Source: Paludibacteraceae bacterium (GTDB taxonomy: Bacteria > Bacteroidota > Bacteroidia > Bacteroidales > Paludibacteraceae). Taken from it: a stretch of DNA of 53,609 nucleotides. The translations under genes and the position numbers were made by a program. Location of the stretch: contig JAFYSB010000009.1 in NCBI GenBank assembly GCA_017546705.1, positions 1-53,609 on the forward strand, written 5' to 3'. This document shows positions 1 through 53,609 of the stretch, piece by piece (the stretch's first letter is position 1; each line of letters starts with the position of its first letter). The notes below the pieces were generated by a model. It saw only the letters and a program-made list of their open reading frames with translations, was not told the origin of the DNA and made no database searches.

Positions 1-142
1 TTGTATGTATTTTTCAAAAAAACGACTGATATTCAATTGATTGTGACGAATGGGGTAATTGCGCTTTCATCCCATTGTGTTCGCTCAATCGGTACTTACC
101 CCTGCACGAAATTTGAATAAGAACCGTCTATCCCTTATCAAT

Positions 143-197
143 TACGTAGGATATACGTAACATATACGTAGGATATACGTAAGATATACGTAACATA
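143..197. repeat. 11-bp-period array of TACGTA palindromes (copy 1)
   Basis: TACGTA occurs at 143, 154, 165, 176 and 187, so the pitch is exactly 11 bp. The five-base linkers are GGATA, ACATA, GGATA, AGATA and ACATA. The array is preceded by ATCAAT. A second five-unit array with the same core, pitch and flank lies at 22987-23036 in inverted orientation. Both lie about 105-130 bp upstream of the -33 element of a tRNA promoter. The function is unknown; repeated protein binding on one helical face, or a structural repeat, are possibilities. Confidence 0.9.
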
Positions 198-296
198 ATC
201 GGGTCATTAACCTGAGAACACCATAGCTACCTCTAACCTTCTAAAACCAGGTATCTGCATTAAAATAAAAGAAAATGATGTTTTTTTTCAAAAATA

Positions 297-328
297 TTTG
301 GTCAGTTCAAAAAAAAGCAGTACCTTTG
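297..328 (+). promoter_or_regulatory. Bacteroidota promoter of tRNA-Leu
   Basis: TTTG at 297-300 and TACCTTTG at 321-328, 20 bp apart, match the -33/-7 consensus of the Bacteroidota primary sigma factor. About 40 bp around it are the same as in the tRNA-Phe promoter at 23168-23199. The predicted transcript starts near 335, which leaves a leader of about 130 nt before the tRNA. Confidence 0.85.
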
Positions 329-407
329 CAGCCGATTTCGGAATTAACTCTCCTTGTTTTGAGAAATTTAACTCAAACAAATCGAAAGTTTTTTCGATTT
401 GAGAGGA

Positions 408-462
408 GGAATCGCAGTCGCCTAATGCCGCAGAGCGGCAGTCATTGCGACAAGCGAATTCC
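408..462 (+). repeat. Hairpin with GCCGC-AGA-GCGGC core in the tRNA-Leu leader
   Basis: GGAATCGC (408-415) faces GCGAATTCC (454-462), and the centre is the palindrome GCCGCAGAGCGGC at 427-439. A separate perfect 10-bp hairpin (378-387 with 392-401) lies just upstream. The GCGGC core is also found in front of glyS, mraY and the nucleoside phosphorylase gene. It may be a small palindromic insertion, or a structure that must be removed to mature the tRNA. Confidence 0.65.
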
Positions 463-468
463 GACGAA

Positions 469-552
469 GCCCAGATGGCGGAATCGGTAGACGCGCTGGT
501 CTCAAACACCAGTAGGTTCACCCCTGTGCCGGTTCGACCCCGGCTCTGGGTA
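469..552 (+). tRNA. tRNA-Leu (anticodon CAA)
   Basis: The cloverleaf can be drawn directly. Acceptor GCCCAGA (469-475) pairs with TCTGGGT (545-551), with discriminator A552. The anticodon arm is CTGGT-CTCAAAC-ACCAG, giving anticodon CAA. There is a long variable arm and a T arm with the TTCGA loop. The CCA end is not encoded. It reads UUG leucine codons. Confidence 0.95.
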
Positions 553-554
553 CA

Positions 555-591
555 AAATCCCGCCTAACAAACGTTAGGTGGGATTTTTTTT
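555..591 (+). terminator. Intrinsic terminator after tRNA-Leu
   Basis: A stem of about 13 bp (ATCCCGCCTAAC with GTTAGGTGGGAT, one G-T pair) around an AAAC loop is followed by a run of T. It starts 2 nt after the tRNA. Confidence 0.9.
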
Positions 592-687
592 ACGAGTTTA
601 TAAATTATTAACCCATAAAAAGGTCATGCGGAAGACTTAAACAACCGCTATCACTCAGAACAGGCTAACTGCCCGGAGAGAAAACGA

Positions 688-696
688 AAAGGAGGT
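688..696 (+). promoter_or_regulatory. Strong Shine-Dalgarno site of rpsU
   Basis: The sequence AAAGGAGGT lies 7 nt before ATG 704. Most genes in this window have no recognisable Shine-Dalgarno sequence, as is usual in Bacteroidota, so this near-perfect site stands out. It also settles the start: the GTG at 695 overlaps the site and cannot be the initiator. A role in autogenous control by S21 is known for a relative (Flavobacterium) and is inferred here. Confidence 0.8.
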
Positions 697-703
697 GTAT
701 GCA

Positions 704-898
704 ATGATCATAGTTCCAGTAAAAGAAGGTGAGAACATCGAGCGCGCGATTAAGAAATTCAAACGCAAATTCGACAAGACAGGTGTTGTGAAAGAGCTTC
801 GTCGTCGTCAACAATTCTCAAAGCCATCTGAGATCAAGCGTGAGAAAATGATGCACGCAATTTATGTTCAACAATTGCATGCGCATGATGGAGAATAA
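704..898 (+). CDS. rpsU: 30S ribosomal protein bS21
   Basis: A 64-residue basic protein beginning MIIVPVKEGENIE, the standard Bacteroidota S21 start, with the family core FKRKFDKTGVVKELRRRQ. S21 sits on the small-subunit platform near the 3' end of 16S rRNA. In Bacteroidota ribosomes it helps sequester the anti-Shine-Dalgarno tail, which explains weak Shine-Dalgarno use in the phylum (established for Flavobacterium). The start is ATG 704, set by the site at 688-696; an in-frame GTG at 695 is rejected. A terminator follows at 915-943. The gene is monocistronic, between tRNA-Leu and the convergent yqeY. Confidence 0.95.
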   Translation: MIIVPVKEGENIERAIKKFKRKFDKTGVVKELRRRQQFSKPSEIKREKMMHAIYVQQLHAHDGE

Positions 899-914
899 TT
901 AAATCCACAATACG

Positions 915-943
915 AAAAAGCACCCTTGTTTGGGTGCTTTTTT
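915..943 (+). terminator. Terminator after rpsU
   Basis: AAAGCACCC and GGGTGCTTT form a 9-bp stem around TTGTTT, followed by T residues. It lies 17 nt after the rpsU stop. Confidence 0.9.
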
Positions 944-1021
944 ATTATGGATAAATCGCTTCTCTGTCAGAAGTCAGACCATTTCAGTGCTAGAACGCTC
1001 ACACAAGTGAACTGTTAGATA

Positions 1022-1474
1022 TTATTGTGCGAGCAATTGGCGCACAACAAGGTTGATAGTCTTGCCTTCGGCTTTGCCTGCCAACTGTTTAGTCGCCACA
1101 CCCATCACTTTACCCATATCTTGTGGACCAGCAGCACCTACCTGAGTAATGATTGCTTGAAGAGCAGCCTTGAGTTCATCCTCCGACATCATAGCTGGCA
1201 AATAACGCTCAATGATAGCACATTGTGCCATCTCATCGTCTGCCAATTCAGGACGATTGGCACCACGAAACATTTCCGCAGCCTCTTTGCGTTGCTTTAC
1301 CATCTTTTGGAGGATTTGCAATGCACGGTCATCGTGCAATTCGCCATCACCTCCTTTGGCAGTTTTAGCCTCAAGGAATTCTTTCTTTATACCACGCAGC
1401 GCGTCCAACGCCACTTTATCTTTTGCGAGCATTGCTTTCTTAATATCCTCGCTGATTTGATCAAAAAGATTCAT
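1022..1474 (-). CDS. yqeY: GatB/YqeY domain-containing protein
   Basis: A 150-residue protein, full length for the YqeY family (related to the tail domain of the GatB amidotransferase subunit). It opens MNLFDQISEDIKKAML and carries the family blocks ALRGIKKEF and MGKVMGVATKQLAGKAEGK. The family probably binds tRNA, but its exact role is not established. In many Bacteroidales this gene sits just after ftsZ; here it lies about 8 kb from ftsZ on the same strand, which fits a broken dcw cluster. It is 57 bp behind nhaD and could share its transcript. The spacer before its start contains three 9-bp repeats ending in CCTT (about 1507-1533). Confidence 0.9.
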   Translation of the reverse strand: MNLFDQISEDIKKAMLAKDKVALDALRGIKKEFLEAKTAKGGDGELHDDRALQILQKMVKQRKEAAEMFRGANRPELADDEMAQCAIIERYLPAMMSEDELKAALQAIITQVGAAGPQDMGKVMGVATKQLAGKAEGKTINLVVRQLLAQ

Positions 1475-1531
1475 TGTTATTTTAGTTTATTTTAGATTAT
1501 AGTGATAAGGACTTTAAGGTCTTTAAGGACA

Positions 1532-2851
1532 TTACAGGAAAATTAACTGCACTAGAATATACACCGGCAATAGCACTATCAATGAGAACTTATACATATA
1601 CCCAAAGAATGATGGCATCTTTACACCACTCTCCTCTGCGATAGCCTTCACCATAAAGTTAGGTCCATTGCCAATATAAGTCATTGCTCCAAAGAAAACA
1701 GCACCAATACAGATTGCCATGAGCAGAATCTCTGGAATTCCTGCTACAACATTACCACCAAAAGCGGCAATCTGATCAGGAGTAAGTCCTGTCGCAACAC
1801 TATGGAAAGCCACTGCAGTTGGCGTATTATCTAAGAACGAAGACAGCAAACCTGTAGAATAATAGAATTGCCATGTAGCATCCAAACCAAGTGAAGCAGC
1901 ATTAGCATTTAGATATGCCAGTGCAGGGGTCATCGTGGTAAAAATACCTAAAAACAACACTGCAACCTCTACAATAGGTGACCAAGAGAAGTGATTAAGT
2001 TCGAAACGTACTTTCTTCTTTGTCGTATAGAATGACAATAATGTTAACGAAACGAGAATAATCTCACGCAAGTACTTGATCCACATTGGTGCATGTTCCT
2101 CGCCCATTTGCGGAATAACCCCTGCATTAATAAAAGCAACGGTCAATACAACGCCGACAAGATAAAGGAAATTCAATTTGCCATATATACGCAAAGGCGT
2201 ATGTTCGCGATGATCTGCTGAGATAGCCGTCCAATGTTCCTTATTATAATAGTAGGTATCTAGCGCAAAATATATGGCGAGCAACAAGCCACCAGTCAAT
2301 AACCAAGGTGCCCACATTGAAGCGAACCAAGTAAATTCCGCTCCACGCAAGAACAGCATAAACAAAGGAGGATCACCTAATGGCGTAAGCAAACCACCAC
2401 AGTTCGCACACAACGCAATGAAAAACAACACAGTATGTACCTTATGTTCGCGTTGTTGATTGGTAGTAAGTACAGGACGAATCAATAGCATAGCCGCACC
2501 TGTAGTACCCATAATACTTGCCAATACCCAACCCAAAGCCAGGAATGTCGTATTGACCCAAGGCTTAGCTTTGATATCACCTGAGAGATGAATACCACCC
2601 GTGATCACATACAACGCAAGAAGAAGAATGATAAACGGAATGTAGTCGCCAAAGATTTGGTGCTCCAAATCATGCAACATTCCTCCTACAATTAAACAAA
2701 TGGCTGTAGGCACACCCAAGAAGAGTGCTACGGTCAATTTGTGTCGATTACTCTCCCACCAATGCTCTGCAATCAGTGGGGCAACTGCGATGGTCAATAG
2801 CATCAATCCAAAAGGAATCATGCTCCATGCACTATGTACAAATTGCTCCAT
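1532..2851 (-). CDS. nhaD: NhaD-type sodium:proton antiporter
   Basis: A 439-residue inner-membrane protein with about 11-12 hydrophobic helices, of the ArsB/NhaD (CitMHS-like) superfamily. Recognisable family stretches are TTGAAMLLIRP (about 120-130), CANCGGLLTPLGDPPLFM (about 150-167) and SSFLDNTPTAVAF (about 335-347), where polar residues inside helices form the ion path. It should exchange sodium for protons in pH and salt homeostasis. The family also holds organic-anion carriers, so the substrate is inferred. No clear promoter was found in front; the gene follows lepA by about 95 bp and may be read from the lepA promoter. Confidence 0.87.
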   Translation of the reverse strand: MEQFVHSAWSMIPFGLMLLTIAVAPLIAEHWWESNRHKLTVALFLGVPTAICLIVGGMLHDLEHQIFGDYIPFIILLLALYVITGGIHLSGDIKAKPWVNTTFLALGWVLASIMGTTGAAMLLIRPVLTTNQQREHKVHTVLFFIALCANCGGLLTPLGDPPLFMLFLRGAEFTWFASMWAPWLLTGGLLLAIYFALDTYYYNKEHWTAISADHREHTPLRIYGKLNFLYLVGVVLTVAFINAGVIPQMGEEHAPMWIKYLREIILVSLTLLSFYTTKKKVRFELNHFSWSPIVEVAVLFLGIFTTMTPALAYLNANAASLGLDATWQFYYSTGLLSSFLDNTPTAVAFHSVATGLTPDQIAAFGGNVVAGIPEILLMAICIGAVFFGAMTYIGNGPNFMVKAIAEESGVKMPSFFGYMYKFSLIVLLPVYILVQLIFL

Positions 2852-2946
2852 ATTAATATAGTTAATAGTTAATATTCATTAGAGGTTAGAGGCTGGAGTA
2901 TGTAGCTCACCGCTATATCTCACCTCTCGCCTAATCCTCTTGTCGC

Positions 2947-4722
2947 TTAATCCAACTTTAGTACGGCGAGGAAGGCTTTTTGTGGCACTTCCACATTACC
3001 GATCTGCTTCATACGCTTTTTACCCTTCTTCTGCTTCTCCAGCAACTTACGCTTACGGCTCACGTCACCACCATAACACTTCGCCAACACGTCCTTACGC
3101 ACCTGCTTCACGGTCTCGCGGGCGATAATCTTCGCACCGATAGCCGCCTGGATAGCAATATCAAACTGCTGACGAGGCAACAACTCCTTGAGTTTCTCAC
3201 ACATACGACGACCAAAACTCTCGGCATTGTCTCTGTGGGTCAAGGTACTCAATGCATCCACTTGCTCGCCATTGAGCAGAATATCTAATTTCACCAAGTT
3301 ACTTGGGCGGAAGCCATTGTGGTGCCAGTCAAACGAAGCATAACCTTTGGAGATGGATTTGAGTTTGTCGTAGAAGTCAATGACAATCTCGCCGAGTGGC
3401 ATGTCATAGAGGATCTCCATACGGTCGCCTGAGATATACTCTTGCTTGACGAGTTCGCCTCGTTTACCAAGACACAAGGTCATGATAGGGCCAATATAAT
3501 TGCTCGTGGTAATCACGCTAGCACGGATATAAGGTTCCTCAATACGGTCAATCACCGTGATATCGGGCATACCCGCAGGGTTATGCACCTCGTGCATTTC
3601 GCCGTCCTTGGTATATACCTTATAGCTTACGTTAGGCACCGTGGTAATCACATCCATATCAAACTCGCGGTCCAAGCGCTCTTGCACAATCTCCATATGC
3701 AACAATCCCAGGAATCCGCAGCGGAAACCAAAGCCCAATGCCACCGAAGACTCAGGCTGGAAAGTCAAAGCCGCATCGTTCAACTGAAGTTTCTCCAACG
3801 AAGCACGCAAGTCCTCAAAATCCTCTGCCTCAATAGGATACACACCCGCAAAGACCATCGGTTTGGCTTCCTCAAAGCCCTCAATAGCTTTCTCACAAGG
3901 ACGAGCTACATGCGTGATGGTATCACCCACCTTTACCTCGGTAGAGGTCTTGATACCCGAAATGATGTATCCCACATTACCTGCCGAAATCTCTTTAGTA
4001 GGTTGCATACCCAACTTTAGTACACCTATCTCGTCTGCATCATACTCTTTGCCTGTATTGAAGAATCGCACACGATCGCCCGACTTCATCGTTCCGTTCA
4101 CCACCTTGAAGTAAGCAATGATTCCGCGGAATGGGTTAAACACCGAGTCAAACACCAAACATTGCAGCGGTGCCTCGGGGTCGCCTACAGGAGGTGCAAT
4201 ACGTTCAATAATCGCATCCAATATCTCAGGCACGCCATCACCTGTCTTTGCCGAACAACGAAGGATCTCTTCACGCTTACAGCCCAACAGGTCAATAATC
4301 TCATCTTCCACCTTCTCAGGCATAGCCGAATCCATATCGCACTTGTTCATCACAGGGATAATTTCCAAGTCATGCTCCAATGCCATATAGAGGTTGGAGA
4401 TGGTCTGCGCCTGCACACCTTGCGATGCATCCACGATGAGCAATGCACCCTCGCATGCAGCGATGGAGCGACTCACCTCGTAGGAAAAGTCCACGTGTCC
4501 CGGAGTGTCAATCAGATTAAGGGTGTATCCCTTATACTGCATTTGAATGGCATGCGACTTGATGGTAATACCACGCTCTTTCTCCAAATCCATATCGTCC
4601 AGCACCTGATTCTCCATCAAGCGCTTATCCACCGTAGCCGTATATTCAATCAAGCGGTCCGCCAAGGTGGATTTGCCATGATCAATGTGAGCAATAATGC
4701 AAAAATTTCGTATATTCTTCAT
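2947..4722 (-). CDS. lepA: Elongation factor 4 (LepA)
   Basis: A 591-residue translational GTPase. The G motifs are visible: HIDHGKST (P loop), DTPGHVDF (G3) and NKCD (G4), followed by the EF-G-like domains and the LepA-specific C-terminal domain ending in [16 protein letters not shown]. The protein acts on stalled or mistranslocated ribosomes and in 30S assembly. I place the start at ATG 4722 (MKNIRNF), matching the family; the open frame runs 11 codons further up. It is transcribed divergently from korA, and its predicted -7 box lies at 4796-4803. Confidence 0.96.
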
Positions 4723-4795
4723 AAATAGTGATAAGCTATGAGTTAGGAGTAACAAACTATATGAGCCCTTGTACTCCCTAATTTATAATTGCCTG

Positions 4796-4843
4796 CAAAG
4801 GTAATAAAAAATTTGCATATATGCAAAAAATATTGTAATTTTG
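4796..4843. promoter_or_regulatory. Divergent lepA/korA promoters sharing a palindromic -33 block
   Basis: Rightward: TTTG 4812-4815, 20 bp, TAATTTTG 4836-4843. Leftward: CAAA 4824-4827, 20 bp, CAAAGGTA 4796-4803 (TACCTTTG on the minus strand). The palindrome TTTGCATATATGCAAA (4812-4827) provides both -33 elements. The same design recurs at 36768-36814 and 43330-43377. Confidence 0.8.
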
Positions 4844-4872
4844 TCGGCGATTTGAATAATTATCAACAAACA

Positions 4873-6729
4873 ATGAAAAAACAACAAGTAGTTATTCGCT
4901 TCTGTGGCGATTCGGGCGATGGTATGCAACTCACAGGTACCATGTTTGCCTCGCTGAGCGCAATCTTGGGTAATGAAATCAGCACCCTACCCGATTTTCC
5001 TGCCGAGATTCGTGCGCCTCAAGGCACATTAGGTGGCGTAAGCGGTTTCCAAGTACAATTAGGCACTGGCGTATATACCCCTGGCGACCAAGCCGATGTG
5101 ATTGTAGCCATGAACGCTGCCGCGCTGAAAGTATGCGCATTGGGTTCGAAATTCAACCAAGCAGGTGCCAAATGGAATGCAGAAGGTTCTATGTTCAAGC
5201 GTGATGCAGTTATCATTGTAGATACTGATTCGCTTACTGCAAAAGACCTAGCGAAAGCATTATATACAACAGACAATCCTTTTACCGAACTTGGGATTCC
5301 TGAATCGGTACAAATCATACCCGTAGCCCTAACAGAACTCACAAAAGAGGCACTCAAAGACATGGGGCTGGACAATAAGTCTGTGCTCAAGTCACGCAAT
5401 ATGTTTGCACTCGGATTGGTCTGTTGGCTATTCAATCGCCCTGTAGATAAGGCTGTTGCCTTCCTCGAGAGTAAGTTCCAGAAGAAGCCACAGTTAATCG
5501 CACCTAACGTAAAGGTACTCACCGACGGCTTTAATTACGGACAAAACCTCGCGCTGAATATCCAAACGATGAATGTGGAGAAATCCCAGGAACTGCCCAA
5601 AGGCACCTATACTTCTATCGCAGGCAACAAGGCTACAGCGTGGGGACTGATTGCCGCAGCTGAGAAATGTGGTAAACGTCTGTTCTTGGGCAGTTACCCT
5701 ATCACACCTGCTACCGATATTATGCACGAACTCGCTGCTCGCAAAGATATGGGTGTGATGGTGGTGCAAGCTGAAGATGAGATTGCTGGTGTATGTACTG
5801 CTATTGGTGCTGCCTTCGCAGGTGATTTAGCAGCTACAAGTACTTCAGGGCCTGGACTAAGCCTCAAGGGCGAAGCCATTGGATTGGCAGTGATGGCAGA
5901 ATTGCCATTGGTAGTGATTGATGTGCAACGCGGAGGACCAAGCACAGGACTTCCAACCAAAACAGAGCAAACAGACTTGATGCAAGCGCTCTATGGTCGC
6001 AATGGCGAGTGTCCCGCTGTGGTAATCGCTGCCTCCAGCTCTGCTAACTGCTTCGACTATGCGTATGAAGCATGTAAGATTGCGCTAGAGAACATGACGC
6101 CTGTGGTATTATTGACCGACACCTACTTGGCGAATGGCACGGGGCTGTGGCGTATTCCTCAATTGAGCGAACTGCCTCCAATTCAACCACAAAACGTACC
6201 AGAAGAACTAAAAGGCAACTACAATCCCGCCCTGCGCGATGAGCGCGGCGTGCGCTACTGGGCATACCCAGGTATGGAAGGCTACGAACACCGCAATATC
6301 GGTTTGGAGCGCGATGCTGAAAAAGGTACTATCTCCACCAATCCCGAGAACCACCAACGCATGGTGATTGCACGCCAAGCAAAGATTGAGCAGGTGACGA
6401 ACCAAATACCTCTGCTGCAAGTACAAGGCAACCCGCAAAGCGACACGCTACTTATTGGTTGGGGAAGCACCGAAGGACACCTGCACGCAGCAGCCAACGA
6501 GCTTGGATGTGCATTAGCACACTTCAACTATATTAACCCGCTACCTAAAAACACTGAAGAGGTATTGCGCCAATACAAACGCATCGTGGTGTGCGAATTG
6601 AATAGCGGACAGTTCGCGGCATATTTACGAAGCAAGATAGCAGGTATTTCGTTGGAGCAATACAACGAACTCACCGCACAACCATTTGCGGTTGACCGCA
6701 TAGTTAACTTTGTCAAAAACTCCTTATAA
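4873..6729 (+). CDS. korA: 2-oxoacid:ferredoxin oxidoreductase, fused gamma-alpha subunit (KorA)
   Basis: A 618-residue subunit of a thiamine-diphosphate enzyme that converts 2-oxoglutarate and CoA to succinyl-CoA, reducing ferredoxin. The N-terminal 180 residues are the gamma domain (RFCGDSGDGMQ near residue 10, then PAEIRAPQGTLGGVSGFQ). After a linker come the alpha pyrimidine-binding domain (GSYPITPATDIMHELA, AEDEIAGVCTAIGAA, TSTSGPGLSLKGE, QRGGPSTGLPTKTEQ) and a C-terminal transketolase-like domain. The start is ATG 4873, 30 nt after the -7 box; the frame is open 28 codons further up. The beta subunit follows after 8 bp. Delta and ferredoxin-like subunits are not in the window. Specificity for 2-oxoglutarate is inferred from the family. 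Confidence 0.93.
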   Translation: MKKQQVVIRFCGDSGDGMQLTGTMFASLSAILGNEISTLPDFPAEIRAPQGTLGGVSGFQVQLGTGVYTPGDQADVIVAMNAAALKVCALGSKFNQAGAKWNAEGSMFKRDAVIIVDTDSLTAKDLAKALYTTDNPFTELGIPESVQIIPVALTELTKEALKDMGLDNKSVLKSRNMFALGLVCWLFNRPVDKAVAFLESKFQKKPQLIAPNVKVLTDGFNYGQNLALNIQTMNVEKSQELPKGTYTSIAGNKATAWGLIAAAEKCGKRLFLGSYPITPATDIMHELAARKDMGVMVVQAEDEIAGVCTAIGAAFAGDLAATSTSGPGLSLKGEAIGLAVMAELPLVVIDVQRGGPSTGLPTKTEQTDLMQALYGRNGECPAVVIAASSSANCFDYAYEACKIALENMTPVVLLTDTYLANGTGLWRIPQLSELPPIQPQNVPEELKGNYNPALRDERGVRYWAYPGMEGYEHRNIGLERDAEKGTISTNPENHQRMVIARQAKIEQVTNQIPLLQVQGNPQSDTLLIGWGSTEGHLHAAANELGCALAHFNYINPLPKNTEEVLRQYKRIVVCELNSGQFAAYLRSKIAGISLEQYNELTAQPFAVDRIVNFVKNSL

Positions 6730-6737
6730 ATCATAGT

Positions 6738-7805
6738 ATGGAAGCAAGTCAATTTAAGAGCAATCAATATGTGAAGTTTTGCCCTGGTTGTGGTGACCAT
6801 GCTATCTGCATGGCATTGCAAAAAGCAATGGCAGAAGTGGGTATACCTACCCATCAAACAGTGGTAATCTCAGGTATCGGCTGTTCGAGCCGCATGCCTC
6901 ACTATTTGAACACCTACGGTTTTAATACTATTCATGGTCGTGGTGCGGCTATCGCCACTGGTGTCAAGACTAGCCATCCTGAACTCAGCGTATGGCAAAT
7001 GACAGGCGATGGCGATTGCTTAGCGATCGGTGGAAACCATTTTATCCATGAGTTGCGCCGCAATGTGGATTTGAATATCTGCCTATTCAATAACCGCATA
7101 TATGGTTTGACCAAAGGTCAGTACTCCCCTACTTCGCCTAAAGGATTTGTGAGCAAGTCCAGTCCGTTTGGTACGGTAGAGCGTCCATTTATCCCTGCCG
7201 AACTAGTGTTCGGTGCTCGCGGCACCTTCTTCGCCCGCACATTGGATGTGGATATGCCAACTACGGTGGACTGTATGGTACAAGGTCATCAGCACAAAGG
7301 TGCCAGCGTGATTGAGTGTTTGGTCAACTGTGTGATTTTCAACAATGGCACACATAATTGGATCGCCGACCGTGAGGAGCGTGCCGAGCGTAGTATCGTG
7401 CTTCGTCATGGAGAGAAGATGATCTTCGGCAAAGAGAAAGACAAAGGTTTGGCATTGGACTATAACCAAGGATTGATACCTCAACTCATCGTCGTACCAG
7501 CCAATGACCCACGCGTACTCACACACGATGCCACTATGCAAGATCCAACGCTGCATCGAATGCTTGCGATGATGGGTTCGACCCTCCCAGCCTCCCTTCA
7601 AGGGAGGGGCACAGGCACAACGTCTCCCATAGAAGGGGAGATTGATAGGGGGCTTCCTATCGCTCTCGGTGTGATACGCAATGTAGAAGAAGAGTCATAC
7701 GATATGGCTGTGAATGAGCAGATTAATGAAGTACGCGAGAAGAGCAAAGTAAAAACATTCGACCAACTGACCCAGACATTGGAGCAGTGGGAAGTGAATC
7801 ATTAA
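6738..7805 (+). CDS. korB: 2-oxoacid:ferredoxin oxidoreductase, beta subunit (KorB)
   Basis: A 355-residue subunit that binds thiamine diphosphate. The CPGCGDHAI motif lies near residue 15, and the GDGD(C)LAIGGNHFIH motif near residue 92 gives the Mg-diphosphate site, followed by NNRIYGLTKGQYSPTS. It works with the alpha subunit 8 bp upstream. Residues about 282-306 (TLPASLQGRG and the following stretch to DRGLP) are foreign to the family. They are encoded by a C-rich double palindrome at 7580-7655 that keeps the frame, so the protein is about 20-25 residues longer than usual near its C-terminus. The insert lies after the catalytic core and is probably tolerated. Confidence 0.93.
   Translation: MEASQFKSNQYVKFCPGCGDHAICMALQKAMAEVGIPTHQTVVISGIGCSSRMPHYLNTYGFNTIHGRGAAIATGVKTSHPELSVWQMTGDGDCLAIGGNHFIHELRRNVDLNICLFNNRIYGLTKGQYSPTSPKGFVSKSSPFGTVERPFIPAELVFGARGTFFARTLDVDMPTTVDCMVQGHQHKGASVIECLVNCVIFNNGTHNWIADREERAERSIVLRHGEKMIFGKEKDKGLALDYNQGLIPQLIVVPANDPRVLTHDATMQDPTLHRMLAMMGSTLPASLQGRGTGTTSPIEGEIDRGLPIALGVIRNVEEESYDMAVNEQINEVREKSKVKTFDQLTQTLEQWEVNH
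7580..7655 (+). repeat. In-frame double palindrome inside korB
   Basis: The stem CCTCCCTTCAAGGGAGG is preceded by ACCCTCCCAG. A 14-nt spacer follows, then a second stem (TCTCCCATAGAAGGGGAGA) and GATAGGGGGC. Related C-rich palindromes interrupt rsmH (two), the ABC ATPase gene and aroC (two), always with the C-rich arm on the coding strand. This is best explained as a mobile palindromic element that survives in genes when it keeps the frame. Confidence 0.8.
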
Positions 7806-7898
7806 TCTAGGATTTATCACAACCAAAATTATAGTATATTAAAGTAACCAAAATTTTCTAGAACGGCGAATTGAACTAATTAAACTAAATCAAATTAA

Positions 7899-8648
7899 AT
7901 GAAAAAGATTCTTTTTATTGTTGCGTTAGTAGCAACTGCGATTTTGAGTGCGAATGCGCAAGTGGTCAATGACACTACTGTGGCTGCACCTCAAGAAGAG
8001 AGCATGCTTATGAAGGTGGAAAATTGGTATGCAAACAATATGAACTACCTGAGTATCACGCTGCTCATGACGGTGGAATCATCTTTTATACCCTTCCCCA
8101 GCGAGATTGTCATTCCTCCCGCAGCCTATGTAGCGGGTAAAGAGGACAGCACACTACATACCACAGATAGCTATCCCATCAATGTGCTGCTTATCGTACT
8201 TTTCGGTACGATAGGTGCTATGCTGGGTGCTATCATCAACTACCTGCTTGCGATGTGGCTTGGTCGCCCTATCATCTATGCGTTTGCAGATAGCAAGGTG
8301 GGACATCTATGTTTGTTGTCATCGGAGAAAGTAAAGAAAGCAGAGGATTATTTCAATGATCATGGCAAGGTGAGCACCTTCGTCGGTCGCTTGATTCCTG
8401 GTATTCGCCAGTTAATTAGTATCCCTGCAGGATTGAGCAAGATGAATTTCGGTCAGTTCTTGCTATATACCTTCTTGGGAGCAGGTATCTGGAATATCGT
8501 ATTAGCATTGTTGGGCTATATCGCCCACGGACAAATGGACCTCATCCACGCTTACAGCCACGAATTGAGCATCGCTATTATGGCATTGCTGGCTGTGGCT
8601 GTAATCTATTTCATTGCGAAGACCATTATTAAACGCTATAAAAAATAG
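7899..8648 (+). CDS. DedA family (SNARE-associated/VTT domain) membrane protein
   Basis: A 249-residue protein with a cleavable-looking signal (MKKILFIVALVATAILSANA) and then a DedA domain. Family marks are the re-entrant segment with ESSFIPFPSEIVIPPA (about residues 61-76), GAMLGAIINYLLAMWLGR, and FVGRLIPGIRQLISIPAG. Members are inner-membrane proteins linked to proton-coupled lipid carrier recycling (undecaprenyl phosphate or phospholipid flipping). A signal-like extension before the domain is less usual. It follows korB by 93 bp without a clear promoter, and an 11-bp repeat array follows it. Confidence 0.9.
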   Translation: MKKILFIVALVATAILSANAQVVNDTTVAAPQEESMLMKVENWYANNMNYLSITLLMTVESSFIPFPSEIVIPPAAYVAGKEDSTLHTTDSYPINVLLIVLFGTIGAMLGAIINYLLAMWLGRPIIYAFADSKVGHLCLLSSEKVKKAEDYFNDHGKVSTFVGRLIPGIRQLISIPAGLSKMNFGQFLLYTFLGAGIWNIVLALLGYIAHGQMDLIHAYSHELSIAIMALLAVAVIYFIAKTIIKRYKK

Positions 8649-8667
8649 CGGCAACCTACGGGGAAAC

Positions 8668-8711
8668 ACCACTATACTAACGAAGTGATAATGGAGTGGT
8701 AACGGTGTGGT
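8668..8711. repeat. 11-bp-period array between dedA and comF
   Basis: Four units are in register: ACCACTATACT, AACGAAGTGAT, AATGGAGTGGT and AACGGTGTGGT, followed by TTCGAGAAAGAAAAGGG. The last unit and the tail closely match the end of the array at 36848-36918, which marks a shared composite repeat. Confidence 0.75.
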
Positions 8712-8737
8712 TTCGAGAAAGAAAAGGGACTAATGCA

Positions 8738-9475
8738 TCAATTATGTGCCCAACCAAGTGCAAAGACGCTTATTCGACATCCTCGAATAGGCGTCATTTG
8801 TTTCATACATTCAAACAGTGTTGCTCCTGATGTAATGACATCATCTACTAAAAGAATATGTTTGTTCTTCCATTCTTCGGGATACCGCATAGCGAATAAA
8901 TCTAGGACATTCTCATGGCGTTTGTCAAAGTTGGAGCGCGATTGGTTTGGATTGTTTTTTGTACGAACAAGATGCGAGGTGTCTATTGGAATCTTGGTGA
9001 TGGAATGTAAGCCTTTGCAAATGTATTCTGCTTGATTGAAGCCCCGCTGTCGTAACCGACGAGGGTGCAAAGGAACTGGCACCAAGACATCTACATCATC
9101 AAAGAGCTCTGAGTCCAGATAGTCCATCGCCGCAACACGACCTAACTCGTGAAAGACCATTGGATTAGGAAAAGTACCAAATTTACCACGCTCTATGAGT
9201 GAGCGAAGCAATTGTCCACGTTCACGATTGTAAAAAGCAAAAGCTACTCCATGCTCATAATGGATTGTTCGATGCTCCTTTTTTATCCAATCAGCAAAGA
9301 GCATATCAATTCCATTATCAGGCAAAAACATGTGCTCAGTACGCACAATTGCATTAAGACAAGAGGAGCAGATAGCCTGCTCCCCTTGTACTAATTTATG
9401 CCCACAAGCCACACAGCAAGAAGGGAATAAGACCTCCAAGATTGCTCGTGAGCATGTGGAAAGAATGGATGACAT
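8738..9475 (-). CDS. ComF family phosphoribosyltransferase-like protein
   Basis: A 245-residue protein. The N-terminus has a zinc-ribbon-like double CxxC (CCVACGH and CSSC), and the C-terminus is a type I phosphoribosyltransferase fold with DVLVPVPLHPRRLRQRGFNQAE and the PRPP loop LLVDDVITSGAT. In naturally transformable bacteria ComF helps move DNA into the cytosol; in Bacteroidota its role is less defined. I take ATG 9475, 10 nt after the ftsZ stop; an upstream ATG at 9514 would overlap ftsZ. It is the last gene of the murC-ftsQ-ftsA-ftsZ run. The 3' coding end contains a 13-bp inverted repeat (8765-8777 with 8783-8795). Confidence 0.9.
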   Translation of the reverse strand: MSSILSTCSRAILEVLFPSCCVACGHKLVQGEQAICSSCLNAIVRTEHMFLPDNGIDMLFADWIKKEHRTIHYEHGVAFAFYNRERGQLLRSLIERGKFGTFPNPMVFHELGRVAAMDYLDSELFDDVDVLVPVPLHPRRLRQRGFNQAEYICKGLHSITKIPIDTSHLVRTKNNPNQSRSNFDKRHENVLDLFAMRYPEEWKNKHILLVDDVITSGATLFECMKQMTPIRGCRISVFALGWAHN

Positions 9476-9485
9476 AATTTGGGCA

Positions 9486-10733
9486 TTATCTACGTCCGCG
9501 CATCCAACCTGCAAAGCCTCCTAACCCCGTTGATGGATTATCGGCTGGCTCTGGCGAGTCAAAATCGTCGCCAAAGTCAAGCACAATATCACCATTCTCA
9601 TGAACAACTGGTTGTGGAGTCATTTGTGAAGGTGCTTCGGCAACTTGTGCAGGAGTATCATTAGCTGGAGCGACTTCTACCTCTGCAGGCTCTATCGTCT
9701 TGGCATCTTCATAATGAATCTTGATAGCCTCCTCTACCGTCTTCTTACCGACTACATCGTCCAAACCAGGGATATTAGACACCTCAAACCCCGTAGCAAT
9801 GATGGTAACACGCACTTTATCCTCAAGCGTTTCATCGAGTGATGCGCCCCATTGCACCTCTACATCTTCGCCTATCTCGCTGACAAAAGTGTGGATTTGG
9901 TCAATCTCGGACATGATTAGTGCATGTTCGGTAGTCGTATAAATCTGCAACAACAAACGTGTTGCTCCACGCACATCGCTATTTACCAATGGCGAGTGCA
10001 ATGCCTCGTGAATAGCTTGAGTGATACGGTTTTCGCCATTAGCCACACCTACGCTCATAATCGCTACATTGCCATTCTTGAGGGTATTGTACACATCGGC
10101 AAAGTCGGTATTGATATAACCAGGAACGGTAATAATCTCAGCAATTGCACGCGCTGCATTTGCCACCACATCATCCGACTTGGCAAAGGCATTGAGCATA
10201 TTGAGGTCAGGATATATCTGGCGCAATTTCTCGTTGTTAATCACCAAGATAGCATCCACCTGTTCAGCCAGTTGCGCCACACCTATCATGGCCTTTTTGA
10301 TTTTCTTAGGACCTTCGAAGGTGAAAGGAATAGTGACAATTCCAACCGTCAGGATACCCATCTCGCGCGCTACAGAAGCCACCACTGATGAAGCACCAGT
10401 ACCTGTACCACCACCCATTCCTGCGGTAAGAAAGAGCATCTTGGTACCATCATTTAAGGACTCCTTGATACGCTCACGATTTTGCTCGGCATATTCTTGT
10501 GCAACTTCAGGTTTGCCACCAGCTCCAAGGCCAGGACCTAATTGCAATTTAGCAGGTACGCTGCTACGCTCGAGGGACTGCTTGTCGGTATTGCAAACTA
10601 AGAAGGTGACGTCCTTCACTCCTTGGGAGTACAAATAGTTGACAGCATTACAGCCACCACCACCTACGCCCATCACTTTAATAATGGAATCTTGAGCTAT
10701 ATCCAAACCCAAAGCATCAATTACATCTATCAT
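9486..10733 (-). CDS. ftsZ: Cell division protein FtsZ
   Basis: A 415-residue tubulin-like GTPase that forms the Z ring. Visible marks are GVGGGGCNAVN near residue 22, the tubulin signature GGGTGTG at 107-113, and the T7 synergy loop NTDFADV, which completes the GTPase site of the neighbouring monomer. An acidic, proline- and alanine-rich linker (about 335-395) leads to the C-terminal tail GGFAGWMRGRR, which would bind partners such as FtsA; it does not look like the usual proline-containing tail peptide. The gene follows ftsA after 31 bp and precedes comF. Confidence 0.97.
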   Translation of the reverse strand: MIDVIDALGLDIAQDSIIKVMGVGGGGCNAVNYLYSQGVKDVTFLVCNTDKQSLERSSVPAKLQLGPGLGAGGKPEVAQEYAEQNRERIKESLNDGTKMLFLTAGMGGGTGTGASSVVASVAREMGILTVGIVTIPFTFEGPKKIKKAMIGVAQLAEQVDAILVINNEKLRQIYPDLNMLNAFAKSDDVVANAARAIAEIITVPGYINTDFADVYNTLKNGNVAIMSVGVANGENRITQAIHEALHSPLVNSDVRGATRLLLQIYTTTEHALIMSEIDQIHTFVSEIGEDVEVQWGASLDETLEDKVRVTIIATGFEVSNIPGLDDVVGKKTVEEAIKIHYEDAKTIEPAEVEVAPANDTPAQVAEAPSQMTPQPVVHENGDIVLDFGDDFDSPEPADNPSTGLGGFAGWMRGRR

Positions 10734-10764
10734 ATATCTTGTAGATTTATTAATTACACATTGA

Positions 10765-12033
10765 TTAATATCCTGTTTGATCGGTAAATATCGTTAATGT
10801 TTTCTCCTTGATGATATCCAATATTCCTTCCCCAGAAGTGGTGACTTCAGGGTGCTTATTGCGATAATCTGCCCCTAAGAGCAAGGTACCTACCAAGGAA
10901 GAATACGTAGGCATACACATCTCGTCTGGCGTGTCCGTAGTCAACCACGATGCATGCGAACCATACATTACAGGGATAGAAGTCTTAGCCTGAATATATT
11001 CTACTAGACCTTGCAACATGGCAGCACCGCCAGTCACATACAATACTCTAAAACGACTAGCCTCTGCGTTGAGGACATCCAATAAGGGTGTGAGCATTTG
11101 CTCTAATCGAGCGGAAATAATATCTGCTATCTCGGTTGCCATCACCGCCACTTCACCTTGAGGCATGGTAGGCGCAGGCAAACGGAAGCGATGATTGGTG
11201 GGCACCATATCTGCAGATGCATAACCATATTTACACTTCAACTGCTCTGCATATGCTAAGGAAATACCAATCTGCTCAATGTCACGTGTGATATCATATC
11301 CACCGAGAGGTACTACTTTGTTGTATAGATACTGATTGCCTTTATACACCGTCAAGGTAGTCGTCTGCGCGCCCATATCCAAGATTGCGCAACCATTAGC
11401 CATATCTTCGTCGGTAGTGATGGCATTCATCAAGGCATCAGGACGCACATAGATATGCTCCAAGCGCTTAGCTGAGCGATTGAAGCTATCTACAATCTTT
11501 TGTTCCAACTCCTTTTTGCCAACAAAAGCAATAAAGTGAGCTTCCACCAATGCAGCACGCTGATTTTCGGTAGGTTGATGTTCTTGCTCAACACCGTCCA
11601 ACTTATAGAAATATGGTACCAGATCCAATACAGCCACATCGGGATTACGCGCTTCTATTTTTTGCTTACACTCAACTTCCATCGCATCCAACAAAGGCTG
11701 AGCAATCTCTTTTCTGCGTACTTGGTCACGAGTAGAATGCACTGCCACCACCTGCATGGTGCGTCCGCCTACACAAACAAACGCAGAAGGTAGTGCCTCT
11801 ACGCGCACGCGATTGGATAGTTTTTTCAACACTTCGTTGATCATAAAACCAGCATCCGAAGTATTGGTTACGATACCTCTCTCCACACACTCAAACTTAT
11901 TCGAGGTCTCCACTCCCAATATGCGGAGCAAGCCGCCAGTGGTCATCTCTGCCGCCATTGCTCGTACACCATGGCTGCCTAAATCTACTGCCACGAGAGG
12001 GACTGATTGTAATATTTGTCGTTTCTTTGCCAT
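10765..12033 (-). CDS. ftsA: Cell division protein FtsA
   Basis: A 422-residue actin-like ATPase that tethers FtsZ filaments to the membrane. The first phosphate loop is VDLGSHGVRA near residue 16, the second is ILDMGAQTTTLTVYKG near 217, and the adenosine site is YVTGGAAMLQGL near 328. The family 1C subdomain lies between. The C-terminal end (GILDIIKEKTLTIF) could form the membrane-binding amphipathic helix. It sits 5 bp after ftsQ in the usual order ftsQ-ftsA-ftsZ. Confidence 0.96.
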   Translation of the reverse strand: MAKKRQILQSVPLVAVDLGSHGVRAMAAEMTTGGLLRILGVETSNKFECVERGIVTNTSDAGFMINEVLKKLSNRVRVEALPSAFVCVGGRTMQVVAVHSTRDQVRRKEIAQPLLDAMEVECKQKIEARNPDVAVLDLVPYFYKLDGVEQEHQPTENQRAALVEAHFIAFVGKKELEQKIVDSFNRSAKRLEHIYVRPDALMNAITTDEDMANGCAILDMGAQTTTLTVYKGNQYLYNKVVPLGGYDITRDIEQIGISLAYAEQLKCKYGYASADMVPTNHRFRLPAPTMPQGEVAVMATEIADIISARLEQMLTPLLDVLNAEASRFRVLYVTGGAAMLQGLVEYIQAKTSIPVMYGSHASWLTTDTPDEMCMPTYSSLVGTLLLGADYRNKHPEVTTSGEGILDIIKEKTLTIFTDQTGY

Positions 12034-12038
12034 ACTCT

Positions 12039-12776
12039 CTACTTCCTACTAATTACTTGTCCTTCAAAGCGTAAATCATACTCTCTACACTCTGGATACC
12101 CAATTTCATCAAAACCCTTGGTGTATAATTTCTGCAACTTATTCAACTTGTCTGCATACCCATCCAAGGCACCCAATAGTATCTTAGCATCATGCCCCTC
12201 TTGCTTCAAAACCAGCGACTTAGGATTTGATACATGGATATCATGAATGCGTGATTTCCAATAGCGATTGTCGCAGAGCCAAGATACAAAATCGAAATAT
12301 TCCTCTGTGGCTGCACGTTGACTAACTGCACCTCTAAACACAGGTACATCTACATCAATCTGCTTACGCACAGGCATTACACGGCGATCTGAATCCACAT
12401 AATAACACCCATCATTGGTTACTACACTCAGCATTGGTATGCGTTGAGTTACATCTACGCACACATGACCGAAAGGGGACTTATAACATTCCACCTCTCG
12501 CACCATCTCATGCCCCAGCAAGCACTGCTCAATGGCATGACAATCAATCTGCTCCATCGTCAGTCCAGAAGGATACACATGGTGACGACGCAGATAGTTC
12601 TCCAATTCGTTTGAATCCACCCACTGACGTTCCATACTATCCTGCACCACAATATGCACCTCTGTGCATGGCGAGGAATCACGCTGAGCAGAACACCATG
12701 CCCCACCCAACACTACTGCTCCGCAGCACAATATCGCTACGGACAATAGCACGACTTTCTTTATTATTCTTTTCAT
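12039..12776 (-). CDS. ftsQ: Cell division protein FtsQ/DivIB
   Basis: A 245-residue bitopic inner-membrane protein. A short cytoplasmic KRIIKK segment leads to one membrane helix (about residues 8-26), followed by a POTRA-like domain (about 40-110) and the beta domain. FtsQ joins FtsL and FtsB to control septal peptidoglycan synthesis. Identity rests on topology, size and gene order more than on residue conservation. Its ATG overlaps the murC stop by 4 nt, which suggests coupled translation. Confidence 0.9.
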   Translation of the reverse strand: MKRIIKKVVLLSVAILCCGAVVLGGAWCSAQRDSSPCTEVHIVVQDSMERQWVDSNELENYLRRHHVYPSGLTMEQIDCHAIEQCLLGHEMVREVECYKSPFGHVCVDVTQRIPMLSVVTNDGCYYVDSDRRVMPVRKQIDVDVPVFRGAVSQRAATEEYFDFVSWLCDNRYWKSRIHDIHVSNPKSLVLKQEGHDAKILLGALDGYADKLNKLQKLYTKGFDEIGYPECREYDLRFEGQVISRK

Positions 12777-14149
12777 ATCATTAAGGATTTAGTTATGTCA
12801 TTCACCAATCGGTCAATATCTCCAGCGCCCATAGTGATTACTACCGAGGGTTTGCCTTTCGCTATACAGTTCTTGACACGCTCACGTAAGTATTTCGCTA
12901 ATATATTAGGCAACACTAAGGCTCGTTTGGTAGCAATCTTCTCCAACAGCCATTCGCTATTTACCCCAGCAATTGGTTCTTCGCGAGCAGGATAAATAGG
13001 CAATAATGCCACCTCATCCAAAGTACTCAACACTTCCGCGAACTCATCTACGAAGTCACGCGTGCGCGTAAATAGATGAGGTTGGAATACACCTATCACA
13101 TGTCTATTGGGATATAATTTTCTTACCGATTCAATACTTGCCTTCAACTCCATTGGATGGTGTGCATAATCATCCACATAGGTTACTTGCGGAGTATTTA
13201 CATGCATATTGAATCGGCGATAAACACCTGAGAAAGTGTTCATTCCGCTGCGCAATTCTTCATCGGTCACACCCATCAACCATGCCACAGCCATTGCTGC
13301 CACACCATTTTCCACATTCACCCATACTGGCACACCCAACTGCACATCTGCTACCACATGCTCTGGCGTATGAAAGTCAAACCATATCTCTCCATCCTTC
13401 ACCCGCACATTATCCGCATAAAAATCCGCCTGCTCGTTTACTCCGTAGGTGTAAACCTTTGCCTTTAAACTTTCAACTTTTAACTGTAAACCGCACTTTA
13501 CGATCAAAGCATTCTCCACCAACCCCGCATATTTCTCAAAACCCTCACGATAGGCATCTTCCGTTCCGTAGATATCCAAGTGATCAGGATCCATGCTAGT
13601 GATCACGGACATATAGGGAGTCAAATGATGGAACGAACGGTCAAACTCATCCGCTTCTACCACCACATTCTCGCTCTTATCCAACAGCAAGTTAGTGTTA
13701 TAGTTATTCGCTATACCTCCCAAAAACGCATTTGTACCCACATGCGACTGATGTAGGATATGCGCTAAAATTGTACTCGTTGTAGTCTTACCATGCGTAC
13801 CTGCCACACAGAGCGCGCGTGCATTTCTAGTCACAACGCCCAACACTTCCGCACGTTTCAAAATTTGGAATCCTTGCTCACGAAGCCATACATATACAGC
13901 CATATCCTCTGGCACAGCTGGCGTTCGAACAACAATAGTCCTCGTTTTATCCAACCCTTGCACCCACTCCAGACTATCGTCATACTGCACAGGTATACCT
14001 TCCGTCTCCAACTGTTGCGTCAAAGGCGAGATTGTACGATCATATCCTAGCACACGATAACCTTTGGCAGCAAAATACCGCGCCAAAGCACTCATACCTA
14101 TGCCACCAATACCTAAAAAATAATATGTATCTATATGGTTTACCTGCAT
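12773..14149 (-). CDS. murC: UDP-N-acetylmuramate--L-alanine ligase
   Basis: A 458-residue Mur ligase that adds L-alanine to UDP-MurNAc using ATP. The N-terminal UDP-binding loop is GIGGIGMSALARY (about 14-26), the ATP loop is AGTHGKTTTST (about 116-126), and the central residues include VVEADEFDRSF. The C-terminal domain has DDYAHHP. Residues about 220-233 (GLQLKVESLKAKVY) come from a 42-bp tract of 7-bp repeats (13451-13492), inserted in frame in the central domain. The start codon directly abuts the stop of the upstream secreted endonuclease gene (TAA then ATG), which is unusual, because ftsW-murG normally precede murC. Confidence 0.96.
   Translation of the reverse strand: MQVNHIDTYYFLGIGGIGMSALARYFAAKGYRVLGYDRTISPLTQQLETEGIPVQYDDSLEWVQGLDKTRTIVVRTPAVPEDMAVYVWLREQGFQILKRAEVLGVVTRNARALCVAGTHGKTTTSTILAHILHQSHVGTNAFLGGIANNYNTNLLLDKSENVVVEADEFDRSFHHLTPYMSVITSMDPDHLDIYGTEDAYREGFEKYAGLVENALIVKCGLQLKVESLKAKVYTYGVNEQADFYADNVRVKDGEIWFDFHTPEHVVADVQLGVPVWVNVENGVAAMAVAWLMGVTDEELRSGMNTFSGVYRRFNMHVNTPQVTYVDDYAHHPMELKASIESVRKLYPNRHVIGVFQPHLFTRTRDFVDEFAEVLSTLDEVALLPIYPAREEPIAGVNSEWLLEKIATKRALVLPNILAKYLRERVKNCIAKGKPSVVITMGAGDIDRLVNDITKSLMI
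13451..13492 (-). repeat. 7-bp-period tract inserted in murC
   Basis: On the minus strand six heptamers follow one another: GGTTTAC, AGTTAAA, AGTTGAA, AGTTTAA, AGGCAAA and GGTTTAC. The total is 42 bp, so the frame is kept and 14 residues are added. The first and last heptamers are identical. Confidence 0.8.
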
Positions 14150-16339
14150 TTATCTCACAACAATCTTACTTACTAAATCAGCACTACGTAACACGTATAC
14201 TCCCTGAGGCAAAAACCCACGCATAGCTGATACATCTTCCCCTGCTATCGTATAAATCTTCACGCCTGCATCATACATATTTAGTTCTTTTGTAGGAACA
14301 TGCTCCACCTCAGTATTAGACGCAGGAACTAACACTACTGTCTGTCCCCATTTCATCTCTGGAGTACCATTGTAGTTCAGCAACTTACCTGTCAAAGAAA
14401 CCTTATCTCCCTTCACTACAGGAGCATCGTTATAACATTGATACGCATAAAATACATTTCCACCATTAGGCACATCTGCAACCCAAAATGTCTGACTGCC
14501 ATACTGCGTGCTATACGAGCCATTCAAAGATGTCACATATCCAACTACCACATACTCTTCAGTTGATTGGCTACCGCTTGACAATGCTAAGGCCTTTTCG
14601 CGTGCCTCTTGACAAGTAATCGCTCCATCTATCGTACCAGGATCAGGTACCGCAACTTCTGCTTCGCAGTCATAAGCCTTACCTTTCATCGTACCCCAAA
14701 TATATTCCACCAAATTAGGTTCTTCCACAAACGGATTCACATTCCCTTGTAAAGCATATACCTTCTTATTGCGTTCTATCTCTCGCTCTGAAACAGGATC
14801 ACTTCTATGCCATTTTAACATCAAGGACAAAGCTTTAGATTGGAAATCACATTCCCCATTACTATAAGTAAAGTAGCGATAACCTTTGCCAGCCTCTGTA
14901 AAATCTTTATCCATATAACATGTCAACATATAGAAGTACACACGTGCTATGTCACCTTTATACTCATCTACAGGTTCAAATGCCGTTTCGTTGCTCCAAT
15001 TCTTACTACTACCCAACTTCGAACCCAAATTATTAGTCCAAGTAGCACTTTTCACTTCGTCGTATATCCATGCTGAACGCTTCGCATTAGCATATGCATC
15101 AGTAGGCACAATATGATGTAGGTCCGTGTACATAGGTTCGCTTTCCGAACTTCCCCACCAGGATATAGGAAGCGTATGTTCGCGATTATAGCACTCTCCC
15201 TCTTGATTACCCTCATTATAACCACAATAATCCGACAAATTATACTCATATGCAGAATAAATATCCCATATCTTACCATTTGCACGCACATCCACTTTTG
15301 CCCTATCTCCGCGTATTTGATCATAAGTTAATATGGTATGATCTTTAATATCTTCATGCAGACTCGCGCGCAACGCCACAGAAGTCAAACCCTCTAAATA
15401 CTCATATGCACAAGATGGGACTTCTGGTTCAGACTCCCACCATGCCTCTACCTGCACATTTTTCACCTCCCACGTACCAGCATAGCTTGCCGTAGAAACA
15501 TACTGAAACATGACTTGCATATCGCTCGAAGCATACGCACTGAGATCTATTTCACAAGCCACAAACTCCCAACGCTTGCTTGGCCATACAGGTATAGTCA
15601 ATTTCTGCCAGTTAACACCATCAGTACTTACTTTTACCATACTATAATCTACATCTGATGTACTATTAGCTGCATAGGTGGTGTGCTCAAAGCGTAAAAC
15701 CACTCGGCTTGCACCTGCTGCATTCATCGTTGGCGAAATTAGTTTGCAGTCACTCGCACCTTTACTAATGCCTCCTTGATTAGCAGTAACCTTGGCATAT
15801 TTATAATTCTTATCCACATACCACATCGTAGCATACGTACAACCAGGATATTTCTGCTCATCTAATGTAAACGAACCTAATGACTCAGAAAAAGACTCTT
15901 CTAATAAAAGGTCTGATTGAGAATCTGACAATTCAACGAAAATATCTGCCCCTCCCGTAGCCTTACCTTCCTTACTTCCATTAGAACCATCATGAAAAAC
16001 AAAAGCCAATTTCTTTATATCAGTATTCTTTGAACAGCCATAAAAATCATATATATTCGAAATGACCAACTTCCAGTTATTTCCATCTTTAGTCATTTGA
16101 GTTTTTGAAGTATTCTGACGCCAATCCTCTACTACATTTTTCCAATCATGATCATCAACCGAAGCACTCGTAATCAATCCTGTGTGTGCATAACATTGGG
16201 TAGCTCCTACCATCCCCTTATTACCTGCATTGGGATTAAAAACAATTATCACCTCACCATCATATCCCTGTGAAATCATTCCGGGTATAGTTGTCACTTG
16301 CGCATGTATCATCATGGCAAAGAGTAGAAAAAAGAACAA
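14150..16339 (-). CDS. Secreted multidomain endonuclease I family protein, probable T9SS cargo
   Basis: The open frame gives 729 residues. In order: a signal-like hydrophobic start; a beta-rich module resembling starch-binding modules (about 20-135); a jelly-roll/choice-of-anchor-like domain (about 140-305); an endonuclease I domain (about 310-560) with NREHTLPISWW and DLHHIVPTDAYANAKRS, the HxxP and HH pattern of the catalytic site; an OB-fold-like segment (about 580-670, VVGYVTSLNG onward); and a C-terminal sorting-like end (YTIAGEDV to VSKIVVR). It should degrade extracellular nucleic acid. The frame has no ATG before the signal; TTG 16339 is the first possible start. ATG 16353 fits the promoter but is out of frame after a run of seven A, so one extra A would give a normal signal peptide. 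The stop abuts the murC ATG. Confidence 0.85.
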   Translation of the reverse strand: MFFFLLFAMMIHAQVTTIPGMISQGYDGEVIIVFNPNAGNKGMVGATQCYAHTGLITSASVDDHDWKNVVEDWRQNTSKTQMTKDGNNWKLVISNIYDFYGCSKNTDIKKLAFVFHDGSNGSKEGKATGGADIFVELSDSQSDLLLEESFSESLGSFTLDEQKYPGCTYATMWYVDKNYKYAKVTANQGGISKGASDCKLISPTMNAAGASRVVLRFEHTTYAANSTSDVDYSMVKVSTDGVNWQKLTIPVWPSKRWEFVACEIDLSAYASSDMQVMFQYVSTASYAGTWEVKNVQVEAWWESEPEVPSCAYEYLEGLTSVALRASLHEDIKDHTILTYDQIRGDRAKVDVRANGKIWDIYSAYEYNLSDYCGYNEGNQEGECYNREHTLPISWWGSSESEPMYTDLHHIVPTDAYANAKRSAWIYDEVKSATWTNNLGSKLGSSKNWSNETAFEPVDEYKGDIARVYFYMLTCYMDKDFTEAGKGYRYFTYSNGECDFQSKALSLMLKWHRSDPVSEREIERNKKVYALQGNVNPFVEEPNLVEYIWGTMKGKAYDCEAEVAVPDPGTIDGAITCQEAREKALALSSGSQSTEEYVVVGYVTSLNGSYSTQYGSQTFWVADVPNGGNVFYAYQCYNDAPVVKGDKVSLTGKLLNYNGTPEMKWGQTVVLVPASNTEVEHVPTKELNMYDAGVKIYTIAGEDVSAMRGFLPQGVYVLRSADLVSKIVVR

Positions 16340-16391
16340 AGTATTTTTTTCATATTCCTATCTTACTTAACAATAATCTACAATAAGCGCA

Positions 16392-16423
16392 CAAAGGTAG
16401 TAAAAATTTTAGAAATAAGCAAG
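16392..16423 (-). promoter_or_regulatory. Probable promoter of the secreted endonuclease gene
   Basis: CAAAGGTA at 16392-16399 is TACCTTTG on the minus strand. The -33 position 20 bp away reads CAAG (CTTG on the minus strand), one mismatch. The -7 box lies about 40 nt before ATG 16353, which supports that ATG as the original start. Confidence 0.6.
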
Positions 16424-16571
16424 TAAAGAGAGCAATATTTACAAAAAAGGTAGATTTATCTATCCTTTTACACAATGATCATACCTTAGTTTGGATAGTT
16501 TAGATTTCTGCCCGCGAGGGCAAGGAGGCTCTCACAATTCTTAATTCATAATTCTTAATTCAAAATTATTC

Positions 16572-16648
16572 CCTCTTTCTTTCCCCTTACCTGCCCCCTA
16601 TCCGCATAGGAACTTCATAGGAACCTCATAGGAACTTCATAGGAACTT
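16572..16648. repeat. 11-bp-period array with four CATAGGAACTT units
   Basis: CATAGGAACTT, CATAGGAACCT, CATAGGAACTT and CATAGGAACTT run from 16605 to 16648. Three more degenerate units in the same register precede them (CCTCTTTCTTT, CCCCTTACCTG, CCCCCTATCCG). The adjoining 16537-16571 is a block of 7-bp repeats. Confidence 0.85.
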
Positions 16649-16804
16649 CGCCGTATCATCACCATGAGATCTAGGGCATCCTATAGGCACAGAGTGTCGT
16701 CCAACAGCCATTCGATCTTCCCATGCACACTTGCCTCTAAACATCAAACTGTTGCGGCTTTGTTGTCTCTTATAAACTGAAAAATGCATACAAAGCGCAT
16801 TTTT

Positions 16805-16836
16805 CTTGCTCAATTCAAAATAAATTTGTACCTTTG
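16805..16836 (+). promoter_or_regulatory. Promoter of glyS
   Basis: TACCTTTG at 16829-16836 is a perfect -7 box. CTTG at 16805-16808, 20 bp upstream, is a one-mismatch -33 element. The predicted leader of about 85 nt contains the GCGGC hairpin. Confidence 0.75.
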
Positions 16837-16870
16837 CACCCAGATTGGCTTTTTGTGCCAATTTTTCAAC

Positions 16871-16918
16871 TTTGAAACAAGCGGCATAGCCGCCTGAAAC
16901 TTTTGAAACTTTTAAAAC
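16871..16918 (+). repeat. Hairpin plus 9-bp repeats in the glyS leader
   Basis: TTTGAAACAA, the palindrome GCGGCATAGCCGC (16881-16893), then CTGAAACTTTTGAAAC and TTTTAAAAC with a 9-bp period. On the minus strand almost the same block precedes the nucleoside phosphorylase gene (40883-40937). In both cases it ends within about 20 nt of the start codon. Confidence 0.75.
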
Positions 16919-16928
16919 ATACAAGATA

Positions 16929-18473
16929 ATGGCAACACAAGAAGAAACCTTCAAAAAACTAGTCGCACACTGCAAGGAGTATGGTTTTGTATTCCCTAGT
17001 AGCGAAATTTACGACGGACTTGGCGCCGTGTATGACTATGGTCAAAACGGTGTAGAACTCAAGAACAACATCAAGAAGTACTGGTGGGACGCTATGACCA
17101 TGCTCCACGAGAATATCGTGGGTATCGACGCTAGTATCTTCATGCACCCAACTACTTGGAAAGCATCTGGTCACGTGGACGCATTCAATGATCCACTCAT
17201 TGACAACAAGGATAGCAAAAAGCGTTACCGCGCAGACGTGCTTATCGAAGACCAACTCGCTAAGTACGACGAAAAGATTGAGAAAGAGGTAGCTAAAGCG
17301 CGCAAACGCTTTGGTGAGAGCTTCGACGAGGAAATGTTCAAGCAAACCAACGAGCGCGTAAAAGCCAATGTGGACAAGCGCAACGCCCTCCACGAGCGTT
17401 TCGCGACTGCTCTCAACGATAGCAACCTCGAGGAACTCAAGCAAATCATTATCGACGAGGAGATCGTTTGCCCTATCTCTGGTACCCGCAACTGGACTGA
17501 CGTGCGTCAGTTCAACCTCATGTTCTCTACTGAGATGGGTTCTACTGCCGATGGTGCAATGAAGATCTACCTCCGTCCAGAGACAGCACAAGGTATCTTC
17601 GTAAACTACCTCAACGTACAAAAGACTGGCCGCATGAAGATTCCTTTCGGTATCGCACAGATCGGTAAGGCTTTCCGTAACGAGATCGTGGCTCGCCAAT
17701 TCGTATTCCGTATGCGTGAGTTCGAGCAAATGGAGATGCAATTCTTCGTTCGTCCAGGCGAGGAGATGAAGTGGTTCGAGTACTGGAAGGAGTTCCGCCT
17801 CAAATGGCACAAAGCCCTCGGTATGGGTGATGAAAACTACCGCTACCACGACCACGATAAACTCGCTCACTACGCTAATGCTGCAACTGATATTGAGTTC
17901 CAAATGCCATTTGGTTTCAAAGAGGTAGAGGGTATCCACAGTCGTACCGACTTCGACTTGAGTCAACATGCACAATATAGCGGCAAAAAGATCGAGTACT
18001 TCGATCCAGAGCTCAACAAGAGCTACACTCCTTATGTTATCGAGACATCTATCGGTGTAGATCGTATGTTCCTCTCTGTAATGTGCGGCGCATACAAGGA
18101 AGAGGTGCTCGAAGGTGGTGACACACGCGTGGTATTAAATCTCCCTGCTGTCCTCGCTCCTGTTAAGGCTTGTGTAATGCCTCTCGTGAAGAAAGATGGT
18201 CTTCCAGAGAAAGCGCGTGAGATTGTGGATATGCTCAAATATGACTTCCACACTAACTACGATGAGAAGGACTCTATCGGCAAGCGTTATCGCCGTCAAG
18301 ATGCTATTGGTACTCCATTCTGTATCACAGTGGATCACGACACATTGAACGACAACTGTGTAACTATCCGTCACCGTGATACTATGGCACAAGAGCGTGT
18401 GAAGATCGAAGACTTGCACGCAATCCTCAGCAAGGCTTGCAACATGCGAGAAACGTTTAAGAAACTGAAGTAA
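16929..18473 (+). CDS. glyS: Glycyl-tRNA synthetase, single-chain class II
   Basis: A 514-residue dimeric class II synthetase that charges tRNA-Gly, of the eukaryote/archaeon-like alpha2 type found in Bacteroidota. Motif 2 is GKAFRNEI near residue 241 and motif 3 is SIGVDRMF near residue 374. The glycine-site stretches LRPETAQGIF and FRMREFEQMEMQFF are intact. A C-terminal anticodon-binding domain covers about residues 405-505. Codon use is biased towards frequent C- and T-ending codons, as in strongly expressed genes. The start ATG 16929 follows the leader described above; a bidirectional terminator lies at 18534-18565. Confidence 0.97.
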   Translation: MATQEETFKKLVAHCKEYGFVFPSSEIYDGLGAVYDYGQNGVELKNNIKKYWWDAMTMLHENIVGIDASIFMHPTTWKASGHVDAFNDPLIDNKDSKKRYRADVLIEDQLAKYDEKIEKEVAKARKRFGESFDEEMFKQTNERVKANVDKRNALHERFATALNDSNLEELKQIIIDEEIVCPISGTRNWTDVRQFNLMFSTEMGSTADGAMKIYLRPETAQGIFVNYLNVQKTGRMKIPFGIAQIGKAFRNEIVARQFVFRMREFEQMEMQFFVRPGEEMKWFEYWKEFRLKWHKALGMGDENYRYHDHDKLAHYANAATDIEFQMPFGFKEVEGIHSRTDFDLSQHAQYSGKKIEYFDPELNKSYTPYVIETSIGVDRMFLSVMCGAYKEEVLEGGDTRVVLNLPAVLAPVKACVMPLVKKDGLPEKAREIVDMLKYDFHTNYDEKDSIGKRYRRQDAIGTPFCITVDHDTLNDNCVTIRHRDTMAQERVKIEDLHAILSKACNMRETFKKLK

Positions 18474-18533
18474 TAATAGATTGATCGTATAAAAGATTCA
18501 GTTCTAAAACAACACATATATTTAGAAATAAAT

Positions 18534-18565
18534 AAGAAGCGCCTCTAATTGAGGCGCTTCTTGTT
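18534..18565. terminator. Bidirectional terminator between glyS and the amylase gene
   Basis: AAGAAGCGCCTC and GAGGCGCTTCTT form a perfect 12-bp stem around TAATT. T-rich DNA follows on the right and A-rich DNA precedes on the left, so it can serve both convergent genes. Confidence 0.9.
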
Positions 18566-18582
18566 TATTATTGGTGTATTGA

Positions 18583-21500
18583 CTAACGAATATATTTATA
18601 TCCGTTTTGGATTACGACGCCTTGATAATCAGCACTCACTTGTTGACCAAGGATATTAAACATCGGTAACTCAAGATTCAAAGCAGGTATAGTTTTGCTT
18701 GTAACAACTTCCACATCTGTTGTACCATGACAATCAATAATAACTGCCTTTTTATTTTCCCAACCATAGCATACATCCTCGTCAGTCCAAAGGTCAGCAG
18801 ACTGTGTGCCACTACCATTGTTGAAGATGAAGTTAACCTCCTTTACAGAAGCATCAAATGTGAAATAATAGAGTCCTTCTGCATTCTTTTGGGTCAACTC
18901 TGCACCTGGCCATTGACCATTGTAGAGAGTAGCACCACCATCGTTCCATGCATATAGGTGAACCTTGGTCCAATCAGCAGGCTTTTGGAAGGCGATAGTC
19001 AATGGAGTAGCTTGAGGAGTCTCATACGTGTAGGTATGTGTTTGTACCTCTGTCTCTTGACCATTGCTCTCAGCGTAAGCATTGAGAGTTGTAGTAGCGT
19101 TAATCGTGATAGCTTGTGTGTAGATGAGAGGCCTAGCTGCTTCTTTTGGGTCAGAACCATCTAAGGTATAATAGATGGTGGCATCGTCACCTCCGCCGAT
19201 AGTGGACATAGTGATACTAAGTGTATCAGTCTTGAAAACCTTGCCCTCTGGATTGACAATCAATTGGAATGGAATATTAGAGAGCGAACAGTTTTCACTG
19301 AGTTTTTCTTGTGTGCCGTCCCACTCGTAGCAAGCATCTTGGTCTAGAATAATATCATTAGATTGTTGATCTACACCATTATTGAAGATGATGCTGACCT
19401 CTTGTACATCTCCTGGGAATACTTGGTACAGCCATCCATCGTTATCTTTGGTTTTCCATTCCATTCCTGGCCATGCACCAAGAGAAGCACCATCCCATGC
19501 ATAGAGATAAACTGTTTCCCATTCTGCAGGAGGTAAGAATTTTACTGTCAATGGTGTTCGTTGTGGCTCTTGGTAGGTATAAGTTGCTTCTTGTACAGCG
19601 GAAGCAATGCCGTTGAGTTCAGCATAAGCTTTCACAGTTACAGTGCCTTGAATTGTCAGTGCACCAGCGTAGGTCAGTTTGGTTTCTGAAGTAGTCGGAT
19701 CAGAGCCATCTATTGTATAATAAATGGTTGGTGTTCCGCTCAGAGCCACAGCGTTCATCTCCACAGTAAACGTATCAGTTTTATAAATGGCAGAAGGAGT
19801 GATGCTCAACACAGGCACATCAGCCGCAGTTGTAGTATAGTACATTGCAAAGTTTCCACCCTTGTATGCTAAAGTGTAGCCTGCTGGAGTGGTATTGTAG
19901 CCACTATTAGGACCAAGTAAGAGACGGATAGAACCATGTTTACCAGTAATGGTAGATTTGTAATAGCCACTACCAGCCTCGTCGCTCACTTGGGATTCAG
20001 AGTGCACACCCGCAGCCTTACGTGCCAGAACCATCTTGCCGATAGCATCTTTGTATTTTGCCCAATGAGGATAGAAAACACATGGTACACCAGGCATAGA
20101 AAGGATAAATGCGTTGGCACCGAGCACGCGGTCTTTGTTGTAGTCCTCCATAGATTTGCCGCAGCCGCCAATCTCGTCATTATTGTCACGACCTGCTTGG
20201 CAACCAAAATAAGTGTCGTGGCTATCCACGAATGTCACAGCATACTTGCTCAAGCCTGCACCTAAAAGTCCAGAACCCTTACAACGTTCATATTGTCCAT
20301 CAGCAATACCTTGAATAGCGGAATATTTGGTACTAAAGTCAAATGCTAAAGTATTCCAATTAACATCATTGAGGTAACTCTTGATGTTGTTCATATCACC
20401 ATTCCAGAACTCTACTACTGAAAAGTAGTTCTCCGAAGCGCTATTGTACATATCAATGTATTTGCCTTTGAAGCCCTGTGCATAGTCATAGCGCCAACCA
20501 TCAAAGCCAATCACATTCTTCATCCATTTGAGATACGCTTTCATCATCTCTTGCACTTCTAGCTTTGCATGTGCCCAGTCGCGAGCAGAAGGGTAGTTAT
20601 CTTGTCCATTATAACCACCATCTTCAGGGCCTGTAGCTTGGCCTTTGCAGTCCCCAGCTTCAGCATTAAAATTAACTTCATCGGATTGAGCAATCCAAGA
20701 AGCATCTGGTTCAAAAGAACCATACTCACCAAAGTTTTGTGGGAAGAATTCGCACCATGACTTACCGCCAGCATGGTTGATAACGATATCTGCAACCACC
20801 TTGGTATTGGCAGCGTGCATGCGGTTGATAAATTCTAGCAAATCTTTTTGTTTTCCCCAATCGGAATTTTGGTTGCTATATACAGTTTGGTGATAGCCCG
20901 TTCCGCCCTCTGATTTACCTGATGGTGGCAACCATACAAGGTCAAAGTAAGTACCTATCTCACCAGATTGACTGAGCAGCACATCCCATTTGGTATTTCC
21001 TAATTGCTTTCCGTTGATAAGGACATCACCAGGAGCACCATCTCGGTATGAGTCATAATAGAATGCTTGCAACATTACGTCCTCACACTCCGAAGGAACA
21101 GAGTTAGCATTAATTGGTTTCTCGTCTGTAAAATCACCTGTTAATGTAATATTCGTACCATTAAAAGTTACATCTACATTACCCTTTGTCGCCAACTTAA
21201 ATACCACATTACCATCGGAATCACCCATTACACCAACAGGAGCATTGGCAACTGCATTGAAGCCCCAGTTTTTATCCCAAGTACCATTGGTAATCTTCAT
21301 GCGATATACCACACCTTCTGCCAAATCGCTAAACGTATGCGTAAAGGTATTGTCAGCATTTTTTGTCATTTCAATAGCAGTTGCACTCCATGCCTTGTCT
21401 GCACCTACGAGTTCCGCAGAACCAGTTACATAGTATGTTGCATCGGGATTTGGAGTAGGAGTGGTTCCATTAGGATCATATACTGCCAACCATTTCGCCA

Positions 21501-22152
21501 CCACGTCATTGGCTGAATATGTACGATCTTGGAGTTCGTCTCCTGTTGCAGATTTTTCCACATAATCCCAAGCTGGACCAGAACAATATTTGTACTTCAT
21601 TGATTGTGTCGCACCTACGATTTCCAGAGTATAATGTGTATCATCCACTTTATTCATCTCCGCATGCGACCAACCATTCATTTCACCCGCAATATAACAA
21701 GCATTCGTACCAGCAGGAACAGTTACACTATATACCAATTTTCCATCTGGATCAGGATTAGGGTTAGGATTTGGATTAGGATCTGTACTCCCCGAAGTAT
21801 ATACACTCCAAGATCCATCGTTTGGTCCCCAGCCAGTAATTGTATAGCAGTTTTTGTCAGCAGGAATAGCCAAATCTGCTGTTTGATTCCACTTTTGATC
21901 CCAATTGATTTGATTACCCAAAGAAGGAGACTGTCTTACAAACAAACAATTGGTATTGCTACCTATTTCATATTGGTACAGATTATCTGATACTTGCGTC
22001 ATTTTACCCGCGATATCAGACCCTCCTCCCCATGAGTGCACGAATAATGCAGCACCATCCGAAGTCCATGCATTAGGAACTAAATAAATCACTTTTGCAT
22101 TTACAGAAATCGCACATGCAAAAACTAACAAGAAAGCGAAAAACTTTTTCAT
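18583..22152 (-). CDS. Secreted multimodular alpha-amylase (GH13) with starch-binding modules
   Basis: A 1189-residue secreted enzyme with signal MKKFFAFLLVFACAISVNA. In order: a starch-binding-like module (about 22-120), a PNPNPN linker, two more beta modules (about 140-225 and 235-340), and the GH13 barrel (about 360-760). The four conserved regions are intact: DIVINHAG, GWRYDYA (nucleophile Asp), VVEFW (acid Glu) and FVDSHDT. Then comes a twice-repeated block, each with a chitobiase-C-like segment (YYTIDGSDP, YYTLDGSDP) and a CBM26-like segment (VYLYAWDG, VHLYAWND). The end FNILGQQV to YKYIR resembles a T9SS sorting tail. It should cut starch outside the cell. The start is ATG 22152; 27 further codons upstream are open but cover the promoter. 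Confidence 0.92.
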   Translation of the reverse strand: MKKFFAFLLVFACAISVNAKVIYLVPNAWTSDGAALFVHSWGGGSDIAGKMTQVSDNLYQYEIGSNTNCLFVRQSPSLGNQINWDQKWNQTADLAIPADKNCYTITGWGPNDGSWSVYTSGSTDPNPNPNPNPDPDGKLVYSVTVPAGTNACYIAGEMNGWSHAEMNKVDDTHYTLEIVGATQSMKYKYCSGPAWDYVEKSATGDELQDRTYSANDVVAKWLAVYDPNGTTPTPNPDATYYVTGSAELVGADKAWSATAIEMTKNADNTFTHTFSDLAEGVVYRMKITNGTWDKNWGFNAVANAPVGVMGDSDGNVVFKLATKGNVDVTFNGTNITLTGDFTDEKPINANSVPSECEDVMLQAFYYDSYRDGAPGDVLINGKQLGNTKWDVLLSQSGEIGTYFDLVWLPPSGKSEGGTGYHQTVYSNQNSDWGKQKDLLEFINRMHAANTKVVADIVINHAGGKSWCEFFPQNFGEYGSFEPDASWIAQSDEVNFNAEAGDCKGQATGPEDGGYNGQDNYPSARDWAHAKLEVQEMMKAYLKWMKNVIGFDGWRYDYAQGFKGKYIDMYNSASENYFSVVEFWNGDMNNIKSYLNDVNWNTLAFDFSTKYSAIQGIADGQYERCKGSGLLGAGLSKYAVTFVDSHDTYFGCQAGRDNNDEIGGCGKSMEDYNKDRVLGANAFILSMPGVPCVFYPHWAKYKDAIGKMVLARKAAGVHSESQVSDEAGSGYYKSTITGKHGSIRLLLGPNSGYNTTPAGYTLAYKGGNFAMYYTTTAADVPVLSITPSAIYKTDTFTVEMNAVALSGTPTIYYTIDGSDPTTSETKLTYAGALTIQGTVTVKAYAELNGIASAVQEATYTYQEPQRTPLTVKFLPPAEWETVYLYAWDGASLGAWPGMEWKTKDNDGWLYQVFPGDVQEVSIIFNNGVDQQSNDIILDQDACYEWDGTQEKLSENCSLSNIPFQLIVNPEGKVFKTDTLSITMSTIGGGDDATIYYTLDGSDPKEAARPLIYTQAITINATTTLNAYAESNGQETEVQTHTYTYETPQATPLTIAFQKPADWTKVHLYAWNDGGATLYNGQWPGAELTQKNAEGLYYFTFDASVKEVNFIFNNGSGTQSADLWTDEDVCYGWENKKAVIIDCHGTTDVEVVTSKTIPALNLELPMFNILGQQVSADYQGVVIQNGYKYIR

Positions 22153-22202
22153 ACTATTAAATTTACTGTTTATATTTATTATTTTTAGTCCATAACATCC
22201 TG

Positions 22203-22234
22203 CAAAGGTACGTTTTTTTTTTGACATACACAAG
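22203..22234 (-). promoter_or_regulatory. Promoter of the alpha-amylase gene
   Basis: CAAAGGTA at 22203-22210 is TACCTTTG on the minus strand, about 50 nt before ATG 22152. The -33 position reads CAAG (22231-22234), one mismatch. Confidence 0.65.
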
Positions 22235-22251
22235 TCAATTTGAAAAACACC

Positions 22252-22965
22252 TTATTTTTTAAATAAGTTTTTTACGCAAACGGTTGCAGCATCAACTCGA
22301 AAATCGACTCCCCAACCTGCATAATCAAGGTGATAAACTCGCTCTGAATCAGTCTGATAAGCCGGACGAGGGTCTTGAGTTAGGATTTCTCGTAAAGCAT
22401 TCCATGGACAAGATTGCTCAATTGCATTTTTTAACATATCTTCATCAATCTGCACAGCCAAGCAATAATCCTTCGTAGCTTCCGCAAAGCCACTCTTTGT
22501 TTCAGGACGGCAATCCGAAAATGCCAAGTAAGGCTTGATATCATAAATCGGTGTACCATCCAACAAGTCCGCCCCCGAAACAACTAATGCCAAACCTTCG
22601 TTCGGTGTTTCCTCAACACGAAGCAGTTTCACGCTGGTCAATCCTATGGGATTTGGGCGGAAAGGCGAGCGCGTTGCAAACACTCCCATACGCTTATTTC
22701 CACCTAATCGCGGCGGACGCACCGTTGGACTCCAATCCAATTCCTCACATTGTGCTTCATTTCCTTTTTGCCTTATCGTTTCATGAAACCCCCAAAGCAA
22801 CCATAAATGCGAATAATCTTCTATCCCACGCAATGCCTCGCGCACGCGATATGCGGGCGCGAATATTATATGTGTCTCTATACACGAATCTTCTCTGCTT
22901 TGGCGTGGAATACCAAATTTCTGCGAGAAACCATTGCGAGCATATGCTATAACCTTTAGTTTCAT
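22252..22965 (-). CDS. trmO: tRNA (N6-threonylcarbamoyladenosine37-N6)-methyltransferase TrmO
   Basis: A 237-residue protein of the TsaA/YaeB/TrmO family. The beta-barrel methyltransferase core shows YSHLWLLWGFHE, RPPRLGGNKRMGVFATRSPFRPNPIGLT (split here: RPPRLGGNKRMGVF then ATRSPFRPNPIGLT) and GADLLDGTPIYDIKPYL, the SAM and tRNA binding signature. It methylates t6A at position 37 of tRNAs such as tRNA-Thr. The start at ATG 22965 is preceded, 22 nt away, by the second TACGTA array, and no standard promoter is visible. It is divergent from tRNA-Phe. Confidence 0.93.
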   Translation of the reverse strand: MKLKVIAYARNGFSQKFGIPRQSREDSCIETHIIFAPAYRVREALRGIEDYSHLWLLWGFHETIRQKGNEAQCEELDWSPTVRPPRLGGNKRMGVFATRSPFRPNPIGLTSVKLLRVEETPNEGLALVVSGADLLDGTPIYDIKPYLAFSDCRPETKSGFAEATKDYCLAVQIDEDMLKNAIEQSCPWNALREILTQDPRPAYQTDSERVYHLDYAGWGVDFRVDAATVCVKNLFKK

Positions 22966-22986
22966 TGCTTTAATACTGCTGTATCC

Positions 22987-23036
22987 TACGTATATGTTAC
23001 GTATATCTTACGTATATCCTACGTATATGGTACGTA
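22987..23036. repeat. 11-bp-period array of TACGTA palindromes (copy 2)
   Basis: TACGTA occurs at 22987, 22998, 23009, 23020 and 23031, exactly 11 bp apart. Read on the minus strand the array begins ATCAATTACGTA, like copy 1 at 143-197, and its linkers 2-4 (GGATA, AGATA, ACATA) equal linkers 3-5 of copy 1. It lies between the divergent trmO and tRNA-Phe genes. Confidence 0.9.
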
Positions 23037-23167
23037 ATTGATAGCGGATTGACATTACAAATTCACGTGATTTATTGCTTATAGGGCACAAAATTAGTAT
23101 TTTTTTCTGATATTTTCACACTTTTTAGGTAATAAATCTATATTTTTATAAAAAAATCGTCAAAATA

Positions 23168-23199
23168 TTTGGTCAGTTCAAAAAAAAGCAGTACCTTTG
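23168..23199 (+). promoter_or_regulatory. Promoter of tRNA-Phe
   Basis: TTTG at 23168-23171 and TACCTTTG at 23192-23199 are 20 bp apart. The surrounding 40 bp equal the tRNA-Leu promoter region, including the spacer. The tRNA begins about 18 nt after the predicted start site, far closer than in tRNA-Leu. Confidence 0.85.
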
Positions 23200-23223
23200 C
23201 ACCCGCTTTCGTCAAGAAAGAGG

Positions 23224-23296
23224 GGTGCCATAGCTCAGTTGGTAGAGCAAAGGACTGAAAATCCTTGTGTCCCCGGTTCGATTCCTGGTGGCACCA
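23224..23296 (+). tRNA. tRNA-Phe (anticodon GAA)
   Basis: A 73-nt cloverleaf. Acceptor GGTGCCA pairs with TGGCACC, with discriminator A23296. The D arm is GCTCAGTTGGTAGAGC, the anticodon arm is AGGACTGAAAATCCT with GAA in the loop, and the T arm is CCCCGGTTCGATTCCTGG. The CCA end is not encoded. Confidence 0.96.
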
Positions 23297-23297
23297 C

Positions 23298-23329
23298 AAA
23301 AAAGACTTCGGAAATCCGAAGTCTTTTTT
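23298..23329. terminator. Terminator shared by tRNA-Phe and trxB
   Basis: AAAAAAGACTTCGG and CCGAAGTCTTTTTT form a stem around AAAT, with A and T tails on both sides. It lies between the tRNA end and the convergent trxB stop at 23356. Confidence 0.92.
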
Positions 23330-23355
23330 GTTTAGTATCATTTTCCTTTTCGGCA

Positions 23356-24282
23356 TTATGCCAAGGTGGCAAGGTATTTCTCAGCTTCCATAGCCGCTTT
23401 GCAACCACTAGCAGCAGCCACAATAGCTTGACGGTAGTGTGGATCAGCACAGTCGCCAGCAGCAAAAACGCCCGCTACGTTGGTGCATGGACTATGACCT
23501 TCTACTACAATATATCCCTCCGCATCGCGGTCCAGATATTCAGCAAAGAGGTCGGTGTTGGGCTTATGACCAATCGCCAAGAAGAATCCATCAATAGCAA
23601 TATGACGAATCTCCTCTTCTGGAGTACCTTTCTTATATACAAGATCTGCACCTTCTACCTTAGTCTCACCCGTGAGGTTCAAGGTATTGTGTTCGAAGAG
23701 AATTTCAATCTTAGGATTATCGAAAACACGTTTTTGCATGATATCTGAAGCACGAAGGTACGGTTTGCGCACGATCATATATACTTTCTCGCAGAGACCT
23801 GCCAAATAGTTTGCCTCTTCGCAAGCGGTATCGCCACCACCTACTACTGCCACAGTCTTTTTGCGGTAGAAGAAACCGTCGCACGTAGCGCAAGCAGATA
23901 CACCGCGTCCCTTGTAATCTTCCTCCGATTGGATGCCGAGGAACTTGGCACTAGCACCTGTAGCAATAATCACAGTATCAGCCTCATAGAGTTGATCATC
24001 TTCTACCCACACTTTCTTAGGCGAACAAGAAAAATCGACCTTAGTAACCATACCAGACACAAACTCGGTGCCGAAACGCTCGGCTTGACGACGCATGTCA
24101 TCCATCATTTGATAAGGCTCTACGCCGTCTGGGTAGCCAGGGAAATTCTCCACCTCAGTAGTGATCATTAATTGCCCACCTACTTGCATACCCTCAATGA
24201 GTACCGGTTGAAGGTTTGCGCGTGAAGCATAGATGGCCGCAGTATAACCCGCAGGGCCAGAGCCAATAATAAGACATTTCAT
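23356..24282 (-). CDS. trxB: Thioredoxin reductase
   Basis: A 308-residue flavoenzyme that passes electrons from NADPH to thioredoxin. FAD-binding GSGPAGYTAAIYASRA is at residues 7-22. The redox site CATCDG lies near residue 134, inside the NADPH domain, which also has VVGGGDTACEEA near 150. The C-terminal FAD motif is GVFAAGDCADPHYRQ. Length and motifs are normal for the low-molecular-weight type. It has its own promoter at 24325-24356 and shares a terminator with tRNA-Phe. Confidence 0.96.
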   Translation of the reverse strand: MKCLIIGSGPAGYTAAIYASRANLQPVLIEGMQVGGQLMITTEVENFPGYPDGVEPYQMMDDMRRQAERFGTEFVSGMVTKVDFSCSPKKVWVEDDQLYEADTVIIATGASAKFLGIQSEEDYKGRGVSACATCDGFFYRKKTVAVVGGGDTACEEANYLAGLCEKVYMIVRKPYLRASDIMQKRVFDNPKIEILFEHNTLNLTGETKVEGADLVYKKGTPEEEIRHIAIDGFFLAIGHKPNTDLFAEYLDRDAEGYIVVEGHSPCTNVAGVFAAGDCADPHYRQAIVAAASGCKAAMEAEKYLATLA

Positions 24283-24324
24283 ATAACGTTATAATTTATA
24301 AATTTACGATTTTGAATTCGACGA

Positions 24325-24356
24325 CAAAGGTACAAAAAAAAATGCAGGTAAACAAA
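24325..24356 (-). promoter_or_regulatory. Promoter of trxB
   Basis: CAAAGGTA at 24325-24332 and CAAA at 24353-24356, 20 bp apart, read TTTG-N20-TACCTTTG on the minus strand, a perfect consensus. The leader is about 37 nt. Confidence 0.85.
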
Positions 24357-24504
24357 TTATAAGAAGATTAGTTTTTACATAGACACTTTTGCCCCACTTT
24401 CCACCACAAAACCAATAAAGTCCATATCGCTCTAAATATCAGCGGATTAAATTGTTGATAAAATTTTTGAAAACATCTCTAAAAAGTATTTGATATTTTT
24501 TTTG

Positions 24505-24545
24505 TGGGGAAATGTGGGGAATATGAAATATTTTTTGTAACTTTG
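24505..24545 (+). promoter_or_regulatory. mraZ promoter with tandem MraZ-type boxes
   Basis: TGGGG at 24505-24509 and 24515-24519 are direct repeats with a 5-nt gap. This is the spacing of MraZ operator repeats (TGGGN-N5) known from Escherichia coli. The -7 box TAACTTTG is at 24538-24545, and the second box covers the expected -33 position, where no TTTG is seen. Binding there would block transcription, so feedback control by MraZ is a sound inference. Confidence 0.75.
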
Positions 24546-24642
24546 CAGCGGAATTCAGAAAAAGACCGCCTGAAGGCTGTCGGAAGTCGGACCACTACGT
24601 TGTTAGACCACCTTCGGCTGTTAGAAAATAAAATTGAAAATT

Positions 24643-25101
24643 ATGAACACATTTATTGGAAATATCGAAGCACGTTTGGATGGCAAAGGTCGCGTGTTTA
24701 TTCCTGCAAGCTATCGCAAAATACTTGCAGAGATGGGTTCGACGCATATTGTAATGCGACGAGACACTGATAATGAGTGTGTTATCTTCTATCCAGAGCA
24801 CGTATGGCATGCAAAAGTAAGCCAATTGCGTAATGCATTGGATGAGTGGGATCCGGAAGATCAAATGATATTGATGCAGTTTATGTCGGAGGCAGAGATG
24901 TTGGATATGGATAGTCAAGGACGTGTACTACTGCAAAAGAGAAACTTGGAAATGATAGGTGCTTCGCAAGATATACTATTTGTAGGTATGTTGGATCGTT
25001 TTGCCATATGGAATCCGACTCTATTTAACGAAAAGCAAATGCCACAAAAAGACTTGGCAGAGCGCATACGCATACGCATGAAATCCCAGCCTAAACTATA
25101 A
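24643..25101 (+). CDS. mraZ: Transcriptional regulator MraZ
   Basis: A 152-residue protein with two AbrB-like swapped-hairpin domains. The first contains RLDGKGRVFIPASYRK (near residue 13) and the second DMDSQGRVLLQKRN (near residue 90), the duplicated D-x-x-G-R pattern of the family. MraZ forms a ring and binds TGGGN repeats in front of its own gene. The start is ATG 24643; a TTG three codons earlier is less likely. It is first of the run mraZ-rsmH-ftsL-ftsI-murE-mraY-murD-ftsW. Confidence 0.95.
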   Translation: MNTFIGNIEARLDGKGRVFIPASYRKILAEMGSTHIVMRRDTDNECVIFYPEHVWHAKVSQLRNALDEWDPEDQMILMQFMSEAEMLDMDSQGRVLLQKRNLEMIGASQDILFVGMLDRFAIWNPTLFNEKQMPQKDLAERIRIRMKSQPKL

Positions 25102-25118
25102 ATTAAACCTAACTAACT

Positions 25119-26108
25119 ATGAATGAGATTTATCACATTCCCGCAATGCTGAGAGAGACAATCCAAGGGTTGAATATTCAACCCGATGGGTTGTATGTGG
25201 ATGTTACCTTCGGTGGCGGTGGACATTCGCGGGCAATTTTGGACTCCTCTAACTCCCCTTCAGGGGGAGAAATCAAGAAACTTTATTCCTTTGATCAAGA
25301 TTTAGATGCTTATCGTAATGCGATGGATTCAGATTTTGGGAATCGAGAGTCGGGGCACCCTCAATGGCAGTTTGTACACAGCAACTTCCGTTATTTGCGC
25401 AACTTCATGGATTATTATGGAGTGGAACAAATAGATGGTTTGCTGGGTGATTTGGGTGTATCGTTTCATCATTTTGATTGTCCAGAGCGAGGATTTAGTT
25501 TTCGATTCTCGGCTCCGTTGGATATGCGAATGAATCAAACGGGCGGTAAGACTGCAGCTGATATTTTGAATAGTTATAGCGAAGAAGACCTCGCGCGCGT
25601 ACTATATATATATGGTGAGATGAATAATTCGCGTCAAATAGCGAAGAAGATTGTCAAAGCAAGAGGTCAGAAGGCAATAGAAAGAACGGAGGAACTGGTA
25701 GCGGTGGTAATTGGGAAGACCCTCTCAGTCCCCCTTCAAGGGGGAAAAGATGGGCAGGAGTTGGATATTCCTGCGGGTGCGAAGAAAGAGCTAGCGAAAT
25801 TGTTTCAAGCTTTGCGCATTGAAGTAAATGATGAGATGGGTGCATTGAGGGAGATGTTGTTGGCCACCAAGGACTTACTGAGACCAGGAGGTAGGATAGC
25901 CATCTTAACCTATCACTCGTTGGAAGATAGGATGGTGAAGAATTTCTTGCGTTCGGGCAACCTGGAAGGAAAGATTGAGAAGGATTTTTACGGCAATATA
26001 TTGAGCCCGTTTAAGGTGATAGAGAAAGGCCTGACAGCAAGTGCGGAGGAAGTAGAAAGAAATCCTAGAGCGAGAAGTGCGAAACTGAGAGTAGCAGAAA
26101 AGTTATGA
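25119..26108 (+). CDS. rsmH: 16S rRNA (cytosine1402-N4)-methyltransferase RsmH (MraW)
   Basis: A 329-residue SAM-dependent enzyme that methylates C1402 in the ribosomal P site. The SAM motif is VDVTFGGGGHSRAIL near residue 28. DGLLGDLGVSFHHFD, GFSFRFSAPLDMRM and AILTYHSLEDR are intact. Two stretches are foreign. DSSNSPSGGE, after the SAM loop, is encoded by a C-rich palindrome at 25240-25272. TLSVPLQGGK (about residues 202-211) is encoded by another at 25718-25748. Both keep the frame. It overlaps the next gene by 4 nt. Confidence 0.95.
   Translation: MNEIYHIPAMLRETIQGLNIQPDGLYVDVTFGGGGHSRAILDSSNSPSGGEIKKLYSFDQDLDAYRNAMDSDFGNRESGHPQWQFVHSNFRYLRNFMDYYGVEQIDGLLGDLGVSFHHFDCPERGFSFRFSAPLDMRMNQTGGKTAADILNSYSEEDLARVLYIYGEMNNSRQIAKKIVKARGQKAIERTEELVAVVIGKTLSVPLQGGKDGQELDIPAGAKKELAKLFQALRIEVNDEMGALREMLLATKDLLRPGGRIAILTYHSLEDRMVKNFLRSGNLEGKIEKDFYGNILSPFKVIEKGLTASAEEVERNPRARSAKLRVAEKL
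25240..25272 (+). repeat. In-frame C-rich palindrome in rsmH (first)
   Basis: ACTCCTCTAA is followed by the stem CTCCCCTTCAGGGGGAG. It is read as D-S-S-N-S-P-S-G-G-E, one frame away from the korB copy. Confidence 0.7.
25718..25748 (+). repeat. In-frame C-rich palindrome in rsmH (second)
   Basis: ACCCTCTCAG is followed by the stem TCCCCCTTCAAGGGGGA. It is read as T-L-S-V-P-L-Q-G-G-K, the same frame as the korB copy (T-L-P-A-S-L-Q-G-R-G). Confidence 0.75.
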
Positions 26109-26416
26109 GTAAGTTTTCGATCAAAGACATACTAAGTGGCGATGTACTGAGCCATGGTTGGTTCAAACAACAATACAAAGTTATTCTGCTGATTAGCGGA
26201 TTGATATTCTTGTACATTTATAGTGGCTATCAATCTCAACGCCAGCAGCGTGTATTAAGCGACTTGCAAAAAGAATTGCAAGATGTGCAACTAACGCAAC
26301 TGACATTGAACACAGAATTGATGAACAAAAGTCGTCAATCATCCGTAGCACGTATGCTCAAAGAGAAAGGCAGCACGGTCAAAGAAACCAACAAACCAGC
26401 AACTAGAATACAATGA
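26105..26416 (+). CDS. ftsL: FtsL-like cell division protein
   Basis: A 103-residue bitopic protein. A cytoplasmic segment of about 25 residues is followed by one membrane helix (VILLISGLIFLYIYSG, about 26-41) and a coiled coil (QRQQRVLSDLQKELQDVQ onward) on the outer side. Size, topology and place between rsmH and ftsI match the FtsL-like proteins of Bacteroidota, which join FtsQ and FtsB to activate septal synthesis. The sequence itself is poorly conserved in the family. It overlaps both neighbours by 4 nt (ATGA), which suggests coupled translation. Confidence 0.85.
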   Translation: MSKFSIKDILSGDVLSHGWFKQQYKVILLISGLIFLYIYSGYQSQRQQRVLSDLQKELQDVQLTQLTLNTELMNKSRQSSVARMLKEKGSTVKETNKPATRIQ

Positions 26417-28215
26417 GTGAGAATCTAAAAAATACAATTTTGCGCTTTGCCATCGTATTTGTAGTGATTGCATTGTTGTTTGTTGTGGTGTTTGTCCGTA
26501 TCATCACCATTCAGACCGTACAGCGCGATCGTTGGGAGGGTTTGGTGGACAAGCGCGAGTCTAATTATAAGACTATCAGAGCAATACGTGGCAATATATT
26601 CGATTGCGATGGGCGATTATTAGCAAGCAGTGTGCCTCAATATAGCATTCATATGGATACACGTGTAGAGGCATTGCATATGGAGCAAGGTGAATTATTT
26701 TGGTCGCATGTGGATAGTATTGCCGAAGGATTGAGCAGGATAGTTGGCGATCAAACGAAAGAAGAATATCGCAAACGCATGGTAGATGCCTATCGTAGCA
26801 ACAAGGGAAGAGGACGTTATGTTCGTTTGAGTAATGAGCGCATATCTTACACCCAGTTAAAAGAAATAAAACAACTGCCATTGATTCGCCGTGGTGTATA
26901 TAAGAGCGGATTCTATGCGGAAGATTTGAACTTACGCGTAAAACCCTTTAATAGTCTGGGAAGCAGAGCTATAGGCAATATATATGCAGCAAGCGGAGAG
27001 GCTAAATCGGGTTTGGAAATGCGATTTGACTCCTATTTGCGAGGCGAAGATGGTATGAGCGTGCGCCAGAAGATTGCTGGTGGTTGGCAGAATGTGCCTA
27101 TTCGCGAAGCAAAGAATGGCTGTGATATCTACACCACGTTTGATGCCAATCTGATGGATATTTGCGAAACAGCACTCCGTAAACGTTTGGAACATACCCG
27201 AGCGGATTGGGGTTGCGTGATTTTGATGGATGTGCATACAGGTGAGATTAAGGCGATGAGTAATCTAGATCGTGGAGATGATGAGCAGTATTATGAAGTA
27301 GCCAATCACGCGGTTATACGTATGGAGCCTGGTTCGACTTTTAAGACCATTTCGATGATGGCAGCGTTGGATGATGGCAAGGTAGAGATGGATGATACCA
27401 TCCGTGTTTATAGAAATGGGTGGTCATATCATGGCTCAAAACACACCGATGCACACCCTGCGGATACAATCTATAATATTCGTCAAGCGATGGCTGTAAG
27501 TAGTAATATCGCTTTGGCCAAAATAGTGACAGAGGGCTATGGTGGCAGCGCAAAGAAGTTTGTTAAAAAACTGAAAAACATGGGCTTATGCGATAGTGTG
27601 GACTACACCATCCCTGGTGCAAAGCAAGCATTGATCAATGTGCCCAATGATACGGTGACTATCTCGAAGATGGCTTATGGCTATTCGGTGGAGTTGAGCC
27701 CGCTGCAAATGCTGACGTTCTACAATGGTATTGCTAATGACGGAAAGATGATCACTCCTCTAATAGTCAAAGAGATACGCAAAAATGGAAAAGTAATCGA
27801 GGAGTTTGAGAGTAGTGTGATCAGAAGTAGCATGTGTAGTGATGCTACGCTGGAAAGCATACGCGAATGCTTGCATGATGTAGTGTGGAATGATACGCTG
27901 GGAACAGCATCTGTCAACCCTTGGGGTACACGTAAGGCACAGAGTGATTTGGTGGCAATAGCAGGTAAGACGGGTACGGCACAAATTTTGGAAAAAGGTT
28001 ATAGCAATCGCCGTCACCGTATGTCGTTTGTAGGATATTTCCCTGAGGAGAATCCACAATACACCTGTATTTGTGTGATCCACGGACCGCAATGGCCATA
28101 CGATGCGGGTATGGACTGCGGTAGTGTGGTACGACACATCGCCGAAAAGACTATGGCGTATGCGGGAGAATATGTGATTAAGAATGGGGAACTGGTCATG
28201 GTGGTGAAGGAGTAG
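26413..28215 (+). CDS. ftsI: Penicillin-binding protein, septal transpeptidase (FtsI/PBP3 type)
   Basis: A 600-residue class B PBP that cross-links septal peptidoglycan. One membrane anchor (about 10-33) precedes the pedestal domain (RAIRGNIFDCDGRLLA near residue 56). The active-site motifs are STFK at 308-311 with the acylated Ser308, SSN at 363-365, and KTGTA at 519-523. The protein ends about 75 residues after KTGTA with no PASTA domain, whereas several Bacteroidota orthologues are longer and carry one. It works with FtsW, encoded 4.2 kb downstream in the same run. Confidence 0.94.
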   Translation: MSENLKNTILRFAIVFVVIALLFVVVFVRIITIQTVQRDRWEGLVDKRESNYKTIRAIRGNIFDCDGRLLASSVPQYSIHMDTRVEALHMEQGELFWSHVDSIAEGLSRIVGDQTKEEYRKRMVDAYRSNKGRGRYVRLSNERISYTQLKEIKQLPLIRRGVYKSGFYAEDLNLRVKPFNSLGSRAIGNIYAASGEAKSGLEMRFDSYLRGEDGMSVRQKIAGGWQNVPIREAKNGCDIYTTFDANLMDICETALRKRLEHTRADWGCVILMDVHTGEIKAMSNLDRGDDEQYYEVANHAVIRMEPGSTFKTISMMAALDDGKVEMDDTIRVYRNGWSYHGSKHTDAHPADTIYNIRQAMAVSSNIALAKIVTEGYGGSAKKFVKKLKNMGLCDSVDYTIPGAKQALINVPNDTVTISKMAYGYSVELSPLQMLTFYNGIANDGKMITPLIVKEIRKNGKVIEEFESSVIRSSMCSDATLESIRECLHDVVWNDTLGTASVNPWGTRKAQSDLVAIAGKTGTAQILEKGYSNRRHRMSFVGYFPEENPQYTCICVIHGPQWPYDAGMDCGSVVRHIAEKTMAYAGEYVIKNGELVMVVKE

Positions 28216-28249
28216 TGTTTAATGTTTAGTGTTTAGCGTTTAGTGTTTA
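28215..28249 (+). repeat. Five 7-bp repeats between ftsI and murE
   Basis: GTGTTTA, ATGTTTA, GTGTTTA, GCGTTTA and GTGTTTA run up to 5 nt before the murE start. The same motif precedes ruvB (35466-35482, minus-strand reading) and, inverted, fills the murD-ftsW spacer (32398-32413). Confidence 0.85.
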
Positions 28250-28254
28250 GAGAT

Positions 28255-29739
28255 ATGAGAATACAGGATTTGTTGGTTGATATTGAAGTGTTGCGCATAG
28301 TGGGCAACACCAATGTAGAAGTAGCTGATATTCAGTTTGATTCGCGCCGTGTAGGAGAAGGGTGCTTGTTTGTTGCACAAGTGGGCACTGCTGCAGATGG
28401 TCATGCTTATATTGAGCAATGTGTGGCGAAAGGTGCGGTGGCTGTGGTGCTGGAGAAAGAGGAATATATCAAAGAGGATGGAGTATGCTACATTCTGGTG
28501 AAGAATAGCGACGAGGCTCTGGGCAAGATTGCACACTATTGGCACGGAGAGCCAAGTAAGCACATGAAGTTGGTGGGTGTAACGGGTACGAACGGCAAGA
28601 CCACTACTGCGACCTTGCTTTATAAACTCTTCAGGGCTTTGGGTTACAAGGCTGGCTTACTCTCTACGGTGGTAAACTATGTGAATGATGAGGCAGTAGC
28701 TGCCACCCACACAACACCTAATGCATTGGAATTGAATGCTTTGCTTGCTAAAATGGTGGCTGCGGGTTGTACGCACGCGTTTATGGAAGTCAGTAGCCAC
28801 GCCATCGCGCAAGAACGTATTGCAGGTTTGGAGTATGTGGGAGCATTGTTCTCCAATTTGACACGCGACCACTTGGACTACCACAAGACATTTGATAATT
28901 ACCGCGATACGAAGAAGATTCTCTTCGACCGCTTGGGCAAAGGAGCATTCGCGATTACGAATATAGACGACCGCAATGGTCTAGTGATGACCCAAAACTG
29001 TCGTGCGCGTGTGCTGACTTATTCTACTCATAGTATGGCGGATTTTCGTGGAAAAATCCTTGAAGAAGGTTTTGACGGCATGCTGCTGCGTGTGCAAAGT
29101 ACATTGGGCGCGGTGAACACCGAAGTGTTTGTGCCATTGGTGGGTCGCTTTAACGTGAGCAATCTGCTCTTGATTTACGGCGCAGCAGTTGCATTGGGCG
29201 AAGATGCAATGGAGGTATTGCGTATCTTGAGTGGCTTGCAACCTGTGAATGGAAGATTCGAGACGATCCATTCGCCTAAGGGTTGGACTGCGGTGATTGA
29301 TTATGCGCATACCCCTGATGCGGTGGAGAATGTGCTGAAAACCATCAACGAGATTGTGGCAGCCAATGCGGGTAAACGTACCGAACCTGCGCAAGTGATA
29401 ACGGTGGTAGGCTGCGGAGGCAATCGCGATAAAGGCAAACGTCCGATCATGGCGAAGAGTGCATATCAGTTGAGTACGCAGTTGATTTTGACTTCAGATA
29501 ATCCTCGCGACGAGGAGCCTGCTGATATTCTGAAAGACATGGCGGCAGGATTAACCAACGAGGAGTTGCGCCATACGCTAATCATTGAGGACCGTGAGTC
29601 GGCTATCAAGACGGCATGTACTTTAGCGCGTCAAGGCGATGTGATACTCGTAGCAGGAAAAGGACATGAAGATTATCAGATAATTAAGGGTGTGAAGCAT
29701 CACTTTGATGACCACGAAGTGGTGAAATGCTGTTTATAG
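28255..29739 (+). CDS. murE: UDP-MurNAc-tripeptide synthetase MurE (meso-DAP adding)
   Basis: A 494-residue Mur ligase. The ATP loop is GVTGTNGKTTTATLL (about 105-119). Conserved residues include the carbamylated-lysine region EVSSHAIAQERIAG and the C-terminal DYAHTPDAVENVL. The motif SDNPRDEEP (near residue 417) carries the DNPR signature, which selects meso-diaminopimelate over lysine. The start is ATG 28255; the in-frame GTG at 28243 lies inside the heptamer repeats and is rejected. Confidence 0.96.
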   Translation: MRIQDLLVDIEVLRIVGNTNVEVADIQFDSRRVGEGCLFVAQVGTAADGHAYIEQCVAKGAVAVVLEKEEYIKEDGVCYILVKNSDEALGKIAHYWHGEPSKHMKLVGVTGTNGKTTTATLLYKLFRALGYKAGLLSTVVNYVNDEAVAATHTTPNALELNALLAKMVAAGCTHAFMEVSSHAIAQERIAGLEYVGALFSNLTRDHLDYHKTFDNYRDTKKILFDRLGKGAFAITNIDDRNGLVMTQNCRARVLTYSTHSMADFRGKILEEGFDGMLLRVQSTLGAVNTEVFVPLVGRFNVSNLLLIYGAAVALGEDAMEVLRILSGLQPVNGRFETIHSPKGWTAVIDYAHTPDAVENVLKTINEIVAANAGKRTEPAQVITVVGCGGNRDKGKRPIMAKSAYQLSTQLILTSDNPRDEEPADILKDMAAGLTNEELRHTLIIEDRESAIKTACTLARQGDVILVAGKGHEDYQIIKGVKHHFDDHEVVKCCL

Positions 29740-29790
29740 TTTAGAGAACGCCGCAAAGCGGCTACAGTTTAGAGTTTAAAGACAAGAATT
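29740..29790 (+). repeat. GCGGC hairpin and TTTAGAG repeats in front of mraY
   Basis: The palindrome GCCGCAAAGCGGC at 29750-29762 is flanked by TATAGTTTAGAG and ACAGTTTAGAG. It ends 28 nt before the mraY ATG, the same distance as in the phosphorylase leader. Confidence 0.7.
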
Positions 29791-31062
29791 ATGTTATACG
29801 AATTGTTTAATTTCTTAGGTGATGTGCCTGGTGCACGATTGATGACCTATATCTCGTTCCGCGCCATCGTAGCAGGCGTGATGGGCTTGTGTATCAGTAT
29901 TTGGGTAGGTAATTGGTTTATCCAACTGCTGCGCCGCAAAAACATCTCAGAGACACAACGCGACGAGAAGATTGACCCCTTTAACGTGGCAAAGAAGGGT
30001 GTGCCTACGATGGGTGGTGTGGTGATTATTGCTGCAATGCTGATTCCTACGCTCCTGATGGGCAAATTGAGCAACGTATATCTGATTCTGATGCTTATCA
30101 CTACCTTAATCTTGGGTACGTTAGGCTTCGCAGATGACTATATCAAAACTTTCCGCGGAAATAAGGAAGGATTGAATGGTTGGATCAAGATTGCGGGACA
30201 AATCACGTTGGGTTTGATTGTAGGTTTGACTCTTCGCTATAGCCCGGAAGCTACTATGCATGAGCGAGTTACATCGCATATCGAGAATAATATCACAGTA
30301 TTTGAGAAGACACCTGAAGTAAAGTCCACTCGTACAACCATTCCATTTGTGAAGGAGCACAACTTCAATTACGCGGATATGTTCTCTTTTTTAGGAGAGA
30401 CCAACAAATACAAAGCAGGGTGGATATTCTTTGTGATTCTTACCATTCTAGTAGTGGCAGCAGTGAGCAATGGTGCTAATCTCAACGACGGTATGGACGG
30501 TATGTGTGCGGGCAATTCGGCAATAATCGGTGTGGCATTGATTGTGCTGGCATACATCAGCGGTAACGTGGTATTCTCCGACTACTTTGATGTGATGTAT
30601 ATCCCTGGTAGTGAAGAACTTGTAGTGTTTATGGCATCATTTGTAGGTGCGCTGATTGGTTTCCTATGGTGGAACGGTTTCCCAGCGCAAGTTTTTATGG
30701 GCGATACGGGTAGTCTGACTATCGGAGGTATCATTGGCGTGTGCGCTGTGATTATCCACAAGGAGTTGCTGTTGCCTATCTTGTGCGGTATCTTCTTGAT
30801 GGAGAGCGTGAGTGTAATTTTGCAAACGCAAGTATATAAGTTCGCAAAGAAAAAAGGGATGCGCATGCGCGTATGGAAACGCACTCCGCTGCATGACCAC
30901 TACCGCACATCGATGGAGCAAGTGCTCCGCAACGACCCTACTTGCAAGGTACTCTTCCAAGGCAAAGGTCCGTTGCAACACGAGAGTAAGATTGTACTCC
31001 GATTCTGCATCGTAACCCTTATCTTAGCGGCATTGGCTATCTTAACATTAAAAATACGTTAA
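29791..31062 (+). CDS. mraY: Phospho-N-acetylmuramoyl-pentapeptide transferase
   Basis: A 423-residue polytopic membrane enzyme that makes lipid I from UDP-MurNAc-pentapeptide and undecaprenyl phosphate. Active-site stretches are visible: FADDYIKTFRGNKEGLNG (about 112-129, Asp pair), NLNDGMDGMCAG (about 231-242) and the cytoplasmic loop KRTPLHDHY. A polar segment of about 60 residues (about 155-205) between helices makes the protein longer than the 360-residue proteobacterial form; such an insert is common in Bacteroidota. It follows murE after a short repeat-filled spacer and is 2 nt from murD. Confidence 0.96.
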   Translation: MLYELFNFLGDVPGARLMTYISFRAIVAGVMGLCISIWVGNWFIQLLRRKNISETQRDEKIDPFNVAKKGVPTMGGVVIIAAMLIPTLLMGKLSNVYLILMLITTLILGTLGFADDYIKTFRGNKEGLNGWIKIAGQITLGLIVGLTLRYSPEATMHERVTSHIENNITVFEKTPEVKSTRTTIPFVKEHNFNYADMFSFLGETNKYKAGWIFFVILTILVVAAVSNGANLNDGMDGMCAGNSAIIGVALIVLAYISGNVVFSDYFDVMYIPGSEELVVFMASFVGALIGFLWWNGFPAQVFMGDTGSLTIGGIIGVCAVIIHKELLLPILCGIFLMESVSVILQTQVYKFAKKKGMRMRVWKRTPLHDHYRTSMEQVLRNDPTCKVLFQGKGPLQHESKIVLRFCIVTLILAALAILTLKIR

Positions 31063-31064
31063 CT

Positions 31065-32399
31065 ATGAAAAGAATTGTTGTTTTAGGTGCAGGCGAGTCG
31101 GGTACAGGGGCTGCCATATTGGCAAAAAGCAAAGGTATGGACGTCTTTGTGAGCGATATGGGAACTATTTCTCCCGTGTACCAAGCCCTGCTTGACCAGC
31201 ACCAAATTGCTTGGGAGTCGGGCAAACATACGCCCGAGTTCATCCTCAATGCCGATGAGGTGATTAAGTCGCCTGGCATTCCATTGACCGCACCTCTCGT
31301 GAAACAACTCATTGAGCAGGGTACACCTATCCTTTCGGAGATTGAGTTCGCCGCGCGTTTTACCCGTGCCAAGATGATTTGTATCACGGGTTCGAATGGT
31401 AAAACCACAACCACCTCACTGATTTTTGATATGCTCCGCCGTGCAGGATTGGACGTCGGATTAGCGGGCAATATCGGCAACTCACTAGCATTGCAAGTGG
31501 CGCAAGCAGATCATGCCTACTACGTGATAGAGCTCTCGTCGTTCCAATTGGACAACTGCTACGATTTCAAAGCAGATATTGCTATTTTGCTGAATATCAC
31601 GCCCGATCACCTGGATCGCTACGACCATCAGTTCCAAAACTATGTCGATGCTAAGTTCCGCATCACGCGCAACCAAACCAGCAAAGATGCGTTCATCTAT
31701 TGGAGCGAAGATCCAGTACTCAACCGCGAGATTGCACGCATACAGCCACAAGCTACCCTCTACCCTTTTGGCAGCAACGAGCAGAATGTGGCATACACCG
31801 ATGGCAGCCACTTGGTGGTGGCGAGCAAACCGGATGTAGCACCACTGCGCGTGCCATTGGATGAACTCAGCCTCAAGGGCAAGCACAATCAACTCAACTC
31901 CATGGCGGCAGGTGTGGCAGCTCAGATCTTGAATATCCACAACGATGTGATTCGCGAGAGTTTGCAGCAGTTTGCGGGTGTGGACCATCGCCTACAATAT
32001 GTAGCGACCATCCGTGGTGTGCGCTACATCAACGACTCCAAAGCCACCAATGTCAATTCCTGCTGGTACGCCTTGGAGAGCATGACCACTCCCACCCTAC
32101 TCATTCTCGGCGGCACGGACAAAGGCAACGACTATAGCGAGATAGATGCTTTGGTACAGGAGAAGTGCCACACACTCATCTTCATGGGTAAGGACAATAG
32201 CAAACTGATTCAGCATTTCGGTGCAATGGGCATGAAGTATATCTCCACCGACAACTTGCAAGATGCAGTGCAGGCAGCTTATCAGTCTGCTAACGAAGGA
32301 GATACGGTGCTGCTTTCGCCTTGCTGCGCAAGCTTTGACCTCTTCAAGAATTACGAAGATCGTGGCGAACAGTTTATGCAAGCGGTACGTACTCTCTAA
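31065..32399 (+). CDS. murD: UDP-N-acetylmuramoylalanine--D-glutamate ligase
   Basis: A 444-residue Mur ligase that adds D-glutamate. The N-terminal Rossmann-like loop is VLGAGESGTGAAILAKSKG (about 5-23). The ATP loop is CITGSNGKTTTTSL near residue 105. ELSSFQLDNC, NITPDHLDRY and the C-terminal YINDSKATN and GGTDKG are the usual conserved segments. It starts 2 nt after mraY. No insertion repeat is seen inside it, unlike several neighbours. Confidence 0.96.
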   Translation: MKRIVVLGAGESGTGAAILAKSKGMDVFVSDMGTISPVYQALLDQHQIAWESGKHTPEFILNADEVIKSPGIPLTAPLVKQLIEQGTPILSEIEFAARFTRAKMICITGSNGKTTTTSLIFDMLRRAGLDVGLAGNIGNSLALQVAQADHAYYVIELSSFQLDNCYDFKADIAILLNITPDHLDRYDHQFQNYVDAKFRITRNQTSKDAFIYWSEDPVLNREIARIQPQATLYPFGSNEQNVAYTDGSHLVVASKPDVAPLRVPLDELSLKGKHNQLNSMAAGVAAQILNIHNDVIRESLQQFAGVDHRLQYVATIRGVRYINDSKATNVNSCWYALESMTTPTLLILGGTDKGNDYSEIDALVQEKCHTLIFMGKDNSKLIQHFGAMGMKYISTDNLQDAVQAAYQSANEGDTVLLSPCCASFDLFKNYEDRGEQFMQAVRTL

Positions 32400-32422
32400 A
32401 CACTAAACACTAAACTGCACAT

Positions 32423-33682
32423 ATGAATCTATCTGACTTCAAATCCCGCCTCGCTCAGCAGCGCAACTACATCGACAAGGTGTATTGGGTGCTCTTTGGC
32501 ATACTCATCATTGTAGCCATACTCGCATTGTTTTCAGCGAGTAGCACGCTTGCATTTGAAAAAAACAGTTCCCCACTTGGTCCTATCATGGAGCAAATGC
32601 TCTTTATCTCAGCTGGTGTGGTACTTGCTTTTGGTTTGCAATTCGTCCCAAGCAAATTCATCCGAATAGCCAGTTATCTAGGCTTAGCCGTTTCCATCGT
32701 TTTCCTGCTATTGACTTTCACTAGTATGGGTGTAGAAATCAATGGAGCCAAACGGTGGCTGCGTATTTTCGGCATCACATTCCAGCCTTCTGAACTCGCC
32801 AAACTGACTCTTATTCTGGTAGTTAGCGACTTGCTCAGCCGTATCCGCACCGAGCAGGACCAGAAGCGATACTTCATCATTGTCTTGGCTATCACCGTTG
32901 TCGTATGCGGTTTGATCATGGTGGGCAACCTCTCGACTGCCATCTTATTGGGTGGAATAGTCTTCCTGCTTTTCTTCCTTGCACGCGTACATATCAAATA
33001 TTGGGGCACAACGCTGCTGATTGCAGTATTCATGCTTATCGCAGGCTATTTCTTCATCGAGAATGTCTATATCAAACCTGGTCGTCAGGTAGAAGGTGTG
33101 ATGAAACGTGCCACTACTTGGGTGGGGCGTATTGATGATATGATTGCCGAATGGAAGACGCCTGACCAAGAATTCAAATTGACCGATGATAACTACCAAC
33201 GCTCCATTGCCAAGGTTGCTATCGCACGTGGTGGTGCCTCGCCATTGGGTGTCTTGCCTGGCAACAGCCAAGAACGCGACTTCTTGCCACAAGCGTTTGC
33301 TGACTATATTTTTGCGATTATTGTCGAAGAATCAGGCATCATCGGAGCACTATTCCTAATGCTGCTTTATCTGGCTATTCTCTTCCGCTCATGCCTTAGC
33401 AGCAGCAAGTATGCCGATTATTCCGCCATGCTCATGGTCATGGGATTGGCACTGATGCTCACTTGCCAAGCCTTGGTCAGCATGATGGTGTCAGTCGGTA
33501 TTGGTCCTGTCACAGGGCAACCGCTACCTATGATCAGTCGTGGAGGTACCAGTGCGCTCATCACCAGTATCTATTTTGGCATCATCATGTGTGTTGCTCG
33601 CGAACAGAACGAACTGCATGCACGCCAACAATCGGCTATGGCAGCCAGCGAAGAAGACGTTCCTGAGATTATTATTGAGTAA
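32423..33682 (+). CDS. ftsW: Peptidoglycan glycosyltransferase FtsW
   Basis: A 419-residue SEDS-family membrane protein that polymerises septal glycan together with the class B PBP. Ten or so hydrophobic helices are visible, with the family segments GAKRWLRIFGITFQPSELAK (about 111-130), a long loop holding the SIAKVAIARGG region, and PLPMISRGGTSALI near residue 365. It ends the plus-strand half of the dcw run. The next gene should be murG, but a convergent HAD gene begins 17 bp later. Its short C-terminal tail is acidic. Confidence 0.95.
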   Translation: MNLSDFKSRLAQQRNYIDKVYWVLFGILIIVAILALFSASSTLAFEKNSSPLGPIMEQMLFISAGVVLAFGLQFVPSKFIRIASYLGLAVSIVFLLLTFTSMGVEINGAKRWLRIFGITFQPSELAKLTLILVVSDLLSRIRTEQDQKRYFIIVLAITVVVCGLIMVGNLSTAILLGGIVFLLFFLARVHIKYWGTTLLIAVFMLIAGYFFIENVYIKPGRQVEGVMKRATTWVGRIDDMIAEWKTPDQEFKLTDDNYQRSIAKVAIARGGASPLGVLPGNSQERDFLPQAFADYIFAIIVEESGIIGALFLMLLYLAILFRSCLSSSKYADYSAMLMVMGLALMLTCQALVSMMVSVGIGPVTGQPLPMISRGGTSALITSIYFGIIMCVAREQNELHARQQSAMAASEEDVPEIIIE

Positions 33683-33698
33683 TCTATACCCTACACTC

Positions 33699-34445
33699 CT
33701 ACAATATCCCCATCACTTCTGACAGGTTGTGGACGATATATGTAGCCGTTTGGACTATTGTGTCTTGGTTCTTGGTTCCTTGCTCTTTGCTCTTTTTAAT
33801 CCATATCTGGTCAATGCCTGCATTGATCGCACCTTGGATATCCGAGCTCCACGAGTCGCCTATCATCACTACATCTTCGGCTTGCAAGCCATTCATGCGC
33901 AACGCCTCCTCAAAAATACGCGGATTGGGTTTCTGGCAACCCACTTCCTCGCTCAACACGATATGCGCAAAGCAGTCACGCAGTCCACTCTTGTCAAACT
34001 TCTCGTATTGCACTTCCACAAAACCATTGGTCACTACCGTCAGCGGGTATTTCTTCGCCAAATAACGCACCAACTCCTCCGCCCCTTCCAGCAAAGAGAA
34101 ATGTGCTGTGGTCATGTTCAAGAAATCCTCGCTCAACTGCTCTGCTAATACGCACAAGTTTTCACCTTTCACCTTTCCCTTTTCACCTTTCACCTTACTC
34201 CCATGCATCAGCGGATAGAAAAAGCGGTCGAAACTCAAATATTCTTTGGTCACAAGGTCTTTGCCGTATTTATCCCACAGTTCGATGTTATGCGGTTTGT
34301 AGAGAGCCACAAACTCCTCGTGCGAAGCAAAATAGTCGCTCAAATGGTATTTGTCATACATCTCATGGAGCGCCTGCTTAGCCGCCCCTATGAAATCCCC
34401 TATCGTATCATCCCAGTCAATAAAAACCGCTTTATATTGCTTCAT
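33699..34445 (-). CDS. HAD-family hydrolase, YjjG-like nucleotidase
   Basis: A 248-residue HAD phosphatase. Motif I is FIDWDDTIGDF near residue 8 (nucleophile Asp), motif II is VVTNGF, and motif III/IV are KPNPRIFEEA and MIGDSWSSDIQGAINAG. It resembles YjjG-type pyrimidine nucleotidases that dephosphorylate abnormal nucleotides. Two parts are made by 7-bp repeats: KVKGEKGKVKGE in the cap (34162-34196) and SKEQGTKNQD near the C-terminus (33759-33793). The start is ATG 34445, 1 nt after the ruvB stop; the longer frame would run into ruvB. It is the last gene of ssb-ABC-ruvB-HAD. Confidence 0.9.
   Translation of the reverse strand: MKQYKAVFIDWDDTIGDFIGAAKQALHEMYDKYHLSDYFASHEEFVALYKPHNIELWDKYGKDLVTKEYLSFDRFFYPLMHGSKVKGEKGKVKGENLCVLAEQLSEDFLNMTTAHFSLLEGAEELVRYLAKKYPLTVVTNGFVEVQYEKFDKSGLRDCFAHIVLSEEVGCQKPNPRIFEEALRMNGLQAEDVVMIGDSWSSDIQGAINAGIDQIWIKKSKEQGTKNQDTIVQTATYIVHNLSEVMGIL
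33759..33793 (-). repeat. 7-bp-period tract in the HAD gene (3' part)
   Basis: On the minus strand the tract reads AGAGCAA, AGAGCAA, GGAACCA, AGAACCA, AGACACA. It encodes S-K-E-Q-G-T-K-N-Q-D-T, nearly the same peptide as the tract in the ABC ATPase gene (S-K-E-Q-G-A-K-N-K-D-Q). Confidence 0.75.
34162..34196 (-). repeat. 7-bp-period tract in the HAD gene (cap region)
   Basis: On the minus strand five heptamers AAGGTGA, AAGGTGA, AAAGGGA, AAGGTGA and AAGGTGA total 35 bp and encode K-V-K-G-E-K-G-K-V-K-G-E. Confidence 0.8.
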
Positions 34446-34446
34446 A

Positions 34447-35463
34447 TCAAAACTCCAATGTGATCTGCCCATTGATAAGTGGCGTTTTGCCCAGATGCTT
34501 GTACGCCAACTCTGTCGCCTCACGGCCACGAGGAGTGCGCTTGATAAAGCCCTCCTTGATGAGGTATGGCTCATACACGTCCTCTATCGTACCCGCATCT
34601 TCGCCCATGGCAGTAGCAATCGTATTCAAGCCCACAGGACCACCTTTGAACTTATCTATGATGGTGCTGAGCAACTTATTGTCAATCTCATCCAAGCCAA
34701 AGGTATCAATATTCAATGCCTCCAACGCGTAGCGTGCTATCTCCAGGTCGATTGCTCCGTTGCCCTTCACCTGTGCAAAGTCGCGCACGCGACGAAGCAA
34801 CGCATTGGCTATACGAGGGGTACCACGACTGCGACGAGAGATCTCCGCAGCAGCCTTGCTATCGATATGAATACCCAAGAGGCGAGCGCTGCGCTCCACA
34901 ATGCCCGCCAATATATGCGCATCATAGTATTCCAAGTGGCAATTGATACCAAAACGCGCACGCAACGGACTGGTTAGCAAGCCACTACGAGTAGTGGCAC
35001 CAATGAGCGTAAACTTATTGAGGTCAATCTGAATAGTGCGGGCAGAAGGACCCTTGTCTATCATGATATCTATGCGATAATCCTCCATGGCTGAATAGAG
35101 ATACTCCTCCACGATGGGCGACAGACGGTGAATCTCATCAATAAACAACACATCATTATCCTCCAACGATGTGAGCAGACCAGCCAAGTCGCCTGGCTTA
35201 TCCAAAACTGGACCTGAAGTCACCTTGAAACCTACACCCAACTCATTGGCTATGATATTGCTCAATGTAGTCTTACCCAATCCTGGAGGGCCAAAGAGCA
35301 GCACATGGTCCAGACTCTCGCCACGCATGCGAGCTGCCTCTACGAAGATGCGCAAGTTGCTGACAATCTTTGACTGCCCCGCAAAATCATCAAAACGCAA
35401 AGGACGCAAGGCATTATCTTGCTCCTTCTCCGTCATCTGGTTTCTTATATCGAAATCACTCAT
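34447..35463 (-). CDS. ruvB: Holliday junction helicase subunit RuvB
   Basis: A 338-residue AAA+ motor that drives branch migration with RuvA. Walker A is [10 protein letters not shown] near residue 57, Walker B is LFIDEIHRL near residue 106, sensor 1 and the arginine-finger region are [18 protein letters not shown], and a C-terminal winged helix includes [13 protein letters not shown]. Length is normal. The start ATG 35463 is preceded by GTGTTTAGTGTTTAGAG heptamer repeats, as in front of murE. ruvA is not in the window. Confidence 0.97.
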
Positions 35464-35482
35464 ATTCTCTAAACACTAAACA

Positions 35483-36226
35483 CTAACCAGCAGTAGCCTC
35501 GCGGAATGTTGCTTCCAAATCCGCTATCTCGCTAATGGGTTTATCCACTTTCACTTCGCCATGGTCGATAATAATCACACGATTACACATCTGCTTGACC
35601 TCCTGCAAGATATGGGTCGATAGGATGACGGTTCGTTGCGCTCCCATCTCACGAATCAATGCACGGATATCTTCCAGTTGGTTAGGATCAAGACCTGTGG
35701 TTGGTTCATCCAATATCAACAACTCAGGATCACCTATCATAGCTTGTGCCAAACCGACACGCTGGCGATAACCCTTGCTCAGTTGCCCAATCTTCTTGTG
35801 TGCCTCGCGCTGCAACCCTACCCGCTCAATCAACTCCTCTACTAATTGGTCTTTATTCTTGGCTCCTTGTTCCTTACTCCTCAAACCCACAAAAAAGCGC
35901 AGATACTCACGCACATACATATCTTCGTACAGCGGATTTTGCTCAGGAAGAAAACCGATATGCTTAGGCACTTGCAGCCCACACCTATCCTTCCCTTCAC
36001 AGGGGAGGATATTCATTCCGAGGACACCCCACCTCCCTTTTAAAAGGGAGAGCTGGGGAGGGTCTGTATCCCACACACCTACCATAATCTTCATGAGGGT
36101 AGATTTGCCTGCACCGTTGGGGCCCAACAAACCCACCACCTCACCATCGTTGATAGTGAGGCAGATATCTTTCAGCACGTGTTGCTTGCCGATGTGTTTA
36201 TTCAGATGTTCTATATGTATCGCCAT
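35483..36226 (-). CDS. ABC transporter ATP-binding protein (GldA-like)
   Basis: A 247-residue ATPase subunit. Walker A is GPNGAGKST near residue 35, the Q loop lies in GFLPEQNPLY, the signature is QLSKGYRQRVGLA, Walker B is LLILDEPTTG, and the switch histidine is in STHILQEV. Such ATPases pair with ABC-2 type permeases, as in the gliding-motility GldA group; no permease is nearby. About 30 residues between the Walker A helix and the Q loop (DPPQLSLLKGRW onward) come from a C-rich double palindrome at 35980-36066, and SKEQGAKNKDQ comes from 7-bp repeats at 35848-35882. The insert lies close to the catalytic core, so activity is worth testing. Confidence 0.88.
   Translation of the reverse strand: MAIHIEHLNKHIGKQHVLKDICLTINDGEVVGLLGPNGAGKSTLMKIMVGVWDTDPPQLSLLKGRWGVLGMNILPCEGKDRCGLQVPKHIGFLPEQNPLYEDMYVREYLRFFVGLRSKEQGAKNKDQLVEELIERVGLQREAHKKIGQLSKGYRQRVGLAQAMIGDPELLILDEPTTGLDPNQLEDIRALIREMGAQRTVILSTHILQEVKQMCNRVIIIDHGEVKVDKPISEIADLEATFREATAG
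35848..35882 (-). repeat. 7-bp-period tract in the ABC ATPase gene
   Basis: On the minus strand the heptamers are GAGGAGT, AAGGAAC, AAGGAGC, CAAGAAT and AAAGACC (35 bp). Confidence 0.7.
35980..36066 (-). repeat. In-frame double palindrome in the ABC ATPase gene
   Basis: On the minus strand: AGACCCTCCCCAG, the stem CTCCCTTTTAAAAGGGAG, GTGGGG, a spacer, a second hairpin (TATCCTCCCCTGTGAAGG onward) and GATAGGTGTGGGC. The two-hairpin layout and both ends match the korB copy. Confidence 0.75.
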
Positions 36227-36246
36227 ACATATCCCCCGCTAGGCTA

Positions 36247-36684
36247 TCAAAAGATATCCTCCACTTCCAATGTAGGTATGGTGTGATGCTCCGTACGTAC
36301 TGGCTCAGAGGTGTGATCTTCTGCTTGTGCATTCGGACTACGATAATCCGCTGGACGATATAATACTTGAATATTCTCCGCTATGATTTCTGTTTTGCGA
36401 CGCACTTGCCCATCTTTCTCCCATGTACGTGTTTGCAATTTGCCTTCCACATACAGTTTCATACCCTTGCGCACGTATTTCTCTGCCCATTCGGCTAGGT
36501 TACGCCACAATACGATTGGGTGCCATTCGGTACGATCGGGTACTTGGGTGCCATTTTGCATGGTATAACCACGTTCGGTGGTCGCCAAATTAAAATTAGC
36601 GATAGCTACGCCTCTCTCTAAAAAACGAATCTCTGGGTCACTGCCTACGTTACCCACTAAAATAACTTTGTTTACTGATGACAT
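36247..36684 (-). CDS. ssb: Single-stranded DNA-binding protein
   Basis: A 145-residue OB-fold protein that coats single-stranded DNA. It opens MSSVNKVILVGNVGSDPEIRF (first 12: MSSVNKVILVGN) and has RTEWHPIVLWRNLAEWAEKYVRKG and KLQTRTWEKDGQVRRKTEI, which are standard for SSB. The disordered tail ends in the acidic tip EVEDIF, which recruits partner proteins. It heads the minus-strand run ssb-ABC-ruvB-HAD and has a perfect promoter at 36768-36799. The leader is almost wholly 9-bp repeats of the AAACCATTA kind. Confidence 0.96.
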   Translation of the reverse strand: MSSVNKVILVGNVGSDPEIRFLERGVAIANFNLATTERGYTMQNGTQVPDRTEWHPIVLWRNLAEWAEKYVRKGMKLYVEGKLQTRTWEKDGQVRRKTEIIAENIQVLYRPADYRSPNAQAEDHTSEPVRTEHHTIPTLEVEDIF

Positions 36685-36767
36685 GGTTTCAACTGTTTTA
36701 ATGGTTTTTAAAGTTCTAAAGGTTTCTAATGTCCACGCACTATGCGCTGTTTCTATATTCCAAGGCG

Positions 36768-36814
36768 CAAAGGTACAAAATTATTTGCACACCTGCAAAT
36801 TTTATCTAATTTTG
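36768..36814. promoter_or_regulatory. ssb promoter with palindromic divergent -33 block
   Basis: Leftward: CAAAGGTA 36768-36775 and CAAA 36796-36799, 20 bp apart. Rightward: TTTG 36784-36787 and TAATTTTG 36807-36814, 19 bp apart. The shared palindrome is TTTGCACACCTGCAAA (36784-36799). Confidence 0.75.
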
Positions 36815-36847
36815 AATCAAGAATTTTGAATTATGAGGTAGAAAAGG

Positions 36848-36918
36848 GGAAGGTACTGGGAAAGTACTGGATGGTCATTGAATGGTAATGGAGTGGTATC
36901 GAGGTGGTTTCGAGAAAG
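36848..36918. repeat. 11-bp-period array upstream of ssb
   Basis: Six units are in strict register: GGAAGGTACTG, GGAAAGTACTG, GATGGTCATTG, AATGGTAATGG, AGTGGTATCGA and GGTGGTTTCGA, followed by GAAAG. Positions 5-6 of each unit read GT in all six units. Confidence 0.85.
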
Positions 36919-36954
36919 AAAGCGGAAAGATAGGGATTTAATAACACTTTTTCC

Positions 36955-37026
36955 ATTCCCACTGATTGCACTGATTTGCACTGATCTTCTTTGTTATCCG
37001 TGTTAATCCGTGAGATCCGTGGGAAT
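36955..37026. repeat. Quasi-palindromic element of CACTGAT and ATCCGTG repeats
   Basis: ATTCCCAC and GTGGGAAT bound a 72-bp unit. The left half holds three CACTGAT copies 9-10 bp apart and the right half three ATCCGTG copies 9-10 bp apart, near reverse complements of each other. The whole unit can fold into one long hairpin. Confidence 0.8.
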
Positions 37027-37197
37027 AAAAAAATGCACGTACTATTGCATGTGCAGACTTCGTCCTAACGTAGAGTGGCATGGTTGCACCTTCGAGGGTA
37101 CCTTAATCCTCACTATTATGAGCAAGCTCCTATAATGGGACTAAATTCGTACAAATAGATTAAAATCTATTATTTTCTTATAAATATTGCTCGTTTT

Positions 37198-37229
37198 TTT
37201 GCGTATGTGCATTTTTTGTTGTACCTTTG
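37198..37229 (+). promoter_or_regulatory. Promoter of the sigma-54-type activator gene
   Basis: TTTG 37198-37201 and TACCTTTG 37222-37229, 20 bp apart, are a perfect match. The leader is about 63 nt. Confidence 0.85.
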
Positions 37230-37298
37230 TCTGCCATTTTGGCAGATTACACACCATTAAACGATCAAACCTGGATACTTTGAAACATTTAATTCAAT

Positions 37299-38498
37299 AT
37301 GGAACAAAAAGACCTACAGCGAATAAAACAGCAATTTAGCATTATCGGCAATAATGCACAACTCAATCGAGGAATAGAAATAGCAGTACAAGTGGCACTC
37401 ACCGACCTGAGTGTGCTCATCACGGGAGAAAGTGGCGTGGGAAAAGAACATTTCCCTAAAATCATTCACCAATACTCTGCACGCAAACATGGACCATACT
37501 TTGCCGTGAACTGCGGCGCCATACCCGAAGGTACCATTGACAGCGAACTCTTTGGACACGAGAAAGGAGCATTTACCGACGCCAAAAGCGAACGAAAAGG
37601 TTACTTCGAGATTGCAGATGGTGGCACACTCTTTCTAGACGAAGTGGGCGAATTACCACTATCCACCCAAGCACGATTGTTGCGCGTACTGGAGACTGGG
37701 GAGTTTATTCGTATGGGTAGCTCGCACGTACAAAAGACCAACGTGCGCGTGGTCGCTGCCACCAACCTGAATATACCAAAAGCCATCGAAGAAGGACGCT
37801 TCCGCGAAGACCTCTACTACCGATTGAACACGGTGGAAATCAAAGTACCTGCGCTGCGCGAACGAAAAGAGGATATACCGCTGCTATTTAGAAAGTTCGT
37901 TGTGGATTTCGCAGAGCGATATCGCATGCCTGCTATTCGATTAACCGATGAGGCAACCGACATGCTCAAATCCTACTACTGGCAAGGCAATGTGCGCCAG
38001 CTCAAGAACGTGGCGGAGCAGATCAGCATCATCGAACAACGCAGAGAAATCACACCCGATATATTAGCACATTATTTGCCTGCTCATCAGATGCACCGCG
38101 GCTTGGCAGTCGTGGGACACGCACAACAAGAGATGTCCATGGAGGAGCGTACCATGTTGTACAACATGATGGGAGCAATGAAGCGGGAAATCAACATGCT
38201 GAAAGAGCAAGTGGAACTGCTGCTCAAGAACAATGACCCTCGAACGCCAATAGGAGAAGAGATCGTAGCATGGGAACAAGGGCAAGTATTAGCACCCACA
38301 GATGAGATGGTGGAGCCCGAGATGGCACAAGAGGTGACCATCGTAGCACCCGCAAAAGAACTCAAACTGAGCGACTTGGAACGCGAGACCATTCGACAAG
38401 CATTAGAGCGCAACGGAGGCAATCGCAAAGCCGCCGCAGCTGAACTAGGACTGAGCGAACGCACTTTATATAGAAAAATAAAAGAGTACGAGTTATGA
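37299..38498 (+). CDS. Sigma-54-dependent-type AAA+ activator with Fis HTH
   Basis: A 399-residue protein: an AAA+ domain (about 10-240) with Walker A GESGVGKE at 43-50, Walker B GGTLFLDEVGELP, and sensor/arginine motifs VRVVAATN and FREDLYYRLN; a long linker (about 255-350); and a C-terminal Fis-type helix-turn-helix (NGGNRKAAAAELGLSERTLY). There is no N-terminal receiver domain. The loop that contacts sigma-54 reads GAFTDA (90-95) instead of GAFTGA. lptE overlaps by 4 nt, so the pair is co-expressed; this pairing is frequent in Bacteroidales. The signal it responds to is not visible. Confidence 0.92.
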   Translation: MEQKDLQRIKQQFSIIGNNAQLNRGIEIAVQVALTDLSVLITGESGVGKEHFPKIIHQYSARKHGPYFAVNCGAIPEGTIDSELFGHEKGAFTDAKSERKGYFEIADGGTLFLDEVGELPLSTQARLLRVLETGEFIRMGSSHVQKTNVRVVAATNLNIPKAIEEGRFREDLYYRLNTVEIKVPALRERKEDIPLLFRKFVVDFAERYRMPAIRLTDEATDMLKSYYWQGNVRQLKNVAEQISIIEQRREITPDILAHYLPAHQMHRGLAVVGHAQQEMSMEERTMLYNMMGAMKREINMLKEQVELLLKNNDPRTPIGEEIVAWEQGQVLAPTDEMVEPEMAQEVTIVAPAKELKLSDLERETIRQALERNGGNRKAAAAELGLSERTLYRKIKEYEL

Positions 38499-38995
38499 GA
38501 AAAATAGTATTATTGCTGTGCATGGGATTGCTCAACGCCTGCGTGATCTCATATAAATTTAATGGTGCTTCGATTGATTACTCTACAACCAAAACCATTT
38601 CGATTGCTGATTTTCCAAATGTGGCAGCCCTGGTATATGCCCCACTATCGAATAACCTGTCAGACGGAATACGAGACCTCTTTCAACGTCAGACACGACT
38701 GGAACAAGTACGACGCGGTGGTAATCTGGAGATTGAAGGCGAAATCACAGGATATGCGCTTACACCTATGGCGGTATCCGCAGATAGCTATGCCGCAGAA
38801 ACCAAATTAACGATTACCGTGAAAGTGCGATTTACCAACAACGTGGCACCCGAAGAGAGTTTTGAGAAAACCTATACGGCATACCAGACATTCGACTCGT
38901 CGCAAATGCTCAATGACGTGCAAGACGACTTATGCACTACCATGATTGCAGAAATAGCCGACCAAATATACAACGATACCGTTGCTAAATGGTAA
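38495..38995 (+). CDS. lptE: LptE family LPS-assembly lipoprotein
   Basis: A 166-residue lipoprotein. The signal MRKIVLLLCMGLLNAC ends in a lipobox cysteine (residue 16), followed by the family opening YKFNGASIDYSTTKTISI and a two-layer alpha/beta fold with LEIEGEITGYALTP. LptE plugs the LptD barrel that puts LPS into the outer membrane; in Bacteroidota this short form is typical. It overlaps the upstream activator gene by 4 nt and is followed by a terminator shared with the convergent permease gene. Confidence 0.92.
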   Translation: MRKIVLLLCMGLLNACVISYKFNGASIDYSTTKTISIADFPNVAALVYAPLSNNLSDGIRDLFQRQTRLEQVRRGGNLEIEGEITGYALTPMAVSADSYAAETKLTITVKVRFTNNVAPEESFEKTYTAYQTFDSSQMLNDVQDDLCTTMIAEIADQIYNDTVAKW

Positions 38996-39002
38996 AACTC
39001 TT

Positions 39003-39034
39003 CCCCCAATCAAGCTGATTGGGGGCTATTTTTT
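39003..39034. terminator. Terminator after lptE
   Basis: CCCCCAATCA and TGATTGGGGG form a 10-bp stem around AGC, followed by a T-rich run. It lies between the lptE stop and the convergent permease stop. Confidence 0.9.
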
Positions 39035-39985
39035 CTTCAGGATGATCCACAATATAATGGGTGCACCAAAGAGAGCACTCATAGTGGAGATAGGTAGAGA
39101 ATAGGTGCCGAGATTACAGAGCACATCGCATATTAGCAAGATATTAGCACCGATAAGCAAAGAAGCAGGCACGGTCAGACGATGGTTGCTAGTAGCCAAC
39201 ACACCTCGTGCGATATGAGGCACTGCCACACCAATAAAAGCTATTGGACCACAGAAGGCTGTTACGCTACCCGCCAACAAACATGATGCCACTACCATCA
39301 TCCAACGAGTGCGTTCTACATGGATACCCAAACCACGAGCATAATCTTCGCCAAGCAACAAACCGTTGAGCGGTTTGATGAGGATTAGCACAAGAATAAA
39401 GGCCAGCAGCACACCGATGGCTAGTGCAGGAAGTTCCTTCCAACCAACACCATTAAGACTGCCTAACGTCCAGACAATAAACAGCTTCAGCGAATCAGGA
39501 TTGGCAAAGTTCTGAATCATATTCACCAACGCGCCAGCGATATTCCCCACCATCATACCCACAATCAGCAAGGTCACATTGCTACGTATGCGCTTGGCTA
39601 TCATCATCACAAGAAGCATCACCAAGATACTGCCCACAATAGCTGCGCCACTGATTAGACCACTACTACCTAATGCTACACCACACATGGTCACCAATGC
39701 TACGCCGAGACTGGCGCCAGAGGAGATACCTAATATATATGGCCCTGCCAGCGGATTGCGGAAGAGGGTTTGCATCATCAATCCCGCCACCGACAACGAG
39801 GCGCCCGCGAGAATAGCGGTAAGCATCTTCGGCAAGCGAAGCTGCAATAGAATCTGCTCCTGCATAGGTGATAAGGCGAACAGGCGATGGGGCGATATCC
39901 ACACCGAACCACTGCAAATATCGAGCAACGCCAACACCAGCAGCAAGAGGGTTAGGCCAAGGAATATATAGGTATTCTTTCGCAT
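39026..39985 (-). CDS. FecCD/BtuC family ABC transporter permease
   Basis: A 319-residue polytopic permease for iron-siderophore, haem or cobalamin import, with about nine or ten helices. Family stretches are LRLPKMLTAILAGASLSVAGLMMQ (LRLPKMLTAILAG near residue 48), FRNPLAGPYILGISSGAS, GLLLGEDYARGLGI and FCGPIAFIGVAVPHIARG. It ends in the usual PISTMSALFGAPIILWIILKKK-type segment. Neither the binding protein nor the ATPase is in the window, so the substrate cannot be named. It starts 17 nt after the nucleoside phosphorylase gene. Confidence 0.93.
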   Translation of the reverse strand: MRKNTYIFLGLTLLLLVLALLDICSGSVWISPHRLFALSPMQEQILLQLRLPKMLTAILAGASLSVAGLMMQTLFRNPLAGPYILGISSGASLGVALVTMCGVALGSSGLISGAAIVGSILVMLLVMMIAKRIRSNVTLLIVGMMVGNIAGALVNMIQNFANPDSLKLFIVWTLGSLNGVGWKELPALAIGVLLAFILVLILIKPLNGLLLGEDYARGLGIHVERTRWMMVVASCLLAGSVTAFCGPIAFIGVAVPHIARGVLATSNHRLTVPASLLIGANILLICDVLCNLGTYSLPISTMSALFGAPIILWIILKKK

Positions 39986-40002
39986 TCAGGGCGCGAATTG
40001 AC

Positions 40003-40881
40003 TTATATACGCTCCAATACGGTTTGTACCAATTGTTTGATTCGAGGTTTGTAGTCGGTATTCGCCGCTTCCACCTTGCGTTGGGCAATCACGCAGCAAA
40101 CGGTCATCGCCTTATGTCCCATCAGCAGACTCAATCCTGCGATAGCACTACCTTCCATCTCGTAGTTGGTGATGCGTTGTCCCTCGTAGCGGAAGTCGGT
40201 AATCAAGTCGTTGATCTCCTTTACCGCCAAATCGCAGCGGAGTACACGACCTTGAGGACCATAGAAGCCGTTGGCAGCGATGGTGCAACCACGCATCATA
40301 TCGTCACCTGCGATGCGGTTGACGAGCTCAGGATTAGCAGCCACTACGTATGGGCGAGCAGCCTTAGCAGGATAGTGGATGAAGTCCACCAATGCGTCCT
40401 CAAAGCCGAGGTCGGCTATCTCGTCACGACCTTCGTAGAAAGCCAGTACGCCGTCCCAACCGATGGATTTCTCACTCACGAGGAAAGTGCCCAATGGGAT
40501 ATCCTCTTGCATGCCGCCACAAGTGCCGATACGCACGATTTCAAGGGTGCGGAGCTCGTCTTTCTCGGTGCGGGTGACGAAGTCGATATTTGCGAGAGCG
40601 TCAAGCTCATTGAGCACGATATCGCAGTTGTCGGTGCCGATACCTGTGGAGATACACGAGATGCGTTTGCCGTGGTATTTACCTGTAATAGTATGGAACT
40701 CACGACTTTGGATGTCGCACTCAATGCTGCCTTCGTCGAAGAACGAAGCCACCATGTTAACGCGACCTTGGTCGCCGACCAATATCACCTTATCTGCCAG
40801 ATGTTCTGGGCGAATGTGGAGGTGGAATATACTGCCGTCCTCATTGATAATGAGTTGGCTAGCTGGAAAAGTCTTCTTCAT
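40003..40881 (-). CDS. Nucleoside phosphorylase (uridine phosphorylase-like)
   Basis: A 292-residue protein of the PNP/UDP family that splits nucleosides with phosphate. Visible are VGDQGRVNMVASFFD (phosphate site), STGIGTDNCDIVLNEL, RIGTCGGMQEDIPLGT, and the base/ribose site NYEMEGSAI. Bacteroidota relatives are labelled uridine phosphorylase or plain nucleoside phosphorylase. The start is ATG 40881; nine more codons are open upstream. A hairpin element (40883-40937) fills the leader. It is upstream of the FecCD permease gene. Confidence 0.92.
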   Translation of the reverse strand: MKKTFPASQLIINEDGSIFHLHIRPEHLADKVILVGDQGRVNMVASFFDEGSIECDIQSREFHTITGKYHGKRISCISTGIGTDNCDIVLNELDALANIDFVTRTEKDELRTLEIVRIGTCGGMQEDIPLGTFLVSEKSIGWDGVLAFYEGRDEIADLGFEDALVDFIHYPAKAARPYVVAANPELVNRIAGDDMMRGCTIAANGFYGPQGRVLRCDLAVKEINDLITDFRYEGQRITNYEMEGSAIAGLSLLMGHKAMTVCCVIAQRKVEAANTDYKPRIKQLVQTVLERI

Positions 40882-40882
40882 A

Positions 40883-40937
40883 GATAAAAAGAGTTTTAAA
40901 GGTTTCACGCGGCAAAGCCGCTTGTTTCAAAGTTTCA
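40883..40937 (-). repeat. Hairpin plus 9-bp repeats in the phosphorylase leader
   Basis: On the minus strand: TTGAAACTTTGAAACAAGC, then the palindrome GCGGCTTTGCCGC (40909-40921), then GTGAAACCTTTAAAACTC and the start codon. The block matches the glyS leader in sequence, order and distance from the start. Confidence 0.75.
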
Positions 40938-41044
40938 ATGCTGAAGTTGCTTTTTTGTTGAGTAGATTGCGGCGCGGAGGGCGGGAGTTATGTGGTACAT
41001 AATGACCAACCGACAAACCGCAAGATACCAACAAAAACAACTTG

Positions 41045-41350
41045 TTATGCTTGACCGCCGCCGAAGGACATTGGTATAGTACTTCCTGGGGCAGGGGTGC
41101 CGTTGAGTTTGATCGTACCAAATTGCTTCTCATATTTCGCTACATTCTCTTGGAGCGCAAAGAGGAGTTTTTTGGTATTCTCTGGGGTCATAACGATGCG
41201 TGATCTGACGTTCGCACCTTTTTGACCAGGCATCATACATGCAAAATCCACAACGAACTCTGAAGGAGAGTGCGCAACGATAGCAAGATTTGAATAAGTA
41301 CCCTCTGCCACCTCAGGCGAGAGATTGATATTAAGTTTTTGTTCTTCCAT
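41045..41350 (-). CDS. DUF3467 domain-containing protein
   Basis: A 101-residue protein with the DUF3467 pattern: NINLSPEVAEGTYSNLAIVAHSPSEFVVDF (NLAIVAHSPSEFVVDF near residue 22), PGQKGANVRSRIVMTPEN, and a helix ALQENVAKYEKQFG. The tail is glycine- and proline-rich. The family is common in Bacteroidota, and I know of no established function. It lies 53 bp after the glycosyltransferase gene on the same strand. The palindromic leader of the phosphorylase gene lies downstream. Confidence 0.92.
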   Translation of the reverse strand: MEEQKLNINLSPEVAEGTYSNLAIVAHSPSEFVVDFACMMPGQKGANVRSRIVMTPENTKKLLFALQENVAKYEKQFGTIKLNGTPAPGSTIPMSFGGGQA

Positions 41351-41403
41351 AATAAGTATAGTTTAAAATGGTTCAATATTGTTCAATTTATTTCAAATTT
41401 GTT

Positions 41404-42567
41404 TTACCAATATAATTGTCGTTTGCGAAAACGCTGCGCAATGAGTATCCAAAGCGAAATCAAAGGTAGTAGCATATCATATGCTACAATCTCTATACCA
41501 AACATTCGTCCTCCTAATCGATGAGCCGAGATGTTGATTACACAGAGCTGAATAATCAATCGCAAACACCATAACCCATATGCAATGCACATTGCCAATC
41601 CGTTGCCGAAGATGAAAGTAGCAATGAGCAAGGCATATACCAATCCGCGCGTGATGGGCTCGATACCTAAACGAAGTTTGCTACTTCTCTTATAATGAGG
41701 CGACACGGAGAGATGCCGACGTTTCTGGTGAAACCACTCCTTCCAAGTTGTTTTGGGAGGAGACCAAGTAATGCTATCGCGCGAGCAGACAATGGCCGTA
41801 TTGTGGCTATTCGTAACTTTATTCACAAATAAATCGTCATCTCCCGAACGCTCATTCAGTAATCCTCGAAAACCATGATTCTTGAAGAAAGTATCTTTTT
41901 TATACGCCAAGTTTCTACCAACCCCCATGTATGGATATCCTGCGGCTGCCATACCGAGATATTGTAAACCGATGAAGAGTGTATCGTAACTAATTAGGCT
42001 ACTCAGTAGCGTATTTTTCTCGAAGTAAGCCCCATATCCCAGCACAACTTCTATTTGTTCTCCCCCACAGATAAATCCGCTCATCATCTCACGAATCCAA
42101 TTGCGTGACTCTGGACGACAATCTGCATCCGTCATTAGCAGATAATCGTAATGCGCAGCTTTCACTCCAATGGTCAATGCTAATTTTTTGGTGCTCATCA
42201 CACGCGCTTCACGAGGCACGAAGGTGTGATACATATGTTTATTGAGGCGCGTATATTGCTCCAGAATCATGGTAGTTTGATCTTCCGAGCCGTCGTCCAC
42301 TACAATCACCTCGTAGTTTGGATAATCCTGATTGAGCAACGTATGCAAGTAGTCACGTAGGTTATCTTCCTCGTTTCGAGCGCATACAATCACGCTCACC
42401 GCAGGAAGTTCTCCAGCTATCTCCGTTGGTTTGCATTTTTTCAAACGGATATAACGAAGGTAATAATACACTTGATGTATCACGACCAATAGCAACGCCC
42501 CAACCAACCAACAACTCAAAGAGCCGTCAATCAACTGCAACCAATAATCAGCGAGCAATGAGTTCAC
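41404..42567 (-). CDS. Membrane-bound family 2 glycosyltransferase
   Basis: A 387-residue protein. One N-terminal helix (about 15-36) precedes a GT-A domain with VSVIVCARNEEDNLRDY (about 54-70), VVDDGSEDQT, the metal-binding MTDADCRP near residue 140, and the acceptor region SGDDDLFVNK and KRRHLS (QxxRW-like position). Three or four C-terminal helices follow (about 300-380). It would build an outer polysaccharide or glycolipid from a nucleotide sugar; the exact product is unknown. It follows the SGNH-like gene by 17 bp. Confidence 0.88.
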   Translation of the reverse strand: MNSLLADYWLQLIDGSLSCWLVGALLLVVIHQVYYYLRYIRLKKCKPTEIAGELPAVSVIVCARNEEDNLRDYLHTLLNQDYPNYEVIVVDDGSEDQTTMILEQYTRLNKHMYHTFVPREARVMSTKKLALTIGVKAAHYDYLLMTDADCRPESRNWIREMMSGFICGGEQIEVVLGYGAYFEKNTLLSSLISYDTLFIGLQYLGMAAAGYPYMGVGRNLAYKKDTFFKNHGFRGLLNERSGDDDLFVNKVTNSHNTAIVCSRDSITWSPPKTTWKEWFHQKRRHLSVSPHYKRSSKLRLGIEPITRGLVYALLIATFIFGNGLAMCIAYGLWCLRLIIQLCVINISAHRLGGRMFGIEIVAYDMLLPLISLWILIAQRFRKRQLYW

Positions 42568-42584
42568 GATACAATAGTCAAGTA

Positions 42585-43274
42585 TTATTTTGCGAGCAAT
42601 TTTGTAATTTTCGAGCCGCCTACCATCAGCATACCGTCCAATGCCATGCGTGCAATTTCTTGCGCACCCGAATCATTCAAGAGGTATTCACCCGCTGGGC
42701 GCTCCTCTGTATTCAAGCCGTCGTAGTATGCTTGTACACCCTCTTCGCCCAAACCTGCAATCCACTCATGTGACGATGCCTCTAAATCAATCAATGGCAC
42801 ATCCAAACTGATTGCCACACGACGTACAGCCTCAGCATAGCCACCTAGACGATCAATCAAGACACCCTCTTTGTAATAAGGATGAGCTAATGGCGTGCAA
42901 AGAATAACCATCATTTTCTTCTTCTCGGCAGCATGCACCAACGCAACAAGTTTTTGGGTAAAGTCATCCAATGAACAATACGCCTCTAAGTTGGTTTCAT
43001 TCAAGTCGTTTTGACCTAATTGAACGAGCAGAAAATCTTTTTTTGTCTTATCAACAATCAAACTATCTAATCCGCCCATTTCATCAAGCACCTTCATGCT
43101 TAATCCATCTTGAGCGATATTTTTCACTTCTACAGTAGCTCCAACTTGTTCTGCAAAGGCTTTACCCCATCCTGCCATGGTACCATCACCGAGCAGCCAA
43201 ATCTTAGGTTGTGCTGCAAACATTGTCATTCCACCAATCGCAACAAATAGTAGCGTAAAAATTGATTTTTTCAT
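42585..43274 (-). CDS. SGNH/GDSL-fold secreted protein lacking catalytic residues
   Basis: A 229-residue exported protein with signal MKKSIFTLLFVAIGGMTMFA, resembling rhamnogalacturonan acetylesterases. Block I reads LLGDGTMAG where active enzymes have GDSTMA, so residue 31 is Gly instead of the nucleophile Ser. Block III (VQLGQND) is kept. The C-terminal D-x-x-H-LN motif reads GEYLLN, so the acid and base positions (about 195 and 198) are Gly and Leu. All three triad positions are lost while the fold is kept, suggesting a carbohydrate-binding or scaffold role. It heads the run to the glycosyltransferase and DUF3467 genes and is divergent from aroC. Confidence 0.8.
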   Translation of the reverse strand: MKKSIFTLLFVAIGGMTMFAAQPKIWLLGDGTMAGWGKAFAEQVGATVEVKNIAQDGLSMKVLDEMGGLDSLIVDKTKKDFLLVQLGQNDLNETNLEAYCSLDDFTQKLVALVHAAEKKKMMVILCTPLAHPYYKEGVLIDRLGGYAEAVRRVAISLDVPLIDLEASSHEWIAGLGEEGVQAYYDGLNTEERPAGEYLLNDSGAQEIARMALDGMLMVGGSKITKLLAK

Positions 43275-43329
43275 ATCTAAAATGATTTTATAAGTTTAAT
43301 TCTATTTCGTTTAGTTGCATTTTAACGCG

Positions 43330-43377
43330 CAAAGATACGACATTTTTTGCAGATATGCAAATTTTTTAGTAATTTTG
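43330..43377. promoter_or_regulatory. Divergent promoters of the SGNH-like gene and aroC
   Basis: Leftward: CAAAGATA 43330-43337 and CAAA 43358-43361, 20 bp apart. Rightward: TTTG 43346-43349 and TAATTTTG 43370-43377, 20 bp apart. The palindrome TTTGCAGATATGCAAA (43346-43361) provides both -33 elements, as in lepA/korA. Confidence 0.85.
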
Positions 43378-43399
43378 CCCCCATAATTGGAAGGATTAG

Positions 43400-44413
43400 A
43401 TGAATACGTTAGGAAAAAACTTCGTTTTTACCTCTTTTGGGGAGTCTCATGGTCGAGCTATCGGCGGTGTGTTGGATGGTGTGCCTGCGGGTATCCGCAT
43501 TGATATGGATTTGATTCGCGAGGCACTAGACAAGCGCGCTGGAAGGAAGCCTACCCCTAACCCCTCCCTGAAAGGAGGGGAACAGGTTCAAGGAGTTTCG
43601 CCGCGAGCCTTGCGCGAGGGAGATGAGGTAGAGTGGCTAAGTGGTGTGCTTGATGGTGTGACATTGGGTACACCCATTGCATTTATCATTCGCAATAAGG
43701 ATGCTCGTTCGGAAGACTATGAATGGCTAAAACACTCGTATCGTATTGGACATGCAGATCGCACGTATCAAGAGAAATATGGTATTCGTGACCATCGTGG
43801 CGGTGGTAGGGCTTCTGCTCGTGAGACTGCTTCGCGTGTAGTAGCAGGAAGTGTGGCGCAGCAATTGCTAAAAGAGAAAGGCGTAGAGATACAGACGAAA
43901 TTGGTGCAAGTGGGCGAAGAGAAAAATCCAGAACGATTTAATGAGTATATAGCTGCTATTCAACGAGATGGGGACAGTATCGGCGGAATAGTTGAGTGTG
44001 TTATTACGGGTCTTCCTGTGGGAGTTGGTGAGCCAATTTTTGACAAACTCCAAAGTCATTTAGCATTTGCCATGATGAGTATCAATGGCTGCAAAGGCTT
44101 TGAGTATGGCTCAGGTTTTGAGGGTGTAAATTTGAAAGGAAGCGAAATGTATCTCTCGGAAAACCAAACTCTTATATCTGGAGGAATAGCAGGAGGTATA
44201 TCCGATGGAACACCCGTAGTTTTCCGTTGTGTCTTCAAACCAACTGCTTCCAATCGCAAGACGTTTGAAAAAGCCTACCCCCATCCCCTCCCTGAAGGGA
44301 AGGGAGAAGATAAAAGGATTGTTGGAAGGCATGATGCTTGTATTGCTGTGAGGGCGGTGGCAGTAGTCGAGGCGATGGCAGCCCTTGTACTGCAAAATTT
44401 ATTAAGCAAATAA
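43400..44413 (+). CDS. aroC: Chorismate synthase
   Basis: A 337-residue enzyme, the last of the shikimate pathway, converting EPSP to chorismate with reduced FMN. Family marks are FTSFGESHGRAIGGVLDG near residue 10, DHRGGGRASARETASRV near 133, and GRHDACIAVRAVAVVEAM near 312. Two stretches are foreign: TPNPSLKGGEQ (about 52-62; DNA 43551-43584) and AYPHPLPEGKGED (about 291-303; DNA 44273-44308), both C-rich palindromes in frame. The first replaces part of a loop near the FMN site. The start is ATG 43400, about 17 nt after the predicted transcription start. A copy of its 3' end lies at 47684-47767. Confidence 0.95.
   Translation: MNTLGKNFVFTSFGESHGRAIGGVLDGVPAGIRIDMDLIREALDKRAGRKPTPNPSLKGGEQVQGVSPRALREGDEVEWLSGVLDGVTLGTPIAFIIRNKDARSEDYEWLKHSYRIGHADRTYQEKYGIRDHRGGGRASARETASRVVAGSVAQQLLKEKGVEIQTKLVQVGEEKNPERFNEYIAAIQRDGDSIGGIVECVITGLPVGVGEPIFDKLQSHLAFAMMSINGCKGFEYGSGFEGVNLKGSEMYLSENQTLISGGIAGGISDGTPVVFRCVFKPTASNRKTFEKAYPHPLPEGKGEDKRIVGRHDACIAVRAVAVVEAMAALVLQNLLSK
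43551..43584 (+). repeat. In-frame C-rich palindrome in aroC (first)
   Basis: ACCCCTAA is followed by the stem CCCCTCCCTGAAAGGAGGGG, read as T-P-N-P-S-L-K-G-G-E. Confidence 0.8.
44273..44308 (+). repeat. In-frame C-rich palindrome in aroC (second)
   Basis: ACCCCCAT is followed by the imperfect stem CCCCTCCCTGAAGGGAAGGG, read as Y-P-H-P-L-P-E-G-K-G-E. This is a different frame from the first copy. Confidence 0.75.
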
Positions 44414-44427
44414 CAGGATCCTAATAA

Positions 44428-44469
44428 AATAAATAAGCCTTGCACGAGGTAGTGTAAGGCTTATTTATT
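44428..44469. terminator. Bidirectional terminator after aroC
   Basis: AATAAATAAGCCTTGCAC and GTGTAAGGCTTATTTATT form an 18-bp stem with one G-T pair, between the convergent aroC and lipoprotein stops. Confidence 0.9.
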
Positions 44470-44486
44470 TGACATTTTTACTAAAA

Positions 44487-44960
44487 CTACTTATTCGCCA
44501 CAGACGCTTTAAGAATTTCCTCTACAAAATCAGGACGCAAAGTATATTCGTAATAACTACCTTCGTATTTGACAGGAGATGAACTGCTACTACTCAAACT
44601 AGTGTAGTGCATATAACTGCTCACATCATTTAGAAACATACGATATTCTTGAGGAACCTCGTAAATGGTGTCTAATAGTCCTATTTTAACAACTGGATTG
44701 AAGAGGCTATAAGCGGGATCGTCAACGCTAACGAACTTACCATCTTGAACTTCTACGGTACATAGGAATGTTCTTTCACCAGGAACAAGATAGATAGAAT
44801 CATTCTCGGAGTGGACAAGACTGGTATCTTTTTCTCCATAAAGAGTGATTGGTACAGTAATGCTATTGGTAATGAATACCATTGCCAAAGGTTCTCTTTT
44901 GCACGATGTGCAAATTACTACGATTGCTAACATGAGCAATGAAAAATGAATTTTCTTCAT
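44487..44960 (-). CDS. Putative lipoprotein, function unknown (copy of signal cassette 1)
   Basis: A 157-residue protein. The signal MKKIHFSLLMLAIVVICTSC ends in a lipobox cysteine at residue 20. The rest is beta-rich with no family I recognise; a serine run (SLSSSSSS near residue 125) precedes the C-terminal part. The first 15 residues, and about 60 bp around the start codon, are the same as in the next gene upstream, while the mature parts are unrelated. It lies 27 bp after that gene and is probably co-transcribed. Outer-membrane attachment is inferred. Confidence 0.72.
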   Translation of the reverse strand: MKKIHFSLLMLAIVVICTSCKREPLAMVFITNSITVPITLYGEKDTSLVHSENDSIYLVPGERTFLCTVEVQDGKFVSVDDPAYSLFNPVVKIGLLDTIYEVPQEYRMFLNDVSSYMHYTSLSSSSSSPVKYEGSYYEYTLRPDFVEEILKASVANK

Positions 44961-44987
44961 AACTTTAATGATTTTAAAATATGAAAT

Positions 44988-45608
44988 TTAGTCAATCATA
45001 CAAGGAAGAATTTTGTAGTAACTTTCGTATGCATAGTCCCAAACAAAATCAATACCACAACGATATTGCAATGTTAAGTCAGAACCTATTTCCTCTGCAA
45101 ACTTTATATTTTCAGCATCATTATGTATAGCATTAAGGTATTTGCTATAATCACGATATTTGCGGTTATTAAGTTTGCCATAGAAACTATTCCACATTCT
45201 ATTTTTTCGATTTAGAACACTCCACTGTAGGTGATGATCAGCTGCTAATACAGGATCTGCAAATCGCTTGAAATAAATGAACTGAAATACCTCTGCACTA
45301 TCTACTCGCGTTGTTACGTAGTAATCGATCATTACTCGACTTTGTAATTCCTGATTAGTATAATACACTCTAGTTATAGGAATGGCTTGATAGATACTAT
45401 CCTGCTCAAAGCCCAATTTACCCAATGTATCAATTAGGATCAACACATCATTATTGTACATTGCGCTGCACATGGCAGAGTGTAGTTGCTTGGTGGATTT
45501 TTCCACCATGATAGATTGTAGGACTTGGTCAGGCTCGTTAGAATGATCACATGATGCGAGACTTACTACGATTGCTAACATGAGCAATGAAAAATGAATT
45601 TTCTTCAT
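44988..45608 (-). CDS. Putative lipoprotein, function unknown (copy of signal cassette 2)
   Basis: A 206-residue protein with signal MKKIHFSLLMLAIVVSLASC and lipobox cysteine at residue 20. The mature part is rich in tyrosine and arginine, with no recognised domain. The 5' end (45563-45624) is almost identical to the 5' end of the neighbouring lipoprotein gene. Two -7 boxes lie upstream on the minus strand: CAAAAGTA at 45641-45648 and CAAAGGTA at 45696-45703, the latter with CAAA at 45724-45727, 20 bp away. Nothing in the sequence shows what it binds or does. Confidence 0.72.
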   Translation of the reverse strand: MKKIHFSLLMLAIVVSLASCDHSNEPDQVLQSIMVEKSTKQLHSAMCSAMYNNDVLILIDTLGKLGFEQDSIYQAIPITRVYYTNQELQSRVMIDYYVTTRVDSAEVFQFIYFKRFADPVLAADHHLQWSVLNRKNRMWNSFYGKLNNRKYRDYSKYLNAIHNDAENIKFAEEIGSDLTLQYRCGIDFVWDYAYESYYKILPCMID

Positions 45609-45695
45609 AACTTAATGATTTTAATTTTGTTGTTTGTTTGCAAAAGTAGTAAGTTTTATCTCATAGGCAATGTGTATTTTTAATGAATTCGACTG

Positions 45696-45727
45696 CAAAG
45701 GTAGTGATTTACTTTGGTTTATGCAAA
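45696..45727 (-). promoter_or_regulatory. Promoter of the lipoprotein gene pair
   Basis: CAAAGGTA 45696-45703 and CAAA 45724-45727 read TTTG-N20-TACCTTTG on the minus strand. The boxes overlap the spacer after the upstream PH-like gene. A second weaker -7 box lies at 45641-45648. Confidence 0.7.
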
Positions 45728-45744
45728 TGAAAGAGCGAAAAAGT

Positions 45745-46242
45745 TTAATTTTTCTCTTGAATCTCGGCAATTGTGTTGAAAACGCTGTTGTCTGCTACAC
45801 TCACTACGATTGGCATTTTGTTTTTGCGGGTGATGATGCAGACATCCATTGGGTCGGTAATCAAAGACAAGTGTTTGCCACATTCTTTGCAAGTAAACAG
45901 ACCAAGGTTACCAAAGAAGCCGCCTGCTCCTACAATACGGCTGGACTGAATACCATGTGGATAGTGCTCAATTTTCTCGATTTCATCGGCAGGAATATTG
46001 ATTTTCCAAGCGAGGAGGTGGATGTTGATAGCCTCCTGTGTCACAGTAAGTTTACGTGGGATAATTACCATACAGCTGAGTAAGGCAATGGCAACGATCA
46101 TGAAAGTGACCAATAGCATCACTTGCTTGGTTGTGTACCATTGATAAGCCATATAACCCATCGTGGCGAGGATAATGATACTGGCAATAATGGTCACAGA
46201 CTTGATTGCTGGACTCAATGGAAGGAAAGTGGTTGTTTGCAT
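45745..46242 (-). CDS. Small membrane protein with PH-like domain (paralogue B)
   Basis: A 165-residue protein. Two membrane helices (about 15-33 and 41-60) are followed by a beta-rich domain with IPRKLTVTQEAINIHLLAWKINIP (INIHLLAWKINIPADEIEKI), VGAGGFFGNLGLF and VCIITRKNKMPIVVS. This resembles bacterial PH-type domains found after membrane helices. A paralogue at 47774-48271 shares most of the C-terminal 90 residues. It starts 7 nt after an alpha/beta hydrolase gene, as the paralogue starts 8 nt after a GH13-like gene. The role is unknown. Confidence 0.75.
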   Translation of the reverse strand: MQTTTFLPLSPAIKSVTIIASIIILATMGYMAYQWYTTKQVMLLVTFMIVAIALLSCMVIIPRKLTVTQEAINIHLLAWKINIPADEIEKIEHYPHGIQSSRIVGAGGFFGNLGLFTCKECGKHLSLITDPMDVCIITRKNKMPIVVSVADNSVFNTIAEIQEKN

Positions 46243-46249
46243 AGGTGAT

Positions 46250-47611
46250 TTATTTAATGGTTTGTATCCATGTGACTAGATCGCTGAGTACTTCAGGCGA
46301 GATGGTTTCTTCTATCTGTCCGTAATTGAGGGCTGTGGTTGGGGTACAGTGTTGGAAGAAGTGATTCAGCGCTTCGTATTCCTTGACAAGGTGTAGATTG
46401 TTCTGGGGTAAGTGCAGTTTGATGAGTGGGATATTGTCTTGGTAAAGTACTTGCATATCTAGTGTGCCGTTGAGTGCCATAACAGGGCAGGTGATCTGGC
46501 GGATAGCTGTGGTTGGGTCATATGCGAGAAAGTAGTCTATCCATTGACCTCCAAAAGAGATGCTTTTTTCGAGATTAGTAATCAATTGAAGGGGTAAGTT
46601 GATCTTATGGCTCTCGCATATGCCTGTAACATATTGCGAAGGGTTATCTATTTTGGTGCCTTGGATCCTGTCCTCAAAAATAACTTTCAAGACGGTGGCA
46701 TAGTCGTTGGCCATCTCTTCTGGAACGCCTTGTAGGGGTAAGATGGCTTTGTTCTGACCGATAAGAATATCAATACCTTGTGCTGCGGCTCCGGCAAGCG
46801 AGATAAGGAAGTCCACACTCTGGTTGGCGCCTAACATAAAAGCGATGGTTCCACCTTCGCTATGGCCAATAATGCCAACCTTGCCAAATTGTTTGAGGCT
46901 GCGGAGGTATTCGATACCTGCCTGAGCATCAGCGAGATTGTCTGCCGTAGTGCCGTCGATATTACCCGTTGAAGAAGCAAAACCGCGGTCGTCATAACGT
47001 AGAGAGGCAATGCCGTTTTTTGCTAGGTGATCCGCTATGACGAGGAACAGTTTGTGATCAAAGACCTCTTCATCGCGGTTTTGTGCGCCACTGCCTGTGA
47101 CCATCAGTACGACAGGTGTAGATGGAGCATTTTGCTCGTTGTAATTGACAGGATAGGTCAGTGTGCCAGATAGTGTGGCGTTGTTCTTTACGCTATGGAA
47201 AGTCACCTCTCTGGTTTTGTATGCAAAAGGTGGGGTAGGTGTTTGAGGGCGGTTGAGCGTGATCTTGCTAGATGTCAAGTCCAGTGGAAAAGCGTATCCG
47301 ACTTGGGTGAAAGTGCCCTTAATGCTCTGCGCAGAGGTCTTGTGCCCTTTGTAGTTGGCTTGCAGAGCAGGCATGGCTATGATAAGGCTATCTGCATCGT
47401 TTTTGACTAGCTGCACAGGGAAATCTTTGGCTCCTTGCTCAGGAATATCCATAGTGCAAACTTGCTGGTTATCAGCCAGAGTCTTGATGTTGAAACTGAT
47501 GTTAAGTTTGTTGGCCCCTAGGGAGAGTTCTCCCGACCATGTCTGGACTTGTTGGGCAAAGCATGAGAGCGCAGGTAGGCTGACAATGCATGATAAAAGT
47601 AGTCGTTTCAT
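46250..47611 (-). CDS. Secreted alpha/beta hydrolase (esterase-like)
   Basis: A 453-residue exported protein with signal MKRLLLSCIVSLPALSCFA. An N-terminal beta domain (about 22-130) precedes an alpha/beta hydrolase fold. The oxyanion region is VVLMVTGSGAQNRDEE, and RYDDRGFASSTG follows. The nucleophile elbow is GHSEGG near residue 249, with an acid in MALNGTLDMQV and the histidine in ALNHFFQH. It resembles prolyl-oligopeptidase-like esterases of Bacteroidota; the substrate is not visible. The promoter -7 box CAAAGGTA is at 47637-47644 (a -33 like CAAT at 47665). The small PH-like gene follows after 7 nt. Confidence 0.88.
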   Translation of the reverse strand: MKRLLLSCIVSLPALSCFAQQVQTWSGELSLGANKLNISFNIKTLADNQQVCTMDIPEQGAKDFPVQLVKNDADSLIIAMPALQANYKGHKTSAQSIKGTFTQVGYAFPLDLTSSKITLNRPQTPTPPFAYKTREVTFHSVKNNATLSGTLTYPVNYNEQNAPSTPVVLMVTGSGAQNRDEEVFDHKLFLVIADHLAKNGIASLRYDDRGFASSTGNIDGTTADNLADAQAGIEYLRSLKQFGKVGIIGHSEGGTIAFMLGANQSVDFLISLAGAAAQGIDILIGQNKAILPLQGVPEEMANDYATVLKVIFEDRIQGTKIDNPSQYVTGICESHKINLPLQLITNLEKSISFGGQWIDYFLAYDPTTAIRQITCPVMALNGTLDMQVLYQDNIPLIKLHLPQNNLHLVKEYEALNHFFQHCTPTTALNYGQIEETISPEVLSDLVTWIQTIK

Positions 47612-47636
47612 GGGTGTTGGTGTTTAGTATATGCTG

Positions 47637-47668
47637 CAAAGGTAGTGCTTTTTTTTGATATATGCAAT
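47637..47668 (-). promoter_or_regulatory. Promoter of the alpha/beta hydrolase gene
   Basis: CAAAGGTA 47637-47644 is a perfect -7 box on the minus strand. CAAT at 47665-47668, 20 bp away, is a weak -33 element inside a half-kept TTTGATATATGCAAT palindrome. Confidence 0.6.
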
Positions 47669-47683
47669 TTTTTCATTAGATCT

Positions 47684-47767
47684 CATAATGCTTGTTCCGC
47701 TGTGCATGCCGTGGCTGTTGTAGAGGCAATGGCAGCCCTTGTACTGCAAGATATCTTTTCTGTGTAG
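47684..47767 (+). pseudogene. aroC: aroC 3'-end fragment
   Basis: Read in frame to TAG at 47765, this gives H-N-A-C-S-A-V-H-A-V-A-V-V-E-A-M-A-A-L-V-L-Q-D-I-F-S-V. The intact aroC ends H-D-A-C-I-A-V-R-A-V-A-V-V-E-A-M-A-A-L-V-L-Q-N-L-L-S-K. About 20 of 27-28 positions agree, and 21 nt in a row are identical. No upstream part of aroC is present. The fragment ends 6 nt before the stop of the convergent PH-like paralogue A, so both appear to have been copied together. Confidence 0.85.
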
Positions 47768-47773
47768 TTCCTA

Positions 47774-48271
47774 TTAATTTCTTTCTTGTACTTCAGCAAC
47801 AGTGTTGAAAACGCTGTTGTCTGCTGTGCTCACTGCGATAGGTATTTTAGTCTTGCGAGTAATGACGCATACATTCGTAGGGTCTGTGATTAGGGATAAA
47901 TGTTTACCACACTCTTTGCTAGTGAATAATCCGAGATTGCCGAAATATCCACCCGCACCTACAATGCGATGAGCGTCTATACCATGTGGGAAGTACTCAA
48001 TTTTCTCGATTTCATCGGCAGGGATGTTGATTTTCCATGCCAACAGATGAATGTTTATATCTTTGTCCGTTACAGTCACCTTGCGTGGAATCATAGCAAT
48101 CGTTGCACCGATAATTACAACGAGCAATATGAGTACCCATAATAGCTGAGGTTGTTGGAGTTGTAACCATTCATAGACCATCATACCAATTGCGCCAAGC
48201 ATGATGATGGAGGCTAAAATGGTTATCCACCTGATGGACTTTGATAATGGAAGGAAAGAGGTTGTTTTCAT
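47774..48271 (-). CDS. Small membrane protein with PH-like domain (paralogue A)
   Basis: A 165-residue paralogue of the protein at 45745-46242, with the same two helices and the same conserved stretches (INIHLLAWKINIPADEIEKI, VGAGGYFGNLGLF, CGKHLSLITDP). The N-terminal helices differ more than the PH-like part. It starts 8 nt after the GH13-like gene and converges on the aroC fragment. The fixed arrangement, each copy just behind a secreted hydrolase-type gene, may reflect a membrane accessory role, but this is inference. Confidence 0.75.
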   Translation of the reverse strand: MKTTSFLPLSKSIRWITILASIIMLGAIGMMVYEWLQLQQPQLLWVLILLVVIIGATIAMIPRKVTVTDKDINIHLLAWKINIPADEIEKIEYFPHGIDAHRIVGAGGYFGNLGLFTSKECGKHLSLITDPTNVCVITRKTKIPIAVSTADNSVFNTVAEVQERN

Positions 48272-48279
48272 ATGGCTGA

Positions 48280-49980
48280 TTATTTTAAAGGTTTGATAAT
48301 AGCTACTTTCTTTTGATAATAAGGGAAGGATATTTTTCCGTTTTTTACTGTAGCAGTCTGATTGGTGTATAATTCGATCAGTTGTGTACTATCTTGCCAA
48401 AGTCCTTGCACGGAGATTGGTTTCCATTCACTGGGTTCTAGGCGGATGAGCAGTGTGTCGCTATCGTTATAGCGGATACAAGTATGTGCATCGATTGTTC
48501 GTTGCAAGCCACCGCCAATCACGGAGTTAGCGCGTCTAATCTGACCTAGTTTTTGAAAATGCAACCATAGCTCGTGATTTAGATTATCCCAATCCATATC
48601 TGAACGAAAGGCTTGGTCGCTATCTACATTATATTGTGCATCGCTGAGCGTACGTCCCGTTTCGTCGCCGTAGAAGATTTGCACTACACCAGGTGCAAGT
48701 AAGAAGGTAGTAGCACAATCTATCATGTTGTCCATATCTGCATCGCGATGATAGGAGTTGTTGAGATAGCTAAAGGGGTGCCAATTCGTATAGCGTGCTA
48801 CACTATCTGCATATGCTTGCCATGTATAAACAATGCCATCTAAATCGCCCCGCTTGGGGAAATAGAAGTTGACCATGCTGGAGAATCCTGCTTTGGCATA
48901 ATCGGCTTTGTAGTCGATGTCGGCACAATCAAAGTCGCCAGTCATATAAAAGTCATCTGTCCAGGCAGAAGCCATATCATTGGGATGCTCTGAGCGCCAT
49001 TTGCGTAATGCCTCATTGCAAGCAATATGTAGTTGTTGCCAATTTTCGAGGTGCACGTTTTCTACAATATCGCAACGAAAACCATCTATACCAAATTCTT
49101 CTACCCAAGCGGCTATCCATGCAATCAGGTATTGAGTAGGAGTCCACGAGTGGTCTTTGCGCAAGGCGCGAGAAGATGGATTCACCCAAGCATCATTCTT
49201 CTTGCCCTCTGCCTTCCACTTACGTTTGAGGAATAGAGGGATCTTGACTGTTTCATTGCTCTCGTCTTTAAAATCTGGCATACCAAACACAGTGGCAGTC
49301 AATGGGTTGCCTTCATCCCATCCTTCGTCTGGCATCCGCACCCAAGTGCGGTCGTACCAGCCTTTCCATTGGTGTCTATTGGCAAAAAACTGATCATAAC
49401 TCCAAGTTCGGATATGTTGCGCGGCTTGCTCCTCTGTTATATCAGTGGGTGCAAAGCCATACTGCACAGCATCGAGCAATGTGGGGTAGCCAGGGTTATT
49501 CAAGTTGGCACCTAACATCACTCGGATTCCTTGTGCATGTAGGGTGTCCACCAATGCGCGGAACTCTTCAATGGTGCCATAGTTCTTGTCAATCTGAGTA
49601 TAATCCAATGGGTAATATCCGTGATATCCATAGTGTGGAAAATCGTTGATCGAACCACTACCTGTCATCCAACCATGTATTTGCTCATAGACGTCTGTCA
49701 TCCAAACAACATCTACGCCCAATTGGGTAAAATACCCTTCTTTGGCTTTTTGCAGCATACCCTTGAAGTCGCCTCCGTGGAAGGTGGCTGCATTCAGTTG
49801 CTCTGTACCATAATCAACGATACGTCCGTAATTGACATCATTGGTGGTGTCACCATTGCAAAATCGGTCGGTAATGACGAAATATATAGTAGCACTCTTC
49901 CAACTAAAATTGGCGGTGGTATTAGCCAACATATTATTGATTGTGAGGCATGTAATTGCCAATAGAATAAGTCTTCTCAT
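48280..49980 (-). CDS. GH13 alpha-amylase-like protein with degraded active site
   Basis: A 566-residue exported protein (signal about 1-20) of the GH13 family, resembling periplasmic MalS-type amylases (TFHGGDFKGM, HYGYHGYYPLDY). Active-site regions are altered. Region I reads LGANLNN (156-162) instead of D-V-V-x-N-H, so Asp is Gly157 and His is Asn162. Region II keeps the nucleophile (GFRCD, Asp304). Region III reads MTGDF, so the acid Glu is Asp349. Region IV reads YLNNSYHRD instead of a contiguous HD. Activity on starch is therefore doubtful; it may bind sugar as a sensor. A membrane-anchored regulator gene lies 35 bp upstream on the same strand. Confidence 0.85.
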   Translation of the reverse strand: MRRLILLAITCLTINNMLANTTANFSWKSATIYFVITDRFCNGDTTNDVNYGRIVDYGTEQLNAATFHGGDFKGMLQKAKEGYFTQLGVDVVWMTDVYEQIHGWMTGSGSINDFPHYGYHGYYPLDYTQIDKNYGTIEEFRALVDTLHAQGIRVMLGANLNNPGYPTLLDAVQYGFAPTDITEEQAAQHIRTWSYDQFFANRHQWKGWYDRTWVRMPDEGWDEGNPLTATVFGMPDFKDESNETVKIPLFLKRKWKAEGKKNDAWVNPSSRALRKDHSWTPTQYLIAWIAAWVEEFGIDGFRCDIVENVHLENWQQLHIACNEALRKWRSEHPNDMASAWTDDFYMTGDFDCADIDYKADYAKAGFSSMVNFYFPKRGDLDGIVYTWQAYADSVARYTNWHPFSYLNNSYHRDADMDNMIDCATTFLLAPGVVQIFYGDETGRTLSDAQYNVDSDQAFRSDMDWDNLNHELWLHFQKLGQIRRANSVIGGGLQRTIDAHTCIRYNDSDTLLIRLEPSEWKPISVQGLWQDSTQLIELYTNQTATVKNGKISFPYYQKKVAIIKPLK

Positions 49981-50015
49981 GGTTGTTTTATTATTTGTAT
50001 AACTTCTTATATTTG

Positions 50016-50567
50016 TTAATATTTGTTGTATAAATATGCAATAATGTCTTTTTGCAAGTATTGGTACAAGTCGGCAGATGACACGCCTAATTTCTGCGCA
50101 ATACGTTGCTTGTAATTGCGGATGCTCTTTTCGGAATAGCAGATATGTTGTGCAATCTCATCCAATGTGAGGTGAGGGTACACAAGGAGGTAGGTGCAAA
50201 ACTGCACTTCTCGTTCTGCTAATTGTGTGCGCTTTTCAAACGCTGCAATCCAACCATTGAGAAGATAATCAATATCTTGTAGCATTTGGTGATAGTTTGT
50301 CCAGTTTTTCGCAGGAGTAAGGTAGTGTGTACGGATATTAGCTAAACGTTTATCTAAATCGTATAGGTGTTGTTGGTTTAATAGCGCTGTTTCTTGTTCT
50401 GCCATACGTTGCGATAGTTCGTCAATCTTTTGATGGGCTGCTTGTAAACGAATAGAATGCTGCTTTCGATAGGAGAGAAGCGCAATAACAATAATCACTA
50501 CGCCCAATATCATAATGAGCATATCAACGATTTCTGCTACTGATATGTTTAGCCCTTGCAATGTCAT
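50016..50567 (-). CDS. Membrane-anchored LuxR-type HTH regulator
   Basis: A 183-residue protein. One membrane helix near the start (about 14-31, MLIMILGVVIIVIALLS) is followed by a coiled coil (about 40-80) and a C-terminal helix-turn-helix (about 128-172) with LTLDEIAQHICYSEKSIRNYKQRI (EIAQHICYSEKSIRNYK), which matches LuxR/GerE-type domains. The membrane anchor suggests signal reception at the envelope. I choose ATG 50567. The -7 box CAAAGGTA is at 50576-50583, so the transcript would start only a few nt before the ATG. It probably leads an operon with the GH13-like gene and PH-like paralogue A. Confidence 0.82.
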   Translation of the reverse strand: MTLQGLNISVAEIVDMLIMILGVVIIVIALLSYRKQHSIRLQAAHQKIDELSQRMAEQETALLNQQHLYDLDKRLANIRTHYLTPAKNWTNYHQMLQDIDYLLNGWIAAFEKRTQLAEREVQFCTYLLVYPHLTLDEIAQHICYSEKSIRNYKQRIAQKLGVSSADLYQYLQKDIIAYLYNKY

Positions 50568-50575
50568 TTCGTTTG

Positions 50576-50607
50576 CAAAGGTAGTGCTTTTTTTGCGAAT
50601 ATGCAAG
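50576..50607 (-). promoter_or_regulatory. Promoter of the HTH regulator gene, near-leaderless
   Basis: CAAAGGTA at 50576-50583 is TACCTTTG on the minus strand. CAAG at 50604-50607 is a one-mismatch -33. The -7 box ends 9 nt before ATG 50567, so little or no leader remains. Confidence 0.65.
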
Positions 50608-50789
50608 CCTTATTTGCATTTGTACACGCGGCAGAGGTGAACGTGCGTGAAAATCAGCGGATTAGGTGGCGGATTGTACACGGGAGAGATAAATGGAATC
50701 GTGTTTTTTTTGAAACATGCAAACTTTTTGGATTGTATTCCGAAAATTCATTCAATAATTTGGATTAGCACAATAAATAAGGACTTTTG

Positions 50790-50910
50790 TGGGCTTCTTG
50801 TGGCCGTCAAATCACTCTCAAGTTGACTGCGGGCTAGGCGACCACTTCGCGACCACTGTATCATATCTATGGGCTAGTTGTGCCTTATCTGTGGCGATTG
50901 TGTGTCAAAT
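50790..50910. repeat. Degenerate 11-bp-period array
   Basis: Eleven-bp units can be read through about 120 bp. The clearest are CTAGGCGACCA next to CTTCGCGACCA (50834-50855) and TGGGCTAGTTG, TGCCTTATCTG, TGGCGATTGTG (50870-50902). The phase slips between the two ends, so this may be two joined arrays. Confidence 0.55.
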
Positions 50911-51054
50911 GTTTATGCCTCTATACATTATAGTAATGCCGTATCTTCGGCATTTTGGTAGTTTTGTGCCGAAAAATCGCTTGCGATTAATCGTTTGAGC
51001 CCATTGGCGAGATAAGAAGATTGGAGAAATTGAAGGTGATTTGGATATATAAAG

Positions 51055-51092
51055 CAAGCGGGAAGTATTGTAAATCAATCACTTCCCGCTTG
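51055..51092 (-). terminator. Inverted repeat after the T9SS-type gene
   Basis: CAAGCGGGAAGT and ACTTCCCGCTTG form a perfect 12-bp stem around a 14-nt loop that can itself pair. It lies 40 bp after the minus-strand stop at 51132. The tail is only weakly T-rich (CTTTATATAT on the minus strand), so it may be a terminator or an mRNA 3'-end stabiliser. Confidence 0.65.
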
Positions 51093-51131
51093 TGGTGTTG
51101 TTAGGAAAAAAGTTCGTGAATAACGAATGGA

Positions 51132-52580
51132 TTATTTCACAATCACTCGTTGTGTGCCTATCGTTTTACCGTTTTGCAGTAAATTTACAACGTTCATACC
51201 CGTAGAAAATTTGGTTGCTCGGATTTGCGTTTGAGTTTGTCCTGCGGAGATTGTTTGACGATCAGTTACCTGTCCAGACATATTTACAACCTCCACATCA
51301 GTCGCTGTTTTAGCTACATTGTCGCCTGATAGTTGGATAGTGATAGTTTGGTTTCTATTCACAAGGTTCGGATAAACACCTACTTTGATTGGAGCACACA
51401 CTTGCTCTACAGACGCTCCTACTGAAGAACGATTGATTTTGTAAATCAACAATGTTTCACTATCATTCATTTCGCCTTGGCAAAGGATATAAAACTCTTC
51501 AGACAATTGAATGACTTGTGCATCTACATAGTCAACCATCTGAAAGCCATTAGGGAAGGTGACTGTTTGAAGAATGGCTCCGTCTTCAGACATGATGTTG
51601 AAACTTTTGTAGAGAGAATATTGGTAAAATGTTTTCTCTTCGGTGTAAGTACCTGATTCGTAATGATCTATCATAGGTCCATTGTAACCGTAATCGTATT
51701 CTTCACTTAACTCATGAGGAAAATATAAGTATTCATACTTATCGTCGCTATTAAACAGAGTTTGCGTGAGGCATACTCCATCGCCTGTTTCCCACATATA
51801 GTCATAAGTATGGTTGGCATCATAATTGGTAAATCCTATAGAATAAGTTTGAGGATGACTGTATTCGCTGCGTTCTACCTCTACCCATTCTCCATATTCA
51901 AATGTTACTTCATCTTCGGCATATACGCTCTCATCAGAATATTCAGGGTAGTAACTATATAAATAACCGTTTTGCCAAAGAATACCGCTCTCTGGATATT
52001 GTTTTCCGTAAGTGTCTACCATAAAGTAGTTTCCTGCATCACTACCATCTGCTTGATAGGCATCCATGTCATATGTAAATAAAATACCACCATCAGGATG
52101 CGATGCAATTGATGTAATGATTAGATTTTCTTGCGTTTCCAAATACGTTTTGACACTGTCTTCTGTCCATAATGTTGGCACATTATAAGTAGACGTGTAT
52201 TCTCCTGTTATTTCATTATAAAAATAAAGTATTTTTAAGGATGTGTAATAATCATACAGAACTACATTCGAAGAAATTAATTCGCCTGGGGTGACTGTAA
52301 CGGCCACTTCTCTTTCTTTTGTAATGTGTATCTCCTTATCACAGGTTGGGGTGATGGTAATTGATTTTACAGGGGTGAAGTCATTACCATAAATGGCAAT
52401 TTGGTCATCTGCAGTACGAATATACACGAGATTACTGCCATCATACGAAAGCTCTTTGGGTACAACACTAAAAGCATTTTCGGTCTTATCATTTACTTGT
52501 AATACCGTTGGTAGGTTAGTTACTTGTGCTGTCAGTGCTACGCTGAACAAAAGGCACGGAATAGTAGATGTTGTTTTCAT
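51132..52580 (-). CDS. Secreted protein of unknown function with T9SS-type sorting domain
   Basis: A 482-residue exported protein with signal MKTTSTIPCLLFSVALTA. The body (about 20-385) is very rich in Tyr, Asp, Glu and Thr, and has a weak repeat of beta segments such as LVYIRTADDQIAIYG that could form a propeller; I recognise no family. The last 80 residues (from YPNLVNRNQTITIQLSG to VNLLQNGKTIGTQRVIVK, short pieces shown) match the type A sorting domain of the type IX secretion system, so the protein should reach the cell surface. No promoter is clear, and an inverted-repeat element lies just upstream (52658-52792). Confidence 0.78.
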   Translation of the reverse strand: MKTTSTIPCLLFSVALTAQVTNLPTVLQVNDKTENAFSVVPKELSYDGSNLVYIRTADDQIAIYGNDFTPVKSITITPTCDKEIHITKEREVAVTVTPGELISSNVVLYDYYTSLKILYFYNEITGEYTSTYNVPTLWTEDSVKTYLETQENLIITSIASHPDGGILFTYDMDAYQADGSDAGNYFMVDTYGKQYPESGILWQNGYLYSYYPEYSDESVYAEDEVTFEYGEWVEVERSEYSHPQTYSIGFTNYDANHTYDYMWETGDGVCLTQTLFNSDDKYEYLYFPHELSEEYDYGYNGPMIDHYESGTYTEEKTFYQYSLYKSFNIMSEDGAILQTVTFPNGFQMVDYVDAQVIQLSEEFYILCQGEMNDSETLLIYKINRSSVGASVEQVCAPIKVGVYPNLVNRNQTITIQLSGDNVAKTATDVEVVNMSGQVTDRQTISAGQTQTQIRATKFSTGMNVVNLLQNGKTIGTQRVIVK

Positions 52581-52901
52581 TGTTATGATATTTAATGGGT
52601 TATGATTAGTCTTCGTATATACATAGAAAAAGCGTGAACTTTCGTTCGCTTCAATCTGATTTTCTGAGGTTCTGGACTACCTTATGTATTCAAATCTACG
52701 CACGGAAAACTCACGCTGATAACGCGAGCGTGCATAAACCGTACTTGAATACATAATGATTTTTCTTGAAAGTGTCCAGTTTTCAGAAAATCAAGTTTGG
52801 GCTTATAACGCTATATTAAATATGTCGGGCAACGGTATCGTTGCGGATTAACTATAAACTATGAGTGATGATTTATAAAGTAATTTTAGGGGGTTAGTAT
52901 T
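52581..52901. other. Spacer holding an inverted-repeat element
   Basis: No gene is seen. The central part is the 135-bp nested inverted repeat at 52658-52792. The rest is AT-rich, with no promoter that I can match. Confidence 0.7.
52658..52792. mobile_element. Miniature inverted-repeat element or structured RNA, 135 bp
   Basis: The ends GATTTTCTGA-GGTT-CTGGAC (52658-52677) and GTCCAG-TTT-TCAGAAAATC (52774-52792) are inverted repeats. A second pair, TTATGTATTCAA (52682-52693) and TTGAATACATAA (52745-52756), lies inside, with a third pair, CACGCT and AGCGTG (52712-52732), at the centre. No transposase is present. It could be a MITE or the DNA of a long hairpin RNA; I cannot tell which. Confidence 0.65.
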
Positions 52902-53581
52902 TTATTTTCTAATAAACTTTACAATGCAATCAATACAAATAGGAGTGTCGGAAACTGCATCGATAAACACATTTGCTGGGTGCATATCTTCTAAATGTAA
53001 TCGCTCTCCGATATAATTTACCCCTCGTCCATCGCCATTATCGCGAAAGCCCTTTTGAGCAACCATTAAATCTATTTCCTGCTTGGTAGCTAATCGTTTG
53101 CAAGTAACATAAGGTTGCGTACAAATAATACGGAACATTCCCTCGAAATCGCGCGTGAAGCCTATCACATTCATTGGCGTTTCCGCAAAGAGTGCATTGT
53201 GCAATACGATAGATTCTAACGCTCTGCCGAGTGTGGCATAGATGGATGTACGGAGTTTAATTACTGAAGTATCGCCATTTTGGTAATATACTTTCGCTTC
53301 TGCTCCTTGGGCAATCATCGGACCATATTCAGCCTCTATATCCTTTTCGGCATTATCGAACCATATACCTCTGGCTTCTGCCCATTGTTGAACTAGTTTC
53401 TCTTGAAGTCCGTCTATCTCCCAATTTCCTGGGCAAGTTTGGCTTGCTGAAGCATTTGCACTTGCTTCAAGGCTTGTTCGCGCGTAGCAGCTGACGATGT
53501 ACGCCCCAATGAGCATCTCACCTGCGCAGCAGAGACCTGCATGCTCCGCTTGATTGAATTGAGTAAGGTTTGTTTTTCCAT
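52902..53581 (-). pseudogene. Polyvalent-protein-type kinase, frameshifted
   Basis: The downstream frame (to stop 52902) carries a kinase-like domain: a nucleotide-loop-like GAEAKVYYQNG, VIKLR (ATP lysine position), FRIICTQPYV (hinge) and HLEDMHPANVFID (catalytic-loop-like, with H-P-A-N). This matches the small kinases found in polyvalent proteins of conjugative elements and phages. The upstream frame starts at ATG 53581 (MEKQTLLNSIKRSMQ) and ends AQEIGR-stop. The two join smoothly (AQEIG-EIDGLQEK) if one more G were present in the GGG at 53420-53422. It is either a one-base loss, a sequencing error, or a -1 slip. The gene is near the window edge, so a mobile element may continue outside. Confidence 0.65.
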
Positions 53582-53609
53582 TGAGTATGTCGTTTGTGAA
53601 ATTATCAAT

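Follow-up and report, generated by a model that had tools for sequence, protein, structure and literature searches.

Intergenic arrays of heptamers are known from cyanobacteria as STRR, and BOX elements are small, modular and likewise dispersed between genes. The parC site of plasmid R1 contains 11-bp repeats, a pitch of 11 bp being close to one helical turn. Insertion sequences (IS) of the ISL3 family produce an 8-bp target duplication.

TAACTGA heptamer direct repeats occupy many intergenic sites, often near start codons, with a patchy distribution that includes Bacteroidetes (MacGregor 2015, PMC4679880). The stbDRs of R388 are two sets of five 9-bp repeats separated by two-nucleotide spacers and bound by StbA (PMC3098194). 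REPs serve as targets of specific insertion sequences (PMC1525189).

Here we describe arrays of 11-bp units that are scattered between the genes of uncultured gut bacteria and, judged by their sequence, look like landing pads for one protein. Among the open-licence papers listed in literature searches, none describes these arrays.

Two arrays in one window

The window, i.e., the whole stretch of DNA that was analysed (53,609 nucleotides), belongs to a 2.1-Mb Bacteroidales genome, called here the home genome (G000). The pattern TACGTA-N5-TACGTA occurs in the window as eight unit pairs, four of them at 143-192 and the other four, in reverse orientation, at 22987-23036, versus none in 100 dinucleotide shuffles. 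Array 2, at 22987-23036, has five TACGTA cores at an exact 11-bp pitch and is a genuine, non-chance feature. The main features of the window are:

1-125, minus strand: end of an ISL3-type IS, with its terminal repeat at 104-125, 17 bp beyond array 1
126-142, minus strand: right module of array 1, ATTGATAAGGGATAGAC, the insertion point of the IS
143-192, minus strand: array 1, five TACGTA cores, linkers CT CC GT CC in its own orientation
469-553, plus strand: tRNA-Leu (caa), 276 bp from array 1
16605-16649, minus strand: 11-bp array of an unrelated unit, AAGTTCCTATG, with a purine-rich right edge
22252-22965, minus strand: trmO, tRNA methyltransferase O (Pfam TrmO_N, E 2e-41; TrmO_C, E 9.7e-09)
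22960-22986, plus strand: left module of array 2, keeping the 11-bp register, from alignment with other arrays of the home genome and G095
22987-23036, plus strand: array 2, five TACGTA cores, units TACGTATATNN, linkers GT CT CC GG
23037-23052, plus strand: right module of array 2, ATTGATAGCGGATTGA, equivalent to the module in which the IS inserted at other arrays
23089-23096, minus strand: promoter-like -7 box TAATTTTG, presumably of trmO, located beyond the array by eye from the consensus
23168-23199, plus strand: promoter-like boxes (TTTG ... TACCTTTG) that we take to be those of tRNA-Phe, by eye from the consensus
23224-23297, plus strand: tRNA-Phe (gaa), by ARAGORN
36872-36926, plus strand: degenerate 11-bp-phased G-rich units, like the far-left part of some TACGTA elements

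An earlier note, made from the letters of the window alone, had described the core, the 11-bp pitch, the count of five and the opposite orientation of the two copies, all of which the unit-pair search confirms; the ATCAAT/ATTGAT flank is indeed common to both arrays. The note also has the linkers match after a shift of one unit, which is true of two consecutive linkers only: read in the same orientation, copy 1 has CT CC GT CC and copy 2 has GT CT CC GG.

The gene start nearest to array 2 is that of trmO, 21 bp away, and the left module overlaps the start codon. Since the putative -7 box of trmO, read by comparison with the upstream region of G014, stands beyond the array, array 2 probably sits in the trmO 5' leader, as placed by eye. 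The tRNA-Phe gene is 187 bp from the array, and its presumed promoter boxes, again found by eye, stand between the two. In the 330 bp upstream of trmO, a TACGTA array is absent from 23 other species compared; G095 and G161, two nearer species outside that set, do have a TACGTA array upstream of trmO.

Beyond array 1, the contig end falls inside the IS. The G-rich units at 36872-36926 are close to the spot where G095 carries an array. Elsewhere in the window, two 300-bp stretches (45745-46044 and 47774-48073), 75% alike and overlapping 165-aa minus-strand ORF calls, are probably a duplicated gene.

Anatomy, distribution and turnover of the family

In the home genome, 79 unit pairs (57 on one strand of the contigs, 22 on the opposite strand) make up 24 arrays. 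The earlier note had taken the array as one of a defined family able to spread or be exchanged, and had named a lack of further copies as the case against it; with 24 arrays present, in both orientations and with recurring linker order, this part of its interpretation stands. The other part, an association with tRNA genes, does not. ARAGORN detects tRNA-Leu and tRNA-Phe as the two tRNA genes of the window, but a tRNA lies within 500 bp of just 4 of the 24 home arrays, and of 17 of the 119 loci tested overall; the link is incidental, and a tRNA-linked element was rejected on the home count.

When aligned on the core, the arrays share a left module, GGTATTCTCAGGTTAACAACTCGGTTATCC with variants, and a right module, ATTGACAGCGGAAAGA. 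Among lags 3-34, the top three in the 80 bp to the left of the arrays are 11, 22 and 33, and lag 11 ranks first in the 60 bp to the right; an array is thus the well-preserved middle of an extended series of 11-bp units. The linkers of TACGTA arrays are almost always CC, GT, CT or GG. Away from the arrays, the 11-bp periodicity of intergenic DNA is weak (lag-11 z 1.4 in the home genome, with a maximum of 3.4 in JAFTOD), and a general periodicity of this kind was rejected as an explanation on that ground.

Tandem Repeats Finder, run on 432 kb of the home genome (the window plus 20 stretches outside array regions), returned 110 rows, one of them double-listed, in which periods 7 (27 rows), 11 (21) and 12 (16) lead; both TACGTA arrays of the window are among the period-11 rows, and several rows consist of just two copies. 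Further 11-bp families of this genome, e.g. ATCACTAAAGA and AAGTTCCTATG, in some cases have a similar purine-rich right edge. Such unrelated 11-bp and 7-bp arrays point to a general tendency to form repeats of this sort. The 7-bp arrays (GTTTAGT, AGGTTAT and TTGACAG types), whose period is the commonest in the 432 kb, recur at 28213-28250, 34160-34196 and 32396-32415 of the window, at L222:4980-5027 and at L226:1629-1717.

Two longer repeats were also observed. One, of about 350 bp and 85-89% alike between copies, occurs on the left of some arrays but also at other places, in the home genome and its relatives (L035:2436-2800, L038:726-1075, L215:6614-6950, L224:1447-1807); it has no Rfam match. 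The other follows the right module at some arrays (L037:397-664, L040:3076-3280, L253:8680-8897), and in L040 a second right module comes after it.

The strict pattern, three TACGTATATNN cores, occurs in 12 of 178 genomes of the genus and, in a sample of 295 genomes of the order, in the home genome only; the named genomes among the matches listed are Bacteroidales or Paludibacteraceae MAGs. At the locus of a TetR-family gene, G014 and G102 have arrays of other units, TATCGTATATC and TACCGTATATC, with a related right module, and the broader pattern CGTRTATN4CGTRTATN4CGTR was devised on this basis. It matches 95 of the 178 genus genomes, and 38 of the 68 of good quality. The reversed control pattern matches 24 of 178, and no genome has more than 8 such matches, when the real pattern reaches 180; low counts in single genomes are therefore not to be trusted. 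In an order sample of 393 genomes, the broader pattern is found only in the home genome; two other genus members there lack it, as do all 390 genomes outside the genus, three of which are from other genera of the same family (the reversed control matches 4 of the 393). The arrays are, then, a genus-specific element, with lineages having their own unit flavour.

Plasmid and phage collections gave no match to the arrays; eight viral contigs that match a broad pattern contain plain repeats without the modules, and a phage or plasmid origin was rejected. One contig of a viral collection (L307) contains, at about 9616 on the reverse strand, ten TATCGTATATG units and then GTTAGGTATAT units, one of the unit flavours of the genus.

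Which positions of the unit are held was examined, with counts derived from overlapping windows, at 20 loci of other flavours. Arrays detected there by CGT alone have TAT at 98%, and those detected by TAT alone have CGT at 92-95%. Position 10 is a nearly fixed C (90-97%), values of 34-77% are seen at positions 1, 2 and 11, and either A or G at position 6. Detection by CGT alone mixes both strands in the palindromic TACGTA flavour and cannot be read there; in the TAT-only test, the home arrays have 75-95% at core positions. Across the genus, CGT and TAT hold while other positions vary.

Conservation is also seen between species. The home genome and G095 have about 80% gene identity, and share 46 contiguous identical base pairs at the trmO array and 44 at the TetR-gene array, while the nearby non-coding DNA hardly aligns. 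For 8 of the 24 home arrays, another species has both the array and matching DNA on both sides. For 58 array pairs whose matching flanks extend over 700 bp or more, some of them perhaps joined by a longer dispersed repeat rather than orthology, linkers agree at 129 of 146 positions where flanks are at least 93% identical, at 76 of 94 (85-93%) and at 109 of 142 (below 85%); core identity in these pairs is not evidence, because the search demanded cores. At other loci the array is present in one species and absent in the other (L041/L249 and L253/L232), or is present in both in opposite orientations (L051/L247). Many orthologous loci retain their array; others have gained or lost one. A TrmO tree of 32 rows places the home genome with G095 and G161 (support 97/90), and on it the TACGTATAT flavour requires five changes, at least three of them forced by well-supported branches.

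Identical neighbouring linkers are rare in the home arrays (7 of 66 versus 17.1 expected, P 0.001), as well as in JAFTOD (5 of 68; 16.7 expected), CAMEKM (3 of 53; 11.1), JAGALP (2 of 32; 6.1) and JALFYY (1 of 32; 7.5); three of the eight genomes tested, JALFGC, JAFTXV and JAKSNN, have no such deficit. The triple CT-GT-CC occurs 13 times in the home arrays, when the maximum of any triple in 500 shuffles is 6. The deficit speaks against recent local slippage and, together with the recurring triple, points to whole arrays having been copied, in the majority of the genomes though not in every one. Arrays thus seem to spread as ordered blocks copied between loci, a view supported, if indirectly, by the linker order.

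An ISL3-type insertion sequence at the right edge

The 22-bp terminal repeat of the IS has 21 copies in the home genome. Eight IS ends lie at the right side of TACGTA arrays, in or adjoining 8 of the 24; in seven cases the distance from the last core, whether intact or degenerate, is 17-18 bp, and in one it is 6 bp. For all eight there is a partner end with the same 7-9 bp at the junction (best match 8 bp six times, 7 bp once and 9 bp once), and two of the eight have the same two candidate partners. The IS at the arrays shows the 8-bp target duplication of the ISL3 family, and its transposase contains the DDE_Tnp_ISL3 domain (PF01610, E 1.4e-24) and the ISL3 zinc ribbon (PF14690, E 2.4e-09). 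Among the other five IS ends (L185, L189, L194, L186, L199), the first three adjoin other 11-bp repeats. A contig ends within 400 bp to the right of 9 of the 24 arrays, and the IS is found at eight of these nine, so that it accounts for most of these breaks. The arrays serve as a target of the ISL3-type IS, a clear case of an IS landing at one edge of a host repeat. The idea that the IS made or carried the array was rejected: a 44-residue end of the transposase matches 3 of the 178 genus genomes, the home genome included, and the other two have no strict TACGTA array.

Possible roles and relation to known systems

The arrays form a family with a common anatomy, a distribution within one genus, and partial conservation combined with turnover. 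By a simple ORF caller, 117 of the 121 arrays are outside called ORFs, and so are all 20 of the other flavours. The neighbouring genes, named by eye except for trmO and the TetR-family protein, are diverse, housekeeping and other chromosomal genes; as they share no function, no regulon is visible. Promoter-like sites of the two-box type are mostly directed away from the arrays. For 64 left-hand genes, a one-box site lies between array and gene in 26 and beyond the array in 10, with none found in 28; in the other-flavour set of 16 these numbers are 3, 3 and 10.

We tentatively prefer to see the arrays as dispersed genus-specific intergenic sites, iteron-like, which would take up one putative protein per helical turn. 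The element comprises three to seven 11-bp units between a degenerate left and a purine-rich right module, in one 11-bp register. Each unit (TACGTATATNN here; CGTRTAT and four freer bases genus-wide) may be the binding site of one sequence-specific DNA-binding protein. Spaced by one turn of the helix, neighbouring copies of the protein would all sit along a single face of the DNA and bind it cooperatively. Linker bases would be little read by the putative binder, the preferred unit would drift by lineage, and the candidate outputs are gene expression, nucleoid structure or both. This binding-site reading is suggested by the modules common to 24 arrays, the fixed core, the pitch of about one helical turn, the intergenic placing, the survival across species, the deficit of identical neighbouring linkers, the spread within the genus and the like layout of the R388 stbDRs. 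Gain, loss and differing orientation at orthologous loci count against it, as do the lack of a visible regulon, the unrelated 11-bp and 7-bp arrays of the same genome and the three genomes with no linker deficit. No array-binding protein was found, the neighbour tried as a candidate being the TetR-family protein. The latter was rejected as a dedicated binder: it is present in 165 of the 178 genus genomes, while the array in its leader is patchy, being present in some species, made of other units in G014 and G102, and absent in others. The protein is 98% identical in G014, which has no strict-pattern TACGTA array. More broadly, the TetR-family protein (G000:C33:25243-25857, L254) is 98% identical between the home genome, G014 and G096 and about 50% identical to that of G095, when TrmO is 77% identical to that of G014; judging from these sequences, recent exchange of the gene is possible.

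The main rival, close in likelihood to the binding-site model and only slightly less favoured by us, is a mutational or selfish repeat: 7- and 11-bp tandem repeats would form between genes and be copied by recombination or a putative transposase, with no host function, and the fixed core would be a relic of common descent and of exchange between arrays. The 110 tandem-repeat rows with many unrelated units, the gain, loss and inversion at orthologous loci, the scatter of the TACGTATAT flavour over the TrmO tree and the unrelated neighbouring genes all agree with it. It accounts less well for the separation of fixed and free positions within the same units, for arrays that outlast the surrounding non-coding DNA, and for a layout that is genus-wide yet absent outside the genus. 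An element acting in RNA, with sense-strand GATAYACG units in 5' leaders or between co-transcribed genes as a signal for protein binding, processing or translation, we consider improbable. GATAYACG is commoner on the sense strand between same-direction genes (33:14, a set that includes orthologues, and 10:2), and the arrays at trmO and the TetR-family gene appear to be in leaders. However, folding shows no excess of structure (over 44 arrays, z averages -0.53 on one strand and -0.39 on the other; about -1.0 on both strands for the home arrays and about 0 for other flavours), the Rfam matches are to tRNA only, and a one-box promoter-like site stands between array and right-hand gene in 42 of 53 scored cases (4 of 8 for other flavours), so that the array is not in the leader of that gene. 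RNA structure and known RNA families were rejected accordingly.

It is also unlikely, in our view, that the arrays organise or partition the chromosome, in the manner of dispersed centromere or nucleoid-occlusion sites and without regulating genes. In G095, with 25 arrays and 19 within-contig gaps, the coefficient of variation of the gaps is 0.45 versus 0.89 for random placing (P 0.00015), no gap is below 18.5 kb (P 0.001), and the layout resembles that of the R388 stbDRs; but the spacing test was made after the pattern was seen, used for some contigs the lengths given in records that G095 and G060 appear to match, and is a lead only. G060 gives P 0.37 for the variation and 0.07 for the smallest gap (10 gaps; 14 of 16 arrays, leaving out two that are alone on their contigs), and GC skew over 280 kb of G095 is too noisy to relate orientation to replication. 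There is a slim chance that the genus has its own centromere-like or nucleoid-anchoring system, with about 25 fairly evenly spaced arrays, one putative cooperative protein, and a specificity that would drift together with the target arrays in each lineage. If the arrays are binding sites, they offer a natural species series of unit sequence, copy number and position, in which the binder could be sought by co-variation. If they are functionless, a lineage can fill its intergenic DNA with helical-phase repeats that mimic regulatory sites, which is a useful caution.

Among described systems, the arrays resemble TAACTGA repeats and STRR in being many (24 here), intergenic and directly repeated, with varied neighbours, a frequent position near start codons and a patchy distribution. 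They differ in that the unit is 11 bp rather than 7 bp, with a constant core and a free linker, and in having modules on both sides, genus flavours and an IS that targets them. With stbDR and parC, the arrays share a 9-bp repeat plus 2-bp spacer, about five repeats per set and the 11-bp pitch. Unlike those plasmid sites, they are chromosomal and dispersed in about 24 copies beside chromosomal genes, with a different unit sequence, no partition operon seen and no plasmid location. By analogy, we take the R388 layout as the probable working mode of the arrays, not as a sign of family membership. Like REP, BIME and BOX elements, the arrays are dispersed small intergenic modules, and a specific IS lands in them (eight ends here). 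They lack the stable hairpin of REP and BIME (mean z -0.4 to -0.5, 44 arrays) and, in contrast to all three, have a helical-phase tandem core and no associated transposase established. The element found at the arrays is like the ISL3 family in its transposase domains and its duplications of 7-9 bp, and unlike it in its narrow choice of target, the right module of 11-bp arrays.
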